This document shows positions 1 through 64,000 of a stretch of DNA of 64,000 nucleotides, piece after piece (the first letter of the stretch is position 1; every line of letters begins with the position of its first letter). Source of the DNA: Streptomyces sp. Tue 6430. Its GTDB lineage: Bacteria > Actinomycetota > Actinomycetes > Streptomycetales > Streptomycetaceae. The stretch is taken from positions 224,930-288,929 of the forward strand of contig JAKGSH010000003.1 of the NCBI GenBank assembly GCA_021568835.1, in the 5' to 3' direction. Below the pieces are notes generated by a model. The model searched no databases. It was given only the letters and a program-made list of their open reading frames with translations, and was not told the origin of the DNA. A program made the position numbers and the translations under genes.

Positions 1-290
1 TCACCCCCCACCACGGACCCGTGAGGTTTCGGCAGCGCCGCGCCCGGGGTTCACCAGAACATGTGCGCTCTGCCGAAGGACTCGTCCGAGGCGAGGGCGA
101 CCCGTTCTTCTCCTCGCGCTCGGGCAGCACCGGGAAGAGGAACTCAGCGCCGTGGCGGTCGAGTTCCGGGCAACCGAGCTCATCGACGCAGAGCAGGCCG
201 ACGCGGCCGTAGCGGGCGGTGGTCTTGTTCAGCTGCTTGCCGTCGGCGGCCTCCACGGCCTGCGTCACCGACGTCGTGTCCCGTGACAAC
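1..290 (-). pseudogene. IS21-family IstB ATPase remnant
   Basis: Read leftwards from about 290, the translation contains VDELG and, shortly after, the run GAEFLFPVLPEREEKN, which is the Walker B region of IstB, the ATP-binding helper of IS21-family transposases. The Walker A half is missing on the 5' side. After EREEKN the frame is lost, although the expected continuation VALASDESFG is present in the next frame, followed by unrelated sequence and a stop. It is therefore a short, frameshifted fragment without function. No istA or terminal repeats are visible in the window, so the element is an old relic or continues beyond the left edge. Confidence 0.7.
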
Positions 291-334
291 CGGGCCGCCT
301 CCACACCTTCGCTCCAGGGTGGACGACGGGCCGG

Positions 335-727
335 TCAGGCCGCGCTCCGGTCGTTGTAGTGGCGGACGATCTCGTCGAACGCGGCTCGGTCGGCGTCGTC
401 GAGGCGGTAGGTGTCGCGGCGGGGCAGGGGCGGGCGGGTGCAGTCCGGCCCGTGGACCCGGCCGTCGGAGTGCTTCCGGAACGGGCGGCACGGCGTGAGC
501 GGCCGGACCTGCTCGCCGGCCTCCAGCCGTGCCGCGCGCCGCGCCTCGGCCCGGGCGCGGTGGTGTGCGCACCGGCATACGGCGTCGGCGGCGAGCAGGC
601 TGGGCGCGGCCCAGGCGACGAGGACGCCGAGCAGCCACTCGTGGTGGATGAGGAGCCAGGCCGCGGCGGCCAGTTCGGTGAGGGCGAGGGCGCGGCAGGC
701 GCGGGCGAGGGTGAGGTGTCGGGTCAC
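335..727 (-). CDS. Small membrane protein of unknown function
   Basis: A 130-residue protein starting at GTG behind GGGAG. Residues about 10-50 are strongly hydrophobic (one long or two short membrane segments). They are followed by an Arg/Ala/His-rich stretch and a charged C-terminal third with RPLTPCRPF and DGRVHGPDCTR, giving two Cys in a basic context. I recall similar short proteins from Streptomyces plasmids, phages and integrated elements, which fits the mobile surroundings, but I cannot name a function. Codon use looks native. Immediate neighbours are transposon debris, so it may be leftover cargo. Confidence 0.55.
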   Translation of the reverse strand: MTRHLTLARACRALALTELAAAAWLLIHHEWLLGVLVAWAAPSLLAADAVCRCAHHRARAEARRAARLEAGEQVRPLTPCRPFRKHSDGRVHGPDCTRPPLPRRDTYRLDDADRAAFDEIVRHYNDRSAA

Positions 728-1263
728 GGGTGGCTCCCGGTGGGTGGGCTGCTTCTGGTGCAGTTGCGGATGCCCCGTCCGGCCCGCGTCAGCCCGTCAG
801 CCGGCGGAGACGCCGGCCACGGTCGAAGGAGGTGGTCGAAGAATCCCGTGGCTCCGCCCTCCGCCTGACCGGTGTCGGTCCGCACCGGACGCGCGTCTTC
901 CAGGTGATCGGCCTTGACCGGCCTTGGGACTGGTAAGCCCGCATGTTGAGGTGTCGCGTATGCGGGGCTGAAGCCCGCATCTCAATGACGCTGAGTGAGC
1001 GGTCAGGGGGCGACCTGATCACCCCATCGACAAGCGCAAGGGCCGGCCAGCCACGCCAGCATCTACCGCGCCCTCGGTCGCACTCCTGGCTGTGGAACCG
1101 CCGGCCCTCCCCGCCAGGCCGAACGTCACTGGCCGCCGGAGCGGCGCGGTGCTGTCATGGGTAGGGAAGACGACGGGGACGAGCCAGCAGGAGCTCGGAG
1201 GCCGGCGCGCCGCGTGTGGTCCGCCCGCGGCCGCCCCGTCACGCAGCGGAGGAGGCCGATGCC
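728..1263. other. Non-coding gap, no recognisable gene
   Basis: No reading frame here resembles a known family. The one structured element is a hairpin at 960-980 (stem ATGCGGG/CCCGCAT around a 7-base loop), with an extra GCCCGCAT copy at 937-944. It could be a weak terminator or an end of a lost element. The final 60 bases lead into the CBS-domain gene. Confidence 0.4.
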
Positions 1264-1906
1264 ATGCTGTACCGCCGCACGGTCGGTGACGTTATGACCG
1301 AGGAGGTCGTCACCCTCCGCCCCAGCACACCGTTCCAGGAGGTCGCCGCCCTGCTGGACGCGAACGACATCGTCGCGGCCCCGGTCGTCGACGACGACGG
1401 CGCTCCCGTCGGCGTCGTGTCCGCGTCCGACGTGCTGCGGCACGAGACCGGCATGCCCGATCCGCAGAGTCAGGACGGGAACGACGAGCGTGCCTGGGCA
1501 AGGCCCGGGCCCGGACCGCGGGCGCGCTCATGAGCAGCCCCGTCTTCACCGCCCGCGCCGACTGGACGATCCCCCGGGCCGCACGAGAACTCCGCAGGCG
1601 GCACGTTAAGCAGCTGCCGGTGGTCGGCGACGACGGGCTCCTCACCGGCATCGTCACCCGCAGTGACCTGCTCGACGCCTTCATCCGCTCCGACGTCGAG
1701 ATCCGCGGCGAGGTCGAGCAGGACGTCCTGGGGCGCATCCTCGGCCTGGTCGAGGGCACCGTCGCGGTCGAGGTCCGGGACGGGGTCGTCACCCTTCGGG
1801 GCACGTCCCGGAACCGCGCCTCGTTCCGGTGGTCGTGGGCCTCTGCCAGGGCGTCGACGGTGTCGTCGCCGTGGACGCCCACCTCGCCGCCGCCAGGGCG
1901 GGCTAG
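1264..1906 (+). CDS. CBS-CBS-BON domain protein, two frame breaks
   Basis: The start at ATG 1264 gives MLYRRTVGDVMTEEVVTL, the classic opening of a CBS-pair protein. CBS 1 (residues about 5-60) ends in GVVSASDVLRHE. The frame then breaks near 1470-1495, and CBS 2 continues in another frame with KQLPVVGDDG and GIVTRSDLL. A BON domain follows with VEVRDGVVTLRGT. A second shift near 1820 is needed to finish as LVPVVVGLCQGVDG and stop at 1904. Combined length is about 213 residues, normal for the family. CBS pairs bind adenosyl ligands and BON domains associate with membranes or ligands. Proteins of this type belong to hypoxia/dormancy regulons in actinobacteria, as do the stress genes at 27-58 kb. 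Both shifts are single-base and probably sequencing errors. Confidence 0.8.
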
Positions 1907-2238
1907 GTGTTCTGCCCCGGGAGCCCGGCCGCAGCAGCGGCAGGCCGACGACCAGGCGCAGTCGAGCAGATCCCGGCACGGGACCGTCCCCACCCACCCA
2001 CGATCACTCTCCGTCTATCGCATTTGATGCGAGAATTTCGCATCAAATGCGACCCGAGGGCGTCTTCGCAGCTCAATCGCCCGGTGGAGTGACGCGCCCG
2101 CAAAGGCGCCGCCGCGACGGCTACCGTGGTTTTTCGCGATGCCGAGGTCAACGTCCCTGGTGGGACCGCTCGCCCGCGGTTCGGAGGTGACCTCCAGGTC
2201 GGGTGTCGCCTATTCGCGGCCGATGCAATTGGCGGCGC
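1907..2238. other. Gap between CBS-BON gene and Tn3-like element
   Basis: No gene recognised. The notable content is the AT-rich perfect inverted repeat at 2018-2052, described separately. The rest is GC-rich sequence leading to the left terminal repeat of the Tn3-like element. Confidence 0.4.
2018..2052. promoter_or_regulatory. Perfect 15-bp inverted repeat with 5-bp loop
   Basis: The arms are TCGCATTTGATGCGA (2018-2032) and its exact complement (2038-2052), around GAATT. Each arm is itself palindromic at its ends (TCGCAT ttg ATGCGA), so the site contains the same 6-mer four times in alternating orientation. The composition is AT-rich against a background above 70% GC. No T tract follows, so a rho-independent terminator is unlikely. 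A double operator for a dimeric or tetrameric regulator is the simplest reading. I do not recognise the motif as a known operator, and no intact gene starts immediately beside it. Confidence 0.6.
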
Positions 2239-2277
2239 TTGGTACAGCGGTACAGCGGTTATCGGTGAGAACGATCA
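2239..2277 (+). repeat. Left terminal inverted repeat of Tn3-like element
   Basis: This 39-bp repeat matches the complement of 7079-7117 at all but positions 1, 2 and 5 from the outer end. It includes the tandem ACAGCGGT core and the inner block GGTGAGAACGATCA. The two outermost bases are TT instead of the GG expected for Tn3-family ends, which may itself impair mobility. Confidence 0.8.
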
Positions 2278-2364
2278 TGGTTGGCTAGCACAGTGAACGT
2301 CTTGAGTGCCGGGGTTCGCTGAAAGATCGTTGATCATGGTTGTGGCCTGGCTACGGTCCGCCTC

Positions 2365-2430
2365 ATGCCGGTGGAGTTCTTAACTGATGAGCAGGCCGTT
2401 ATCTGGATCTCTTGCACTCGGCAGGCATGA
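2365..2430 (+). pseudogene. N-terminal remnant of Tn3 transposase
   Basis: ATG at 2365 opens MPVEFLTDEQAVIW, which matches the extreme N terminus of actinobacterial Tn3-family TnpA proteins (typically MPVEFL-D-E-A-). Similarity ends after about 14 codons and a stop follows at 2428. More than 2.8 kb of tnpA has been lost by internal deletion. The position just inside the left terminal repeat and the inward orientation are as expected for tnpA. Confidence 0.65.
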
Positions 2431-2446
2431 TGAGCTGGTCTTTTGT

Positions 2447-2467
2447 GTGGCTGACAGTGTCAGTCAC
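2447..2467. promoter_or_regulatory. Palindromic operator candidate upstream of GyrB-like gene
   Basis: A 21-bp palindrome with core CTGACA-g-TGTCAG and outer GTG/CAC, with nine of ten paired positions complementary. It lies 72-92 bases before the ATG at 2539, where a promoter-overlapping operator would sit. TGACA/TGTCA half-sites occur with several repressor families (GntR and others), so the cognate regulator cannot be named. Confidence 0.45.
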
Positions 2468-2538
2468 CTCTCCTGGAGTTGCTCAGTGTCACCCGAGCTG
2501 ATCCGGCTGGTACCGCACGAATGGGAGGCCCCACCCGC

Positions 2539-3318
2539 ATGACCACCCCGCCGTCCGAGCGCGCCCTCATCTACGCTGAAGACCTCAGGCCCGAGGACGT
2601 TCACGCCCTGGAGACGTTCCTCAGCGTCCAGTTGGGGCGGGTGTATGAGGAGGTCGGCGAGACTGGTGAGACGTCCTTCGCGATGCGGTCTCTGCTCATC
2701 CTGGTCTGCGACTCGGCCGGGCTCCTGCACACGCTGCTCGCGGTAGAGCGGCCAGAGACGTGGCAGCGGGCCGCGATCGTGCGCGAGTGGCAGCGGCTAC
2801 GCGTGCGGCTGCGGTTCCCGGGCGGGGCGCGGGATTTCGTCGCCCTCCTCGACGGCCATGAGGCGGCGTCCGGCCCCATGGAGACCATCGCCTTCGAGTA
2901 CGAGGACCCTCGGATGGCGGGGATGACGGAGGTGGCCTTCCGTTGGTGCAGCTGCCCTGAGGAGCGGGTCCGGAGCTTCGCCAACAGTCGGCCCACCGTC
3001 AGCGGCACGCACACGGTGGGCTTCCGCGACGGGATGGCGGCCGCGGTCACCGCGTACGCGCGGGAGCAGGGGCTTCTGACAGCTACGGACCCCGACTTTG
3101 GCGCCGATCAGATCGGCGAGGGCCTGACGGCGGTCGTGTCGGTGAAGCTGGACCGTCCAGAGTTCGAGGGCTCCACGCGGGGAGTCCTGGGCAACGCCGA
3201 AGTACGCGACTGCGTCAGACAGGCCGTCCAGGACCACCTCGGTAGGTGGCTGAAGGAAGACCAGACACGGGCTGCAGCCGTCATCGACTGGATCTTCCAG
3301 GGTGCCCGCCGGGACTGA
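2539..3318 (+). CDS. GyrB-like transducer-domain protein lacking the ATPase domain
   Basis: The start at ATG 2539 is set by GGGAGG ten bases upstream and gives 259 residues. From about residue 92 the protein follows the GyrB transducer fold: FPGGARDFVALL (GyrB F-GG--FV--L), TEVAFRW, then SGTHTVGF at about 153-160 (GyrB GGTH--GF), EGLTAVVSVK and LGNAEVRD. The GHKL ATPase motifs and the Toprim domain are absent; residues 1-90 are unrelated to anything I recognise. In the loop that normally supplies the ATP-contacting Gln and Lys (QTK), it has STR, so nucleotide sensing seems lost. This is a free-standing gyrase fragment, not a truncated gyrB, since it has its own signals and ends at the natural domain boundary. 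It is Tn3 cargo with a terminator behind it. A role as gyrase partner, decoy or inhibitor is speculation. Confidence 0.7.
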   Translation: MTTPPSERALIYAEDLRPEDVHALETFLSVQLGRVYEEVGETGETSFAMRSLLILVCDSAGLLHTLLAVERPETWQRAAIVREWQRLRVRLRFPGGARDFVALLDGHEAASGPMETIAFEYEDPRMAGMTEVAFRWCSCPEERVRSFANSRPTVSGTHTVGFRDGMAAAVTAYAREQGLLTATDPDFGADQIGEGLTAVVSVKLDRPEFEGSTRGVLGNAEVRDCVRQAVQDHLGRWLKEDQTRAAAVIDWIFQGARRD

Positions 3319-3330
3319 CCAACAACGAAC

Positions 3331-3367
3331 CGCCCTGCCGGTCCAGGAAAATGGGACCGCCAGGGCG
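3331..3367 (+). terminator. Hairpin terminator after GyrB-like gene
   Basis: The arms CGCCCTGCCGGTCC and GGACCGCCAGGGCG (13 of 14 paired) flank a 9-base A-rich loop, 12 bases after the stop codon. It separates the rightward GyrB-like gene from the leftward S1-domain gene and could act in both directions. Confidence 0.7.
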
Positions 3368-3450
3368 TCTGTCGGATTCCGTGGTCGTCTGTGCTGATGT
3401 CCGCAGTCCTCTGCACGCCCGCTGTGGGGCTGTACGAGTCGACTTCCTCG

Positions 3451-4964
3451 TCAGGCGTGACGGTGCCTCTCCGGGGCGACGGCGAGTGCCTGCTTGTGCG
3501 ACAGTGCGATCCGGCGCCGGGTGGGGTCGACTTCGAGGATCTTGACGGCGAGTGCTTCGCCGACCTGAACGACGTCTTCGGACCTTTCCACGTGCTCATC
3601 GGCCAGTTCGGTGTTGTGGACCAGTCCCTCGAAACCGTCCTCGGAGTCCTCGATACGGACGAAGGCGCCGAACGGTACGAGTTTCGTGACGGGGCCGGTG
3701 ACGATCTGACCGACCTGCCGCGCGAGATCCAGCATCGGATCCGGCTGCAGCGCCTTCAGCGATAGCGACACACGCTCCCGCACCATGTCGACGTCGAGGA
3801 CTTCGGCGGTGATCTCCTGGCCGACGCTGACGACGTCGGACGGGTGGTTGATGTGCCGCCAGGACAACTCCGGAATGTTGATCATCGCGGTGAAGCCGCC
3901 GATGTCCACGAAGGTGACGCCGAAGCTTGCGATGGTCGTCACCGTGCCGGTGACGACCTGGCCGCGTCGCAGGGTCTTCAGGAAGGCCCAGTCCCGGTCG
4001 CTTGGCGTCGGCTCGGTCTGCCAGCGTGCGCGCAGGACACCGTCGCTGTCCGGCAGTACAGCGGTGAACAGGGGGAGATCTTCACCGGCATACATGGATA
4101 CGACGCCGACAGCACGCGCGCTGGCGAGCTCGGAGGTCACTGCCTCGAACTGGGTCTCGTCCACGACCGTGCTCGTGATCTGTCCGTCCTTGTCCTCCCA
4201 GACGACCTCCACCAGGCCTTCGTCGGGCAGAGCGGCCACGGCCGTGTCGACGTCGGTGAGCAGGTCCGGCCAGACCGCCAACTGGGAGCGTGGGCCAACT
4301 GGGAGCGCACGGTCTCGATGGAGTCGCGGGTCAGGCGGTGCCACCGGGAGGCGTTCGTGGCGTAGGTCTCCTCCAGGTATGTGGCGCGGTGGGCGCTGAC
4401 GGTCCAGCGCAGACGGCCCCAGAAGTCGGCGTCGGCCGGGCGCTGCTCGTGCTGTGGGTCGTCGGGGGCGAAGTCGTACGGCGATGCGTTCAGTCGTTCG
4501 GGGAACAGGCCGAGCGCACGGGTGCGGGTCAGCGCTTCTTCGCAGGGCCGACTGCTGCCGAGATAGAGGTACTGGTCCCAGCCGACGTGCACCGTGAAAG
4601 CTCCCTCCGCCTCCAGACGGCACCAGGCGCCGTTGTCGCGGAGCATGGCCCGGACTAGTTCCAGGCTGACATCGATCGGCACGAGTGCGCCGTCGCGAAA
4701 CCCGGCGGGGCCGGCGGGGAAGAGGCCGGCCAGGCCGTAGCCATCGACCGGTGGCTCCAGGCCGAAATGGACGAAGCCGCCGAGCTGCGGCTCGCGGATC
4801 GCCAGCTGGTCGACGCCGGTGTCCTCGGCGAAGGCGGCGACGGCCTGTAGGTAGGCGGCTTCGACCAGTCCGTGGTCGCTGGTCGCGGGCTCAGTTCCGG
4901 TGTAGTGGCCGTGCTGGTCGCGGTCGGCGGGGTCGTACTTGGTGACCCGGTAGACGTAGGGCAT
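3451..4964 (-). CDS. Two-S1-domain RNA-binding protein, broken by a 17-bp duplication
   Basis: ATG at 4964 gives MPYVYRVTKYDP, four bases after the resolvase stop, so the two probably share a transcript. Residues 1-190 form a domain unknown to me. The C-terminal half has two S1 (OB-fold) domains: GTVTTIASFGVTFVDIGG..., ending in RVSLSLKAL, and GPVTKLVPFGAFVRIEDS..., ending in RRIALSHKQA. The frame is broken near 4280-4310, where CCAACTGGGAGCG occurs twice, 17 bases apart. Removing one 17-base unit restores a continuous protein of about 498 residues (SIETVRSQLAVWPDLL). S1 repeats bind single-stranded RNA or ribosomes; the target is unknown. Either the gene is a recent pseudogene or the duplication is an assembly error. 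Confidence 0.65.
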
Positions 4965-4968
4965 CACG

Positions 4969-5571
4969 TCACTGCCCGCCCGGGGTCGACGGCGCGGGTG
5001 CGTTCTGGTGGCGTTCAAGGACGCGGTAGACGGTGGCGCGGCTGACGGAGAAGAGCTCGGCGAGGTCGGCGATGGTGTGCTCGCCGGACTGGTGCTGCTG
5101 GACCAGGTGGCTCTGCTGGCGGGCGGTGAGCTTGGGCTGCTTCCCCTTGAGCTTGCCCTTGGCCCGCGCCACTGCCATGCCTTCGCGGGTGCGCATGCGT
5201 AGGAGGTCGACCTCGAACTCGGCGAAGGTGGCCAGGATGTTGAAGAACATCTTGCCCATTGGGTCGGCGGGGTCGTAGAGGGTGCCGCCGAGCGAGAGCT
5301 TGACGCCGCGGGCGGTGAGCGAGTCGCCGATGTCGCGGGCGTCGGGTACCGAGCGTGCGAGGCGGTCCAGCTTGGGGACGACCAGCGTGTTGCCGGCGCG
5401 CACGGCCGCGAGGGCCTGGGCCAGGCCGGGCCGGTCGCGGTTGGTTCCGGTCAGTCCGTGGTCCAGGTAGATCCGGTCCTTCGGGACGTCCAGGCTGAGC
5501 AGGATCTCGCGCTGGGCGGTGAGGTCCTGCTTGTCCAGACTGCATCTCGCGTAGCCGACGCGCTCACTCAT
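4969..5571 (-). CDS. tnpR: Serine resolvase, Tn3 family
   Basis: ATG at 5571 yields 200 residues starting MSERVGYARCS. The catalytic Ser lies in YARCSLDKQD. The conserved core follows (DHGLTGTNRDRPGL, then LDRLARSVPDARD), the E helix region carries MGKMFFNILATFAEFEVDL, and a C-terminal helix-turn-helix reads TIADLAELFSVSRATVYRVL. It resolves cointegrates at a res site next to its own gene. An alternative upstream ATG at 5613 would add 14 residues that are not conserved. It is the only intact Tn3 function left here. An IS element at 5626 separates it from part of its upstream control region. Confidence 0.85.
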   Translation of the reverse strand: MSERVGYARCSLDKQDLTAQREILLSLDVPKDRIYLDHGLTGTNRDRPGLAQALAAVRAGNTLVVPKLDRLARSVPDARDIGDSLTARGVKLSLGGTLYDPADPMGKMFFNILATFAEFEVDLLRMRTREGMAVARAKGKLKGKQPKLTARQQSHLVQQHQSGEHTIADLAELFSVSRATVYRVLERHQNAPAPSTPGGQ

Positions 5572-5625
5572 GCCCGGAGCGTACGATGAGCCCCCGCTCA
5601 GCGTACAGATCACCGGATACCCTAA
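5572..5625. other. Probable res-site fragment
   Basis: Just upstream of the resolvase the sequence AGCGTAC occurs twice (5578-5584 and 5600-5606), with TGAGC/GCTCA between the copies, an arrangement like resolvase dimer-binding subsites. In Tn3-type elements res abuts tnpR. The IS5-type insertion at 5626 probably moved the remaining subsites to beyond 6971. Position and symmetry support this, but the consensus was not verified. Confidence 0.35.
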
Positions 5626-5694
5626 GAACTCCTAACGGAATGATTCTTCGGGGTCGGCTCTTTGTCGTGGGGTGCTGCCGGGCAGCATGGGGCG

Positions 5695-6099
5695 ATGGAC
5701 TTCGATCAGCCGCTGCCTCGCGAGGTGAAAGTCCTCGATTCGGCCTCGCTGTTGAGGCTGGAGGAGCGGGCGTGTGGCCTCAGCCTGAACCAGCGGTTGG
5801 ACCCAGCGTGGGTGCGAGCGAATGCGGCGCCCGACGGAACCCACTACCTGTGGCCGGCCCTGTGGAACAGCCTGTCCCACCGCCCGGACGTTCCACGTCA
5901 GCTGCGGTGCGAGCTGCTGATCTCTCTGCGTGCGGGAGACCGCGTGATGAGCCTGCTGGACGTGCTTCCCGACGACTTCACCCCGCTGCCGAGGGTGACC
6001 TCACGCGAAGAAGGCATGCAGGTCAGCCGGCTCCTTGACCGTGCTCCTTCGGTCCGGGAATGGCTACTGCGGGAGGGCGAGGGCTCGGGTCGGCCGTGA
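5695..6099 (+). CDS. IS passenger protein of unknown function
   Basis: A 134-residue protein starting MDFDQPLPREVKVLDS. It is soluble and acidic to neutral, with Trp/Leu-rich central helices (THYLWPALWNSLSHRP) and an Arg-rich end. It lies entirely inside the IS ends, and its last 36 bases overlap the 3' end of the transposase gene on the other strand. I recognise no domain. IS5-type elements normally carry only the transposase, so this gene is either a true passenger or a regulator of transposition. A GGGG run just before the ATG may serve as ribosome binding site. Confidence 0.5.
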   Translation: MDFDQPLPREVKVLDSASLLRLEERACGLSLNQRLDPAWVRANAAPDGTHYLWPALWNSLSHRPDVPRQLRCELLISLRAGDRVMSLLDVLPDDFTPLPRVTSREEGMQVSRLLDRAPSVREWLLREGEGSGRP

Positions 6100-6908
6100 C
6101 AGGCGTCGCCAGCAGATGAGTGCGCATCCCAGGGTGAGGCAGGCTTCGCGGATGTCGTCGCGGATCTCCCAGCGGATCCGCAGGCGGCGGAACCAGTGCA
6201 GGTGAGCGAAGGCGCGCTCGACAACCCAGCGCTGGGTGCCGAGTCCGGAGCCGTGATCGGTGCCGCGTCGAGCGATCAGTGGCTTCACGCCGAGCGCGCG
6301 GACGAGGCGGCGGTACTTGTCGTGATTGTAGCCGCGGTCGCCGAGCACGACGTCGGGGCGGCGCCGAGGCCGCCCGCGCTTGCCCCGCACGGGCGGCACC
6401 GCCTGGAGCAGTGGAATGAGCTGGGTGACGTCGTTGCGGTTGCCGCCGGTCAGGATGACGGCGAGCGGGATGCCGGTGGCGTCCGTGATCAAGTGGTGCT
6501 TGCTGCCCGTCCTGCCCCGGTCGACAGGGCTTCGTCCCGTCTCGGGGCCCCTTTTAGCGCCCGGATGTGGGAGCCGTCGACCGCCGCCCTGGAGAGGTCC
6601 AGGGCGTCCGCGCTGCGGAGCTCGGCCAAGAGTGCCTCGTGGAGCCGAGGCCACACACCGGCCTCGGTCCACTCGGCCAGGCGCCGCCAGCACGTCATGC
6701 CCGAACCGAAGCCGAGCTCCTGCGGCAGGTGTTCCCAGGCGATCCCGGTGTGCAGCACGAACAGGATGCCCTGAAACACCAGCCGGTCCGGATGCCGCTT
6801 CCGTCCCGGATGCCGGACCCGACGTTCAACCTTGGGCAGCAGCGGCTCGATCACCGCCCACAGTTCGTCTTCGACTTCCCACGGCTTCAGCCGAGCCACC
6901 CCGCGCAC
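6064..6908 (-). CDS. IS5-family transposase made by -1 frameshifting
   Basis: GTG at 6908 opens the first frame (MRGVARLKPWEVEDELW...), which carries the first catalytic Asp in AVDGSHI. The second frame has the second Asp in VLGDRGYNHD and the Glu in VVERAFAHLHWFRRL, ending at 6064. The frames overlap at CTAAAAGGGG (complement of 6548-6557). A -1 slip there joins ALK to RGPETGRSPVDRG exactly where family members continue, so this is the usual programmed frameshift and not an error. The fusion is about 281 residues, normal for the IS1031/IS427 groups. It cuts and joins the element ends described for 5626-6967. Confidence 0.85.
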
Positions 6909-7078
6909 CCCCGATCAACGCTCCCGGAGTGATCCAACCACCTCGGAGATTATTTCGTTAGGAGTTCTAAATGAGACGCCGTCAGCGCAGGTCGGTGATC
7001 CCGACTCAGCAAGATCGCGATTGTTCGTTGAGGGTTCCCCCTGTGAACACGCCGTCGGGCACGCTGTTCCACCCACCG

Positions 7079-7117
7079 TGATCGTTCTCACCGATAACCG
7101 CTGTACCGCTGTGCCCC
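7079..7117 (-). repeat. Right terminal inverted repeat of Tn3-like element
   Basis: This 39-bp repeat is complementary to 2239-2277 with three mismatches. Read inward it begins GGGGCACAGCGG, the normal Tn3-type outer GGGG. Between the IS5-type element and this repeat (6971-7078) there is no recognisable gene. Confidence 0.8.
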
Positions 7118-7308
7118 AAGGCCGTTGACCAGGTCCTCGCATCGCGTCCCAGCACCGAAGCGGCCGCCTCGTTCCCGCGGCGCTGACCGGACGCGACCGT
7201 ACCGGACGGTGTCGGGTCACCTGTCGGTGCGTCCCGGCCCGTCGGCGTCTCCTGTTCTCCGGACGGCGGACGAGCGGGTGACGGACGAGCGGGCGGCGGA
7301 ACGGCTCG

Positions 7309-8318
7309 TCACCGGGCGACCGTGAGCACGATCTTGCCCTGGAGGTGCCCTCGGGCTGCACGTTCGTGCGCTGCCCGGGCATCCGCCAGGGCGAACGTGC
7401 TGTCGATCGCGACGCGGACCGTGCCCGCGTCGAGCAGGCGTCCCAGCTCAGCGAGCTGTACGCCGCTGGAACGGACCTGGGCGCTGGAGACCGTGACGCC
7501 CGCCTTCGCGGTCTCCTCTTCGTCGAAGTCCCCGGGGAGCACGGGGAACTGGGCGCCGCCGGCCTTGAGCGTGCGCAGGAACCGTCTGCTGTCGGGGCCG
7601 CCGACAGTGTCGAGAACGAGGTCGACGTCGTGCACGAGTTCCTCGGGACGACTCCTGGTGTAGTCGATGAACCGGTCGGCGCCGAGCTCGCGCAGGAACG
7701 ATTCGTGGGCACCCGATGCCACCGCGACGACGCGTGCTCCCTTCCATTTCGCCAGTTGCAGCGCGATGTGCCCCACGCCGCCCGCGGCGCCGTTGACGAG
7801 CACCGTGGTGTCGGCGTCGAGCGGCACCGGGCGATGCCTCGCCTCCTGGAAGGGCGAGGGGTGATCGTGTCCGACATCGATCAGGAATTGCCACGCCGTC
7901 AGTGCGGCCATGGGTGCCCCGGCGGCGTGCACGTGGTCGATGCCGGTCGGCTTGTGTGCGAGGTCCGACGCGGGCGCGGCCACGTACTGGGCGTACGCGC
8001 TGCCGCGGAAGCCGGGGAAACGCAGAAGGCCGAAGACCTCATCGCCCACGGCGAGGCCGTGCACGTCCGCGGCGACGGCCTCGACGACGCCCGACACGTC
8101 CGTCCCGGGATCACCGGCAGGCCGACCGTCGACTCCTCCCCCGGCACGCTGGTCAGCCCGCGGCGCAGGTAACGGTCCGGGGGGTTGACGCCGACCGCGT
8201 GGACGCGCACGAGCACCTCGCCGGGCCCCGGCTCGGGAATCGGCACCTCTTCGTAGCGCAGAACCTCCGGACCGCCGTGCTCATGGAGCCGGACCGCCCT
8301 CATCGTGTGTCTCGGCAT
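7309..8318 (-). CDS. MDR-superfamily NADPH:quinone oxidoreductase-like protein
   Basis: ATG at 8318 follows GGGGAGGAGAG and gives [20 protein letters not shown], the standard start of zinc-independent quinone oxidoreductases. Residues 1-110 form the GroES-like catalytic domain ([16 protein letters not shown]). The Rossmann domain follows with [19 protein letters not shown] and the cofactor-site loop [24 protein letters not shown]. One extra G near 8105 breaks the frame inside [16 protein letters not shown]; corrected length is about 336 residues. It likely reduces quinones or unsaturated carbonyl compounds with NADPH in the cytosol. It is divergent from a TetR gene with operator-like repeats between them, so it is probably derepressed by a toxic substrate. 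Confidence 0.8.
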
Positions 8319-8349
8319 CGTTCTCTCCTCCCCGCACCGCGGGATAGGC

Positions 8350-8411
8350 TTATCCGGATCGGCGATCCAGATAAACGGACCACTGATCCGAATATATGGA
8401 CCACTGATCCG
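8350..8411. promoter_or_regulatory. Operator cluster between MDR gene and TetR gene
   Basis: Two structures are visible. At 8350-8374, TTATCCGGAT and ATCCAGATAA form a 10-bp inverted repeat with one mismatch around CGGCG. At 8377-8390 and 8398-8411, GGACCACTGATCCG occurs twice exactly, 21 bases apart, two helical turns. The position between divergent starts (8318 and 8430) fits binding by the TetR protein encoded at 8430 and control of both genes. Confidence 0.6.
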
Positions 8412-8429
8412 GACAGTCAAGGGGGCCAG

Positions 8430-9017
8430 ATGCGGGCCGACGCCAGGAAAAACCGCGACCACCTGCTCGCGGTAGCGGGTACCGCCGTCACCGAGCAGGG
8501 CGTCGACGTGTCACTGCGCGACATCGCACGCAGGGCCGGCGTCGGGCTCGCGACGCTGCTGCGTCACTACCCGACACGCGAGGCACTGCTCGAGGCCCTG
8601 CTCCACACGAGCTTCGACGAACTGACGGCAAGGGCGGGCGAGCTCGAGACGTCGACCTCACCCGAGGAGGCCCTCGTGTCGTGGCTGCGCGACTGCGTCG
8701 CGTGGACAACCGAATACCGGGGCGTCACCGTGCTGATGGCGGCCGCCATCGAGGACACCGAGTCCGCGCTCCACGCTTCGTGCGTCACCCTGCGCGCGGC
8801 CGGTGCGCGGCTCCTCACCCGCGCCCAGGCCGCGGGCACGGCGCGGACCGACATCGACGGCACCGACCTGTTCGCACTGACAGCGGCGCTCGCGTGGCTC
8901 GGCGATCAACCCTCACTCGCCCCACGCGCCGACCGCCTCTTCGACGTGGTCGCGAGCGCGATCCTGACGGGTCCGGCGAGAACCGCGACGGAAAAAACGC
9001 CGCCCCCGGTCCCGTAG
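8430..9017 (+). CDS. TetR-family transcriptional regulator
   Basis: ATG at 8430 behind GGGGG gives 195 residues. The N-terminal helix-turn-helix is clear: [26 protein letters not shown] (residues about 31-56), in the SoxS/YcdC-like style of TetR proteins that guard oxidoreductases. The C-terminal ligand domain is Ala/Leu-rich. It is divergent from the MDR oxidoreductase, with operator-like repeats between them, so autoregulation and repression of that enzyme are likely. The stop is only 16 bases from the left end of the Tn7-like transposon, which thus inserted just downstream without damaging the gene. Confidence 0.85.
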
Positions 9018-9033
9018 GCGGAATCGCCACGCG

Positions 9034-9145
9034 TGCGACCGAGGATCCTAGTTGGCGGGTGCTGCTCCCTTTGGTGCACGTTGTTTGCTGGCGGAGGGAT
9101 CTGGTTGGCGGATCTTGAGGGCGATAGTTGGCGGGCCGATATCCG
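9034..9145 (+). repeat. Left end of Tn7-like element with repeated TTGGCGG sites
   Basis: After the terminal TGCGACCGAG come four related motifs: AGTTGGCGGGTGCTG (9050), TTGCTGGCGGAGGGA (9085), GGTTGGCGGATCTTG (9103) and TAGTTGGCGGGCCG (9125). All point inward. Multiple TnsB-binding repeats of about 20 bp are typical of Tn7-like left ends. Confidence 0.7.
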
Positions 9146-9249
9146 CCTTAGTCACGGCGCGTCACTAAGGGTGATGGCGCTCTTTGAATCTCCCCAGGTG
9201 TCGCTCTTGAGGTGGCCAAACCTGCTCAGGTGATCTCCCCACCCTTTGC

Positions 9250-9588
9250 GTGATGCCCGGACGCCCGGAGCGACGTTGTCCGGACGCGCCCCGACATCGG
9301 GGGGACAAGCGACTGCGGACCGCTCCCACCAGAGCGGACACCGTCCGGACACGACCGGCGGACGCGTCCGGCCAAGGCATCCGGTTCGCCTACCAGGCCT
9401 GCGTCCCGCGTCACCTTCTGGGCGTCGCGATCGCCGACGCCTTCACCCGCCTCGCCGCCGAACTCCACCCCGAACCGGAGCCCGAGCCGAACCCGGCCCA
9501 GTCGCCCACGTGCTGCGTGTGCGGCGAGCCCGGCGCCCGCCAACCATCCGCGGACTGGAACGTCTCGCATCGGGCCTCGACGTGGTAG
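9250..9588 (+). other. Doubtful open frame, possible gene remnant
   Basis: A 112-codon frame whose last two thirds look protein-like (FAYQACVPRHLLGVAIADAF, then a Glu/Pro stretch and CCVCGEPGAR with a CxxC). It has no good ribosome binding site and no family I recognise. It may be a broken piece of cargo in the transposon or chance. The rest of the 9146-9663 interval shows nothing else. Confidence 0.2.
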
Positions 9589-9663
9589 CTGGCCCCATCG
9601 ACCAGGCGCCGACCCGCCCCGTGGCCTCGTGATGGGAAGCAGCGGGCGGGGTTGTAAGGCAGG

Positions 9664-10005
9664 TCAGACTCTCTCCCAGTACCAATACGAGCAGGGGCCG
9701 CCGGTGACGCAGATCCGCCACATCATCTGGTGTCCCCACAGGGCGGAGGGGAGGCGCTCGTCCCGCCAGGTGCCGCTGCCGTTGTAGTTGGGGATCGGCG
9801 TCTGGCGGTAGCCGTCGATGCTCCACTCCACAAACACGGACCGGCCGTCGGGCTCGGTGTCGCCGATGCCGAACATATGCTTGTTGGGGTCGTAGTAACC
9901 GTACGCGCCCTTGATGACGGCGCTCTCCGCGCTGGCCGTTCCCGCACCAACGCCGGTGAACGTCAGGGCGATCAGGCCGACGGCCGCGATCTGCCTGAGG
10001 TGCAT
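9664..10005 (-). CDS. Small secreted protein
   Basis: A 113-residue protein with a clear Sec signal peptide: basic start MHLRQ, hydrophobic core to about residue 22 and a TASA-E cleavage site near residue 26. The mature part is about 87 residues, rich in Tyr, Trp and Gly (KGAYGYYDPNKHMF, ALWGHQMMW, GGPCSYWYWERV), with two Cys (in RICVTGG and GPCSY) that could form a disulfide. AAGGAGA precedes the ATG. It resembles the many short secreted Streptomyces proteins of unknown role. Its location as cargo in a Tn7-like element is notable. Confidence 0.65.
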   Translation of the reverse strand: MHLRQIAAVGLIALTFTGVGAGTASAESAVIKGAYGYYDPNKHMFGIGDTEPDGRSVFVEWSIDGYRQTPIPNYNGSGTWRDERLPSALWGHQMMWRICVTGGPCSYWYWERV

Positions 10006-10114
10006 GAAAATCTCCTTCTCCGCAGGTGGTTGAGAGCCTTACAAGCTGTCGGACCCGGTGGAAATTCGACAGTTCGGTATGATCCGATTGTCCGTCAACC
10101 CGAATCGGCTCCGA

Positions 10115-10303
10115 GAATCACGCGGCGGGCGGCCACCCGGATTCGACGAAGAGCGGTACAAGAAACGCAACACCGTCGAGCGTGCCATCGACAGGCTCAA
10201 GCAGCACCGGGCGGTGGCCACCCGTTACGACAAGCGCCGCTACGTCTACCAGGGCACCGCCACCGCCACCGCCGCAGCCCTCACTATCTTGCTCCGCACA
10301 TGA
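10115..10303 (+). pseudogene. C-terminal remnant of an IS5-family transposase
   Basis: The frame reads RGGRPPGFDEERYKKRNTV, then ERAIDRLKQHRAVATRYDK, the highly conserved end of IS5-type DDE transposases with the catalytic Glu in NTVERAI. The first two catalytic Asp residues and about 70% of the protein are missing, with no end repeats nearby. It is unrelated in sequence to the intact IS5-type element at 5626-6967. Confidence 0.75.
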
Positions 10304-10319
10304 TCGGCCGGACATGGTC

Positions 10320-10598
10320 CTAGTCCCTTTTGCCTCGGCGTACGAGAGCGACGATCGCGCCGGGTGCCAGGACGATCGCCGCGACGAGCATCACGAGGAA
10401 GGTGGGGGACTCGCCCTGGTAGGAGTCGCTGACCTCCACCTGCGAGGCGAAGAGGCCGGCAACCAGAACGAGGAGGACCGAGACACCCAGAACGATCACG
10501 CCCCACGCCCTGCCGGCCGGGATGCTGCGCATCGGGATGAGCGAGATCGACAGCCAGGCCACCGCGACGACCAACAGCACGGTCAGTGAACCAAACAT
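10320..10598 (-). CDS. Small three-helix membrane protein
   Basis: ATG at 10598 behind GGGAG gives 92 residues, MFGSLTVLLVVAVAWLSISL. Three hydrophobic segments lie at about residues 3-22, 30-52 and 65-84, with a short polar loop (VEVSDSYQGESP) before the last and a basic tail RRGKRD. No family recognised. It is divergent from the AraC-type regulator at 10865, 266 bases away, which may control it. Upstream in-frame TTG and GTG codons are less well placed. Confidence 0.6.
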   Translation of the reverse strand: MFGSLTVLLVVAVAWLSISLIPMRSIPAGRAWGVIVLGVSVLLVLVAGLFASQVEVSDSYQGESPTFLVMLVAAIVLAPGAIVALVRRGKRD

Positions 10599-10864
10599 CA
10601 GCACTCCCAAATCTTCCTTAAGTCACCTCGCATCGCTTCGAAGAACTTAGGACGGATGCAGCACGCGCAATGTGTCATGCGTGCAGGGAACCTTGTTGTC
10701 TGTGCATTGTTGAATGCAGCCTCTGCGCCTCGACCTTGTTGCGTGGCATGACTGGCCTCTGTCATTCTGGTGCCTGGCTGACTGCGCTGGGGGCGACTTG
10801 TGAGGGTAGGAGCCGAGGCGTTACACCGCAGGGCCGACAGCGGGTCCCGACCCGTGCCTGTCCG

Positions 10865-11833
10865 GTGAGCCCCATCCTGGACACCACCTCTGTTCCACCG
10901 CGAGACCGGGAAGAGGTGGTCCGGTACGCCGTGTGGGAGTCCGTCGTACGGATCGATATCGAACACCATCTGCCGCCCGATGACCTCGCGGTGCACATCG
11001 GGCTGGATACCGTAGGGCCCATCGGAGTCTGCTCGGCGCGAGCGACTGCGCTCACTATTCAGCGGACTCCGCGGCTGGCGCGAGAGGACGTTGAGCCGGC
11101 CGTCTTCCTCGGCCTTCAGGTGACCGGGACCAGTGTGGTGGTGCAGAACGATCGCGAAGCCCTGCTGAAGCCGGGAGACTTCGCCCTCTACGACACGTCC
11201 GCCCCCTACACCCTCCTCTTCAATGAGGGGGTCGACCAGCACTTCCTCCGTTTTCCCCGCGCGGCACTCGCGCTGCCTGAGAGCTCGCTCCGGGGTATCA
11301 CCGCGGTAGCCTTCGCTTCCGACAACCCTCTTGCTCGTCTGGCCTCTGCCTACTTTCGCCAACTGGCCGTCAGCGAGGAGCTGCACCGGGGCCGGCCCGC
11401 CGAAGCGGTCGTGGAGCCCAGTGTCGAACTCGTCCGGGCCGTCGTGGCAGCCCAGGTCGGAAAGGAGGACCTGGCCCGGGGACCACTGGCGGAAACACTT
11501 GGCCTGCGCATCACGCAATACATACGGGCACACCTCGCAGATCCCGACCTGTCGGCGGCGCGGATCGCCGCCGCGCACGGCATTTCGGTCCGTCATCTCT
11601 ACACCGTGCTGGCCCGGTCGGGTATCAGTCTCGGAGACTGGATCCGCACGCACCGGCTGGCGGAATGCAAGCGGGAGCTGGCCGCCCCACAGGGTCGGCA
11701 CAAGACCATTGCGGCGGTGGGGCGAAGCTGGGGCTTCGCCGACGCGACCCACTTCAGCAAGGTGTTCAAACAGGCCTATGGCATCTCACCGCGGGCCTGG
11801 CGCGACCACAACTGCCCCCACCCCTCCGCCTGA
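10865..11833 (+). CDS. AraC-family regulator
   Basis: GTG at 10865 gives 322 residues. The N-terminal half is the AraC-binding-like cupin found in FeaR/NphR-type regulators (RYAVWESVVRIDIEHHLP, LLKPGDFALYDTSAPYTL). The C-terminal 100 residues contain the two helix-turn-helix units: LSAARIAAAHGISVRHLYTV and KTIAAVGRSWGFADATHFSKVFKQAYGISP. Family members activate catabolic or efflux genes in response to small aromatic or amine ligands. The nearest candidate target is the divergent membrane protein at 10320. It is cargo of the Tn7-like element. Confidence 0.85.
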   Translation: MSPILDTTSVPPRDREEVVRYAVWESVVRIDIEHHLPPDDLAVHIGLDTVGPIGVCSARATALTIQRTPRLAREDVEPAVFLGLQVTGTSVVVQNDREALLKPGDFALYDTSAPYTLLFNEGVDQHFLRFPRAALALPESSLRGITAVAFASDNPLARLASAYFRQLAVSEELHRGRPAEAVVEPSVELVRAVVAAQVGKEDLARGPLAETLGLRITQYIRAHLADPDLSAARIAAAHGISVRHLYTVLARSGISLGDWIRTHRLAECKRELAAPQGRHKTIAAVGRSWGFADATHFSKVFKQAYGISPRAWRDHNCPHPSA

Positions 11834-12020
11834 TGTCGTTCTGCCCGTCGCCGCACGAATACGTCGTCATCGACCAGGACCGGGCGCTGCTGGCGCTCCT
11901 GGTCGCGGCCGACGACTGAGCCCGAGATCGTTCACGAAACTGCGGACAGAACCAAAATTCGAGATCCGCATCAAGGGTGGCGACCACGTGTTTGGCGAGG
12001 TCTTCGAGAGCCCTGGGGTG

Positions 12021-13386
12021 TGTCAATTTAACGGCCGATTTTGGTTGTTGAGGTTCAGTTGTTGGCCGGGGTGAGCCGACCCTCGAAGGCGATCTGGAAC
12101 GCGTTCAGGGGTGCCTTCCAGCGCATGGTCCACCGCTTGCGGCCCTTGCCCGTCGGATCCAAACTCATCAACGCCATGTAGACGCACTTGAGGGCGGCGG
12201 CCTCGTTCGGGAAGTGTCCGTGGGCGCGGACGGCCTTGCGGATGCGGGCGTTGACGCTCTCGATCGCGTTCGTGGAGCAGATGACCTTGCGTATCTCGAC
12301 GTCGAAGGAGAGGAAGGGCACGAATTCGGCCCAGGCGTCCGACCACAGCTTCACGATCGCCGGATACTTCTTCCCCCACGCCTCCTGGAACTCCAGGAAC
12401 CGCTCCGTCGCCGCATCCTCGCTGGGTGCGGTGTAGACGGGCTTGAGGGCCTTGGCGACCTTGTCCCAGTCCTGACGGGCAGCGTAACGGAACGAGTTCC
12501 GCAGCAGGTGAACCACGCACGTCTGGACAATCGTGCGAGGACAGACGGTCTCCACGGCCTCGGGAAGGCCCTTGAGCCCGTCGCAGACCAGCATGAGCAC
12601 GTCGTCCAGGCCGCGGTTCTTCAGCTCGGTGAACACGTGCAGCCAATATTTGGCGCCCTCGCCGCCGTCGCCGACCCAGATGCCGAGGATGTCGCGGGTG
12701 CCGTCCACGGTCACGGCCATCACCACGTAGATGAGGCGGTTCGCGACCTGCCCGTCCCTGATCTTGACGTTGATGGCGTCTACGAACAGGACCGGGTAGA
12801 CGCGATCGAGAGGGTGGTTCTGCCATTCGGCCATGCCGTCCATGACCTTGTCGGTGATGGTGGAGATGGTCTGCTTGGACACCTCCGCCCGTAGACCTCG
12901 GCGAGGTGCGCGGCGATCTCCCCGTGCGTGAGGCCCTTCGCCGAGAGCGACAGCACCATCTCGTCGACACCGGTCAGACGGCGCTGCCGCTTCTTGACGA
13001 TCTGCGGCTCGAAGGTGCCGGCGGTATCACGGGGCACCTTCACCTCCACCGGCCCGACATCGGTCAGCACGGTCTTCGCCCGGATGCCGTTGCGGCTGTT
13101 GCCGTTGTTCTTCCCCGCCGGATCGTGCTTCTCATAGCCGACGTGGTCGGTGATCTCGCCTTCCAGAGCGGACTCCAGCACCCGCTTGGTCAGCTGCTGC
13201 AACAGCCCGCCTTCACCGGTCAGCTGCAGCCCCTCGTTCCGAGCCCGGTCCACCAGCATCGCAACGAGCTGCTCGTCCGACACCGCGCTCGACGGTGCCT
13301 GCACCTGCTCGGACTGCTCGTTCTCCACGGCGGTCTCCGTCATCAGACGCATCTCCTTGATCATCAGATCCGCCGTTGATTGGACA
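12021..13386. mobile_element. IS256-family insertion sequence
   Basis: A 1366-bp element whose ends are imperfect inverted repeats: left TGTCAATTTAACGGCCGATT, and right, read inward, TGTCCAATCAACGGCGGATC. It contains one Mutator-type transposase. No 8-9 bp target duplication is evident, and the sequence left of it does not continue the tnsA gene found on its right, so insertion was probably followed by a deletion. The interval 11834-12020 before it holds no recognisable gene. Confidence 0.75.
12055..13343 (-). CDS. IS256-family (Mutator-type) transposase
   Basis: ATG at 13343 follows AAGGAGATGCG and gives MTETAVENEQSEQ. The N-terminal part has the typical LLQQLTKRVLESALEGEITDH and GNSRNGIRAKTV motifs. 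The DDE residues lie in FVDAINVKIRD, MLVCDGLKGLPEA and STNAIESVNARIRK. One base is missing near 12888: an added G in the complement of CGCCCG turns VYGRRCPSRP into VYGAEVSKQTIS and joins the halves. Corrected length is about 430 residues, normal for the family. The enzyme would be functional if the shift is a sequencing error. Confidence 0.85.
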
Positions 13387-13656
13387 CTCCCCCTCCAGGC
13401 CGGGACGATGCCGCCGCTTCGCCCGCCAGGTGAACCCCCGCACCGGCCGGGACGACAGCACCGGAACGTGAGCCATGTCGCGGACCGGCCAGCAGACCTC
13501 GCCGGCACCCACCCGCCACGTCGAACTCCACCGAGACATCCAGTCATCCGCGAGGTCGAGTTGATCCCGAAATGCGGCATCCCCGCTGTACGCTGCGACA
13601 AGCTCGTCGAGGCGACTCGAGTCCGACCGGATCCTTGCCCTGGCTATCTCGCTCAC
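13387..13656 (-). pseudogene. tnsA-like endonuclease gene, 5' fragment
   Basis: GTG at 13656 opens about 90 residues before the IS256 end. The stretch WRVGAGEVCW, then PVLSSRPVRGFTWRAKRRHR and PGLE, resembles the N-terminal part of the TnsA-like heteromeric transposase endonuclease of actinobacteria (PVR-F-----Q---PG---). Catalytic residues lie further downstream and are lost. Its position 116 bases inside the right end and its inward direction match tnsA in Tn7-type elements. The family call rests on a short stretch, so context carries much of the weight. Confidence 0.5.
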
Positions 13657-13734
13657 TCACCCACAGCACCACCACCCGGGTGGCGACAAGGCCCGATCTT
13701 CGGAACTGACCACAACACAGCGTTACGGAAGCAG

Positions 13735-13782
13735 GATCCGCCAACTACTGCGCTCGTCCGCCAAGTAAAAATCTCGGTCGCA
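13735..13782 (-). repeat. Right end of Tn7-like element
   Basis: Read inward from 13782 the end is TGCGACCGAG, then TTACTTGGCGGAC (complement of 13757-13769) and CAGTAGTTGGCGGATC (complement of 13735-13750). These match the left-end motifs in sequence and orientation. Confidence 0.7.
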
Positions 13783-14349
13783 ACGCGCACGGGCCGACGA
13801 GCCCGGCCGCATGGCTCTCCGCCGCGATTCGGGTGCGATTCGGGTCCGGCCACCGTCCCGGAGCACGATCCACAGGGCCCGGGCCCACGGCATCACCGGA
13901 CCACGGTCGGATACGACACCCGGGCCCCGAGGCACCGACCGGAGGCCGGCGCTCGCGCCCCGGGACGGTGTCGCGTTCCCGGACCGGTCAGCGGTCCGCG
14001 GGCGAGGGCGAGCGGCACGGGGAACTCCACCCGCCGAGGGTGACCCGGCACCGTGGATCGGCGGGGGAGGCGCGGTGCTCAAGCGCGCACGCTGCGAAGG
14101 GTGGATGCTTGAGGAAGCCTGGAGAAGCGGGGGCAGCACGTTGCGGCTGATCGTTTTCAGGGGAGTGGCCGCCCGCGTCGCACCCGCTCTCGGTGGTGAC
14201 GCCCGGCTCGCGGGTCTGCCGGGGCGGTGCTGAGGCACGATCCGGGTTTTTCGGAGTCCGGCGGTCCGAGGACGTCGAGAACGTGCCACCGGCTCCGTCC
14301 CCGGGACATCGGCCACCGCCGGCCGCACGAGGAAGAAGGAGGAACCGGC
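13783..14349. other. Gap without recognisable gene
   Basis: It starts with the ACGCG target duplicate of the Tn7-like element. Open frames here are GC-driven and match nothing I know. AAGGAGG at its end serves the VOC gene. Confidence 0.4.
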
Positions 14350-14790
14350 ATGGCGATTCAGCGGATGGACAACGTCGGCATCGTCGTCGAGGACTTGGAC
14401 GTCGCCGTCGCGTTCTTCGTGGAACTCGGTATGGAGCTGGAGGGCGGGGCGGAGATCGAGGGCTCCTTCGCCGACCGGTGCACCGGACTCGACGGCGTCC
14501 GTTGTGGCATCGCGATGCTCCGGACCCCCGACGGTCACAGTCGGCTCGAGCTGGCGAAGTACCGCAGCCCCGTGGCGATCAGCGTCGGACCGCGCAACCG
14601 GCCGCACAACGTTCTGGGCACGCACCGCGTCATGTTCGCCGTCGACGACATCGAGGACACCGTTGCCCGCCTGCGCCCGCACGGCGCCGAACTCGTCGGC
14701 GGGATCGCCCGGTTCGAGGACAGCTATCTGCTCTGCTACCTCCGCGGCCCGGAGGGCGTCATCGTCGGACTGGCCGAGCAACTGCGCTGA
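14350..14790 (+). CDS. VOC (glyoxalase/bleomycin resistance) family protein
   Basis: ATG at 14350 behind AAGGAGG gives 146 residues. It has the paired beta-alpha-beta-beta-beta layout of the vicinal oxygen chelate fold: repeat 1 begins MDNVGIVVEDLDVAVAFFVE, repeat 2 begins THRVMFAVDDIEDTVARL and ends DSYLLCYLRGPEGVIVGLAE. The His and Glu positions that usually bind the metal appear only in part (H in GTHRVMF, E in GPEGVIV), so a metal-dependent dioxygenase, isomerase or ligand-binding role cannot be settled. No functional partner is adjacent. Confidence 0.8.
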   Translation: MAIQRMDNVGIVVEDLDVAVAFFVELGMELEGGAEIEGSFADRCTGLDGVRCGIAMLRTPDGHSRLELAKYRSPVAISVGPRNRPHNVLGTHRVMFAVDDIEDTVARLRPHGAELVGGIARFEDSYLLCYLRGPEGVIVGLAEQLR

Positions 14791-15658
14791 GGAGGAGAAA
14801 CCGAGCCGTCCGGCCGAACGACATCATCGGGGCTCTGAACCGTCCGAGCGGCCAGGAACTGCCTGCCCGTGACGTGATCCGCCCGGCCCACACCGCCAAG
14901 GACGCAACCCCGCGCAACACACCGATCGCCTTCACCTGGAGCGGGTGGAGCGGGTGGAGCGGGTGGAGCGGGTGGAGCGGGTGGAGCGGGTGGAGCGGGT
15001 CGCACATCGCCACGTGTACGACGAAGAACGCGCCCGGACTCTCCTGGCCACCCTCACGCACAGGCGCCTGAAGCGACGGCATCCGAATGAGGCATTCCAG
15101 GGAGTCCGGAGAACCGTCCTGCTTCGGCTCCGCCGCCCACCCTGGGGGCAGGGCGCGGCTTTCGACGGCCACGGGCGGTACCGGCCCGGGCCAGGACCAC
15201 GTCATGCCGTGATGCCTTCCACGTCCACCACCGGCAACCCCGTCGAGCAGGGTGCAGCCGGCCGGCCAGTGAAGCCGGTCAGCCAGCCATTGCAGCCTGG
15301 CGCCGGATGCGCTGTCCCGGGAGGTTCCGCCGATGAGTTTCCGGTGGTCGTGCGGTCCACCCTCCGACGAAGGGAGCGCACCATGCGCGAGATCATCGTT
15401 GGCTCGCACCTGCCGTATTTGGGGGCGGGGCAGGCCCGCCGTCCACCGACGGGAGAGCGGGCCGGCCGTGGGCCGCATGGTGCCGCCGGTGTGCGCGCGG
15501 CGGCCGGAGCCGCGGCCCGGCGCTCGCCGGTCCTCCGGGCGGGCGATGCCGCCCTCGCCGGGAGGACGTCGCCGTGCTCGACGGGAGTACGTCGATGAGG
15601 ATGCCGCCGGTCCGGCCTCCCCCGTCCCCGTGGTGCCGCAGGCAGGACCACGCGCTCC
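14791..15658. other. Long gap with 9-bp repeat array
   Basis: 868 bases between the VOC gene and the 3' end of the acyl-CoA ligase gene. Apart from the GAGCGGGTG array at 14939-15000, I see no conserved frame, RNA gene or clear terminator. Open frames on both strands exist because of the high GC but look random. Confidence 0.4.
14939..15000. repeat. GAGCGGGTG tandem array, about 7 copies
   Basis: Nearly seven perfect copies of a 9-base unit. Being a multiple of three, it stays open in several frames (Trp-Ser-Gly, Glu-Arg-Val, or Pro-Pro-Ala on the other strand), but none belongs to a gene I can support. Confidence 0.85.
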
Positions 15659-17151
15659 TCAGGAGGAGGGGGCGGCGATCTCCCGCTTGAGGATCTTGCC
15701 GCTGGGCCCCATCGGCAGCGAGTCCGTCAGCCAGACCCGGCGCGGGTACTTGTACGCGGCCACCCGCTCCCGCACGAACTCCTGCAGTTCCGCGGCCGTC
15801 ACCTCGGCCCCCGCGCGCGGGACGACCGCGGCGGCGACCTCCTCGCCGAGCCGCTCGTGGGGAACTCCGACGACGGCGGCGAGGGCGACCGCCGGGTGCT
15901 CGTGCAGCACCTCCTCGATCTCGCGCGGGTAGACGTTGTACCCGCCCCGGATGATGAGGTCCTTCTTGCGGTCGACGACGAAGAGGTAGCCGTCCTCGTC
16001 CTGCCGGGCCAGGTCGCCGGTGCGCAGCCAGCCGTCGGGCACCGTGGCCGCGGTCTCCTCCGGACGGTTCCAGTACTCCTTCATCACGTTCGGCCCTCGT
16101 ACGGCCAGTTCACCGACCTCGCCGGGAGCCACGTCCCGACCCTCGTCGTCGAGCAGCCGGACCTCGACGTCACGGATGGGCGTGCCGATGGATCCGGCCT
16201 TGCGCGGGCGGTCGGCGTGGTTGAAGGAGACGACCGGGCTGGTCTCGGACATGCCGAAGCCCTCCAGCACGGCGCAGCCGAAGCGGCGCTCGAACCCGTG
16301 CAGCAGTTCCACCGGCAGGGAAGCGCCGCCCGAGATGCACATGCGCAGGGTGGAGACCTCGGCCCCGGCGCCGGCCGGGTGCTGGAGGAGAGCCGCGTAC
16401 ATCGTGGGCACCCCCTCGAACACGGTCGCCCCGTCGCGGGCGATGGCCTCGAACACGACGGCGGGGTCGAAACGCGGGATGAGCGTGAGCGAGGCGCCGC
16501 TGAGGACCGCCGTGTTCATCGTGCAGGTCTGGCCGAAGATGTGGAACAGCGGCAGGCACCCCACGATGACGTCCTCGGGCGTGAGCCGCTGCACGTCGGT
16601 GACGTTGACCTCCGTGTTGTGGCGCAGTCCCGCGTGGGTGAGCGCGGCTCCCTTGGGACGTCCGGTGGTGCCGGAGGTGTACAGCAGGACGGCGGTGTCG
16701 TCGCCGGCCACCGCGGCGGTGTCGTGGTACGGCTCCAGCGGCGCCAGCTCCGCCGCGAAGGCGGCGGGTTCGACCGTGATGTGCCGCACCCCGGCGGCGA
16801 CAGCGCCCTGTGCCCCTCACCGGGGGCCGCGTGCCACTCGAAGAGCAGCACGGCGCCCGAGTCCCGCAGGTGGTACTCGGTCTCCCGAGCCTTGAGCAGC
16901 GGGTTCATCGGCACCACGATGCCCCCGGCGCGCAGGATGCCGTAGTAGAGCACGACGAATTCGGGCACGTTCGGCAGCATGAGGGCGACCCGGTCTCCGG
17001 TGCGCAGGCCTTCGGTGCGCAGCAGCGCCGCGGCCTGGGCGCTCAGCCGGTCCAGTTCGGCATAGGTGGTGGTCGCCGTGTCCAGGCGCAGCGCAGGCCG
17101 CTCGGGCTGCCGACGTGCCGTGTCCACCAGGAACTCCGCCAGATTGGTCAT
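15659..17151 (-). CDS. Long-chain acyl-CoA ligase (AMP-forming)
   Basis: ATG at 17151 follows AAGGAGG and gives [20 protein letters not shown]. The ANL signatures are present: P-loop [17 protein letters not shown]5 region [13 protein letters not shown]7 [16 protein letters not shown], hinge [16 protein letters not shown] and the catalytic Lys in [10 protein letters not shown]. One base is missing near 16800, where GEGHRA should continue [13 protein letters not shown]. Corrected length is about 498 residues. It activates fatty or other carboxylic acids to acyl-CoA in the cytosol. A PucR-type regulator is divergent and probably controls it. Confidence 0.85.
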
Positions 17152-17306
17152 GATGCCTCCTTGCATCCCGCTTGCGACACACGGGTCCCGCCGTCGTCGC
17201 TGCGGGAATGGTCACGCCCGGGGCCGGGCGGGTCCATGGCACGGGGGACAGCAGCCGTGCCGCTCATTTGTCGCCGGAGACAAACAAGGGGCCGTAGGCT
17301 GCACGT

Positions 17307-18471
17307 ATGGGACTTTCGGAGGTGGCTGCGGCCTTGCGTCTGCGCCTGCCGGAACTGGGCGAGACCATGGCGCGGCGTATTCGTGCCGACGTCGAGTCGT
17401 ACACCGACGAGACGCTGATCCCCTACGCCTCACTGCGTGATTCCTGTACGGCCAACGCCGACATGGTGCTCGGGCATCTCGCCTTCGGCACGGAGGCGGA
17501 CGTACGGTCCGCGCACGAGACCGGCCACCTGCGCGCCGAGCAGGGCGTTCCCTGCCGGACACCCTGCACGCCTTCCGGGTGGGGTTCGCGTACCTGTGGT
17601 CGGCGACGATCGACGAGGCCCGGCGGCATCCCGGGGTCACGGACGCCCAGCTGGTGGCGGGCTCGTCGCAGATGTGGGCGCTGTCCGGCCGGTACGCCGA
17701 GGCCGTGGCCGCCTCCTACCGGGAGACCAGCGCGGACCTGGCGCTGCGCCGGGAAGCACGCCGCTCGGCCTGGTCGAGGCGCTGTTCACCGGGGCCCTGG
17801 CGGACCGTACGACGCTGTGGGAGGCGGCCGGTCAGCTCGGCCTGAGTGAGCGCGGGCCCTACGCGGTGGTGGCCGCGGCCGTACCGGACCCCGGACAGGA
17901 GTCGTTGCCGGGGATCGAGGGGACGCTGCGTGAGGCCCATGTCCCGTCGGCCTGGCGACTGCTGCCTGACGCACAGATCGGGGTGCTCTCGCTGGGGCAC
18001 TCCGGCGCCGAGACGGTGGGCCTGCGCCTGCTGCGCCGTCATGGCGCGCGGGTGGGCGTCAGCCCGCTCTTCGACTCGCTGCGCGACACGCCGCAGGCCC
18101 TGCGCTTCGCCCGGCTCGCCCTCCATCGGGTGCCGGGCGACGGCCCCGGCGTGGCCCGCTTCGACGACAGCCCGCTCGCGATGCTGGTGGCGGCGGCGCC
18201 GGCGGAGGCGAAACGTCTGGTGGAGGTCGTTCTGGGTCCGGTGCTGGCCGTGCCCGTCGCGGAGCGTGCGCGTCTGCTCGACACCCTGGGGCAGTGGTTC
18301 ACCGCGGGCGGCGTCGCGGCGGAGGCGGCGAAACGGCTGTACGTCCACCCCAACACGGTGCGCTACCGGCTGCGGCGCATCGAGGAGCTGACGGGACGAT
18401 CACTGTCCGACCCGGTCGCTCTCGCCGACCTGGGCACCGCCCTGCACACCTTGCGGCTGCTGCCGCGGTGA
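17307..18471 (+). CDS. PucR/CdaR-family regulator
   Basis: ATG at 17307 begins MGLSEVAAALRLRLPELGET. The N-terminal RsbRD-like/GGDEF-like sensor region runs through HETGHLRAEQGVP, then FAYLWSATIDEARRHP, and the C-terminal helix-turn-helix of the PucR family is textbook: AAEAAKRLYVHPNTVRYRLR, then RIEELTGRSLSDP. The frame changes twice in the same direction (near 17560 and 17755), so two bases are missing; corrected length is about 388 residues. It is divergent from the acyl-CoA ligase with 155 bases between starts. The gap 18472-18678 behind it has only GGGGACGGAGCG repeats. Confidence 0.8.
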
Positions 18472-18678
18472 AGCCCGTCGGGTCCGGCTTCCGGGGGCGA
18501 GGACCTCGTTCGACTGACCCTGGCGGAGGTGGAGGCGGAGCTGTTGCCGGGGACGGAGCGGATGCCGGGGACGGAGCGTTGGCTGCGGTGCGAGGACCGG
18601 GTGACGGCGGGCCGGCACGACGCCGCCGGGTACGGGACCCGAGCCCCGTACCCGGCGGCGTACTCGCCGAGGGTCGCC

Positions 18679-18924
18679 TCACATGCCGCCGGTGTCCAGC
18701 CGTCGGGCCGCGTCGAGCACGTGCCGCGGAAGCTTGGAGCGGGCGTCCAGCACCTCGACGCCGATCAGGACGCCGTCCGTGTCGAAATCGAGGTTGATCA
18801 TCCCGTTCACCGCGACCGGGTCGCAGGAATACATGCGCGCCGACTGGGGGTGCTCTCCCGCGCGGGTGAGACGGATGTAGGCCGCGTTCGCCACCGCGTC
18901 GTAGGTGATGTCGATGTCCGCCAT
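18679..18924 (-). CDS. DUF2283 family protein
   Basis: An 81-residue protein, MADIDITYDAVANAAYIRLT, with the DUF2283 pattern: YD...ANAAYIRL near the start and INLDFDTDGVLIGVEVLDAR in the middle. GGGAGG lies eight bases before the ATG. Members are small cytosolic proteins of unknown function, often near toxin-like or regulatory genes. Here the neighbour upstream is an oxidoreductase gene in the same direction, with about 215 bases between that hold no convincing gene. Confidence 0.8.
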   Translation of the reverse strand: MADIDITYDAVANAAYIRLTRAGEHPQSARMYSCDPVAVNGMINLDFDTDGVLIGVEVLDARSKLPRHVLDAARRLDTGGM

Positions 18925-19140
18925 GCTCGACCTCCCTGGAGACGCCGGGCGCAGGCCTTCGCCACACCGGTCATCACGGTGTTCACGTCCCGTCGACGGT
19001 CTCGGCGGCGAACACCCTGGACCGGGGATCGTAGTGGTCCGGCTTGGGCCGGCCGTCGCGGTGGCAGGAGAACGGCCCCCCGGCCGGGACGCCCAGGCGT
19101 CCGCGGCCGGGGCGCGCGGCGTGCGGTGCCGGGTGCCCCC

Positions 19141-20016
19141 TCAGCCCCGGGTGCGGGTCTCCAGGGCGCGCAGGACGGCCGCCATGTCCTCGTCGCCGTG
19201 GCCCTGTTCGACGGTCTCGGCGTAGAGGGAGTGGCAGACGTCGAGGAGCGGGGAGGCGAGGCCCGCCGTGCGGGCGGCCCGCGCGATCAGGCGGTTGTTC
19301 TTCAGGACGTCCGCGGCCGCCGCCTGGACGGTGAAGTCGCGGGCCAGCAGTTTGGGCGCCTTCCCCCGGGAGACCGCGCTGGCCATCGGGCCCGCGTCCA
19401 GGACGTCCCGCAGCAGGTTCCGGTCGAGCCCGTGCCGGTCGGCGAAGTGGAAGGCCTCGGCCAGACCGGTGACCAGGGTGATGAGGAAGAGGTTCACCGA
19501 GAACTTCATCAGCAGCGCGCCCGGGACCGGACCGCACACGAAGGTCTCGCGGCACAGGGGGGCCAGCAGCGGGCGCACGTCCGCCACGGCGTCGTCGTCC
19601 CCGGCCAGCATGGCGACCAACTCGCCCCGCTCCGCCGGTACCCGGGAGCCGGAGACCGGTGCCTCCACGTAACGGCCGCCCGCGTCCAGGATGTCGTCCC
19701 GCAGGCCGCCGGAGTGCTCGGGCGCGGTCGTGCCCATGTGCACGACGGTGCGTCCGGCGACGCGGGCGGCGAAGTCCGGGGTGCCGCGGCCGAGGACGGT
19801 GTCGACGGCCGTCTCGTCGGCCAGCATGAGGATCACCGTGCCGGCCCGTTCGAAGACCTCGGCGGGGCTCGCCGCGACCTCGGCCCCGGCGGCGCGCAGG
19901 GGCTCGCAGCGGCCGGGGGTGCGGTTCCACACGAGCAGGGGTGTCGCGGCCCGGGTGAGGTTGAGCGCCATGGGCTGCCCCATGAGCCCGAGGCCGAGGA
20001 AACCGACGTACGTCAT
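19141..20016 (-). CDS. 3-hydroxyisobutyrate-dehydrogenase-family oxidoreductase
   Basis: ATG at 20016 gives 291 residues starting [20 protein letters not shown], the NAD(P)-binding GxGxMG motif of beta-hydroxyacid dehydrogenases. The substrate motif appears as [21 protein letters not shown] and the catalytic Lys in [22 protein letters not shown]. The C-terminal helical domain is complete. It oxidises a beta-hydroxy acid or reduces a semialdehyde; the exact substrate is unknown. It is divergent from a TetR gene, with a strong operator between them, so it is probably induced by its substrate. GGCAGG precedes the start. Confidence 0.85.
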
Positions 20017-20075
20017 GTCCTGCCTTTCCCGGCCCGTGCCGAGGCGGAGCCGTTGCCGTCGCCGTGGGCCGGCGA

Positions 20076-20120
20076 CTATGACAGCCGTCATGGTAGGCGC
20101 TCCTATGACGGCTGTCATAG
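20076..20120. promoter_or_regulatory. Double palindromic operator between dehydrogenase and TetR gene
   Basis: CTATGACAGCCGTCAT (20076-20091) and its exact complement (20105-20120) form a 16-bp inverted repeat with a 13-base spacer. Each half is also a near-palindrome (ATGACrGCyGTCAT), so two TetR dimers could bind side by side. It lies 60 bases upstream of the dehydrogenase start and 40 upstream of the TetR start. Confidence 0.75.
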
Positions 20121-20159
20121 AGTGGGCGCCGGTCAGTCGCGACATCCTGGAGGTCGACC

Positions 20160-20756
20160 ATGGCGCCGTCCGGACGGGGGCCCCGCGAGCGGATGGTCTT
20201 CAGCGCGGCCCAGCTCATCCGGCGCGACGGCGTCGGCGCCACCGGCATGCGCGAGGTGGCCGCCCACGCGGGGGCGCCTCGGGGATCGCTCCAGCACTAT
20301 TTCCCCGGTGGCAAGGAGCAACTGGTCAACGAGGCGCTGGCCTGGGCCGGCCGTTACGCGGCCGGACGGGTGCCCCGGTTCCTGGCCGCGCTGCCCGAGC
20401 CGACGCCGAGCGCTCTGTTCGGCGCGATGGTGCGGCAGTGGACCGACGAGTACGCGTCGGCCGGGTTCGCGGGCGGCTGCCCCGTCGCCGCCGCCACGGT
20501 GGACTGCGCCGAGTCCGTCGAGTCCACGCGGGAGGCCGCGTCCGCCGCGTTCGCCGCCTGGAACGGCGCCGTGGCCGATGCCCTGACCGGCATGGGCGTC
20601 CCGCCGGAACGGGCCGCACCGCTGGCCACCCTCATGATCGGAGCCCTGGAGGGGGCCATCCTCATCGCCCGCGCCGAGCAGGACGTGCGCGCGCTGACGA
20701 GCGCGGTCCGCGAACTCGGCCCGCTGCTCGACGCGGCGGTGAGCCGCGAGGACTGA
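20160..20756 (+). CDS. TetR-family regulator, LmrA/YxaF type
   Basis: ATG at 20160, with GGAG nine bases upstream, gives 198 residues. The helix-turn-helix reads [20 protein letters not shown], then [12 protein letters not shown], characteristic of the LmrA/YxaF branch. The effector domain has the usual [11 protein letters not shown] motif. It probably represses itself and the divergent dehydrogenase gene through the operator at 20076-20120. Confidence 0.85.
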
Positions 20757-20772
20757 ACCACGGCGGACGCTG

Positions 20773-21443
20773 CTACGGCCGCGCCCCCGCCGTTGCGGTG
20801 GCCGTAGCCGTAGCCGTAGCCGTAGCCGTAGCCGTAGCCGTGGCGGTGGCCGACGGCGTCCCGGGCTCGTCGCACCTCGGCGCCCTGGGCGCGTCCTCGG
20901 CGTACCGGGTCAGGGCGCAGACCGTGCGCAGCGCGACCTTCCAGGCGCCGCCCTGCCGGACCGCCGCACCCCGCCCGCCGGGGTCCAGCGCCCGGCCGTC
21001 GCGGGTGAGGACGTAGCCGACGGCGGCGTCCTGGGACGTCGTGTACGCCACCGAGGTCACCGTGGCGCGCAGACGGCTGCCGAGGCGGTCGGCGAAGAGG
21101 TTCTCGATCATGAGGGCGTTCTGGGGGCCGTCCTCGACCGCCCCGCTCCGGTCGTCCACGGAGGAGCCCGGGGCGAAGAGGGTCTCCCACGCGGCTCGGA
21201 TGTCCCGCTCGGCCCCGTCCGGGTCCGCCGGAGCGGTGCCCGTGGGGGTGGGGGACTGCGCGGTGGGCGGCGGGGAGCCGGCGGCCGGGGTCGGTGCCGC
21301 CGTGGAGCCGGTGGGCGGCGGGGCCGGCGCCGTCCGCGCCGTGGCGTCGCCTCCGCCTCCGCCTCCGCCGCCGCAGGCGCCGGTGAGGACGAGAGCGGCG
21401 GCGGTGGCCGCCCAGCGGGCCGCACGTCGTGTCGCAGGGGCAT
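20773..21443 (-). CDS. Lipoprotein of unknown function
   Basis: ATG at 21443 follows GGAGGA. After a one-base shift within the first 15 codons the frame gives a signal peptide with lipobox LTGAC and a Gly run. A long Pro/Thr/Ala linker follows, then a folded part (AWETLFAPGSSVDDRSGAVE, AVRQGGAWKVALRTVCALTR) that resembles the NTF2-like domain of many actinobacterial lipoproteins. The protein ends in an Ala-Thr repeat encoded by a 6-base repeat. About 223 residues. It would be anchored outside the cell membrane. The NTF2-like assignment is tentative. Confidence 0.65.
20801..20840. repeat. GCCGTA hexamer array
   Basis: Six and two-thirds copies of GCCGTA, encoding the alternating Ala-Thr tail of the lipoprotein. 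Repeat number could vary by slippage without frameshift. Confidence 0.85.
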
Positions 21444-21520
21444 GGACTCCTCCGGGTCGCCTGGGGCAGCCCTACCCGGAACGCGCCGGAACATCCCGGA
21501 ACGAGCGGTGCGCGAGGGGG

Positions 21521-22858
21521 CTACGAGCGGGCGCGCGCCCCGTCCGTGAGGGTGCCGTGGTGGCGGCGCCGGCCCGGCCGTACGCCTCGGGCGCGCGCCG
21601 GGTGCGGATGCCCCGCGGGCAGGCCCGGGGGCGGGGGAGGCGGCGGCGCCGGCCACAGCCGTACCGCCGCCAGTGCGGCTCCCAGGGTGATCGAGCCCAG
21701 CGCGGCCACCGCCCAGCCGAGCCCGGCCGTCGCCCCGAGCAGGCCCGCCAGCGGGTACGTCAGCAGCCAGCAGCCGTGCGACAGCGAGAAGTGCGCCGCG
21801 AAGGCCGCCGTCCGCGCCTCGGCCGGCGCCGCACGGCGGATCAGCCGTCCGGTCGGTGTCAGGACCATGGCGCAGGCCGCACCGAAGGCGGCCCACAGGG
21901 CGAGCAGGGCGGCCCACCGCCAGTCGTTGTTCGCGCCGCCGCCCGCGCCGCCCGCGCCGGTGACGGCGCCGAGCGCGGCGAAGACGACCGCGAGCAGCGC
22001 GGCCCCGCGCACCATCACCGTCCGGTCCGGCACCCGGTCGAGCAGCCGGGGCAGGACCAGGGCCACGGTCATCGAGCCGGCGCCGTACGCACCCAGCGCG
22101 AGGGGCACGGCGCCGGTCGGCAGGTCCAGGAAGCCGCGTACGTAGACGACGGTGTTGACGGTCACCGTCGCGCTCGCCGCGGCCACCGCGAGGTCGAGCG
22201 CGAGCAGCGCCCGCAGCGCGGGGACGGTGCGGAACAGCCGGGTGCCCGCCGCGGCCCGGGCGCGGGCGCCGCCCGCCCGCACCCGGCGGACCGGGGGCAG
22301 GACCGCGGACACCACGAGTGCGGCCGAGGCGAGGAAACCCAGGGCGGTGCCCGTGAACAGCCCGTTGTAGGTGATGACGGACAGCAGGGCCGCCGCCAGG
22401 GCCGGTGAGAACAGGCTCTCCAGGTCGTACGCGAGCCGGGACATCGACAGCGCCCGGGTGTAGTCGCGCTCCTCGGGGAGTACTTCGGGGACGACGGCCT
22501 GGAAGGCCGGGGTGAACGCGGCCGAGGCGGACTGGAGCACGAAGACCAGGACGTACACCTGCCACACCTGGTCGACGAAGGGAAGCAGCAGGGCGACCCC
22601 GGCACGGGTGAGGTCCGCCGACAGCATGAGGGCCTTGCGAGGGAGGCCGCCGGCCAGCGCGCCCACGGCCGGGGCGATCGTCACGTACGCGGCCATCTTG
22701 ATCGCGAGCGCGATGCCGAGCACCGAACCGGCGTCGGGGCCCGCGATGTCGTAGGCCAGCAGCCCGAGGGCCACGGTCGCCAGACCCGTGCCGACCAGGG
22801 CGACGACCTGGGCGGCGAAGAGGTGGCGGTAGCTGCGGTTGCGCAGGACGGCGAGCAT
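21521..22858 (-). CDS. MFS transporter
   Basis: ATG at 22858 gives about 445 residues, MLAVLRNRSYRHLFAAQVVA. About twelve hydrophobic segments are visible, with the MFS loop motif at AGGLPRKALMLSADLTRAG between segments 2 and 3 and a Pro/Arg-rich cytosolic tail at the C terminus. An ArsR-type repressor is divergent, with an inverted repeat in between, an arrangement seen for metal or drug efflux MFS proteins controlled by ArsR. Substrate unknown. GAGAGGG lies upstream of the start. Confidence 0.85.
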   Translation of the reverse strand: MLAVLRNRSYRHLFAAQVVALVGTGLATVALGLLAYDIAGPDAGSVLGIALAIKMAAYVTIAPAVGALAGGLPRKALMLSADLTRAGVALLLPFVDQVWQVYVLVFVLQSASAAFTPAFQAVVPEVLPEERDYTRALSMSRLAYDLESLFSPALAAALLSVITYNGLFTGTALGFLASAALVVSAVLPPVRRVRAGGARARAAAGTRLFRTVPALRALLALDLAVAAASATVTVNTVVYVRGFLDLPTGAVPLALGAYGAGSMTVALVLPRLLDRVPDRTVMVRGAALLAVVFAALGAVTGAGGAGGGANNDWRWAALLALWAAFGAACAMVLTPTGRLIRRAAPAEARTAAFAAHFSLSHGCWLLTYPLAGLLGATAGLGWAVAALGSITLGAALAAVRLWPAPPPPPPPGLPAGHPHPARARGVRPGRRRHHGTLTDGARARS

Positions 22859-22910
22859 GCGGGAAGCCCTCTCGGCGGCGCGGTCCGTGTCGGTGCCACG
22901 AGTGTAACTG

Positions 22911-22934
22911 TCATGTGCGCATCTGTGCACATGA
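22911..22934. promoter_or_regulatory. ArsR-type operator candidate
   Basis: TCATGTGC and GCACATGA form a perfect 8-bp inverted repeat with an 8-base spacer, 53 bases upstream of the MFS start. It lies between the divergent MFS and ArsR genes and stands out as AT-rich. The rest of the interval (to 23136) is low-complexity CGGCCGCCCG sequence. Confidence 0.6.
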
Positions 22935-23136
22935 TGAAGTGACGTGTGCGCGGATCCGGCCGCTCGCGATCCCCGGCCGCCCGCCCGCCGCTCGGCCGCC
23001 CGCCCGTCGCTCGGCCGCCCGGCCGTCGCCCTGCTGTCGCCCGGGCGTCCCCGACGGCCTCCCGGGTGCCCGACGGTCTCCCGGGCGCCCTCGGGCGGAT
23101 GGCCACCCCGCGCACGGATGGCTCTAGGCTGGCCCC

Positions 23137-23496
23137 ATGTCCGACAGCCACCCCGTCCCACCTGCGGCCGACGTGCACCTGCGAGCCCCCGACAGCGCGC
23201 GGCTGGCCGAGGCCACCGGGGTGTTCGCGATGCTGTCGGACGCCACCCGGCTGCACCTGCTGTGGCTGCTGGCGCAGGGCGAGTCGGACGTCGGCTCCCT
23301 CACCGAACGCTGCGGCGCCTCCCGGACGGCGGTCAGCCAGCACCTCGGGAAGCTGCGGCTCGCCGGGCTCGTGGACACCCGCCGCGACGGCCGGCACATC
23401 CACTACCGGCTCAGCGACGGCCACCTGCGGCGCCTGGTCCTGGAGGCTCTGAGCCACGCCGACCACCGGGTGAGCGGACAGGCGCCGCACGGCTGA
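23137..23496 (+). CDS. ArsR-family transcriptional repressor
   Basis: A 119-residue winged-helix protein. The core is FAMLSDATRLHLLWLLAQGE, then DVGSLTERCGASRTAVSQHL, followed by GKLRLAGLVDTRRDGRHIHY, as in ArsR/SmtB repressors. The Cys pair of the classical ELCVCDL metal site is absent, although His/Asp residues near the end (DGHLRRL, SHADH) resemble the alpha-5 site of zinc or nickel sensors. It probably represses the divergent MFS gene. The last codons lie in a 24-base tandem repeat. Confidence 0.85.
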   Translation: MSDSHPVPPAADVHLRAPDSARLAEATGVFAMLSDATRLHLLWLLAQGESDVGSLTERCGASRTAVSQHLGKLRLAGLVDTRRDGRHIHYRLSDGHLRRLVLEALSHADHRVSGQAPHG

Positions 23497-23576
23497 CGCG
23501 GACGGGCGCCGCACGGCTGACGCGGACGGGCGCCGCACGGCTGACGCGGACGGGCGCCGTACGGCTGATGCGGGTG
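23481..23576. repeat. 24-bp tandem repeat, four copies
   Basis: The unit starts GGCGCCGCACGGCTGACGCG; three copies are identical and the fourth has four changes. The array begins inside the last codons of the ArsR gene and includes its stop. Confidence 0.9.
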
Positions 23577-23688
23577 GGCGTGGGCGGGTGCCGTACGGCC
23601 GACGCGTCGGGGGAGGGGATGTGCGCCGCACGGCTGACATGCCGGGGGAGCGGACGGGCGGCGTGGCCGGCGGGCCGTCCGCACGGCG

Positions 23689-23730
23689 GGCCGAGGGCCT
23701 CCGCACACCCGTGTGCGGAGGCCCTCGGCC
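23689..23730. terminator. Perfect 20-bp hairpin between convergent genes
   Basis: The arms (23689-23708 and 23711-23730) are fully complementary with a 2-base CC loop; the top is CCTCCGCACAC-cc-GTGTGCGGAGG. It lies between the rightward ArsR gene and the end of the leftward ycnI gene, 11 bases from the latter's stop, and probably ends transcription from both sides. Confidence 0.8.
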
Positions 23731-23740
23731 GCACGTCCGG

Positions 23741-24478
23741 CTACTCCCGGGCGGCGCCCCGGCGACGGACGAGGAACGCTGCGACCGCGACCGCGGCCAG
23801 GGCCGCCGCGACGATGCCGGTCCAGGCGCCCGCGGACAGGCCCCCCTCGTCGTCCTCCGCGGTGTCGGCCGCCTGCGGGGAGGGGTCCGGGGCGGTTTCC
23901 CCGGCCGTCGGCGCCGGGGTCGCCGTGGGACTCGCCGGGACACTGGGGGAGGGGCTGACGGTGTGCGCGCCGGGCGCGGCCGCCCTCAGCTTCAGGACGG
24001 GCGCCTCGTTGCCGTGCCCGTGGTCGTCGTCGCCGGACCCGCCCAGCTCGATCCAGCGGTCGACCTTGCCGTCGCCGTAGGTCTGGAGCGTCTTGAACGC
24101 CAGCTCCTTCGCGTCGGGCAACTGCCTGACGACCACCGAGTGTTCGGCGTCCTCACCGACCTTCACGGCCGGGCCCTTGACGCGGTAGCCGTCGGCGGTG
24201 GCGGCGAACTCCCAGCCCGCCGGGCCCTCGCCGTAGGTCACGTCGGCCGGCCGGATGCCCTCGGGCAGGACCACCCGCAGTTCGGTGATGCCGGCGGTGG
24301 CGGACTCCGACTCGGCCACGAAGGTGAGCCGGACGTTCTCGGCGAGGGCCTGCGCGCCGGCCGACTCGACCTCGACGTGGGCGGCGGCCGGAGCGGCGGC
24401 CAGCAGGACGGCGGTCGTCGCGGCGGCCGCCGCGAGGGTCAGGTGCCGCGCGCCGCGCGGCAGGGTGGTGCGGGACAT
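23741..24478 (-). CDS. ycnI: YcnI-family copper-binding membrane protein (DUF1775)
   Basis: ATG at 24478 gives 245 residues. A signal peptide ends in APAAAHVEV; cleavage leaves His as residue 1, the residue that with a conserved Trp (GPAGWEF) binds Cu(II) in YcnI. The DUF1775 domain covers roughly residues 33-160 (ELRVVLPEGIRPADVTYGEG). A Pro/Ser/Thr linker follows, then a single membrane segment (GIVAAALAAVAVAAFLV) and RRRG. It is displayed outside the membrane and handles copper. The upstream gene in the same direction overlaps its start by 40 bases, so the two are co-translated. Confidence 0.85.
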   Translation of the reverse strand: MSRTTLPRGARHLTLAAAAATTAVLLAAAPAAAHVEVESAGAQALAENVRLTFVAESESATAGITELRVVLPEGIRPADVTYGEGPAGWEFAATADGYRVKGPAVKVGEDAEHSVVVRQLPDAKELAFKTLQTYGDGKVDRWIELGGSGDDDHGHGNEAPVLKLRAAAPGAHTVSPSPSVPASPTATPAPTAGETAPDPSPQAADTAEDDEGGLSAGAWTGIVAAALAAVAVAAFLVRRRGAARE

Positions 24479-25182
24479 GGGTCTCTCCAGGCACGGGAGG
24501 GTGGCGGGGGCCGTCCGGCCGTTGCCGGACGGGCGCCCCCACGAGGTCGGTTGACGAGGGCGGACCTCGGCCGGGGAGGCCCCCGCCGGACCAGCGCGTG
24601 CGCCAGCACCGGCCCGAAGGCGGGCAGCCGGTCCCCCTCCGCCGTGACGGGGGCGACCGGCGTACCGGTCACGGAACCCACGCGTCGCGTCGCCCCGAGG
24701 AGCAGACGGGCGCGGACGGCGTCGAGGGCGGCCGTCAGCCCGCGCGCCAACGACCAGCACACCGTGTCCGCGCGGTGCAGCAGGACGGCGGCGCCCGCCG
24801 CGACCAGGGCGTGGGCCGCCGTCATGGCCAGGGAGTCGTGCGGCCGCACGTGCCAGGCGGCGTGGACGTCGTGCGAGGCGGCGTGCACGTCGTGCGCGGC
24901 GGTCGACGTCCGCGGGTGCCCGGTGTGCGTCAGCCACCGGTGCAGCCCGCACTGCGCGAGGACACTCACGACGACGACCGTGGCCGGACGGCGTGGGCGG
25001 CGCGTGCCGGCGAGCCCCACGCCGAACAGCACGGCGGCCGCGGTCGCGCCCCGCGCCCACGGCACCGGTCGCTCCGCGAACAGTTGGTGCGCGCCGGTCC
25101 CCAGCACCGTGCCGACGACGGCGAACACCGCGGCCCGCAGGACGGGCAGCGGCGGCCGTGGTGTCGTCGCGGGCAGCTGCAT
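24439..25182 (-). CDS. Integral membrane protein paired with YcnI
   Basis: 247 residues from ATG 25182 (MQLPATTPRPPLPVLRAAVF). Several hydrophobic segments lie in the first 150 residues, broken by a His-rich loop (HRWLTHTGHP, then AHDVHAASHDVHAAWH) that could bind copper, and the C-terminal third is basic and Pro-rich. Its 3' end overlaps the ycnI start by 40 bases. A His-rich membrane partner next to a copper-binding YcnI suggests a joint role in copper handling; this is inference from context. Confidence 0.65.
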   Translation of the reverse strand: MQLPATTPRPPLPVLRAAVFAVVGTVLGTGAHQLFAERPVPWARGATAAAVLFGVGLAGTRRPRRPATVVVVSVLAQCGLHRWLTHTGHPRTSTAAHDVHAASHDVHAAWHVRPHDSLAMTAAHALVAAGAAVLLHRADTVCWSLARGLTAALDAVRARLLLGATRRVGSVTGTPVAPVTAEGDRLPAFGPVLAHALVRRGPPRPRSALVNRPRGGARPATAGRPPPPSRAWRDPCPAPPCRAARGT

Positions 25183-25368
25183 GGCCCGCTCATCATGCGG
25201 TACCGGCCGTGTGCCGGGTGCGCGGCCCGGGAAAAGTGGCCGATCGGCAGCGGGGCGAGCCGGCCGGTGCGGTGGCCGTGGCCGTGGCTGTCCGGCGGGG
25301 CTTGTCCGCCGCGGTCGCCATGGCGCATGCTGCCTCCGGCGGGCAGGAGATCGTGAACCGGGAGGCAT

Positions 25369-26304
25369 GTGGTGGACGGCGCAGTCGTGCGGGCGATGTG
25401 GGAGCGGTTCGAACTCGTCCACGATCTGGTCTACTTCGCCCCCGAGGCGCACCGGGCCGCCGACGAACTCGGCCTGCGCGGCTTCTGGATGGGCTACTTC
25501 GCCCTCCGCGCCGCACCCCTCGGCCCCGTTCCGGCCGCCGTCGTCACCAGCTCCTTCTACGTCTTCCACCCCGACCGGGTGGCGCGTGCCGTCCCCGACG
25601 CCTGGGGATACGCCGATCCGGCCGACGTCCTCTCGGCGCGCGAGCGGGCCATGGACGCCGCGATGACCCGCGTGCTGGGGCCGGACACGGTCGGTTCCGC
25701 CGCGATGACCGAGGCCGCCGACCTCGCCTGGGAGGCGGCGCAGGCCGCCGACACGGCGGGACGCGTCCTCGGCGCCGCCAACCAGGCACTCCCGCGGCCG
25801 GCACAGCCGCACGTCCGGCTCTGGCAGGCGGTCACCACCCTGCGCGAACACCGGGGCGACGGGCACATCGCCGCCCTGGTCGGCCACGGCCTGGGCCCGG
25901 TCGCGGCGATGGCGCTGAAGTGCGCGGCGGGCGAGTCGGACGAGGAGGTCCTGCGGCAGACCCGCAAGTGGGATCTCCCGGCGTGGCGGGCGGCGCAGGC
26001 CGAACTGCTCGGCCGCGGCTGGCTCGACGGCGACGGCCGGCTCACCCCCGCCGGGGAGACGGCCCGCGCGGCCGTCGAGGCCGGGACGGACGCCGCCGCG
26101 GCCTCCCCCTGGACGGCCCTGGGCCCCGACGCCACCACCCGCCTCGGCCGCCTCCTCGCCCCTCTGGCCCGCACCGTCCGCGAGTCGGGCCTGATCCCGG
26201 ACGGCAACCCGGTGGGCCTCCCGGCCGCGACGGCGACGGAGAAGCCGGAAGGAGCGGGGGAGGGCGACGGGGAGGCGGTCGCGTCGGGGAGCACTCCGGT
26301 CTGA
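25369..26304 (+). CDS. SCO6745-family protein
   Basis: GTG at 25369 behind GGGAGG gives 311 residues. It matches my memory of the SCO6745/SalK-like family: AMWERFELVHDLVYFAPEAH, LRGFWMGYFALRAAPLGPVP, then FYVFHPDRVARAVPDAW, and a winged-helix-like end (LLGRGWLDGDGRLTPAGE). Members are conserved in actinomycetes; the biochemical function is not established to my knowledge. It is divergent from the copper-related pair, with 186 bases between starts. Confidence 0.7.
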   Translation: MVDGAVVRAMWERFELVHDLVYFAPEAHRAADELGLRGFWMGYFALRAAPLGPVPAAVVTSSFYVFHPDRVARAVPDAWGYADPADVLSARERAMDAAMTRVLGPDTVGSAAMTEAADLAWEAAQAADTAGRVLGAANQALPRPAQPHVRLWQAVTTLREHRGDGHIAALVGHGLGPVAAMALKCAAGESDEEVLRQTRKWDLPAWRAAQAELLGRGWLDGDGRLTPAGETARAAVEAGTDAAAASPWTALGPDATTRLGRLLAPLARTVRESGLIPDGNPVGLPAATATEKPEGAGEGDGEAVASGSTPV

Positions 26305-26560
26305 GCGCGCGGGTCGCGCCGGCGAAGCTGCCCGGCGACGGCGGGCGACGGCGGGTGAACACGCGTACGCCTCGGCGAGTGACGTCCTCCTCGCCCTCCG
26401 CCGCCGTGTGCCGCCGGACCGGTCGCGCGCCGAGAGGGCCGGCGCCGTCCTGCGCGGGCTCCTGGACCGGCCGTTGCCGGGCCGAGCGACCCGTCCGGTG
26501 TGGCGTGTTCCGTGCTGCCCGGCGCGACGCCGACCGCCCCGCCTCAGTACCCTCCGAACC

Positions 26561-27058
26561 ATGCGGATCTCCGTTTCCTCCGACATGGACGAACCCGTCG
26601 CCCGCGCGCTCGTCGCGGAACTGCGCGGGCGAGGGCACGACGTGGTACCGCACGGTGCGCTGCGGCCCGGTGCGGACGCGCAGTGGGCGGTGTGTTCGGA
26701 GGCGGCGGCCCGGGAGGTGGCCGACGGGACCTCGGAGCAGGCCGTGGTGTGCTGCTGGACGGGCACGGGCGCGTCCATCGCCGCGAACAAGGTGCCCGGC
26801 GTCCGCGCGGCCCTGTGCACCGACGCCCCCACGGCCGAGGGCGCCCGCCGCTGGAACGACGCGAACGTGCTCGCCCTCGGCCTGCGCCTGACCTCCGAGC
26901 CGTTGCTGAAGGAGATCCTCGACGCCTGGTTCGCCGCCGAGCCCAGCGAGGACCCCCAGGACCGGGGCAACGTCCTGTACGTCGACCGCCTCGACCGTAG
27001 TGGCCGCCTCGACCGTAGTGGCCGTAGCGGCCGGGCCGGCGACGGCGCGGCGCCCTGA
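26561..27058 (+). CDS. RpiB/LacAB-family sugar-phosphate isomerase
   Basis: 165 residues from ATG 26561 ([20 protein letters not shown]). The family signature [20 protein letters not shown] corresponds to the RpiB catalytic loop, with Cys as the base, followed by [20 protein letters not shown] and NVLALGLRL. It interconverts ribose 5-phosphate and ribulose 5-phosphate or related aldose/ketose phosphates. It lies 370 bases upstream of phosphoketolase in the same direction, so the two may feed the same pentose-phosphate flux. The last 20 residues are low-complexity repeats. No clear ribosome binding site is visible before this ATG. Confidence 0.75.
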
Positions 27059-27428
27059 CGGCCGCCCGCGGCGCGCACCCGCCCCAGGCCCTGTCGTCGC
27101 CTTCCCGCCCCGCCCCGCGACGCCCCGCACGCCCCCTCGTCCCACCGGGCCCCGACCCGGGCGCGTCCCGTACGGGGACCGGGGCCCGGCACCCCCGTCC
27201 TCGGCCGGGGGTCCCCGGAGCACGCACCCGACGCCGCGGGACCCGCCCTCCGGGCGGACGACGGGAAGGCGACGACAGGACCCGGCGGGCCCGGTGCCCG
27301 TCCGGGCCCCTCCGGGTTCGGCCGGTCGGGTCGATCGGCCCTGGCGGGTACCCGGCGGCCGGGAGAGGGTGGGAGGGAACGGACCCGCCCGCACCTCCCG
27401 CCGACCACCGATCCGGAAGGGACCCCCG
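27059..27428. other. Leader region of the phosphoketolase gene
   Basis: 370 bases rich in G/C runs, without a gene. GGGGACCGGGGCCC (27176-27189) resembles but does not exactly match the GGGACCnnnGGCCC sites upstream of the stress-protein genes. GGAAGGGA precedes the phosphoketolase ATG. Confidence 0.4.
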
Positions 27429-29812
27429 ATGTCCGTCGACACCCAGCAGGCGTCCGACCGCCTCACCGACGACGAGCTGAGGACGCTGGACGCCCACTGG
27501 CGCGCCGCGAACTACCTGTCCGTCGGACAGATCTACCTCATGGCCAACCCCCTGCTCACCGAGCCGCTGCGGCCGGAGCACGTCAAGCCGCGGCTGCTCG
27601 GCCACTGGGGCACCTCGCCCGGCCTGAACCTCGTGTACACCCACCTCAACCGCGTCGTCCGCGGCCGCGACCTCGACGCCCTGTGCGTGTGGGGCCCCGG
27701 CCACGGCGGGCCGGCGGTGGTGGCCAACTCCTGGCTGGAGGGCTCGTACACCGAGACGTACCCCGACGTCACGCGCGACGCGGCCGGCATGGCCCGGCTG
27801 TTCAAGCAGTTCTCCTTCCCGGGCGGCATCCCCAGCCACGTCGCCCCCGAGACCCCCGGCTCCATCCACGAGGGCGGCGAACTCGGCTACGCGCTCTCCC
27901 ACGCCTACGGCGCCGCCTACGACAACCCGGACCTGCTCGTCGCCTGCGTGATCGGTGACGGCGAGGCCGAGACCGGGCCGCTGGCCGCCTCCTGGCACTC
28001 CAACAAGTTCCTCGACCCCGTCCACGACGGGGCCGTCCTGCCGATCCTCCACCTCAACGGCTACAAGATCGCCAACCCGACGGTGCTGGCCCGGATCCCC
28101 GAGCCGGAACTCGACGAACTGCTGCGGGGCTACGGCCACGACCCGATCCACGTCACCGGCGACGACCCGGCCGCGGTGCACCGCGCGATGGCCGAGGCCA
28201 TGGACACCGCGCTGGACCGGATCGCCGCGATCCAGCGCGCCGCCCGCGAGGAGGACTCCGGCGAACGCGCCCACTGGCCGGTGATCGTGCTGCGCACCCC
28301 GAAGGGCTGGACCGGTCCCGCGCAGGTCGACGGGCTGCCCGTGGAGGGCACCTGGCGCGCCCACCAGGTCCCGCTCTCCGCCGTCCGGGACAACCCGGAG
28401 CACCTGCGCCAACTGGAGGCGTGGCTGCGCTCCTACCGGCCCGAGGAACTCTTCGACGAGCGGGGCGCCCCCGGCACGACGTCCTGACCTGGATCCCCGA
28501 GGGCACCCGCCGCCTCGGCGCCACCCCGCACGCCAACGGCGGACTGCTGCTGCGCGAACTCCCGCTGCCCGCACTGGAGTCGTACGCCGTCCCCGTCGAC
28601 AAGCCCGGCGCGACGCTGCACGAACCCACCCGCGTGCTGGGCGAGTTGCTGGAGGAGGTGATGCGCTCCACCGCCGAGCGGCGCGACTTCCGCCTGGTCG
28701 GCCCCGACGAGACCGCCTCCAACCGGCTCCAGGCCGTGTACGGCGCCACCGGCAAGGCCTGGCAGGCGCAGACCCTCCAGGTCGACGAACACCTCGACCG
28801 GCACGGCCGGGTGATGGAGATCCTCTCCGAACACACCTGCCAGGGCTGGCTGGAGGGGTACCTGCTCACCGGCCGGCACGGGATGTTCTCGTGCTACGAG
28901 GCATTCGTGCACATCGTCGACTCGATGGTCAACCAGCACATCAAGTGGCTGCGCGTGACCCGCCGGCTGCCCTGGCGGGCGCCCATCGCCTCCCTCAACT
29001 ACCTGCTGACGTCGCACGTCTGGCGCCAGGACCACAACGGCTTCTCCCACCAGGACCCGGGCTTCGTCGACCACATCCTCAACAAGAGCCCCGAAGCCGT
29101 GCGCGTCTACCTGCCGCCGGACACCAACACGCTGCTGTCGGTGGCCGACCACGTGCTGCGCAGCCGCGACTACGTCAACGTGGTCGTGGCCGGGAAACAG
29201 CCCTGCTTCGACTGGCTGACGATGGAGCAGGCCCGCGCCCACTGCGCCCGCGGCGCCGGCGTCTGGGAGTGGGCGGGAACCGAGAACGGCACCCGCGAAC
29301 CGGACGTGGTCCTCGGCTGCGCGGGCGACGTGCCGACCCAGGAGGTGCTGGCGGCCGCCCAGTTGCTCCGCCGGCACCTGCCCGAACTCGCGGTCCGCGT
29401 GGTCAACGTCGTCGACATCGCCCGCCTGCTGCCGAGCGAGGAGCACCCGCACGGCATGAACGACTTCGAGTACGACGGCCTGTTCACCACCGACAGGCCC
29501 GTCGTCTTCGCGTACCACGGCTACCCGTGGCTGATCCACCGGCTCGCCTACCGCCGCACCGGCCACGGCAACCTGCACGTGCGCGGCTACAAGGAGATCG
29601 GTACGACGACCACGCCGTTCGACATGGTCGTCCGCAACGACCTCGACCGCTACCGGCTGGTCATGGACGTCATCGACCGCGTCCCCGGCCTCGCGGTGCG
29701 CGCCGCGGCCGTACGCCAGCGGATGGAGGACGCCCGGCTGCGCCACCACGACTGGATCCGGGTCCACGGCACCGATCTGCCGGAGGTCGCCGACTGGACC
29801 TGGGACGGCTGA
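27429..29812 (+). CDS. xfp: Phosphoketolase (xylulose-5-P/fructose-6-P)
   Basis: ATG at 27429 opens [20 protein letters not shown]. Family landmarks: [53 protein letters not shown] and the thiamine diphosphate site [19 protein letters not shown], then later [16 protein letters not shown] and ALGAHP-type [13 protein letters not shown]. One base is missing near 28470 (ERGAPGTTS should continue [11 protein letters not shown]). Corrected length is about 795 residues, normal. The enzyme cleaves xylulose 5-phosphate or fructose 6-phosphate with phosphate to acetyl phosphate and a smaller sugar phosphate, allowing ATP formation without respiration. That fits the stress/dormancy genes downstream. Confidence 0.9.
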
Positions 29813-30266
29813 CCGGCACACCGGCCAGGACGCACGGCGCGGGGCGAACCGGCCAGGACGCACGGCGCGGGGCGAACCGGCCAGGACGCACGGCGCGGGG
29901 CGAACCGGCCAGGACGCACGGCGCGGGGCGAACCGGCCAGGACGCACGGCGCGGGGCGGACGGCGCAGGGGAAGGGGCAGGGGCCGGGCGCGCGTGCGCC
30001 CTGGTACGGCGCCGGACCCGGTGCCTACAGTGGTCGGTCCGTCCCGCGGCACGGATTCCGGCGGGGCGAGCCCCATCCTTGCGTGGTCCCCGGCCGTCCC
30101 CGGCCCCGGCAGTCGTCCGGGCCGGGGGCGGCCCGCACACCGGCGCGGCTCGAAGGGCGACGGGTGCGGGGGCCACCCCCGCGACAGGCACCACACCGTG
30201 ACGGCGTTCGGGCCGCGCGACCGGGCCCGCGGCACGAGCGCGCGTCGAGAGCCACTGGAGGCCGCT
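29813..30266. other. Gap with 28-bp repeat array
   Basis: Contains the tandem array at 29821-29960, starting eight bases after the phosphoketolase stop, then GC-rich sequence. GGAGG at its end serves the ATP-grasp gene. No other gene seen. Confidence 0.4.
29821..29960. repeat. 28-bp tandem repeat, five copies
   Basis: The unit begins CCGGCCAGGACGCACGGCGC and ends GGGGCGAA. Four copies are identical and the fifth differs only at its last bases. There are no spacers between units, so it is not a CRISPR array. Confidence 0.95.
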
Positions 30267-31416
30267 GTGTCCCGACCGTGCATCGCCCTGATCGCCGACC
30301 CGACGTCGTCCGAGGGGTGCCGGGAGTACCTCGCCGACGCCGTGGAACTGCTCACCGGCACGCCGCCCGTGCGCGTGGACGCCCGCCACTTCGCGACCGG
30401 GGCGTCCGGCCGCGGTGTCCGCGACGGAGGCCGCTTACGGCTGCGGGTCGCCGAGGAGGAGCTGGACTTCGTGCCCGACATCGTCGTGCTGTACGAGATC
30501 CCGCCGCACCGCCGACGCGCCCTGGCCGGCTTCCAGGAACTCCTGGAACGCCATGACGTGGTCACGCTCGGCACCGGCCCCGAGGCCTGGCGGACCGCCA
30601 CGGAGAAGAACCTCACCGTGGAACGCTTCCGCCGGGACGGCATCGCCCAGATGGAGACCGTCGTCCTGTCCCGTCCCACCGCGCGGGAGGCCGGTGAGGC
30701 GTTCGAGCGGCTCGGGGGCGACACCTGGGCGCGGCCCGTCGTCGGCACCGGCGGCGACGACACCTTCCACATCACCACCCGCGCCCGGCTGGAGGAGGCC
30801 ACCGGCTACTACGCCGGGCACGGCACCGACTGGATGCTCTCCCGCGACGCGGCAACTTCACCGCCGACGGACTGCGCCACCAGTTCCGCGTCTTCGTCCT
30901 CGGCGGACGCGTCGTGCACGCCCGCGAACACCTCCAGCCCGCCGCCGACACCCCCTGCAACACCTGCCGGGGCGCCACCCCGTCCCCATCGCCCCGCCGG
31001 ACCTGTCGCCCCGGCTCACCGAACTCGCCGTCGCCGCCACCGCGTCGGTCGGCCTGCCCTTCGCCGGGGTCGACCTGGCCGTGGAGAACGGCGGCGTCGT
31101 CTTCGAGGTCAACGTCCAGCCCGCCTTCGTCGACGGCGAGCTCGAGACCGTGGCCGTCCCGTACGTCAAGGCCCATCTGGACGCCCACGCGCGCGCGGCG
31201 GGCGGCCCGCGCACGGTCCGGCGGCCGCACCCGACCCAGACGATCGGCACCGGCAGCCGGGCTTCACCGCCCGGCCTGAACCCGGGCTTCCGCCCTCGTT
31301 CGGGGACGCGTCTTCGTGTCGAGGACCCGTCCCCGTCCGGCCGATCCGGGCGTCCGGCCCGACTCGGGCGCCCGGCCCGACTCGGGCGCCCGGCGGATCC
31401 GGGCGGAAGACCCTAG
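30267..31416 (+). CDS. ATP-grasp (RimK-like) enzyme of unknown substrate
   Basis: GTG at 30267 follows GGAGG. The N-terminal part (CIALIADPTSSEGCREYL...) has the Rossmann-like preATP-grasp fold, with GTGPEAWRTATEKNLTVERF before the ATP-grasp domain. That domain holds GDTWARPVVGTGGDDTF, HQFRVFVLGGRVVHAREHL and the metal-binding end LPFAGVDLAVENGGVVFEVN. The family forms carboxylate-amine bonds. Two single-base losses (near 30850 and 30975) break the frame; corrected length is about 384 residues. A CNTC motif lies just before the last part. The tail is a Pro-Arg-Leu-Gly repeat. Its stop overlaps that of the convergent phosphatase gene. Confidence 0.75.
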
Positions 31417-32975
31417 GTCGCCGGGAGCTGCGCCAGCAGGAGGGTGACGTCGTCGTTGTGGCTCTCCGGGTCCGGCAGGAGGCCGGCGAGCACCTGGTCG
31501 GCGGCCGTCTCCAGACAGGGGGCGGTGGTGAACGACTTCTCGAGCAGCACGGTGAGTTCGCCGATGCGCAGCTCGATGTCGCTGCCCGGCGTCTCGATCA
31601 GGCCGTCCGTGTACAGCACCAGGGTGGCTCCCGGCGATATGTGCACGCGGGCCTGCTCGAACGGGCCGTCGCCGACTCCGAGAGGCACGTTGACGGGGCA
31701 GTCGAGCGCCCGCACCCCCTCGCCCGCCCCGGCGACCAGGACCGGCAGATGGCCCGCCGAGCAGATCGTCACCGTGCCCGCCTTCGGGGCGATGACCAGG
31801 TAGCAGCAGGTCACGAGCTGGTCGGGCACGTCCAGGTCGGCGACGCAGGTGTCCAGTGCCCGCATCAGCCGCCGCGGCTGCATGCCGGTCTTCGCCAGCG
31901 CGTGCGCGGCCGAGCGCAACTGGCCCATCACGGCGGCGGCCTCCAGACCCCGCCCCATCACGTCGCCTATGAGCACCCCACCCGGCCGCCGCCCAGCGGC
32001 ACGAGGTCGAACCAGTCGCCGCCCACCCCGGCGCCCTGCGTGGCGGGCCGGTAGCGGCTGGCGGTGGCCAGGCCGGGCAGCGCGGGCGGGGTGCCCATCA
32101 GGCTGCGCTGGAGCGTGAGGGCGATGTGCCGCTGCTGCTCGTACAGTTCGGTCAGCTCGGCCTGGGCGCGCTTGCGGTCGCTGATGTCCCGCACGATCGC
32201 GCACGCCCCGACCACCGCGCCCCGGGTGTCCCGGGTCGGCCACAGGGTCATGTCCACGTCCAGCAGCGCACCGGTGCTGGTGACCTTCAGCGTCTCGAAG
32301 TGCTCCACCTTCCGGCCCCGCCGGAGCTGCCGCAGCAGTGCCCTGACCTCGCCGCGCAGTTCGGGCGGGGCCAGCAGGGAGACGTGCCGGCCGATGGCCT
32401 CGTCGGCGGTGTAGCCGTACAGGCGCTGTGCCGCCGCGTTCCAGTAGGTGACGTACCCGTCCAGGGTGTGGGCGAGGATGGCGTCCTGCGACGATTCCAC
32501 GAGGGCGGCCAGCTCGTTGATGCGGGCCTCGGCGGCCTTGCGGTCGGAGACGTCGCGGACCGCCGCCGACACCAGCAGCCCGTCCGCGGTCTCCAGGGGG
32601 CTCAGGCTGATCTCGACGGGGAACTCGGTGCCGTCCTTGCGCAGTCCGAGCAGTTCGAGTCCGGCGCCCATGGGCCGGACCTGGCGGTTGGCCGTGTATC
32701 CCCCGCGGTGCCCGGTGTGCTGCTCGCGGAAGCGGTGCGGCAGCAGCAACTCGACCGACTGGTCGAGGAGTTCCTCGCGGCGATAGCCGAAGAGGGTCTC
32801 GGTCTGGGCGTTGACGAGCCGGATGACGCCCCGGTCGTCGACGATGACCATCGCGTCCGGCGCCGCCTCCAGCAGCCCCGGAACCGTTCCTCCGCCCGCC
32901 CGGAACCTTCTCGCGCACAGGGGCGCGGCAGCCGTACCGTCGTTCCACCGGTTCCGCCTGCACCAAGTCGGCCAT
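31413..32975 (-). CDS. PAS-PAS-SpoIIE (PP2C) serine phosphatase
   Basis: ATG at 32975 gives [15 protein letters not shown]. One base is off near 32880, after which PAS 1 runs from [17 protein letters not shown] to [16 protein letters not shown] 2 runs from [16 protein letters not shown] to [15 protein letters not shown]. The SpoIIE phosphatase has metal-binding Asp residues in [12 protein letters not shown], then (after another shift near 31975) [20 protein letters not shown] and [12 protein letters not shown]. Total about 520 residues. It is soluble and likely acts on an anti-anti-sigma factor or similar partner in response to redox or small molecules bound by the PAS domains. It is convergent with the ATP-grasp gene. 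Confidence 0.85.
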
Positions 32976-33265
32976 GTTCCACCTCACCTTGCGCGACGAT
33001 TCAGGCCATCTCAGCGCCTTCGCACCCGCCCCGCGCCGGGATGTCGCTTACTGACCGTTCACGCCCGAAGCTGGCCGATCACGGTCCGGGTGTGCGCCAC
33101 GGGCCCTTCAGGCGCCGCTTCACCACCGGTCCGTACGATATGGCACGGTTTCGTAGCGCCCGGCCGGACAGGAACGGTCCGACCCGATCGAGAAACGGGA
33201 AGCGCCGGGCCATGAGCGGCACATAGCGTGGGGACGACGCCCAGGAACCCGGACGGAGACCGTTG

Positions 33266-35650
<2,385 letters not shown>

Positions 35651-35652
35651 CA

Positions 35653-35682
35653 CCCCGCCCCGCGGGGAGACCGTGGGCGGGG
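35653..35682. terminator. Hairpin between convergent UvrA-like and DUF6479 genes
   Basis: CCCCGCCC (35653-35660) pairs with GGGCGGGG (35675-35682) around a 14-base loop, right between the two stop codons. Likely bidirectional. Confidence 0.6.
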
Positions 35683-35686
35683 AGGG

Positions 35687-36052
35687 TCAGTGTCCGCCCA
35701 GCCCGCCCCCGCCGAACGAACCGCTGCTGCCGGAACTCCAGCGCGGCCGCGATTTGGACGTGCTCGGCCGGGTCTGCATGTTGGTCAGTTCGTACGGGGT
35801 GAGGGCGTGGCCCCCCTTTTCGGTCCGCGGCACCTCGTCGGGCTCCCGGATCTCCTGGACCTCGCGCACGGGTCCCTCCGGGGGCAGGTGCGGCTGCTCC
35901 TCGGGGCGGGGCCGGGGCAGCTCGCGCTGCTTGACGCGCGCGCCCAGCCAGAAGCTGCCGGCGAGCAGGGCCACGAGGGCCACACCGACCACGAACATGG
36001 CCACGCTGAGCAGGCCGCTCGTGGCGGCCAACTGCATGTTTGCGCTAGTCAT
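35687..36052 (-). CDS. DUF6479 family membrane protein
   Basis: 121 residues from ATG 36052, or 116 from ATG 36037; neither has a strong ribosome binding site. One membrane segment at about residues 12-35 (LLSVAMFVVGVALVALLAGS) is followed by LGARVKQRELPRPRPEEQPH and VQEIREPDEVP, the pattern of the Streptomyces DUF6479 family, then a Ser/Gly-rich end. Single-pass, probably cytosolic tail. Function unknown. Confidence 0.7.
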   Translation of the reverse strand: MTSANMQLAATSGLLSVAMFVVGVALVALLAGSFWLGARVKQRELPRPRPEEQPHLPPEGPVREVQEIREPDEVPRTEKGGHALTPYELTNMQTRPSTSKSRPRWSSGSSGSFGGGGLGGH

Positions 36053-36267
36053 ATCAGGCGAATACCCCGCAAATCGGGCGCGAACCGTTTCGCCGCACCC
36101 GTCGCTCTCCGTACGAAGGTGGTGCCGGTCCGGTGCGGTACCGGGCCGGGGTCGGTGTCGCGTCCGGCGCCCGGTCGGTGTCGCGTCCGGTACCCGCCCG
36201 GTGTCGCGGACGCCGTGGCCCGCCCGCGGCCGGGTTTGGCGCGGCTCGCCGCGGCTACCCGCGCTGT

Positions 36268-36642
36268 GTGACTTCGACGACATCCCAACAGGAACTCTTC
36301 CGGTTTCTGGAGGACCGCTTCGCATGCGCCCAGGCGTGCACCGCGTGTGCGCGGGCCAGCGCGCTGCGCGCGAGCCTGGTGGGTCCGGACGGAACCGAGG
36401 AGCAGGAACTCGTGCGCCGCAAGGGGATCGTGTGCGCGGAGGTCTGCGACGCGACCTGCCGTGTGCTGTCCGAGGACAACCGGGTGGACGAGGCGGGCAT
36501 CCGGGTCCAGGTGGAGTGGTGCCGGACCGTCTGCCTGGAGACCGCGCACGTCTTCGACCGGCACCCGGGTGCCGAGGACGGCGCGGCCGTGTGCCGCGCT
36601 TGCGCCCAGGCCTGCACCGACTTCCTGCAGACGCTGCAGTGA
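36268..36642 (+). CDS. DUF326 four-helix-bundle Cys-rich protein
   Basis: GTG at 36268 gives 124 residues. Cys residues are spaced along four predicted helices: CAQACTACARAS, VCAEVCDATCRVL, WCRTVCLETAHVF, then CRACAQACTDFL. This is the pattern of DUF326 proteins related to copper storage (Csp) proteins, where Cys line the core of a helical bundle and bind Cu(I) or another soft metal. It is cytosolic, as no signal peptide is present. It lies just before the first universal-stress-protein gene, about 240 bases away, in the same direction. Confidence 0.8.
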   Translation: MTSTTSQQELFRFLEDRFACAQACTACARASALRASLVGPDGTEEQELVRRKGIVCAEVCDATCRVLSEDNRVDEAGIRVQVEWCRTVCLETAHVFDRHPGAEDGAAVCRACAQACTDFLQTLQ

Positions 36643-36758
36643 AATGGTGACCCGGTGCCGACCGGAACCGGCCGGGGAACACCCCGCCCACGACGCCGGC
36701 CCTTGCCCGGCAGGGAGGTGACCGCCCGAGGCGGGCGGAGGTCGGTCGGCCCCACCTC

Positions 36759-36772
36759 GGGACCAGTGGCCC
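36759..36772 (+). promoter_or_regulatory. DevR/DosR-type box candidate
   Basis: GGGACCAGTGGCCC, 112 bases upstream of the first universal-stress-protein start. The pattern GGGACCnnnGGCCC recurs at 44150 before another stress gene and resembles the GGGAC/GTCCC core of DevR/DosR boxes. High GC makes chance matches possible. Confidence 0.4.
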
Positions 36773-36883
36773 CTGCCCCGGCGACGCCCCCGGGGTGACG
36801 CTGGTGGCGGACCCCCGTCCCGGGTCCCGGGTCCCTTGTCCCGGTTCCTGAGCCCGGGATCCCTCGACGAGGAGGTGGAGACC

Positions 36884-37786
36884 ATGCTCCGCACCGTCAC
36901 CGTAGGTCTCGACGGCTCGCGTGAGAGCCGCGCCGCCGTGGAATGGGCGGCGCGCGAGGCGAAGCTGCGCGGCCTGCCGCTGAAGATCGTGCACGTCTGG
37001 CAGCCGGTCCCGGAGCCGATGGCCCAGGCACCGCTGCTCGGCGGCGAGACGCAGGCGCACTGGACCGAGCGCATTCCCCGGGAGGCCGCCGCGGGCGTCG
37101 TCCTGCGCCATCCCGGTGTCGAGGTGATCAGCGAGCAGCTCTCCGGACAGGCCGGTGACGTCCTCGCCGAGGCGGCGAACAGCGCCGAACTGCTCGTCCT
37201 GGGCTCCCGCGGCCTCACCGGGATCGGCGGCTTCATGATGGGCTCCGTGGGCCTGTCCGCCCTCGCGCACGCGGACCGCCCCGTCGTCCTGGTCCGCGCA
37301 CTGGAAGAGGCCGCCGACGAGCACGAGCCGGACCCGGCGGGGATACCGTCCGCCGCGACACCGTTCCGGCCCGTGGTGCTCGGACTCGACGTCGAGCACC
37401 CGGACAGGGCACTGATCGAGTTCGCCTTCGCCACCGCCGGGCTCCGCGACACGTCCCTGCGGATCGTCCACGGCTGGAACCCGCCGCCGTACGCGTACGC
37501 CATGCCCGCCAGCCCCGCGCGCCACGAGGCCCTGAGCCTGAGCGCGGCCGAGGCCCTCTCCAAGGTGCTGCGGCCATGGCGGCAGAAGTTCCCGGACGTC
37601 GAGGTCGTCGAGACGTCCCGTTACGGCAGCGCGGCCGTCCACATCGTGGACGCCGCCCGTGAGGCCTCGCTCGTCGTCGTGGGCCGCCGGATCCGCCGCA
37701 GCCCGTTCGGCGCCCACATCGGGCACGTCACGCACGCGGTGCTCCACCACTCGGCGGCCCCCGTCGCCGTGGTCCCCCACGCCTGA
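36884..37786 (+). CDS. Tandem-domain universal stress protein
   Basis: ATG at 36884 follows GAGGAGGTGGAG and gives 300 residues in two USP domains. Domain 1 begins TVTVGLDGSRESRAAVEWAA and has the ATP-binding loop LGSRGLTGIGGFMMGSVG. Domain 2 begins PVVLGLDVEHPDRALIEFAF; its loop VGRRIRRSPFGAHIGHVT is degenerate. Two-domain USPs bind ATP and are induced in hypoxia and stationary phase in actinobacteria. A possible DevR-type box lies upstream. It is followed within 20 bases by a 29-codon remnant and another USP, so the three are probably one transcript. Confidence 0.85.
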   Translation: MLRTVTVGLDGSRESRAAVEWAAREAKLRGLPLKIVHVWQPVPEPMAQAPLLGGETQAHWTERIPREAAAGVVLRHPGVEVISEQLSGQAGDVLAEAANSAELLVLGSRGLTGIGGFMMGSVGLSALAHADRPVVLVRALEEAADEHEPDPAGIPSAATPFRPVVLGLDVEHPDRALIEFAFATAGLRDTSLRIVHGWNPPPYAYAMPASPARHEALSLSAAEALSKVLRPWRQKFPDVEVVETSRYGSAAVHIVDAAREASLVVVGRRIRRSPFGAHIGHVTHAVLHHSAAPVAVVPHA

Positions 37787-37805
37787 CCCCCGAGGAGAAG
37801 AAGCC

Positions 37806-37895
37806 ATGAACGCAGCGGTCGTCCGAGCGTTCGCAGGGCCCCTCGCCGCCGAGGTCCGGGCCCGTGCCGTCGTCGCCCCGGACGAGGGGCGGTGA
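37806..37895 (+). pseudogene. 29-codon alcohol dehydrogenase N-terminal stub
   Basis: A small frame with its own GAGGAGAAG ribosome binding site, reading MNAAVVRAFAGPLAAEVRAR and ending at a TGA that overlaps the GTG of the next gene. The sequence matches the start of zinc alcohol dehydrogenases of the AdhP type (MKAAVV-AF--PL--E-). The remaining 300 codons are missing. It is probably the scar of an in-frame deletion that joined adh to the next stress gene, now perhaps acting as a leader peptide through translational coupling. Confidence 0.5.
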
Positions 37896-38785
37896 GCGCG
37901 GTGGACCTCCCCCTCGTGGTGGGCGTGGACGGCTCCGAGCCGAGCCTGCGGGCCGTGGACTGGGCGGCCGACGAGGCCGCCCTGCGCGGCGTCCCGCTCC
38001 GACTGGTGTACGCCTCCCTCTGGGAGCGGTACGAGGGCGACTCCCTCGCCGAGGACCTCACCGACGACCTGGACGGGCGGACCGAGCAGGTGACGGCCGA
38101 GGCCGTCGTGCGCGTCGCCGCGAGACGGGCCACGCTGCGCCACCCCGACGTCGAGGTCTCCACCGACGTGCTGCCCGAGGAACCCGAGTCCGCGCTCGTC
38201 CGCGAGGGACGCAACGCCTGCGCCCTGGTACTCGGCCACCGGGGCCGCAGCGGCCTCGTCGAGATGCTGCTCGGCTCGGTCGGCCTGAGCGTCGCCGCCC
38301 ACGCCGACTGCCCGGTGATCGTGCTGCGCGGCAGTCACGACAACCAGGTCCGGGCCGGTGGGCACGGCCGCGTCGTCGTCGGCGTCGGCGACAAGGGCAC
38401 GGACTCCGCCGCACTGCGCTTCGCCGTCCGGGAGGCCCGGCTGCGCGGTGCGACGCTGGAGGCCGTACGGGCCTGGCGGCGCCCCGCGCACGAGACCACC
38501 GACCACCCCCTGCTCGTCGGGGAGCCCGCCAGGCTGCACGAACTGCAAGCCGCCGAAATCCTGGAGCGGGCACTGGAGGACGTGCCCGCCGAGATGGAAC
38601 TGCGCCGCCGCACCGTGGAGGGCCCCGCCCGCGGGGTGCTCCTGGCGGCCTCGCACGAGGCGGACCTGCTGGTGGTCGGCGCCCGGCGCACCCCGGGGCA
38701 CGTCGGACTCCAGCTGGGGCGCGTCGCCCACTCGGTGCTGCACCACGCGGCCTGCCCGGTGGCGGTCGTACCCGAACGGCCGTGA
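37892..38785 (+). CDS. Tandem-domain universal stress protein
   Basis: GTG at 37892 overlaps the stop of the preceding stub (GTGA) and is preceded by GAGGGG. 297 residues: domain 1 LVVGVDGSEPSLRAVDWAAD with loop LGHRGRSGLVEMLLGSVGLS; domain 2 VVVGVGDKGTDSAALRFAVR with VGARRTPGHVGLQLGRVAHS. Both domains retain much of the nucleotide-binding pattern. Translational coupling to the stub and to the upstream USP suggests a single operon. Confidence 0.85.
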   Translation: MSAVDLPLVVGVDGSEPSLRAVDWAADEAALRGVPLRLVYASLWERYEGDSLAEDLTDDLDGRTEQVTAEAVVRVAARRATLRHPDVEVSTDVLPEEPESALVREGRNACALVLGHRGRSGLVEMLLGSVGLSVAAHADCPVIVLRGSHDNQVRAGGHGRVVVGVGDKGTDSAALRFAVREARLRGATLEAVRAWRRPAHETTDHPLLVGEPARLHELQAAEILERALEDVPAEMELRRRTVEGPARGVLLAASHEADLLVVGARRTPGHVGLQLGRVAHSVLHHAACPVAVVPERP

Positions 38786-38880
38786 GGACCCGGCCGGCCG
38801 GGCGGAGACCCGCCGTGCGGGAGAACCGGCGACCCGCCGTGCCGCGGGTGGGGGAGCGGGACCGGCCGGCCCCGCCGGGA

Positions 38881-38949
38881 CTCACACGAGCGGGACGGAT
38901 CGGGGGCCGTGAGGGCTCACACGAGCGGTGACGGATCGGAGGCCGTCAG
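38881..38949. repeat. Imperfect 34-bp direct repeat
   Basis: CTCACACGAGCG...GACGGATCGG...GGCCGT occurs twice back to back (from 38881 and 38916). The second copy covers the 3' end of the flavin-binding gene, including its stop, so the first is a duplicated gene end. Confidence 0.7.
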
Positions 38950-39405
38950 GCGGACCCCGGTGACCAGATCGGGGCCGATGCGGACGGCGTGATCCATCCT
39001 CTGCGTCGCCCAGGGCCGCAACAGGGCCCGGTAGCGGGCGAGTTCGTCCGGGTCGGTGACCAGCCGCGCGTAGCCCGTGACGACCACGCTCCAGCCGAGA
39101 TGGGTGTCGGGGTCGATGTCGTCGGCCTCGTAGGCGACGACGGCCCCCTCGGCCCCGGTCTGCCGGGTGTACCGGGTCAGCGCGGCGTCCCCGTGGGTGC
39201 GGATGACGATGCCGCCGTCGACCAGGACGTGGTTGACGGGGCGCACGGTCGGCAGTGCGTGCCGGGTGAAGACGATCCGCCCCAGGGACACGCCGCCCAG
39301 CAGCCGTAGCGCCTCGGCGGCGTCCAGCTCGACACTCGTCCGTGTCTCCGGGGCGTTCGGCCGGTCGTCGCCGGCCATGGTGGGTATCCGTATCGTCGGG
39401 TCCAT
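38917..39405 (-). CDS. Pyridoxamine 5'-phosphate oxidase-like flavin protein
   Basis: 162 residues from ATG 39405; a GTG three bases upstream is also possible. The split-barrel pattern is clear: EALRLLGGVSLGRIVFTRHALPT, then PVNHVLVDGGIVIRTHGDAA, and later GWSVVVTGYARLVTDPDELA. Small proteins of this type bind FMN or F420 and are members of the DosR/OsdR regulons (Rv2004c/Rv3131 neighbourhood type). The neighbouring universal stress genes agree. Substrate unknown. Confidence 0.8.
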   Translation of the reverse strand: MDPTIRIPTMAGDDRPNAPETRTSVELDAAEALRLLGGVSLGRIVFTRHALPTVRPVNHVLVDGGIVIRTHGDAALTRYTRQTGAEGAVVAYEADDIDPDTHLGWSVVVTGYARLVTDPDELARYRALLRPWATQRMDHAVRIGPDLVTGVRLTASDPSPLV

Positions 39406-39481
39406 CACAGGTCTCTAGTCTCCCGCGGCCGCGCGTGCGCCTGACCGGGTCATTCGAACCGGGCGGACGCCCGCCTCGCCA

Positions 39482-39495
39482 GGGCCGACCGGCCC
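39482..39495 (-). promoter_or_regulatory. Weak DevR/DosR-type box candidate
   Basis: GGGCCGACCGGCCC, 77 bases upstream of the flavin-protein start. It shares the GGGnCnnnnGnCCC skeleton with the sites at 36759 and 44150 but lacks the A. In DNA this rich in GC the skeleton alone is expected by chance several times, so confidence is low. Confidence 0.25.
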
Positions 39496-39546
39496 TGTGG
39501 GGTGTCCGATGGTCCCGGCCGGGCCGGACGGCCGGCCCGGCGGGCG

Positions 39547-40050
39547 TCAGCCGCTCGCGGAGTCCAGCGCCGACTGGAGCGACCGGCGGTAGCCGTCGCT
39601 GGTGTAGGTGGCTCCCGAGACGGTGTCGATGTCCGCGCTCTGGGCGCTGAGCGCCTCCCTGGTCAGCTGGGGGACGGCGTAGCCGTTGATCTGCTGGTCC
39701 CTCGGGTTCTCCTGGGGGTAGGCGACCGCGGTGACGTCGGTGAGCCTGCCGTCCTCCAGCGTGACGCGGACCTGGACGGGGCCGTAGCGGGTCTGGACCG
39801 GGTCCCCGGTGAGCGTCCGGGGCCCCGTGACCGTCGAACCGCCGGATCCGCCGGAACTCCCCGTCCCGCCCGACCCGGCCGTCCCGCCCGAGGCGCCGGA
39901 ACTGCTGGACGCCGCGGGGGAGGGCGCGAGCCCGGCGACGGCCGGTGCCGTGTGCGGCTTCAGCGACAGCACCAGCACGATCCCGGAGACGGTCGCGGCG
40001 CTCGCCAGCACGATGCGGCGCAGCGGGTGGTTCTTCCTCAAGGTGTGCAA
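39547..40050 (-). CDS. FMN-binding domain protein, membrane-anchored
   Basis: Starts at TTG 40050 after GAGG, eight bases beyond the ferric-reductase stop. 167 residues: a membrane anchor (IVLASAATVSGIVLVLSL), a Ser/Gly linker, then the FMN-binding domain (VQVRVTLEDGRLTDVTAVAY, ending DTVSGATYTSDGYRRSL). SGATYTS is the motif in which Thr can carry covalently bound FMN. The domain faces outward and probably relays electrons to or from the ferric-reductase-like protein encoded just upstream in the same operon. Confidence 0.8.
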   Translation of the reverse strand: MHTLRKNHPLRRIVLASAATVSGIVLVLSLKPHTAPAVAGLAPSPAASSSSGASGGTAGSGGTGSSGGSGGSTVTGPRTLTGDPVQTRYGPVQVRVTLEDGRLTDVTAVAYPQENPRDQQINGYAVPQLTREALSAQSADIDTVSGATYTSDGYRRSLQSALDSASG

Positions 40051-40057
40051 GACGGCC

Positions 40058-41419
40058 TCACAGTTCGAAGGACTCGTGGTGGATGCGGCGGTCGGGGACC
40101 CCCGCGGCGCGCAGCGCCTCGTACAGGTCCCGGGCGAACCCGTGCGGGCCGCACAGGTACACGTCGTGGGCGGCCAGGTCGGGGACGGCCGCGCTCAGGG
40201 ACTCCGCCGTGAGGTCCGGACGCCGGCCGTGCGGGCCGTTGAGCGCGTAGAGCACCGTGGCCCCGCGCCACCGTGCGACGGCCTCCAGTTCCCCGCCCAG
40301 GGCGAGGTCCTCCGCCGTCCGGGCGCGGTAGACGAGCGTGACGTCGCCGGGCAGCGTCTCGAACAGGGCCCGCAGCGGGGTGATGCCGACGCCGCCCGCG
40401 ATCAGCAGGGACTTGGGCGCGGTCCGCCGGTCCGCGGTCAGCGCCCCGTAGGGGCCCTCCGCCCACACCCGGGTGCCCGGCCGCAGCAGGGAGACGGCGG
40501 CGCTGTGGTCGCCGAGCGCCTTGACCGTGATCCGCAGCAGGTCCCGACGCGGCGGCGCCGACAGGGAGTACGGCGTCGAGGTCCAGCGCATGCCGTCGGT
40601 GAGGAAGCGCCACCGCAGGAACTGGCCGGGCAGCGCACCCATCTCGTCCAGCCGCCGGCCGCGGACGACGACGGAGTACACGCCCGGCGCCTCCCGGTGC
40701 ACGGAGTCCACCCGCAGCCGGTGCCGCAGGTTGAGCCGGACCGGGGCGAGGATCCGGAACCACACCACCAGGGCCGCGGCCCCCAGGTACAGCGCGTACC
40801 AGGCCGCCTGCGCCCATCCGTTGCCGGTGAAGTCGGATCCCAGGGCGAGCTGGTGGCCGAAGGCGAGGAAGACCGCGGCGTAGGTGAGCAGGTGCACGTA
40901 GTACCAGAACTCGTGACCGACCCGGCGGCGCACCGCGCGGGCCGAGACGATCCCGACCGCGAACAGCACGACGGTGCCGGCGGTGGCCTTGAGCATCTCC
41001 GGATAGTCCAGGACCACCGTGACCGCCTCGTCCACGATCGAGGAGCGGTCCTGGGCGGCGTACCCGAGCAGGATCAGCACGACGTGGGCCGCCAGCAGGC
41101 AGATCGTGTAGCGGCCCGCCATCGCGTGCCAGCGCGTCACCCGGTCCGACCCGATCCGCCGCTCCAGCAGCGGGACGCGGGCCATCAGGGCGACGAGCAC
41201 GGCGCAGGCGTACCCGGACAGCAGTCCCGCGATCCGCCCGGCTCCCGTCAGCCAGCCCGCGGCCCCCACCACCGACCCCGTGTCGTACCACCACAGGGCG
41301 ACCACGGCGGCGGCCCCGCCCCACAGGGCGGCCAGCACGGGGCCCGCGGGGGAACGCCCGGGCGCGGGAGGCAGGGCAGGCGCGGGGGCGACCCCTGGTC
41401 GCGCGTACATCGTCGTCAT
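40058..41419 (-). CDS. Ferric reductase-like flavocytochrome
   Basis: ATG at 41419 behind AAGGGA gives 453 residues. The N-terminal half has about six membrane helices with His pairs typical of b-type haem ligation (RWHAMAGRYTICLLAAHVVL and YYVHLLTYAAVFLAFGHQLA). The cytosolic half is a ferredoxin-reductase module: FAD site TSTPYSLSAPP, NAD(P) site IAGGVGITPLRALFE and the C-terminal YLCGPHGFARDLYEAL. It moves electrons from NAD(P)H across the membrane to an outer acceptor, perhaps the co-transcribed FMN-binding protein. Direct-repeat sites for the divergent response regulator lie upstream. Confidence 0.85.
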   Translation of the reverse strand: MTTMYARPGVAPAPALPPAPGRSPAGPVLAALWGGAAAVVALWWYDTGSVVGAAGWLTGAGRIAGLLSGYACAVLVALMARVPLLERRIGSDRVTRWHAMAGRYTICLLAAHVVLILLGYAAQDRSSIVDEAVTVVLDYPEMLKATAGTVVLFAVGIVSARAVRRRVGHEFWYYVHLLTYAAVFLAFGHQLALGSDFTGNGWAQAAWYALYLGAAALVVWFRILAPVRLNLRHRLRVDSVHREAPGVYSVVVRGRRLDEMGALPGQFLRWRFLTDGMRWTSTPYSLSAPPRRDLLRITVKALGDHSAAVSLLRPGTRVWAEGPYGALTADRRTAPKSLLIAGGVGITPLRALFETLPGDVTLVYRARTAEDLALGGELEAVARWRGATVLYALNGPHGRRPDLTAESLSAAVPDLAAHDVYLCGPHGFARDLYEALRAAGVPDRRIHHESFEL

Positions 41420-41506
41420 CCGTGTGTCCCTTCGGCTTTCCCCGGCTTCCCCCGGCTTTTCCGTACGTCCGCCGAGGCCGTCCGGGACGACACTGTGCCG
41501 AGGCAA

Positions 41507-41528
41507 CCTCTGAGCCCGCTCTCAGCGC
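41507..41528 (-). promoter_or_regulatory. Response-regulator sites facing the ferric-reductase operon
   Basis: On the minus strand two adjacent 11-mers read GCGCTGAGAGC and GGGCTCAGAGG. They match the GGACTCAGAGC units at 41613-41645 at 8 and 9 of 11 positions. They lie 88-109 bases upstream of the reductase start. Confidence 0.55.
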
Positions 41529-41612
41529 GCGACCGCCTCGACGCGGCTCCGCCGCAGGTGGGAGGGGTCGCCGGGACGATCGGGCGGAGCGGCGGCCGGG
41601 CGGATGCAGGGC

Positions 41613-41645
41613 GGACTCAGAGCGGACTCAGAGCGAACTCAGAGG
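41613..41645 (+). promoter_or_regulatory. Three 11-bp direct repeats, OmpR/PhoB-type operator
   Basis: GGACTCAGAGC, GGACTCAGAGC and GAACTCAGAGG stand head to tail with an exact 11-base period, 49 bases before the response-regulator start. Head-to-tail repeats with 11-base period are how OmpR/PhoB-type regulators bind DNA, so autoregulation is likely. Confidence 0.75.
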
Positions 41646-41693
41646 TCCGGGAGACAGCCCCCGTCCCGGCGAGACCGCATCCTGGTACGTGAG

Positions 41694-42443
41694 ATGAACA
41701 CTCCCCGCCACCGCGGCTCCGGCCGCCCCGCCCTCACCCGGACCGACGGCGCCCCCCTCCGGGTCCTCGTCGTCGACGACGACCCCGACCTCGCGGAGGT
41801 GCTCTCCGGTGCCCTGCGCTACGAGGGCTGGGAGGTGCGCACGGCGGGCGACGGCGTCTCGGCCGTCGCCGAGGCCCGTGAGCTGCTGCCCGACGCCGTC
41901 GTCCTCGACGTGATGCTCCCGGACACCGACGGCTTCTCCGTGCTGCGCTCGCTGCACGGCGTGCGCCCCGACGTGTGCGTGCTCTTCCTGACCGCGCGGG
42001 ACGCCGTCGAGGACCGCATCGCGGGCATCACGGCGGGCGGCGACGACTACGTGACGAAACCGTTCAGCCTGGAGGAGGTCGTGGCCCGGCTGCGCGGTCT
42101 GCTGCGCCGGGCCGGCATGGCCCGGCAGAGCGAGGACGGGCCACGGCTGACCGTCGGCGACCTGGTCATGGACGAGGAGGCCCGCGAGGTCACCCGCGGC
42201 GGCGACCTCGTGGAGCTGTCCCCGACCGAGTTCGAACTGCTGCGGCTGCTGATGCGCAATCCGCGGCGCGTGCTCAGCAAGGCCCAGATCCTCGACCGCG
42301 TGTGGTCCTACGACTTCGGCGGCCAGGCCCACGTCGTCGAGCTGTACATCTCCTACCTGCGCAAGAAGGTGGACGCGGGCCGCCCGCCCATGATCCACAC
42401 GGTGCGGGGCGCCGGATACGTGCTCAAGCCGGTGACCCGGTGA
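41694..42443 (+). CDS. OmpR-family response regulator
   Basis: 249 residues from ATG 41694. Receiver: LRVLVVDDDPDLAEVLSGAL, phospho-acceptor Asp in AVVLDVMLPDTDGF, then LTARDAVEDRIAGITAGGDD and the conserved Lys in YVTKPFS. The winged-helix domain follows (LSPTEFELLRLLMRNPRRVL, then VVELYISYLRKKVDAGRPPM and HTVRGAGYVLK). Its stop overlaps the GTG of the histidine kinase gene. Direct repeats upstream of itself and of the divergent ferric-reductase operon suggest it controls both. Confidence 0.9.
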   Translation: MNTPRHRGSGRPALTRTDGAPLRVLVVDDDPDLAEVLSGALRYEGWEVRTAGDGVSAVAEARELLPDAVVLDVMLPDTDGFSVLRSLHGVRPDVCVLFLTARDAVEDRIAGITAGGDDYVTKPFSLEEVVARLRGLLRRAGMARQSEDGPRLTVGDLVMDEEAREVTRGGDLVELSPTEFELLRLLMRNPRRVLSKAQILDRVWSYDFGGQAHVVELYISYLRKKVDAGRPPMIHTVRGAGYVLKPVTR

Positions 42444-42481
42444 GCGCCGGTGACCCGGTGGGCGCCGGTGACCCGGTGGGC
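42428..42481. repeat. 18-bp tandem repeat at regulator/kinase junction
   Basis: Three copies of GCCGGTGACCCGGTGRGC, spanning the regulator stop and the first codons of the kinase. Being a multiple of three, it only adds GAGDPV units to the kinase N terminus and offers alternative GTG starts. Confidence 0.85.
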
Positions 42482-44034
42482 GCCGGACCGCGGCGGGCTT
42501 CCGCACGCCGGCCGCGCCCGGCAGGGACGAGGCGGCGGCTGCCGCGTCCGCCCTGGCCGCACACGCTGCGGGCACGGCTCACCGCCGGACTCGTCGTCCT
42601 GCTCGCGGTCAGCTGCGCGGCCGTCGGGGTGGCGGCGGTGCTGGAGCTGAACGGCTTCCTCACCGGCCGCCTCGACCAGCAGCTGCGGGAGGCGGGCGTA
42701 CGCTTCCCCGCCAGTCTGGAGCACGTCGGGACGCTGCCCTCGGACCACGACGGCGACGAGGACGGCGACGGCGACACCCGCCGTCAGACCGTCGGGACCT
42801 TCGGCGCCCGGCTCGTCGGGGACACGGTCACCAACGCCGCGGTGGTCGCGTCCGGCGGCCGTACGGGCACGGTGAGCGTGTCGCTCGGGGAGCGCGACAG
42901 CCGTCGGCTGGCCGGGCTGCCGGCCGACGGCGACGGGCACACGACCGAGCTCTCCTCCCTCGGCGAGTACCGCCTGATGGCGTTTCCCGGCGTGGACGGC
43001 GACGTCCTGGTCACCGGGCTCCCCATGGAGCCGGTGGAGGCCACCGTCCACCGGCTGGAACTGGTCGCCGCGGTCGTCTTCGGCGCGGCGCTGCTCGTCG
43101 CCGGCTTCGCCGGGGCTCTGTGGGTGCGCTGGTCGCTGCGACCGCTCAGCCGGGTGGCCGCGACCGCCACCCGGGTCAGCCGGCTTCCGCTGTCCAGCGG
43201 CGAGGTGGGGCTCTGGCCGCGCGCGCCCGAGGCCGACCCGCGCAGTGAGGTGGGGCGGGTCGCCGACGCCTTCAACACCATGCTCGGCCACGTCGAGGAC
43301 GCGCTGACCAAGCGGCAGGCGAGCGAGGAGCGGCTGCGCAGCTTCGCCGCCGACGCCAGCCACGAGCTGCGCACGCCCGTGGCGACGGTCCGCGGCCACG
43401 CGGAGCTGGCGCTGCTGCACCCCGGTCCGGTGCCGCCGAAGGTGGTACGGGCCCTGGAGCGCATCGAGGCCGAGGCGGCCCGCATGGGCGAGATGGTCGA
43501 CGACCTGCTGCTCCTCGCCCGCCTCGACGCGGGCCGTCCCCTGGAGCGCCTGCCCGTCGACCTGACCCGGCTGGTCCTGGACGCCGTGACGGACGCGCAG
43601 GCCGCGGGCCCCGGACACCGCTGGACGCTGGAACTGTCCGAGGAGCCGGTGACGGTGACGGGCGACGCCCACCGCCTCCACCAGGTACTGGCCAACCTGC
43701 TGGCCAACGCGCGCCTGCACACACCCGTCGGCACCACGATCACCGTCTCGGTCGAGACCGACGGCACGACGGCGGAGCTGAAGGTCCACGACGACGGCCC
43801 CGGCGTCCCCGCGGACGTCCGCCCCGGGTCTTCGAACGCTTCGCCCACGGGGAGCGCCGCCGTGAGGAAGGCGCGCCGGGCGGCACCGGAACCGGCACCG
43901 GCCTCGGCCTGTCGATCGTGGCCGCCGTGACGGAGGCCCACGGCGGCGACGTCACCCTCGACAGCGTCCCGGGGGCGACCACCTTCACCGTACGGCTCCC
44001 GGTCCGGCCACCCGTGACGGCCGGCCACCCGTGA
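42440..44034 (+). CDS. Sensor histidine kinase
   Basis: GTG at 42440 overlaps the regulator stop; GTG codons at 42458 and 42476 are alternatives. After a basic N terminus come membrane segment 1 (LTAGLVVLLAVSCAAVGVAA), an external sensor of about 130 residues with an Asp/Gly-rich stretch (DHDGDEDGDGD), membrane segment 2 (AAVVFGAALLVAGFAGALWV), HAMP, HisKA (SFAADASHELRTPVATVRGH) and HATPase. One base is off near 43825; the last part, VFERFAHGERRREEGAPGG to GLGLSIVAAVTEAHGG, is in the next frame. About 531 residues. The acidic sensor loop could bind a cation. It partners the regulator at 41694. Confidence 0.85.
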
Positions 44035-44090
44035 CGGCCGGCCACCCGTGACGGCCGGCCACCCGTGCCGGCCGGCCACCCGTGCCGGCC
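44006..44090. repeat. 17-bp tandem repeat, five copies
   Basis: Unit GGCCACCCGTGACGGCC; the last two copies have C for A. The array begins in the final kinase codons and contains its stop. A 17-base unit shifts frame with each copy, so copy number would change the kinase C terminus. Confidence 0.9.
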
Positions 44091-44149
44091 GGCCGCACGC
44101 CGTGCCGGGGGAGTGCCCGTGACGCGCCGGGGCCGTTCGGCTCCCGACG

Positions 44150-44163
44150 GGGACCTCCGGCCC
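44150..44163 (+). promoter_or_regulatory. DevR/DosR-type box candidate
   Basis: GGGACCTCCGGCCC, 60 bases before the stress-protein start. It is an exact match to the GGGACCnnnGGCCC pattern seen at 36759. Confidence 0.4.
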
Positions 44164-44222
44164 TGCCGGCCCGCACGCGCGGCCCGCCAGAATGGGGGCG
44201 CGCCCCTGAAGGAGGTCCGTAC

Positions 44223-45137
44223 ATGCTCGCCATCACCGTCGGTCTCGACGGCTCGCCCGAAAGCCTCGCCGCCGCCGACTGGGCCGCTCGTGAGGCGGCA
44301 CAGAGAGAGACGCCCCTGTGTCTCCTGCACGCAGGGGACCCGCCGCGCCCGCTCTACGCGCCGCTCGCGGGCCTTCCGGCACCGGGCGTGCTCGACGCGC
44401 AACGCGCGTGGGCGGCCCAGCTGCTGAGCGAGACCGCCGCCCGGCTCGCGGAGCGCCACCCCGGCCTGCGGATCAGCACCCGGCAGACCGACGACCCGGT
44501 GGTCCCGGCCCTGCTGGCGGCCGAGGAGGACACCGACCTGCTGGTCCTCGGGTCCCGGCGCCTCGGCACGGTGTCGGGCTTCCTGGTCGGCTCCGTCGCC
44601 CTCGCCACGGTGGCGCGTGCCGAACACCCCGTCGTCCTCGTCCGGGCCGACGGCAGCCCCGAGGACGAGCACCTGCCGGACGCCACGGGCGCCGGCGCGA
44701 CCACCACGCCCTACCGCGAGGTCGTGCTGGGGCTGGACCCGCGGAGCCCGGCCGACGCCGTCGTCGAGTTCGCGTTCGAGGCCGCCCGGCGTCGCGCGGC
44801 GGGCCTGCGGGTGGTCCACGGCTGGAACCCGGCGGTCGACCAGGGCTACGGCGCCGTCCTGGAACCGGGACTCGACGCCGAACTGTCGGAAGAGGCACGG
44901 CACGGGCTCAGTGACGTCCTGCGGCCCTGGCAGGACAAGTTCCCGGGCGTGGAGGTGCGGGAGCAGGCCGTCATCGGCGGCGCCGGCCGTCATCTCGTGC
45001 ACGCGTCGAGGGACGCGTCCCTGGTCGTCGTCGGACGCAGGACGCGCCGGGCGCCGGTCGGCGGGCGCGTCGGTCCGGTGACGCACGCGGTGCTGCAGCA
45101 CGCCTCCGCGCCGGTGGCGGTGGTCCCGCACGACTGA
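44223..45137 (+). CDS. Tandem-domain universal stress protein
   Basis: ATG at 44223 behind AAGGAGG gives 304 residues. Domain 1: ITVGLDGSPESLAAADWAAR and loop LGSRRLGTVSGFLVGSVALA, with the middle Gly of the ATP motif less regular. Domain 2: VVLGLDPRSPADAVVEFAFE and VGRRTRRAPVGGRVGPVTHA. Closest in layout to the USP at 36884 (both have VVHGWNP in domain 2). A DevR-type box candidate lies 60 bases upstream and a strong terminator follows, so it is probably monocistronic. Confidence 0.85.
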   Translation: MLAITVGLDGSPESLAAADWAAREAAQRETPLCLLHAGDPPRPLYAPLAGLPAPGVLDAQRAWAAQLLSETAARLAERHPGLRISTRQTDDPVVPALLAAEEDTDLLVLGSRRLGTVSGFLVGSVALATVARAEHPVVLVRADGSPEDEHLPDATGAGATTTPYREVVLGLDPRSPADAVVEFAFEAARRRAAGLRVVHGWNPAVDQGYGAVLEPGLDAELSEEARHGLSDVLRPWQDKFPGVEVREQAVIGGAGRHLVHASRDASLVVVGRRTRRAPVGGRVGPVTHAVLQHASAPVAVVPHD

Positions 45138-45140
45138 CAC

Positions 45141-45186
45141 GCGGCGGCGGGGCGGGCGGTCTCCGGCCGACCGCCCGCGCCGCCGC
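45141..45186 (+). terminator. Strong GC hairpin after universal stress protein
   Basis: GCGGCGGCG...CGGGCGGT pairs with ACCGCCCG-c-GCCGCCGC around a CTCCGGCCG loop, starting four bases after the stop. No T tract, as is usual in Streptomyces. Confidence 0.75.
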
Positions 45187-45265
45187 GGTACGCCGCGGCC
45201 GGACGTCCGCCGGTACGGGAGTCCGGCCGGAACCGCGCCCAGGTCTGACGGAGCATCGGGGAAAA

Positions 45266-45279
45266 GGGCCGGACGGCCC
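45266..45279 (+). promoter_or_regulatory. Weak DevR/DosR-type box candidate
   Basis: GGGCCGGACGGCCC preceded by AAAA, 90 bases upstream of the next stress gene. Same GGGnCnnnnGnCCC skeleton, imperfect match to the A-containing pattern. Confidence 0.25.
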
Positions 45280-45368
45280 ACCGGAGGGGACCGGGCAGCC
45301 TCTGCCCCCGCACCGCCCGCCGCGCGACGCTGGCACCGGAAGACAGAGCGAATGTGGGAGGTGCGGAG

Positions 45369-46271
45369 ATGCTTCTGCCCGTGACCGCCGGAGTAGACGG
45401 ATCCGCCGAGAGCCTGGCCGCCGCCGCATGGGCGGCCCGCGAGGCCGCCCGGCAGGACCGGCCACTGCACCTGGTGCACGCCCTGGCCTGGCACCCCCAG
45501 CGCCGGGACGACGACAGCACGGGCGCCGCCGGGCGGCATCTGGCCCGGCGCGCACTGCGACAGGCGGAGGAACGGGTCCGCGCCGAACGCCCCGGTGTAC
45601 GCCTCACCGACGAGCATCTGGAGGGCCCGGCCACCGCCGCCCTGCTCAAGGCCGCGGACCGGTCGGGCCTGCTGGTCCTCGGCTCACGCGGGCTGAGCGG
45701 TTTCACCGGATTCCTCGTCGGCTCCGTCGCGCTCGGCGTGGTCGCGAGGGCCGCGTGCCCCGTCGTCCTCGTGCGGGCGGACGAGGAGGAGGCGGACGAA
45801 CATCTGCCGGCCGGCGACGGAGGCGCCTCGACGGACACCGGACACCGGGACGTCGTGCTCGCCGTCGACCTCGGCGAGGCCTGCGACGAGGTCATCGAGT
45901 TCGCCTTCGAGGCGGCCCGGCTCCGCAACGCGCGCCTGCGCGCCGTGCACGCCTGGCACACGGCCGGCCCGGTCGGCCTCGGCACCGGTGACATCGGCCT
46001 GGTGCGGGAGTCCTGGCAGGGCGAGGAATGGCTCGGCTTCCTCAGGGCCGCGCTCCAGGTGTGGCGGGACAAGTACCCCGACGTGGAGGTCCTGGAGACG
46101 GTGGTGGAGGACAGGCCGTCGAGCGCGCTCGTGAGGGCGGCGACCGGAGCGGGTCTCCTCGTCGTCGGCCACCGCGTCACCGAACGCCCGGTCGGCCCCC
46201 GTACCGGACCCGTCACCCACGCCGCGATCCACCACGTCGGCTGCCCGGTGGCCGTCGTCCCGCACTTCTGA
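45369..46271 (+). CDS. Tandem-domain universal stress protein
   Basis: ATG at 45369 follows GGGAGG at a suitable distance; 300 residues. Domain 1: VTAGVDGSAESLAAAAWAAR with an intact ATP loop LGSRGLSGFTGFLVGSVALG. Domain 2: VVLAVDLGEACDEVIEFAFE and VGHRVTERPVGPRTGPVTHA. Most similar in the window to the USP at 44223, suggesting local duplication. Confidence 0.85.
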   Translation: MLLPVTAGVDGSAESLAAAAWAAREAARQDRPLHLVHALAWHPQRRDDDSTGAAGRHLARRALRQAEERVRAERPGVRLTDEHLEGPATAALLKAADRSGLLVLGSRGLSGFTGFLVGSVALGVVARAACPVVLVRADEEEADEHLPAGDGGASTDTGHRDVVLAVDLGEACDEVIEFAFEAARLRNARLRAVHAWHTAGPVGLGTGDIGLVRESWQGEEWLGFLRAALQVWRDKYPDVEVLETVVEDRPSSALVRAATGAGLLVVGHRVTERPVGPRTGPVTHAAIHHVGCPVAVVPHF

Positions 46272-46596
46272 GGGAGTGCCCGCGCCCGCGGGGCGGGTCC
46301 GGACGGCGGCGTCGGGGCACCGATCCCGAACGCGCTGCCGGTACGGGCGCCGACCCCGGCCCGTACGGTCCGGTCGGCGTGACCGGCAGGCGCACGGCGA
46401 TCCCGTGACGTGGGTCGCCGGCCTCCGCGCGCTCCACCTCCGGGCGCCGCACCCGCGCGCCGTTCCGGCACGCCCACGGCGGCGTTTGCCGCCCCGGCAC
46501 ATCCCGCGGGCCGCGGCCCGCCCAGGTCCCGAGGCGCGCCCGGCGCCGCGGCCGCAGGGCACGGGGGCGCCGAACGGAGTCCCCGGCCGGACCGGA
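46272..46596. other. Gap between convergent genes
   Basis: 325 GC-rich bases between the stress gene and the end of the leftward ATPase gene. No gene, hairpin or repeat that I can support. Confidence 0.35.
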
Positions 46597-48124
46597 TCAC
46601 CGCCGGCGCCGCGCGTCCTCGCTGTCGCCGTCGGGCCGGCCGCCCCGGTAGAGGCGGGCCGGGTCGACGAGCACCACCTGTCCGTCGGCTTCGGCCGCGT
46701 GGAGCGCGGGAGTGAAGCCGACACCGCTGTAACAGGCGGGACGGGCGCGGGTGACGTCCTCGTCGCGGGCGGCGAGCAGCGTGAGGCGGCGGACGTGCTC
46801 CAGGTGGTGCAGGTCCATGACCTCGTCCCGGCGCGCCAGCCCCACCGACAGCAGAGGCCCGGGACGGGCGTCCGCACGGCCGCGTACGACGACATCGGCT
46901 TCCACGTCCGGACCGGCGCGTTGCTCCGGATCGGAGAGCGAGCCGTGGGCCGCCGACACGGGGAGCGCGCCGAAAACGCCCCGGTCGGCGAAGTCCAGGA
47001 CCCAGTCCCGGCAGATCTGCGCGAAGTGGGTGCCGGCCACCGCGGAGTCGAAGACGGGACGTGCGCGTCGCCAGACCTCGACGGCGTCCTGCTGTTCCAG
47101 CGCCGAGCGCAGGGGCCGAACGGCTGCGTGTTCGAAGGCGAGCAGCGGCTCCGCGATACGCAGCCGGACCAGGTTCGGCCGGAAGGCGTCGGGTTCGCCG
47201 TACAGCAGGCCGTTCGCCCGCAGGAGCGCCAGACAGTGCGAGGCGTCGGTGAGCGGAGTGCCGAGACACTCCGCGATCTCGCCCTGTGTCGAGCAGCCCG
47301 AGGCGATGGCGGCGAGCGCGGAGTGGCACAGCGCGCGGTCCCCCTGGTCGGTTTCCTCCTGCAGCAGGTGATGTGGCTCCAGGTACAAGGGGGTCCGGGG
47401 GTTGAGGACGGTTCTGCACACCCAGGCGTCGAAGTCGTCCCGCCGCCGGGGATGTCGTCCGCCGTGTAGCGCCGGTAGGCGGGGTTCCGCCCACGACGGC
47501 GTGGACCGGCAGGGCGAGGCGGGGGTCGTCGATGCCCCAGAACCGCGCGGCCTGCCGGAAGTCCAGCGGACGGAGGGCGAGTTCCAGGTCGGCCAGGCCG
47601 TGCAGCGGTGCGGCCGCGCCGAACAGCCGGTGCATCATGGTCAGGGAACTGCCGCTGAGCAGCAGGCGGGTACGGTTCTCCCGCCCCGTTTCGCGCAGCC
47701 GCCGGTAGGCGCTGTGGAGGACGGAGGGAAGTTCGGGGCTCTGCCGTACCAGGTCGGGGAACTCGTCGATGACGACCGGCACGGGCCGCCCCCGCTCGCC
47801 CAGCGCGAGCAGCGCGTCGACGGCGTCCTCCCATCGGGGCGGGCGACCGGGCGGCGCTTCGCCCGTGTACCGGGCGAGCTCGTCGCCGAGGCGGTGCAGG
47901 GACTCGGCCCGGGCCGCCTGCTGCGCCCCGAAACAGAAGCCGCCCAGGGCGGCGGTGAGTGCCTTCAGGAGGTGCGTCTTCCCCTGCCGCAGCCGTCCCG
48001 ACACGACCCCGAGTCCGGCACCGGGCCGGGCGTCACAGGCGAACGCGACGAGCGCGTCCCACTCGGCGTCGCGGTCGAACACCGTCTCCGGCTTCGCGGG
48101 GCGGGAAACGTCGAACGGCGACAC
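46597..48124 (-). CDS. Archaeal-type AAA ATPase with DUF234-like end
   Basis: GTG at 48124 after GAGGGGAG gives VSPFDVSRPAKPETVFDRDA. Walker A is SGRLRQGKTHLLKALTAA, Walker B VPVVIDEFPDLV, and a sensor-like LLLSGSSLTMMHRLF follows. After two frame shifts (near 47490 and 47425) the C-terminal half has a winged-helix region (GCSTQGEIAECLGTPLTDAS) and an endonuclease-like DUF234 part (ADVVVRGRADARPGPLL, LARRDEVMDLHHLEHVRRLT). About 508 residues. The family is found widely with mobile or stress loci; its substrate (nucleic acid or protein) is unclear. Confidence 0.75.
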
Positions 48125-48622
48125 GGCCGCTCCCCTCGCTCGGCAGCACTCCTGCCACCAGTACAACCTCGAATGCCGGACGCCGCGACACGCGCGGACA
48201 CCCACCCGGCGGGTGCCGCCTTCGGCAGCCGGTTCAGCCCCCGGACCGTTCCCCGCGGATCCGGGGGCTCACGCCCTGATACCCGTGAGCGGGAGGGACG
48301 CCGTCCGGCGGGCAAAGCCGGTGGCGGGGGCTACGGGAAGAGCCGAGGCACGGGAGGGCCGCCGCACGCGGTGGCCGGGAGCAGAGCGTCGCGGGCCACG
48401 GCCGTCCGGCGCTGATCGGCGTCGTGCGGTCGGGCGCCGTCCGTGCCCCGGCCGGTGGGGGCGCCCCGGCGGGGGTTCGTCGCCTCCCGACGCCCCGAGC
48501 CCGTACTCCATCCTCGAGAGCGCGCCTCGCAGCGGTGCGCATCCGTTCCCCGCAGGAGTGAGGATGGGATGACGGGGCGCGCTCGTCGCCACCGTGTCCC
48601 TCCGGGACGAGGAGGTCGGATC
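48125..48622. other. Divergent promoter region without gene
   Basis: 498 bases between the ATPase and the phosphoribosyltransferase fusion. It contains GTCCCTCCGGGAC (48596-48608), a 5-bp inverted repeat just before the downstream ribosome binding site. Otherwise nothing recognisable. Confidence 0.35.
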
Positions 48623-49951
48623 GTGTTCTTCCTGGATCGTCGTGATGCCGGCCGGAAACTCGCCGCCCGGCTCGGGCACCTGAAAGGGACCGAGGTGGTG
48701 GTGCTGGGCCTGCCCCGTGGCGGGGTTCCGGTCGCGGTGGAAGTCGCCGAGGCGCTCGGCGCGCCGCTGGACGTGTGCCTGGTGCGGAAGCTGGGGGTGC
48801 CCTTCCAGCCGGAACTGGGGATGGGCGCGATCGGTGAGGGCGGGGTGCGCGTGATCAACGACGACGTGGTGCGCACGGCGCGTGTCACCCCCGAGGAACT
48901 GGCCGAGGTCGAAGCCCGTGAGCGGGAGGTGCTGGACACGCGTGCCCGGCGCTACCGGGGTGGGCGGGAGCCGGTCGGGCTGCGGGGCCGCACCGTGCTG
49001 GTGGTCGACGACGGGGTGGCCACGGGGTCGACGGCGCGCGCGGCCTGCCGGATCGCCCGGGCCCGCGGGGCGGCACGGATCGTGCTGGCGGTCCCCGTGG
49101 CACCGCACGACTGGACCGCGCGGCTCGGCGAGGACGCCGACGAACTGGTGTGCCCGCACACCCCGCGGGACTTCTTCGCCGTCGGACAGTTCTACGCGGA
49201 TTTCGACCAGACCGAGGACGACGAGGTCGTCGCCTGTATGGAAGCGGAGCTCGCCCGCGCCGTGAGCACCCGCCGGACCGGGCGGCGTCACGTCGTGCCC
49301 GAGGACCGGGAGGTGGGCGTCCGGGCCGGCGCGGTGGTGCTGCGTGGGCGGTTGACCGTGCCCGAGGACGCGGCCGGGGTGGTGCTGTTCGCGCACGGGA
49401 GCGGCAGCAGCCGGCACAGCCCGCGCAACCGGTTCGTCGCGGCCGGGCTGAACCGGGCGGGGCTGGGCACCCTGGTGTTCGACCTGCTCACCGAGGAGGA
49501 GGAGATCCACCGGGCCAACGTGTTCGACACCGGGCTGCTGGCCCGGCGTCTGGCGGACGCCACCGCCTGGCTGCGCGGACGGCCCGGGACCGAGGAGCCG
49601 GCGGTCGGGTACTTCGGCGCCAGCACCGGTGCCGCGGCCGCTCTGTGGGCGGCCGCCGAGCCGGGCGCGAGGATCGCCGCGGTCGTTTCCCGGGGCGGCA
49701 GGCCCGACCTGGCCGGGCCGCGGCTGCCGGCGGTGACAGCGCCCACGCTGCTGATCGTCGGAGGCCACGATCAGCTGGTGCTCGACCTCAACCGCGAGGC
49801 CCAGGCCCGGCTGCGTTGCGAGAACCGGCTGGCGGTCGTCCCCGGCGCCACCCACCTGTTCGAGGAGCCCGGCGCCCTGGAGCAGGTCACGGAGCTGGCC
49901 GGGGGCTGGTTCACCGATCACATGGCCCCGGTTCCGCACACCGCGACGTGA
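48623..49951 (+). CDS. Phosphoribosyltransferase-alpha/beta hydrolase fusion
   Basis: GTG at 48623 follows GAGGAGG and gives 442 residues. Residues 1-215 form a type I phosphoribosyltransferase: VVLGLPRGGVPVAVEVAEAL and the PRPP loop TVLVVDDGVATGSTARAACR. Residues 230-442 form a dienelactone-hydrolase-like alpha/beta hydrolase: VVLFAHGSGSSRHSPRNRFV, nucleophile Ser in GYFGASTGAAAAL, Asp in VGGHDQLVL and His in PGATHLFEEPG. Both catalytic sets look complete. The fused pair occurs in actinobacterial stress regions next to universal stress genes; the combined reaction is unknown. A hairpin follows the stop. Confidence 0.8.
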   Translation: MFFLDRRDAGRKLAARLGHLKGTEVVVLGLPRGGVPVAVEVAEALGAPLDVCLVRKLGVPFQPELGMGAIGEGGVRVINDDVVRTARVTPEELAEVEAREREVLDTRARRYRGGREPVGLRGRTVLVVDDGVATGSTARAACRIARARGAARIVLAVPVAPHDWTARLGEDADELVCPHTPRDFFAVGQFYADFDQTEDDEVVACMEAELARAVSTRRTGRRHVVPEDREVGVRAGAVVLRGRLTVPEDAAGVVLFAHGSGSSRHSPRNRFVAAGLNRAGLGTLVFDLLTEEEEIHRANVFDTGLLARRLADATAWLRGRPGTEEPAVGYFGASTGAAAALWAAAEPGARIAAVVSRGGRPDLAGPRLPAVTAPTLLIVGGHDQLVLDLNREAQARLRCENRLAVVPGATHLFEEPGALEQVTELAGGWFTDHMAPVPHTAT

Positions 49952-49955
49952 GGGA

Positions 49956-49973
49956 CGCGGGCGGAAGCCCGCG
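49956..49973 (+). terminator. Short hairpin after the fusion gene
   Basis: CGCGGGC-ggaa-GCCCGCG, five bases after the stop codon. Confidence 0.6.
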
Positions 49974-50127
49974 GCGACGGCGTGGAGGGCCGGGACGACG
50001 GCGACGGGAGCGAAGGAAGGCTCCGGTCGACGGCATCGGTCGACGGCACGGCGGTGAACACCGAGACGGCGGCCCCGCCCGGCGGCCGCCCCTGGCCGGG
50101 CCCGAGCGCCCCGTGTTACGAAGGACC

Positions 50128-51716
50128 ATGTCTGCGCGCGAGGGGAACCCCGGACGTCGTTCCTACGACGTCGTCATCGTCGGCGGCGGTCACAACGGGC
50201 TGGTCGCCGCCGCCTACCTGGCGCGGGCCGGGCGGTCCGTGCTGGTGCTGGAGCGGCTGGACCATGCCGGGGGCGCCGCCGTCTCCACCGGCCGTTCGCC
50301 GGCGTGGACGCCCGGCTGTCGCGCTACTCGTACCTGGTCAGCCTGCTGCCGTCGAAGATCGTGCGGGACCTCGGGCTGGACTTCCGGGTCCGCAGGCGCA
50401 CCATCTCCTCCTACACGCCCGTGGAGCGCGACGGGCGGCCGACCGGGCTGCTCGTGGGCGGCGGCGAGGCGCGCACCCGCGAGGCGTTCGCGCGGCTGAC
50501 CGGCGGCGAGCGGGAGTACGCGGCCTGGCGGCGCTTCTACGGCAGGACCGGGCGCCTCGCCGGACGGGTCTTCCCGACGCTCACCGAACCACTGCCCACC
50601 CGCGAGGAGTTGCGCCGGCGCGTCGACGACGAGGAGGCCTGGCGGATGGTCTTCGAGGAGCCCCTCGGCGTCGCCGTCGAGGAGCACTTCGCGGACGACC
50701 TGGTGCGGGGCGTCGTCCTGACGGACGCGCTGATCGGCACCTTCGCCGACGCCCACGACGCCTCCCTCAAGCAGAACCGCTGCTTCCTCTACCACGTGAT
50801 CGGCGGCGGCACCGGCGCCTGGGACGTGCCCGTCGGAGGGATGGGGGCGCTCACCGACGCCCTGGCCGACGCCGCCCGGAGCGCGGGCGCCGTCCTCGCC
50901 ACCGGGCACGAGGCCGTCCGGATCGACACCGACGGCCGCGGCGCCGAGGTCGTCCACCGCACCGCCGACGGCGAGGGCGTCACCGCCGCCCGGCACGTCC
51001 TCGTCAACGCCTCTCCGCAGGCGCTCGCCGCCCTCACCGGGGACACCCGCCGGCCCCCGCCGAGGGCGCCCAGCTCAAGGTGAACATGCTGCTGAGCCGG
51101 CTGCCCCGGCTCCGCGACACCTCCGTCGACCCGCGCGAGGCCTTCGCCGGCACCTTCCACATCGCCGAGGGCTACGCCCAACTGGCCGCCGCCCACGCCC
51201 AGTCCGCGGCCGGCGACCTGCCCGCCGCCCGCCGTCGGAGATCTACTGCCACTCCCTGACCGACCCGACGATCCTCGGCCCGGACCTGGCCCGGCGCGGC
51301 TGCCAGACGCTCACCCTGTTCGGCCTGCACACCCCCGCCCGGCTGTTCGAACGGGACAACGACGCCGTACGCGAGGAGCTGCTCGGGGCCACCCTCGCCC
51401 AACTCGACGCGCACCTCGCCGAGCCGCTCGCCGACTGCCTGGCCACCGACGCCGACGGCCGCCCCTGCATCGAGGCGAAGACCCCGCTGGACCTGGAGCG
51501 CGACCTCGGGCTGCCCGGCGGCCACATCTTCCACCGCGACCTGGCCTGGCCGTACGCCCAGGAGGGCGCCGGCCGCTGGGGTGTCGGGACCGCGCACGCC
51601 AACGTGCTGCTGTGCGGCGCCGGCGCGGTGCGCGGGGAGGGGTCAGCGGGGTGCCGGGGCACAACGCGGCGATGGCGGTCCTGGAGGACCTCGCCGGACG
51701 AGACCTCGCCGGATGA
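50128..51716 (+). CDS. FAD-dependent phytoene-desaturase-like oxidoreductase
   Basis: ATG at 50128 after AAGGA gives MSAREGNPGRRSYDVVIVGG, then GHNGLVAAAYLARAG, the FAD-binding GxGxxG of CrtI/amine-oxidase-type enzymes. Continuation across four or so single-base shifts is clear: LSRYSYLVSLLPSKIVRDLG, GGTGAWDVPVGGMGALTDAL, QLKVNMLLSRLPRLRD, then SEIYCHSLTDPTILGPDLAR, and a C-terminal GVPGHNAAMAVLEDLAG. Corrected length is about 530 residues. It would desaturate or isomerise a polyisoprenoid or oxidise another lipid-like substrate; no carotenoid genes are adjacent, so the substrate is open. Confidence 0.75.
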
Positions 51717-51771
51717 GGCCTCGCGGGACGAACCCCTCCCGCCCGGCGGGGTCCGGTTCCGGGGCGGCCGT

Positions 51772-52395
51772 TCAGGACCGCATGCCCCCGTCCACCCGCA
51801 GCACCGTCCCGGTGACGTAGGACGCGCGGTCGCTCAGCAGCCACGCCGCGGCCTCGGCGATCTCCGCGGGGTCGGCGCCGCGGCCCAGCGGGGTCTGCGC
51901 GTTGAGCCGGTCCACGATGCCGGGGGTGGCCTCCTCCCAGGCGTCGATCATCTCGGTCATCGTGGTGCCGGGAGCGATGGCGTTGACGCGGATGCCCTCG
52001 GGGCCGTACGTCATGGCCGCCGAGGCGGTGAGGCTGTTCAGGGCACGCTTCGCCGCCCCGTACGCCGGGAGCGCGGGGTTGCCCATCAGGCTGCCGACGC
52101 TGGAGGTGTTCACGATCGCCCCGCTGCCCGCGGTGGCCCGGATGGCGGCGATCTCGGCGTTCATGGCCACCCAGGGGCCCTTGAGGTCGACCGCGAGGAC
52201 GTGGTCGAACTCGGCCTCCGTGAGCTGGTCCATCGGGCCGGGCCGCTGGATCGCCGCCGCGTTGTTGAAGGCGACGTCGAGCCTGCCGTACAGCTCCACG
52301 GCCCGGTCGACGGCGGCCCGGACGCTCGCCGGGTCGGCCAGGTCGCAGCGGACGTGGTCGGCGGTGCCGCCCGCGGCCCGGACCGCCTCGCCCAC
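51772..52395 (-). pseudogene. Short-chain dehydrogenase lacking its cofactor-binding N terminus
   Basis: From GTG 52395 the frame reads VGEAVRAAGGTADHVRCDLA and then a normal SDR: NNAAAIQRPGPM, Ser in IVNTSSVGSLMGN, YGAAKRALNSL (YxxxK) and RVNAIAPGTTMTEM. About 40 residues carrying the TGxxxGIG dinucleotide loop are missing. The sequence upstream runs straight into the divergent acyl-CoA ligase gene (start 52520) without any trace of it, apart from a possible LADR just before. The enzyme could not bind NAD(P) normally, so I treat it as 5'-truncated. Confidence 0.65.
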
Positions 52396-52519
52396 GGTGC
52401 CGGTCGGCCAGGAACGGCCCGGACCGCCCGCAGGACGGGCGCGGGGCGGACCGGGCGCGGGTACGTTCCCGCTCCGCCGGGCTTGACCTGCCCCGGCGGC
52501 GAGCCGAGGATCATGTGCC

Positions 52520-54015
52520 ATGACGCCCGGACACGGCAGCACCGTCGACGGGGTGCTGCGCCGCAGCGCCCGACGCACTCCCGCACGCGTCGCGGTGGAG
52601 TACCGCGACCGCAGCTGGACCTACGGGGAACTCGACGAGGCGGTCTCCCGCGCGGCGGGCGTCCTGCTCGGCCGGGGCCTCGCCCCCGGCGACCGGGTGG
52701 CCGCCTACGGCCACAACTCCGACGCCTACCTCATCGCGTTCCTCGCCTGCGCCCGCGCCGGCCTGGTGCACGTCCCGTCAACCAGAACCTCACCGGCGAC
52801 GACCTCGCCTACCTCGTCGGCCAGTCGGGCAGCACCCTGGTCCTCACCGACCCCGGCCTCGCCGGCCGGCTCCCCGACGGCGTGCGGACGCTGCCGCTGC
52901 GCGACGCCGACGACTCGCTCCTCGCCCTGCTGGCGGCCGCCCCCGCCCACGACGGCCCGAGCCGCGCTCCGAGGACCTGGTCCAGCTCCTCTACACCTCC
53001 GGCACGACGGCCCTCCCCAAGGGCGCGATGATGACGCACCGCGCCCTGGTCCACGAGTACCTCAGCGCGATCACCGCCCTCGACCTGAGCGCCGGCGACC
53101 GCCCCGCGCACTCGCTGCCCTCTACCACTCGGCGCAGATGCACGTCTTCCTGCTCCCGTACCTCGCGGTGGGCGCCACCAACGTCATCCTCGACGCACCC
53201 GACGGCGACCACCTGTTCGACCTGATCGAGGCGGGCCGGATCGACAGCGTCTTCGCCCCGCCCACCGTGTGGATCGGCCTGACCAACCGGCCCGACTTCG
53301 CCACCCGCGACCTCGGCGGGCTGCGCAAGGCGTACTACGGGGCGTCGGTCATGCCGGTACCGGTCCTGGAACGGCTGCGCGAGCGCCTGCCGGAGCTCGC
53401 CTTCTACAACTGCTTCGGGCAGAGCGAGATCGGCCCCCTCGCCACCGTCCTGGCCCCGACGAGCACAAGGGCCGCATGGACTCCTGCGGACGCACCGTCC
53501 TGTTCGTGGACGCGCGCGTGGTCGACGGCGACGGCGAGGACGTACCCGACGGCACACCGGGCGAGATCGTCTACCGCTCCCCGCAGCTGTGCGAGGGCTA
53601 CTGGGACAAGCCCGAGGAGACCGCCGAGGCCTTCCGCGACGGCTGGTTCCACTCCGGCGACCTCGCCGTACGGGACGCCCACGGCTACTTCACGATCGTC
53701 GACCGGGTGAAGGACGTCATCAACTCCGGTGGCGTCCTGGTCGCCTCGCGGCAGGTCGAGGACGTCCTCTACACGCACGAGGCCGTCGCCGAGGCCGCCG
53801 TGGTCGGCCTGCCCGACGAGAAGTGGATCGAGGCCGTCACCGCGGTCGTCGTCCCCCGCGGCGAGGTCACGGAGGACGAACTCGTCGCCCACGCCCGCGA
53901 GAGGCTCGCCGCGTTCAAGGCGCCCAAGCGGGTGCTGTTCGTGGACGGACTGCCGCGCAACGCCAGCGGGAAGATCCTCAAGCGGGAGCTGCGCGACCGC
54001 TTCTCCGGAGCGTAG
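52520..54015 (+). CDS. Acyl-CoA synthetase (AMP-forming), several frame breaks
   Basis: ATG at 52520 gives MTPGHGSTVDGVLRRSARRT. ANL signatures are readable across at least four single-base shifts (near 52780, 52965, 53115 and 53460): VNQNLTGDDLAYLVGQSGS, P-loop [70 protein letters not shown] and the final Lys in [12 protein letters not shown]. About 500 residues. The short P-loop form SGTTALPKG is typical of FadD-type enzymes. The truncated SDR lies divergently upstream and paaK converges from the right. Confidence 0.75.
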
Positions 54016-54083
54016 GCGCGCAGCCGCGTCCCTCCGGCCGTCCGGTCCCCGGCCGTCCCTGACCGTCCCGTTGCCCGGCCGCC

Positions 54084-55382
54084 CTACCCGCGCGGGCGCA
54101 GGTCGACGATCCGGCGGATCTTCCCCACCGACCGCTCCAGCGACTCCGGGTCCACGACCTCGACGGCCACCGAGACCCCGACACCGTCCTTCACGGCCGC
54201 CGCGATCGAACGGGCGGCCGTGTCACGGTCCCCGGGCGAGGCGTCGGGACGGGCCTCGGCGCGGACCGTGAGGGCGTCGAGGCGGCCCTCACGGGTCAGC
54301 CGCAGCTGGAAGTGCGGGGCCACGCCGGGGGTGCGCAGCACGATCTCCTCGATCTGGGTGGGGAAGAGGTTCACCCCGCGCAGGATCACCAGGTCGTCAC
54401 TGCGGCCGGTCACCTTCCGCATCCGCCGGAACTCCCGTGCCGTGCCCGGCAGCAGCCGGGTCAGGTCCCGGGTCCGGTACCGCACCACGGGCATCGCCTC
54501 CTTGGTGAGCGAGGTGAACACCAGCTCGCCCTCCTCGCCCTCCGGCAGCACCTCGCCGGTGAACGGGTCGACGATCTCCGGGTAGAAGTGGTCCTCCCAG
54601 ACGTGCAGCCCGTCCTTGGTCTCCACGCACTCCTGGGCGACACCGGGGCCGATCACCTCCGACAGCCCGTATATGTCGACCGCGTCGATCGCGAACCGCT
54701 CCTCGATCTCCCGGCGCATCTCCTCCGTCCACGGCTCGGCGCCGAAGATCCCCACCCGCAGGGAGGTGCCGCGGGGATCGACGCCCTGCCGCTCGAACTC
54801 GTCGAGCAGCGTGAGCATGTAGGACGGGGTCACCATGATGATCCCCGGCTTCAGGTCCTGGATCAGCTGGACCTGACGCGACGTCATGCCGCCGGACGCC
54901 GGGACGACCGTGCAGCCGAGCCGTTCGGCGCCGTAGTGGGCGCCCAGGCCGCCGGTGAACAGGCCGTAGCCGTACGCCACGTGGACCGTGTCGCCGGGGC
55001 GTCCGCCCGCCGCGCGGATCGAGCGGGCCACCATGTCCGCCCACAGGGACAGGTCGTTCTCCGTGTACCCGACGACGGTGGGACGGCCGGTGGTGCCGCT
55101 GGAGGCGTGGATGCGCCGGATCCGCTCGCGCGGCACGGCGAACATCCCGTACGGGTAGTTCTCCCGCAGGTCGGCCTTGGTGGTGAAGGGGAACCGGGAC
55201 AGGTCGGCGAGTTCGCGGCAGTCGTCGGGGTGGACCCCCGCCTTGTCGAACGAGTCACGGTAGAACGGGACATGGGCGTACGCGTGCCGCAACGAGGAGC
55301 GCAGACGCTCCAGTTGGAGCGCGCGCAGCGCGTCCAGGCCGAGCCGTTCGCCCTCGTCCCGCAGGTCCCTCGCCGTCACCAC
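54084..55382 (-). CDS. paaK: Phenylacetate-CoA ligase
   Basis: Intact, about 432 residues. AGGAGG at 55388-55393 makes GTG 55382 the best start; the GTG at 55388 overlaps that site. PaaK landmarks: ALQLERLRSSLRHAYAHVPF, YRDSFDKAG, P-loop IHASSGTTGRPTVVGYTEND, YGYGLFTGGLGAHYGAERLG, GAEPWTEEMRREIEERF, DIYGLSEVIGPGVAQECVE and TGRSDDLVILRGVNLFPTQI. It activates phenylacetate to phenylacetyl-CoA with ATP. The paaABCDE ring-epoxidation genes are not in the window, so it may act with distant genes or on related aryl acids. Confidence 0.9.
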   Translation of the reverse strand: MVTARDLRDEGERLGLDALRALQLERLRSSLRHAYAHVPFYRDSFDKAGVHPDDCRELADLSRFPFTTKADLRENYPYGMFAVPRERIRRIHASSGTTGRPTVVGYTENDLSLWADMVARSIRAAGGRPGDTVHVAYGYGLFTGGLGAHYGAERLGCTVVPASGGMTSRQVQLIQDLKPGIIMVTPSYMLTLLDEFERQGVDPRGTSLRVGIFGAEPWTEEMRREIEERFAIDAVDIYGLSEVIGPGVAQECVETKDGLHVWEDHFYPEIVDPFTGEVLPEGEEGELVFTSLTKEAMPVVRYRTRDLTRLLPGTAREFRRMRKVTGRSDDLVILRGVNLFPTQIEEIVLRTPGVAPHFQLRLTREGRLDALTVRAEARPDASPGDRDTAARSIAAAVKDGVGVSVAVEVVDPESLERSVGKIRRIVDLRPRG

Positions 55383-55548
55383 GGACACCTCCTCGCCGAC
55401 CGTACCGATCCGGACGACCGATCATTCGGTCGACGCCTCACGGGCCATTGATCCAGACGCGCACCGGTGAGGCAAGGGGCCGGGCCGTACTTTCGGGACC
55501 TCGGAGAACACCGTTGCGTCCGGCCCCGGCCGGCCCCAGGATGCGGGC

Positions 55549-56415
55549 ATGCCGATCTTCACCGCACCCGACGGGACCCCGCTCGCCTATCACGTCCGGG
55601 GCGAGGGCGAGCCCCTCGTCGTCCTGCCCGGCGGCCCGATGCGGGCCTCGGAGTACCTCGGCGACCTCGGTGGCCTCGCCGCCCGCCGCCGGCTGATCCT
55701 GCTCGACCTGCGCGGCACCGGCGACTCCTCGGCCCCGGCGGACCCGGCGACGTACCGCTGCGACCGCCAGGTCGAGGACGTGGAGGCGCTGCGGGTCCAT
55801 CTCGGCCTCGAGCGGATGGACCTCCTGGCGCACTCGGCGGGCGGCAGCCTCGCCCTGCTCTACGCGGCCCGCCACCCCCGGCGCGTGGCCCGGCTCGTCC
55901 TCGTGACCGTCATCCCCCGTGTCCTGGGCCGGCCGGCCGGCCCCGGGGAACGGCTGGCGGCGGCACGGCTGCGCGCGGACGAGCCGTGGTTCACGACGGC
56001 CTTCCCCGCCTTCGAGGCCTGGACGGCCGGCGGGGAGGACGTCGACCTCACGGCCGTCGACGCCTTCTTCTACGGCCGCTGGGACGACACCGCCCGTGCC
56101 CACGCGGCCGCCGCGGACGAGCAGACCAACGAGGAGGCCGAGGGCCGCTTCCACGACCCGGCCGCCTACGACCCGCCCGCCCTGCGGGCCGCCCTCGCCG
56201 GCGTCGACGCCCCCGTGCTCGTGCTCGCGGGCGAACTGGACGGCGGCCCCCGCCCGGAACCGGCCCGGCTCGTCGCCGACGCCTTCCCCCACGCCGAATT
56301 CGCCGTACAGCCCGGCGCCGCCCACTACCCGTGGCTGGACGACCCGGCGTGGTTCACCGCCCGCACCGAGGCCTTCCTGGCCGGCGAGGCGTCGCCTCCG
56401 GCCGCGGCGGAGTAG
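55549..56415 (+). CDS. Alpha/beta hydrolase, proline-iminopeptidase-like
   Basis: 288 residues from ATG 55549. Oxyanion motif LPGGP (residues about 26-30), nucleophile Ser in LLAHSAGGSLALLYAA, acid in VLVLAGELDGGPRPEP and His near the end in GAAHYPWLDDP. The GGP and Trp-rich cap (FPAFEAWTAGGEDVDL) are typical of S33-type peptidases and related esterases. Cytosolic. Natural substrate unknown. The paaK promoter region lies between it and the divergent gene. Confidence 0.8.
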   Translation: MPIFTAPDGTPLAYHVRGEGEPLVVLPGGPMRASEYLGDLGGLAARRRLILLDLRGTGDSSAPADPATYRCDRQVEDVEALRVHLGLERMDLLAHSAGGSLALLYAARHPRRVARLVLVTVIPRVLGRPAGPGERLAAARLRADEPWFTTAFPAFEAWTAGGEDVDLTAVDAFFYGRWDDTARAHAAAADEQTNEEAEGRFHDPAAYDPPALRAALAGVDAPVLVLAGELDGGPRPEPARLVADAFPHAEFAVQPGAAHYPWLDDPAWFTARTEAFLAGEASPPAAAE

Positions 56416-56569
56416 CCCCGCGCCCGCCCGCGACGGCGGGGCGCGGTCCTGGTCCGTGCGGCTCGGGGAACGCCGCCGCAGTCCGCGAAGGTCCCCCTCA
56501 CGTGCCCTGTCGGCGCCGGGGACCGGTCGCTAGGCTGGCCGCGGACGACGAACCGGGAGGAGCACGGAC

Positions 56570-56812
56570 GTGGCCGAGAGCACGATCCAGCAGCAGCCGC
56601 TCGCGAGCTGGGACAAGCCGGAGCTGGACCTCAGCAACGCCGAGTGGCGGTCCGGCAGCCGGGGCCGGGGTGATGTCCAGATCGCCTTCGTCGAGGGATT
56701 CGTCGCGATGCGCAACAGCGGCCGCCCCGAGAACCCTTCCCTGATCTTCACGCCCGCCGAGTGGGGCGCGTTCGTCTCGGGGGCACGCGAGGGGGAGTTC
56801 GACCTGACCTGA
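56570..56812 (+). CDS. DUF397 family protein
   Basis: 80 residues from GTG 56570 after GGGAGGAG. It has the DUF397 core (NAEWRSGSRGRGDVQIAFVE, AMRNSGRPENPSLIFTPAEW, then FVSGAREGEFDL). In Streptomyces these small proteins usually pair with an XRE-type regulator as an antagonist or partner; none is adjacent here, so it is an orphan. Confidence 0.85.
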   Translation: MAESTIQQQPLASWDKPELDLSNAEWRSGSRGRGDVQIAFVEGFVAMRNSGRPENPSLIFTPAEWGAFVSGAREGEFDLT

Positions 56813-56972
56813 GTCCCGCCGGCCGCGCCGTCCCGCCCGTCCCCGCGGCGGGCCGAACCGGCGGTGTGGGCCCTCGTTTTCCGGACACGCGACCGGGGAG
56901 AGCCGGCCGGGGCCGACGCCTGAGCCAGGCTGGCCCCAGCAGGACGACGTTCGTCTCCCGGAGGTGAGGACC

Positions 56973-57871
56973 ATGAGCACACTGCCGGTCGCCGTGGCGG
57001 TCGACGGTTCCGAGGACAGTCGGCGGGCCCTCGACTGGGCCGTGGACGCCGCACGCCGGCGCCGGACGGCACTGCGCGTCTGCCACGTCCGCCACTACGC
57101 CGCGTGGACCCAGCCAGGCGCGCCCGTCACCCCGCCCCGCCCCCGGGCGAGGACCCCGTCCTCGCCGACGCGCGCGCCCGGCTGGAGGAGACCGCGGACG
57201 GTACGGACGTGGAGTACGTCGGTCTCGACGGGGCGCCGGGCGCGCTGCTGCCCGAACTGGGCGCCGAGGCCGAACTGCTCGTGCTCGGGTCCCGGGGGCG
57301 GGGAGGTTTCCGGAGCCTGCTGCTCGGCTCCAACGGCATGACCGCCGCCCGCGACGCCGAGTGCCCCGTCGTGATCGTGCCCCGGCCCGGCCGCGAGGTG
57401 GACGGCCCGCCGCCCGGACCCGGTCCGCGGGTCGTCGTCGGTCTCAACGTCGACAGCCCCGACGACGCCGCCCTCGCCCTCGCCTTCACCGAGGCCGCCC
57501 TGCGCGACGCCCGGCTCCAGGTGGTCGCCGCCTATCCCTGGCCCGTCCAGACCTGGGCCGCCCCCGGCGAACTCCTCCCGAACGGCATCGACCAGGGCGC
57601 CCTCGAACACGAGACCCGCACCCTCGCCGACGGCTTCCTCGCCGCGCACCGGCAGCGCCACCCCGAGGTCCACGTGGAGCCGTACCCCGCCCCCGGCGAC
57701 GCGGCCGGCCACCTCGTCCCCGCCTCCCGGGACGCCGAGCTGGTCGTGGTGGGCCGCCACCGCCGGCGCCTGCTGGCGCCCGCCCGCATGCTGGGCTCCG
57801 TCACCCACGCCGTCCTGCTGCACGCGGCGAGCCCGGTGGCGGTGGTGCCACCGATGCCCGCGGAGGAATGA
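56973..57871 (+). CDS. Tandem-domain universal stress protein, one frame break
   Basis: ATG at 56973 after GGAGGTGAGG. Domain 1: PVAVAVDGSEDSRRALDWAV, with the ATP loop LGSRGRGGFRSLLLGSNGMT found after a one-base shift near 57120. Domain 2: VVVGLNVDSPDDAALALAFT and VGRHRRRLLAPARMLGSVTH, which is better conserved than in the other copies. About 299 residues when corrected. Fifth stress protein of this type in the window; no exact DevR-type box before it. Confidence 0.8.
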
Positions 57872-57913
57872 GCCGCCCCCGCCGGTGAACGCCGGCGGCC
57901 TATCATCGGCCGC

Positions 57914-58513
57914 ATGCAGGACGCGCTCCCCGCCGACGGCCGCCTCGCCCTCGACCTCGCACTGACCGTCCGGCACGACGGTCACGGCGGGGTCGCCGAC
58001 GACCTCACCGACCCCGCGGGACTGACCGCCTGGGTCCGCGGCCACGCCGACGTCCTTCCGGTCGCTCCGGGCTACGCCGCCGACGCCCGGGGCCTCACCG
58101 CCGTACGCGACCTGCGCGCCGCCGTCCGGGCCCTCTTCGCGCACGCCGTGCGCCCCGGCGCGCCGAGCCCCGCCGACGCCGCCCGGCTGCCGTCCGCGGC
58201 CGACGCCCTGGACCGCCTCAACACGGCCGCCGCCCGCCTGCCCACCGTCCCCGTCCTGCACTGGAGCGACGGCGCCGATCCGCGCGTCGGCCGGCGGCCC
58301 GTGCCGGACGGCGACGACCTCGAGGCCGCCCTCGCACAGGCCGTGATCGCCTTCCTGGGCGGCCCGGACCGGCAGCGCCTGCGCGCCTGCCACGCCCCGC
58401 GCTGCGTCCGCTACTTCCTCAAGGACCACCCGCGCCAGGAGTGGTGCGGACCGTCCTGCGGGAACCGCGCCCGGGTGGCCCGCCACCACGAACGCCACAA
58501 GCAGGCCTCGTGA
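57914..58513 (+). CDS. CGNR zinc-finger protein
   Basis: 199 residues, MQDALPADGRLALDLALTVR. The N-terminal part is the ABATE-type domain (LTDPAGLTAWVRGHADVL, then AVRDLRAAVRALFAHAV). The C-terminal zinc finger reads LRACHAPRCVRYFLKDHPRQ, then EWCGPSCGNRARVARHHERH, with the signature CGNR. Proteins of this family are probably DNA-binding stress regulators. Starts 43 bases after the stress protein stop, so the two may be co-transcribed. Confidence 0.85.
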   Translation: MQDALPADGRLALDLALTVRHDGHGGVADDLTDPAGLTAWVRGHADVLPVAPGYAADARGLTAVRDLRAAVRALFAHAVRPGAPSPADAARLPSAADALDRLNTAAARLPTVPVLHWSDGADPRVGRRPVPDGDDLEAALAQAVIAFLGGPDRQRLRACHAPRCVRYFLKDHPRQEWCGPSCGNRARVARHHERHKQAS

Positions 58514-58683
58514 CCCGACAGGCGCCGAAGACCCCGGACGGCCCTCGAACACCCCCGAACAGCCTCCGGAAGGACTCCGGTCGGCCGCCGGCCCGGCCGC
58601 ATCCCGGTGAGAGCCGCGCGACCACCCCGGACGGGCGACCGCCCGCAGGACGCCGACGGCCCCCGTACCCGTACCATGGCCCC

Positions 58684-59180
58684 ATGTCGTTCCTCCGCCG
58701 CCGCAGTGCCACGCCCGCCGGGCCCGACTTCGACGTCCTGGCCATGGACCCGGGTGACTGGCCCGGCAACCTCGGCGCCGGCCTGCTGCCCGCCCCCGAC
58801 GGCACGTGCCAGGGCGTCTTCCTGCGCTACGACCTCTTCGGCGGCCGCGGCCCCGCGATGATCATCGGCAACCTTCCCGAGGGCTCGCCGGCCCGCGAGG
58901 TCGCTCAGGGCGAGGTTCCCTTCGAGGTGGCCCAGCTGCTGCTCGCACTGGAGAACGAGGAGGAGGTGACCGTCGTCGGCACCGAGGACATGCCGGTGAT
59001 GCAGGGCGACAACCTTCTCATCGTGCGCCGCCTCAAGCTCTCCGAGAGCCGCATCTCCTGCGTGCAGTTCGACCGCAGCGACAACGTCCTGGTGACCATC
59101 GCCGCCTGGGACCGCCCATCACCGACGACCTGTACGCCCTGCTGAAGCCGCTCCCGGCGGAGCTTTTCCAGCAGGGCTGA
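58684..59180 (+). CDS. Conserved Streptomyces protein of unknown function
   Basis: ATG at 58684 gives MSFLRRRSATPAGPDFDVLA. About 165 residues when a one-base loss near 59115 is corrected so that WDRP continues ITDDLYALLKPLPAELFQQG. The middle (PFEVAQLLLALENEEEVTVV and GDNLLIVRRLKLSESRISCV) is regular alpha/beta. No catalytic motif. I believe it is widely conserved in the genus, but cannot assign a role. Soluble. Confidence 0.65.
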
Positions 59181-59186
59181 CCGGAC

Positions 59187-61180
59187 CTACGGCGCCGTCG
59201 GCCGTACGTCCGCGGCCCGGACGAACGCCACCCGGTGCCCGTACTGGATCTCGTAGTACAGGTCCTCGCCGACGACCACCCGGTGCGAGTCGTCGGTGAA
59301 GTCGACCGCGTAGTAGTACTCGCCGGGCACCTTGGCGCCGGCCACGTACTTCTGTCCCGCCGGGAGCCGGTACGGCAGCGGCGACACCGACTGGACGGGC
59401 ACGTCCGCCGGGTACGCCGACGCCTCCGGGTAGGCGCGCCCGTAGACCGGCACGCTGTCGACACCGTCCTTCGGGGTCACCAGCACCCCGTTCGCGGGCA
59501 CGGCCGTCGGCCGGGCCGCGGGGTTGCGGAACCAGGCCTTCTGGCCCAGGTACCAGATCGCCGTCCAGTCGCCGAAGCGGTCGGCGACCGCGTACTGCTG
59601 GCCGGTGGAGACCCGTGAGGAGAGGTCGTTCACGCCCGTCGTCGGACCGTGCCGAGGCCGGCGTCCGTGATCAGGGCGGAGTTCTCGTCGTGGTCGGAGT
59701 ACAGCCGCACCGCGCTCGACCCGTGCGCCGCGCACGGCTCGCCCTTCGCCGTGCAGTCCGTGTACACCGGCCGGTTGGCGGAGTAGTGCGGCAGGATCGT
59801 CACCACCCCGGCGTTCTTGCCGGCCGTGGCCCTGAAGGGCCGGCCCAGCAGCTCGAAGTAGTGCCGCCAGTCCCAGTACGGCCCCGGGTCGGTGTGCATG
59901 CCCGGCACGGTCGCCGCGGTCGGGCCGGGCACGGTGTCGTGCCCCAGGATGTGCTGCCGGTCCAGCGGAATGCCGTACTTCTTCGCCAGGTACGTCACCA
60001 GGCGCGCCGACGACCGGTACATCGCCTCCGTGTACCAGGAGTCCGGCGAGGCGAGGAAGCCCTCGTGCTCCAGACCGATCGACGTGGCGTTGACGTACCA
60101 GTTGCCCGCGTGCCAGGCCACGTCCTTCGCCTTCACGTGCTGGGCGATGTGGCCGTCGGTGGAGCGCAGCGAGTACTGCCAGGACACGTAGGTGGGGTCC
60201 TGGACCAGGTCCAGGACCCCCTCCCAGGCGCCCTCGGTGTCGTGCACGACGATGTACTTGATCGACTGCGACGCCGGGCGGTTCCCCAGGTCGTGGTTGC
60301 CGTAGTCGTCGTCGCCGAACTGCTCGTACGGCGCCGGGATCCACTCGCAGGAGACCGACGCCGGACACTCGGTGCCGGCCGCGGACGCCGTGCGCAGACC
60401 GGTCCGCCGCAGTTGCCCCTGTCGGGCGCCAGTCCCGGCCGCGCGGCCAGCGCCACCCGCTGGCCGGCGTCCGTGGTCCGCTCCTGCCCGGTGCGGATCA
60501 CGTCGTACACGTCGTCGGCGTACGTGGCGGCCGTCGCGGTGTCGTCGGCGCCGGAGAAGCGTGCCACGGCGCCGTACCAGTCGGCCGGATCGTCGGTCGG
60601 CGGCCGGCCCAGGTCGCGCTGCGCGGCGGCGAGCAGGGCGGCGCCGCCGGCCACGTTGGCGGCCGGGTCGGTGCGCAGTTCCTCAGGCTCAGACCGGTCA
60701 GCTCCGCGGCCTCGGGAAGCGTCCTGAGGCGGGCCGGGATCCCGGTGCCGGCCGGGAGCGGCGCCTTCGGGCGCAGGGCGGCGCGGGCGTCGTCGCCGCG
60801 CGGGTCCTCCGTGCCCTCGCTGTGGTGCGGGGCGCCGGCCAGGGCGGTGCGGGCGTCCGTGAGGTGCATCGGACCGTAGCCGCCGGTCACGCTCGGCGCG
60901 CCGCCGTGCGCGTCCCAGCGGGACTGGAGGTAGGAGACGCCCAGCAGCACGCTCTGCGGCACGTCGTACTCGGCGGCCGCGGCGGCGAAGGCCTGCTGCA
61001 GCCCCGTCGCCGACAGCTCCGCGACGCCGGGCGAGCCCGGTGAGCCCGGTGAGCCCGGTGAGGGGGACGCGGCGAGCAGCGGGAACAGCAGAGCCGCCGA
61101 GGCGACGGCGCCGGCGGCTCTGCGGGTGCGCGGGTGAACGGGGTGCGCGCGGGTCTGGGGTGGGTGAGGGATCCTCGCAA
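59187..61180 (-). CDS. Secreted N-acetylmuramoyl-L-alanine amidase
   Basis: GGAGG six bases before TTG 61180 marks the likely start. After a shift near 61120 comes a signal peptide (AAGAVASAALLFPLLAASPS). A lysozyme-like region follows (GLQQAFAAAAAEYDVPQSVL, LGVSYLQSRW), then, after more shifts, an amidase_2/PGRP domain. Zinc ligands are His in VHDTEGAWEG, His in ILGHDTVPGPTA and His in GMHTDPGPYWDW, with LEHEGF as in PGRPs. The C-terminal 150 residues look like SH3-type wall-binding repeats (TAIWYLGQKAWFRNP). At least four single-base shifts. It cleaves peptidoglycan between MurNAc and L-Ala outside the cell. Confidence 0.8.
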
Positions 61181-61482
61181 TGCGGCCTCCTGGGACGGGC
61201 GGGCGGGGCGTGGCGTGCGGGGCCGGACGTGGCTCAGTGGTACCGGCTTGCCGACGATCCGTCAATCATGCCCACGGCACGGCGATTTCCCATGTCAGCG
61301 AGGGGCGGGCGAGTTTCGTGGCGGGCGGTCGTGCCGCCTGCGGTCCGTCACCGGCGTACACCAATGGCTCCGGCGCGAAGGTCCCGGCACGCGAAGGTCC
61401 GTGGTGCGCCGACGCTCCGGCGCAGCACGGACCTTTCGCCCTCGGCGAGCGGGACCCGCTCGCGCCGGTCAGCTCGCGCCGG
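61181..61482. other. Gap upstream of the amidase gene
   Basis: 302 bases between the 3' end of the kinase-like gene and the amidase start. No gene. Several AT-richer patches (near 61260-61300) may hold the amidase promoter. Confidence 0.35.
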
Positions 61483-62657
61483 TCAGCGAGTGCCGACCGC
61501 CGCGCGGACGGCCCGGCGGGCCATCTGGCAGTCGTCGTGCAGCCGGCGCAGCAGCAACCGCTGCTCCTCGCCGGACGGCACGGCACCCGGATGGGGGGCT
61601 CCCCCGGCCGCGGGGGCCGCGTCGTGCATCGAACGCTGCACGGCCATCTCGTAGGTGCGGATCTCCCGGGTCAGCACCAGCATCAGGTTGACCAGGAAGG
61701 CGTCGCGTGAGGCCGGACCCGCCGACTGGGCGATCTGGCTGATCTGGCGGCGCGCCGCCGGCGCCTCACCGAGGACCGCCCACAGTGTCGCCAGGTCGTA
61801 GCCCGGCAGGTACCAGCCCGCGTGCTCCCAGTCCACCAGCACGGGACCGGCCGGTGACAGGAGCATGTTGGACAGCAGGGCGTCGCCGTGGCAGAACTGG
61901 CCCATGCCCTGCCGGCCCGCGGTCGCCGCGATGCCGTGCAGCAGCTTCTGGAGGTCCCCCAGATCCCGGTCGGTCAGCAGTCCCAGCTCGTGGTAGCGGG
62001 AGATCCGGGCCGCGTAGTCCAGCGGGGCGTCGAAGGTGCCGGCCGCGGGCCGCCAGGCGTTGAGCCGGCAGATCGCGCCGAGCGCCGCCCGGACGTCCGC
62101 GCCGGACGGGGCCTCCGCGGGGTGCCGTTGCAGGGCCGCCACGCGTCCCGGCATCCGTTCGATGACGAGGGTGCAGTTGTCCGGGTCCGCCGCGATCAGC
62201 CTCGGCGCCCGCACAGGGGGGCGGTGCCGGACGAACGTGCGGTACGCAGCTATCTCGTGCCGGATCCGCTCGGCCCACGCGGGGGAGTGGTCCAGTAAAC
62301 ACTTGGCGACGGCCGTGCTGCGTCCGGTCGTGCCGACCAGGAGCACGGAGCGCCCGCTGCGGCGCAGTACCTGCACGGGGGCGAACTCCGGGCAGATCCG
62401 GTGCACCGACGCGATCGCCGCGCGCAGTTGGGCGCCCTGCGGGCCGGACAGGTCGAGTCTCCCGCTGAGGGGCTGTGTGCCGAGCCCCGCGGGGCGCCGG
62501 GCGACGCGGCCGCGCCGAGCACGGCGGGTGCCGGCCGGGCGGGGTCGAGGTAGGGGCCGCCGCCGCCCGGGCGGGAGTGCAGCGACCGGGTGGGGCGGAC
62601 ACGGAGGACGATGCTGTGTACATGGGCGAAACAGATCCCTTCGTGTGCCTGCGACAT
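61483..62657 (-). CDS. Aminoglycoside-phosphotransferase-like kinase
   Basis: ATG at 62657 gives [16 protein letters not shown] shift near 62480 joins it to the main part, [20 protein letters not shown]. The kinase fold is clear: [12 protein letters not shown] (ATP-binding Lys), Brenner motif [20 protein letters not shown] and metal motif [15 protein letters not shown]. About 391 residues. APH-like kinases in Streptomyces phosphorylate antibiotics, choline or unknown metabolites; nothing here decides. It is divergent from the NsdA-like regulator gene, and this pairing recalls a conserved Streptomyces neighbourhood. Confidence 0.75.
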
Positions 62658-62854
62658 CGATGCGCCGCCCGGCCCGGCCTCCCGGGTACACCCTGGGGAA
62701 TGTCCCTCGGCGACCGGGTCGGGTGGCGCATTCCTACCTGACACCTGTCGCCCAGTGGCACACCATCTGGCGCACCCTGGCGAACCCTGGCGAATAGTCG
62801 CCCGGCAACCTGCACGGGGCTACTGTCAACTCAGCCGAGAACCTGGGGGCTTAC

Positions 62855-64000
62855 GTGAGCGGACAACCCAACACCCGCCTGGCGGACCTGTTCGGCCTGG
62901 CCGGCTGGTCCAAAGGGGAACTCGCGAGGCTGGTCAACCGGCAGGCGGCGGCCATGGGCCACCCCCAGCTGTCGACCGACACCTCCCGGGTGCGGCGGTG
63001 GATCGACATGGGAGAGATCCCGCGCGATCCGGTGCCGCGGGTGCTGGCGGCCCTGTTCACCGAGCGTCTCGGCCGTGTCGTGACCATCGAGGACCTCGGT
63101 CTGGTCCGGCACGGGCGTGCGGGGAAACGGCCACGCGACGGGAGTGCGCAACATCCCGACGGCGTGCCGTGGGCGCCCGAACGGACTGCCGCGGTCCTCA
63201 CCGAATTCACGGGAATGGACCTCATGCTCAACCGACGCGGCTTGGTGGGCGCGGGTGCCGCGCTCGCCGCGGGATCAGCACTCAGCAGCGCCATGTACGA
63301 CTGGCTGCACACCGACCCCACCCTCTCCGCCGACGCTTCCGTCGTCGATCACCCCCTCCTGCACGCCGACTCCGCCGGGTTCGACCGTTACGAGGCCGCC
63401 CCGTCGGTACGGAGGAGGTCGACGAACTGGAGCGCTCGGTGGAGGTGTTCCGGCCTGGACGCCGCCCGCGGCGGCGGGCTCCAGCGCAAGGCCGTGGTGG
63501 GCCAGCTCAACGAGGTGGGCGGCATGCTCGCCTACCGGCACCCACCCCATCTCCAGCGGCGCCTGTGGGGCGTCGCCGCCAACCTCGCCGTGCTCGCGGG
63601 CTGGATGTCGCACGACGTCGGCCTGGAACCCACGGCCCAGAAGTACTTCGTGATCGCCGCCCATGCGCGCGGGAGGGCGGCGACCGGCCCCGGGCGGGGA
63701 GGCCCTCTCCAGGGCGGCCGTCAGATGGTGCACCTCGGCCGGCCCGACGAGGCCCTGGACCTCATGAAGCTCGCCCAGTCCGGCTCCGGTGACGCGTGCT
63801 GCCGCGCACGCGGGCGATGTTCCACACCATCGAGGCCTGGGCACAGGCCTCGATGGGCAAGGGGCAGGCCATGCGCCGCACGCTCGGGCGGGCGGAGGAC
63901 CTGTTCGTCTCCGGCCGGATCGATGCGGAGACGCCGTCCTGGATGCAGACCTTCAAGGACGAGGACCTGTACGGCATGCAGGCCCTGGCCTACCGCACGC
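62855..64000 (+). CDS. NsdA-like XRE/TPR regulator, cut by window edge
   Basis: GTG at 62855 gives VSGQPNTRLADLFGLAGWSK, then GELARLVNRQAAAMGHPQLS and TSRVRRWIDMGEIPRDPVPR, an XRE-type helix-turn-helix. MDLMLNRRGLVGAGAALAAG follows, and then helical TPR-like repeats (AVVGQLNEVGGMLAYRHPPH, LQRRLWGVAANLAVLAGWMS). This matches my memory of NsdA and its paralogues, regulators that dampen antibiotic production and sporulation in Streptomyces. At least four compensating single-base shifts occur between 63400 and 63800. The C terminus lies beyond 64000. Confidence 0.8.
   Translation, partial: MSGQPNTRLADLFGLAGWSKGELARLVNRQAAAMGHPQLSTDTSRVRRWIDMGEIPRDPVPRVLAALFTERLGRVVTIEDLGLVRHGRAGKRPRDGSAQHPDGVPWAPERTAAVLTEFTGMDLMLNRRGLVGAGAALAAGSALSSAMYDWLHTDPTLSADASVVDHPLLHADSAGFDRYEAAPSVRRRSTNWSARWRCSGLDAARGGGLQRKAVVGQLNEVGGMLAYRHPPHLQRRLWGVAANLAVLAGWMSHDVGLEPTAQKYFVIAAHARGRAATGPGRGGPLQGGRQMVHLGRPDEALDLMKLAQSGSGDACCRARGRCSTPSRPGHRPRWARGRPCAARSGGRRTCSSPAGSMRRRRPGCRPSRTRTCTACRPWPTAR

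Follow-up and report, generated by a model that had tools for sequence, protein, structure and literature searches.

The 64,000-nucleotide stretch of Streptomyces sp. Tue 6430 analysed here (the window) harbors at positions 9034-13782 a defective Tn7-like transposon from which tnsB, tnsC and the greater part of tniQ were likely removed by a deletion linked to an IS256-family insertion sequence, a reading to which we assign a probability of roughly 0.9. That the element is Tn7-like had been proposed in the initial annotation and is supported by the gene set of relatives, a match to TnsA and alignments with empty sites. The loss of transposition genes stated there is likewise borne out: neither tnsB nor tnsC was found in the element, which thus falls short of a Tn7-like gene set, while tnsA is cut to 88 codons and tniQ to its tail. 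As tnsB and tnsC were not found, we file this copy as a defective derivative and not as an autonomous member.

The element comprises 4,749 bp and is bounded by matching TG...CA ends. The end pattern TGCGACCGAG...TTGGCGG is exact at 9034 (plus strand) and 13782 (minus strand), and a scan of the 8.18-Mb host genome for this pattern without mismatches returned these two places only, so that the matching inward ends described before have no third exact copy. The pentamer ACGCG, also seen before, is present on both sides (9029-9033 and 13783-13787) and is in line with a 5-bp target duplication. TTGGCGG occurs 13 times in the window, both strands counted, and five of these copies are inside the two ends. 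The left end (9034-9139, plus strand) carries TnsB-like sites at 9052-9058, 9105-9111 and 9128-9134, the right, tnsA-side end (13721-13782, minus strand) at 13758-13764 and 13738-13744; several predicted TnsB-type sites arranged asymmetrically on left and right are typical of Tn7-like elements. While both right-end sites already annotated are real, four sites had been claimed for the left end, three of which occupy positions common to the relatives in aligned left ends. The fourth, GCTGGCGG (9087-9094, plus strand), is doubtful because its TGGCGG (9089-9094) is present in only two of the nine left ends compared, namely those of the window and of a plasmid from Streptomyces sp. NBC_00057. The left end matches a profile of six left ends (E 5.3e-23) and the right end one of ten right ends (E 6e-19), its own sequence being included in either case. 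With a 111-bp right-end query, matches were found in 20 of 392 genomes, the host counted.

Just inside the right end, residues 1-88 of TnsA are encoded at 13392-13656 on the minus strand, as established by protein search and alignment to an intact TnsA (75% identity). The tnsA-like fragment suspected there is therefore real and its translation matches TnsA proteins, although Pfam or NCBIfam alone gave no match for it; the search yielded 18 homologous proteins, one of them named TnsA-like endonuclease subunit. The conserved FESLEE, HIPDF and LDVRP motifs are lost. On its left, the remnant ends at the boundary of an IS256-family insertion sequence (13391/13392) and not at 13387. This insertion sequence (12016-13391, minus strand), delimited by means of plasmid IS256 copies, has its transposase split over two frames and bridges the tnsA remnant and a tniQ 3' remnant (11976-12015, minus strand) that encodes RALEDLAKHVVAT and matches the tail of the divergent NBC_00057 TniQ at 35 of 40 bases (E 5e-9). 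These 40 bp are all of tniQ that was recognised in the element; the relatives contain complete tniQ. Both the tniQ tail and the IS256 copy are absent from the initial annotation. Because a single IS256 joins the remnants of tnsA and tniQ, an IS256-associated deletion of tnsB, tnsC and most of tniQ is likely. An 8-bp duplication was looked for at the IS256 edges and none was present, which is why the deletion route is an inferred one. The only match to phage records covers 5% of the element, lies within the IS256 region and was disregarded.

Next to the tniQ 3' end resides a nested block of 2.8 kb (9174-11972), whose limits follow from the left end of the NBC_00057 element matching both of its sides unbroken and which is flanked by a 7-bp direct repeat, AAGGGTG (9167-9173 and 11973-11979). 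It encodes a putative secreted protein of 113 amino acids (9664-10005, minus strand; signal peptide judged by eye, no family match), the C-terminal remnant of an IS5-family transposase (10058-10303, plus strand; NCBIfam transpos_IS5_3, E 2e-12, below the cut-off), a putative small membrane protein of 96 amino acids (10320-10610, minus strand; membrane nature judged by eye, matches sub-threshold only) and an AraC-family regulator (10670-11833, plus strand; AraC_binding_2 and HTH_18, the match to the FeaR model being below the cut-off). The secreted protein, membrane protein and AraC regulator earlier taken as cargo are thus present, but they are situated in a secondary block outside the ancestral transposon body. 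Likely, this block is a later insertion beside the tniQ tail.

In other Streptomyces, ends of the window type bracket a complete tnsA-tnsB-tnsC-tniQ set, so that the suggested search for such ends around intact tnsABC was successful and revealed tniQ in addition. The distal ends of these relatives were located by reading neighbouring stretches. Their TnsC/TniB and TniQ proteins pass Pfam cut-offs and their TnsB matches solved TnsB chains (E 9e-8); intact TnsA and the rve domain of TnsB score below Pfam cut-offs. A predicted TnsA structure was of unusable quality (pLDDT 34.5), and a TnsA profile did not find a solved TnsA among solved structures. The closest relative found resides on the NBC_00057 plasmid (L163), with 11.5 kb between its ends and genes annotated as TnsA-like, transposase, TniB and TniQ. 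It shares the right end (97% identity over 71 bp), the tnsA side (94.5% over 325 bp), the left end (81% over 140 bp; 81-83% when the left end from an S. tendae plasmid is included) and the tniQ tail with the window element. Unlike the latter, it has all four genes, is located on a plasmid, lacks a target duplication and has its right end separated from tnsA by an insert of about 5 kb. This kind of element is the likely parent of the window copy.

Such a parent would have had the order right end, tnsA, tnsB, tnsC, tniQ, left end. The predicted role of TnsB is binding to the TTGGCGG sites and joining of the transposon ends to a target cut in staggered fashion, which would give the 5-bp duplication; TnsA is predicted to cut the other strands, and TnsC together with the TniQ protein to choose the target. 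The IS256-associated deletion would then have removed tnsB, tnsC and most of tniQ, so that the start of tnsA and the end of tniQ were left, and the AraC/secreted/membrane block would have been inserted beside the tniQ tail later on. Its ends being intact, the window copy, which would depend on a helper for movement, could in principle still be mobilised in trans by TnsABC and TniQ. A helper in the host itself was rejected: a TnsB search of the host genome did not reveal a full-length protein, the sole match covering 62 residues at 40% identity. The host assembly has a stated completeness of 85.5%, and a helper may thus have escaped the search.

Three relatives (L070, L071 and L073) lend support to the empty site anticipated in a close relative, over only 21-24 nt beyond the junction and in species at about 85% identity. 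Of 400 random right flanks, 0, 0 and 2 attained the alignment scores, and 6, 10 and 4 extended at least 15 nt past the junction. Five other relatives with long matches to the left flank stop 43-64 nt short of the junction. Across the family, an exact 5-bp duplication is present in nine of the 18 elements for which both ends were located, the window element counted; of the rest, one has 6 bp, one 5 bp displaced by a base, three agree in four of five bases and four have none. Set aside from this count were G022, G027, G059, G068, G078, G218, G232, G241, G246, G264, G266, G295, G296, G298, G300, G384 and G427, in which only one end was located or the second is truncated, and G113 with a weak second end. 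G444, in which the ends lie back to back and argC is 1.7 kb away, was kept out of the duplication and argC counts.

Some relatives feature a fixed location. In seventeen related elements, complete transposons among them, the insertion lies upstream of argC, and all of them terminate 27-31 bp ahead of one and the same motif. The window copy does not occupy this location; the host argC site is empty, and no match to the argC-operator-like motif was obtained at the insertion in the window. Tn7-like elements at an argC site in Streptomyces were not found in the literature searched.

Short members also occur. An S. clavuligerus plasmid contains an element of 2,746 bp in which tnsA is the only transposition gene found (duplication ACGGC), and further elements with intact ends measure 4,001 bp (GCTGC) and 2,455 bp (ATGGC). 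Four miniature copies of 221-223 bp are 68-80% identical to each other; their target duplication is exact in two, matches in four of five bases in one and is lacking in one. A 222-bp query matched 30 of 392 genomes, and five new left-end places were read, weak internal matches aside. With two ends, no transposase gene, duplications and several homologues, the 222-bp copies, though not the window element, qualify as MITEs of this family. They resemble bacterial MITEs in consisting of two ends with no space left for a transposase and differ from them in that the ends are predicted arrays of TnsB sites as in Tn7-like elements; MITEs with such ends were not found in the literature searched. Likely, the 222-bp copies were moved by the same machinery as the complete relatives.

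It is conceivable, albeit the less probable course, that the window copy arrived already non-autonomous, as a deletion derivative formed elsewhere and moved by a helper TnsABC-TniQ. The short elements with duplications are in line with this, since elements without the gene set seem to move; yet the window copy retains pieces of tnsA and tniQ, the two outermost transposition genes, on either side of one IS256, which fits decay in place and calls for no second move. Tn5053/Tn402 (Tni) transposons encode TniA, TniB, TniQ and a resolvase and lack TnsA. An assignment to this TniABQR group would accommodate the TG...CA ends, the 5-bp duplications and TniB/TniQ, which it shares, but is very improbable given that the relatives encode TnsA beside a TnsB that matches TnsB chains and that the window keeps a piece of tnsA. 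Finally, GC-rich DNA yields many short repeats, and the ends might be unrelated inverted repeats, or repeats by coincidence, with ordinary chromosomal genes between them. This can practically be dismissed, because the exact pattern is unique in the genome, homologous ends of the same architecture exist elsewhere and the tnsA and tniQ remnants adjoin the ends.

Returning to the window copy, we consider it somewhat more probable than otherwise that it is a mobilisable member of a Streptomyces Tn7-like family in which TniQ directs insertion to a position about 29 bp outside the argC operator, so that a repressor operator serves as the attachment site, a plasmid lineage has a swapped-in divergent TniQ, and derivatives mobilised in trans extend down to Tn7-type MITEs of 222 bp. 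The ends of the family are defined, it has a candidate attachment site at fixed spacing ahead of argC, and its miniature derivatives would provide ready-made minimal substrates. Two natural TniQ types, 30-33% identical, occur on nearly the same TnsAB, and target choice by TniQ becomes testable by swapping them. The family could yield tools for site-specific insertion in Streptomyces. A Gabija phage-defence pair is present in at least one complete relative, and the family may therefore contribute to the spread of defence genes as well.

Tn7 from E. coli encodes TnsABCDE and inserts at attTn7 at glmS. Sequence identity of our family to this element is low and its members reside upstream of argC or on plasmids. 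Tn7, described in part in PMC10293859, likewise has TnsA and TnsB together with TnsC and a protein with a TniQ domain, TnsB sites arrayed asymmetrically at the two ends and the 5-bp duplication. In a broad sense, the family likely belongs to the Actinobacteria-dominated Tn7-like clade described by Benler et al. (2021, PMC8649781), no member of which had been experimentally characterized as of 2021 according to the main text of that study, where the words argC, Streptomyces and nonautonomous do not appear. Tn7706 from Rhodococcus erythropolis, compared by its description (PMC12915292), resembles our family in its actinobacterial tnsA, tnsB, tniQ and tniB genes and its inverted repeats and, unlike the window element, is 19.4 kb in size, multicopy and located on plasmids.

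The 4,749-bp segment at 9034-13782 of the window is a real, defective Tn7-like transposon, as the initial annotation had proposed in describing a Tn7-like element without its transposition genes. Both termini read TGCGACCGAG inward and ACGCG stands on either side, exactly as claimed. When the host genome was scanned (8.18 Mb in 10 contigs, listed as 85.5% complete), the pattern TGCGACCGAG-N8-TTGGCGG matched without mismatch at the window's two ends only; with up to two mismatches allowed, two extra matches appeared as compared to five for a reversed-pattern control. Among the repeated motifs originally counted, four on the left and two on the right, both right-end ones (13758-13764 and 13738-13744) hold as predicted TnsB-like sites, as do three on the left at positions common to the relatives (9052-9058, 9105-9111 and 9128-9134), while the fourth left motif is doubtful, as it occurs in just two of nine left ends compared (window and NBC_00057). 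A further left-end match lies at position 258487 of a Streptomyces tendae plasmid (G027).

The 147-aa ORF just inside the right end (13213-13656, minus strand) does hold a tnsA-like fragment. A homology search with its residues 1-90 yielded 18 homologues, one of which, from S. anulatus, is named TnsA-like heteromeric transposase endonuclease subunit, and the fragment has no Pfam or NCBIfam match. In the alignment, TnsA homology stops at residue 88 and IS256 sequence follows. The motifs FESLEE, HIPDF and LDVRP, which are conserved in intact TnsA and presumably hold its catalytic residues, are absent from the remnant.

A search for loci with one family TnsA returned seven in named Streptomyces genomes. 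Six of these have consecutive genes for TnsA (273 aa), TnsB (about 762), the TnsC-type protein TniB (about 427) and TniQ (about 600-640). The proposed search for the same ends around intact tnsABC was borne out in other Streptomyces. At the seventh, L026 in G298, just 393 TnsC residues matched and no TniQ was found within the remaining 3.7 kb of contig. All seven loci except L024, where no right end could be recognised, have the family right end, on the tnsA side, 126-127 bp ahead of the tnsA frame. Among the proteins scanned, Pfam cut-offs were passed by TniB and TniQ but not by TnsA or the TnsB rve domain; TnsB matched TnsB chains of solved structure (E 9e-8). G272 has a 7.5-kb element with little besides the four genes between its ends. 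Others carry more: second TniQ-like coding sequences, 29-39% identical and perhaps second target selectors, reside inside the elements of G036 (L154:3489-5171) and G180 (L111:19562-19810), and a complete Gabija pair (GajA and GajB, PADLOC) is cargo of the G301 transposon at argC (L063:3006-6634). In the G295 locus, where the distal element end was not found, a Druantia DruE-like helicase gene (L023:17551-20583) follows tniQ and is candidate cargo at most.

The closest parent-like relative found is the tnsA-tnsB-tnsC-tniQ element on a plasmid of Streptomyces sp. NBC_00057 (L163), which matches the window copy by 97% over 71 bp at the right end, 94.5% over 325 bp on the tnsA side and 81% over 140 bp at the left end. 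Moreover, the 40 bp at 11976-12015, directly left of the window IS256, correspond to the 3' end of NBC_00057 tniQ in 35 of 40 bases, with tail peptides RALEDLAKHVVAT in the window and RALEDHARHLVAT in NBC_00057. The window element thus reads left end, nested block, tniQ tail, IS256, tnsA start, right end, which, together with the matches to NBC_00057, points to the ancestral order with its middle missing. The 8-mers at the edges of the IS256 (12016-13391, boundaries taken from plasmid copies, transposase in two frames) differ; this fits a deletion running from the insertion sequence, by which the middle genes would have been removed. The nested block (9174-11972), located between two AAGGGTG repeats, breaks up what is one uninterrupted run of left end and tniQ tail in NBC_00057. 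It contains an IS5 remnant and the genes originally listed as cargo, i.e. those for a secreted protein, a membrane protein and an AraC regulator; these are present as claimed, albeit inside the nested block beside the tniQ tail. Outside the element, an IS5-like transposase, its family judged by eye, is encoded at 6064-6908 in two overlapping frames that may reflect a natural frameshift, and at 14936-15005 a short tandem repeat is read in overlapping ORFs as runs of WSG, VER or PPA.

Several short derivatives, the window copy counted among them, retain both ends without the full gene set. The element of G023 (2,455 bp, exact duplication) has a phage-tail-sheath-like gene of 430 aa (L020:13794-15086) as its longest, that on an S. 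clavuligerus plasmid (2,746 bp) has tnsA as sole transposition gene found, and that on an NBC_00724 plasmid (4,001 bp) bears one 1,195-aa gene. Those of G225 (10.4 kb) and G132 (5.3 kb) sit at argC. Four miniatures of 221-223 bp (G297, G169, NBC_01244 plasmid and FR1 plasmid) are 68-80% identical, and G297 contains a complete element in addition to its miniature. Both ends could be located in 18 elements, the window copy included, and for these the bases outside the ends were compared. Nine show an exact 5-bp duplication: window (ACGCG), G023 (ATGGC), G297 miniature (CGTGT) and complete element (CTGGG), G225 (ACCTC), G180 (GCCGG), S. clavuligerus plasmid (ACGGC), NBC_00724 plasmid (GCTGC) and FR1 miniature (GCAGT). 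G301 has a 6-bp repeat, G272 a 5-bp repeat shifted by one base, and four of five bases match in G299, the NBC_01244 miniature and G132, whose damaged right end was placed by hand. The flanks of G036, the G169 miniature, NBC_00057 and NBC_01707 (right end damaged) revealed no duplication. Exact duplications combined with missing genes suggest that the short derivatives moved in trans. The right end of G132 is split by about 3.1 kb (L103:14293-17513) with query positions 67-71 on both sides, as if entered by an insertion sequence.

An empty site with a single ACGCG had been predicted. Joined flanks of 600 bp each with one ACGCG were searched against 120 genomes, including the host's own, and G040, G024 and G032 align across the junction, ending 21-24 nt past it. 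When element sequence replaced the right flank, alignment stopped short of the junction (583, 599 and 589 of 600). Of 400 random window right flanks, 0, 0 and 2 equalled or exceeded the real score, and 6, 10 and 4, respectively, ran on for 15 nt or more beyond the junction. In five other relatives whose left flank matches over a long stretch (L072, L074-L077), alignment breaks off 43-64 nt short of the junction; these are uninformative. The three crossings support an empty site at the window insertion over a short overlap at about 85% identity.

Of 392 genomes of the genus, 20 contain a match to the window right end (111 bp), which in 12 of them lies just upstream of argC (G281 and G392 were read via G299 and G300, with which contig numbers and coordinates coincide). 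For the other eight (host, G023, G068, G078, G232, G246, G264 and G266), argC was not found in the stretch read, which spanned 3 kb for G078. Five cases from other routes (G295, G297, G298, G301 and G036) bring the total to 17. A conserved TTGCAT...CGTATAGTCATGC motif lies upstream of argC, and all 17 elements end 27-31 bp short of it, damaged ends being hand-placed to a base or two; the right end faces argC in 16, the left end in G297. In G444, a right and a left end stand back to back, two bases apart, at a distance of 1.7 kb from argC (L155:3029-3196), representing a tandem insertion or a remnant. According to PMC3293853, the argC operator of S. clavuligerus consists of two 18-nt ARG boxes 2 bp apart, and S. 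coelicolor argC is also listed as having ARG boxes; the conserved motif is likely this operator. The host's argC likewise carries the motif, here as TTGTAT, with no element over the 10 kb read, and the argC-type motif is absent from the window insertion site. NBC_00057 TniQ shares 30-33% identity with each of eight further TniQs, which show 44-89% identity to one another, and on the basis of this divergence it is plausible that the window lineage chooses a different target from argC-type elements. Against a simple TniQ-target rule, NBC_01707 has an argC-like TniQ (82%) yet sits on a plasmid. The plasmid elements of NBC_01707 (L165:16955-20945) and NBC_00057 (L163:11038-20071) both have genes for a P4-type primase and DUF6009 within some 1-9 kb of their right end; this may be a region targeted on plasmids.

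In the literature searched, which omits most subscription papers and preprints, neither argC as a Tn7-like site nor a Tn7-like MITE is described in the text accessible, and argC does not appear in the accessible parts of PMC8649781 and PMC10293859. The TnsA product name together with Streptomyces gave no match in the literature searched. A review matched to Tn7-like and argC was rejected because argc there is another word. As far as their accessible text goes, the match for Tn7-like MITEs concerned plant MITEs, one for nonautonomous Tn7-like elements concerned vertebrate tools, and one for MITE and Tn7 dealt with a MITE beside another transposon and with a Tn7 relative, the two being unrelated. 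The window copy is a derivative of a known kind of transposon, and the wider family is more interesting than this copy.
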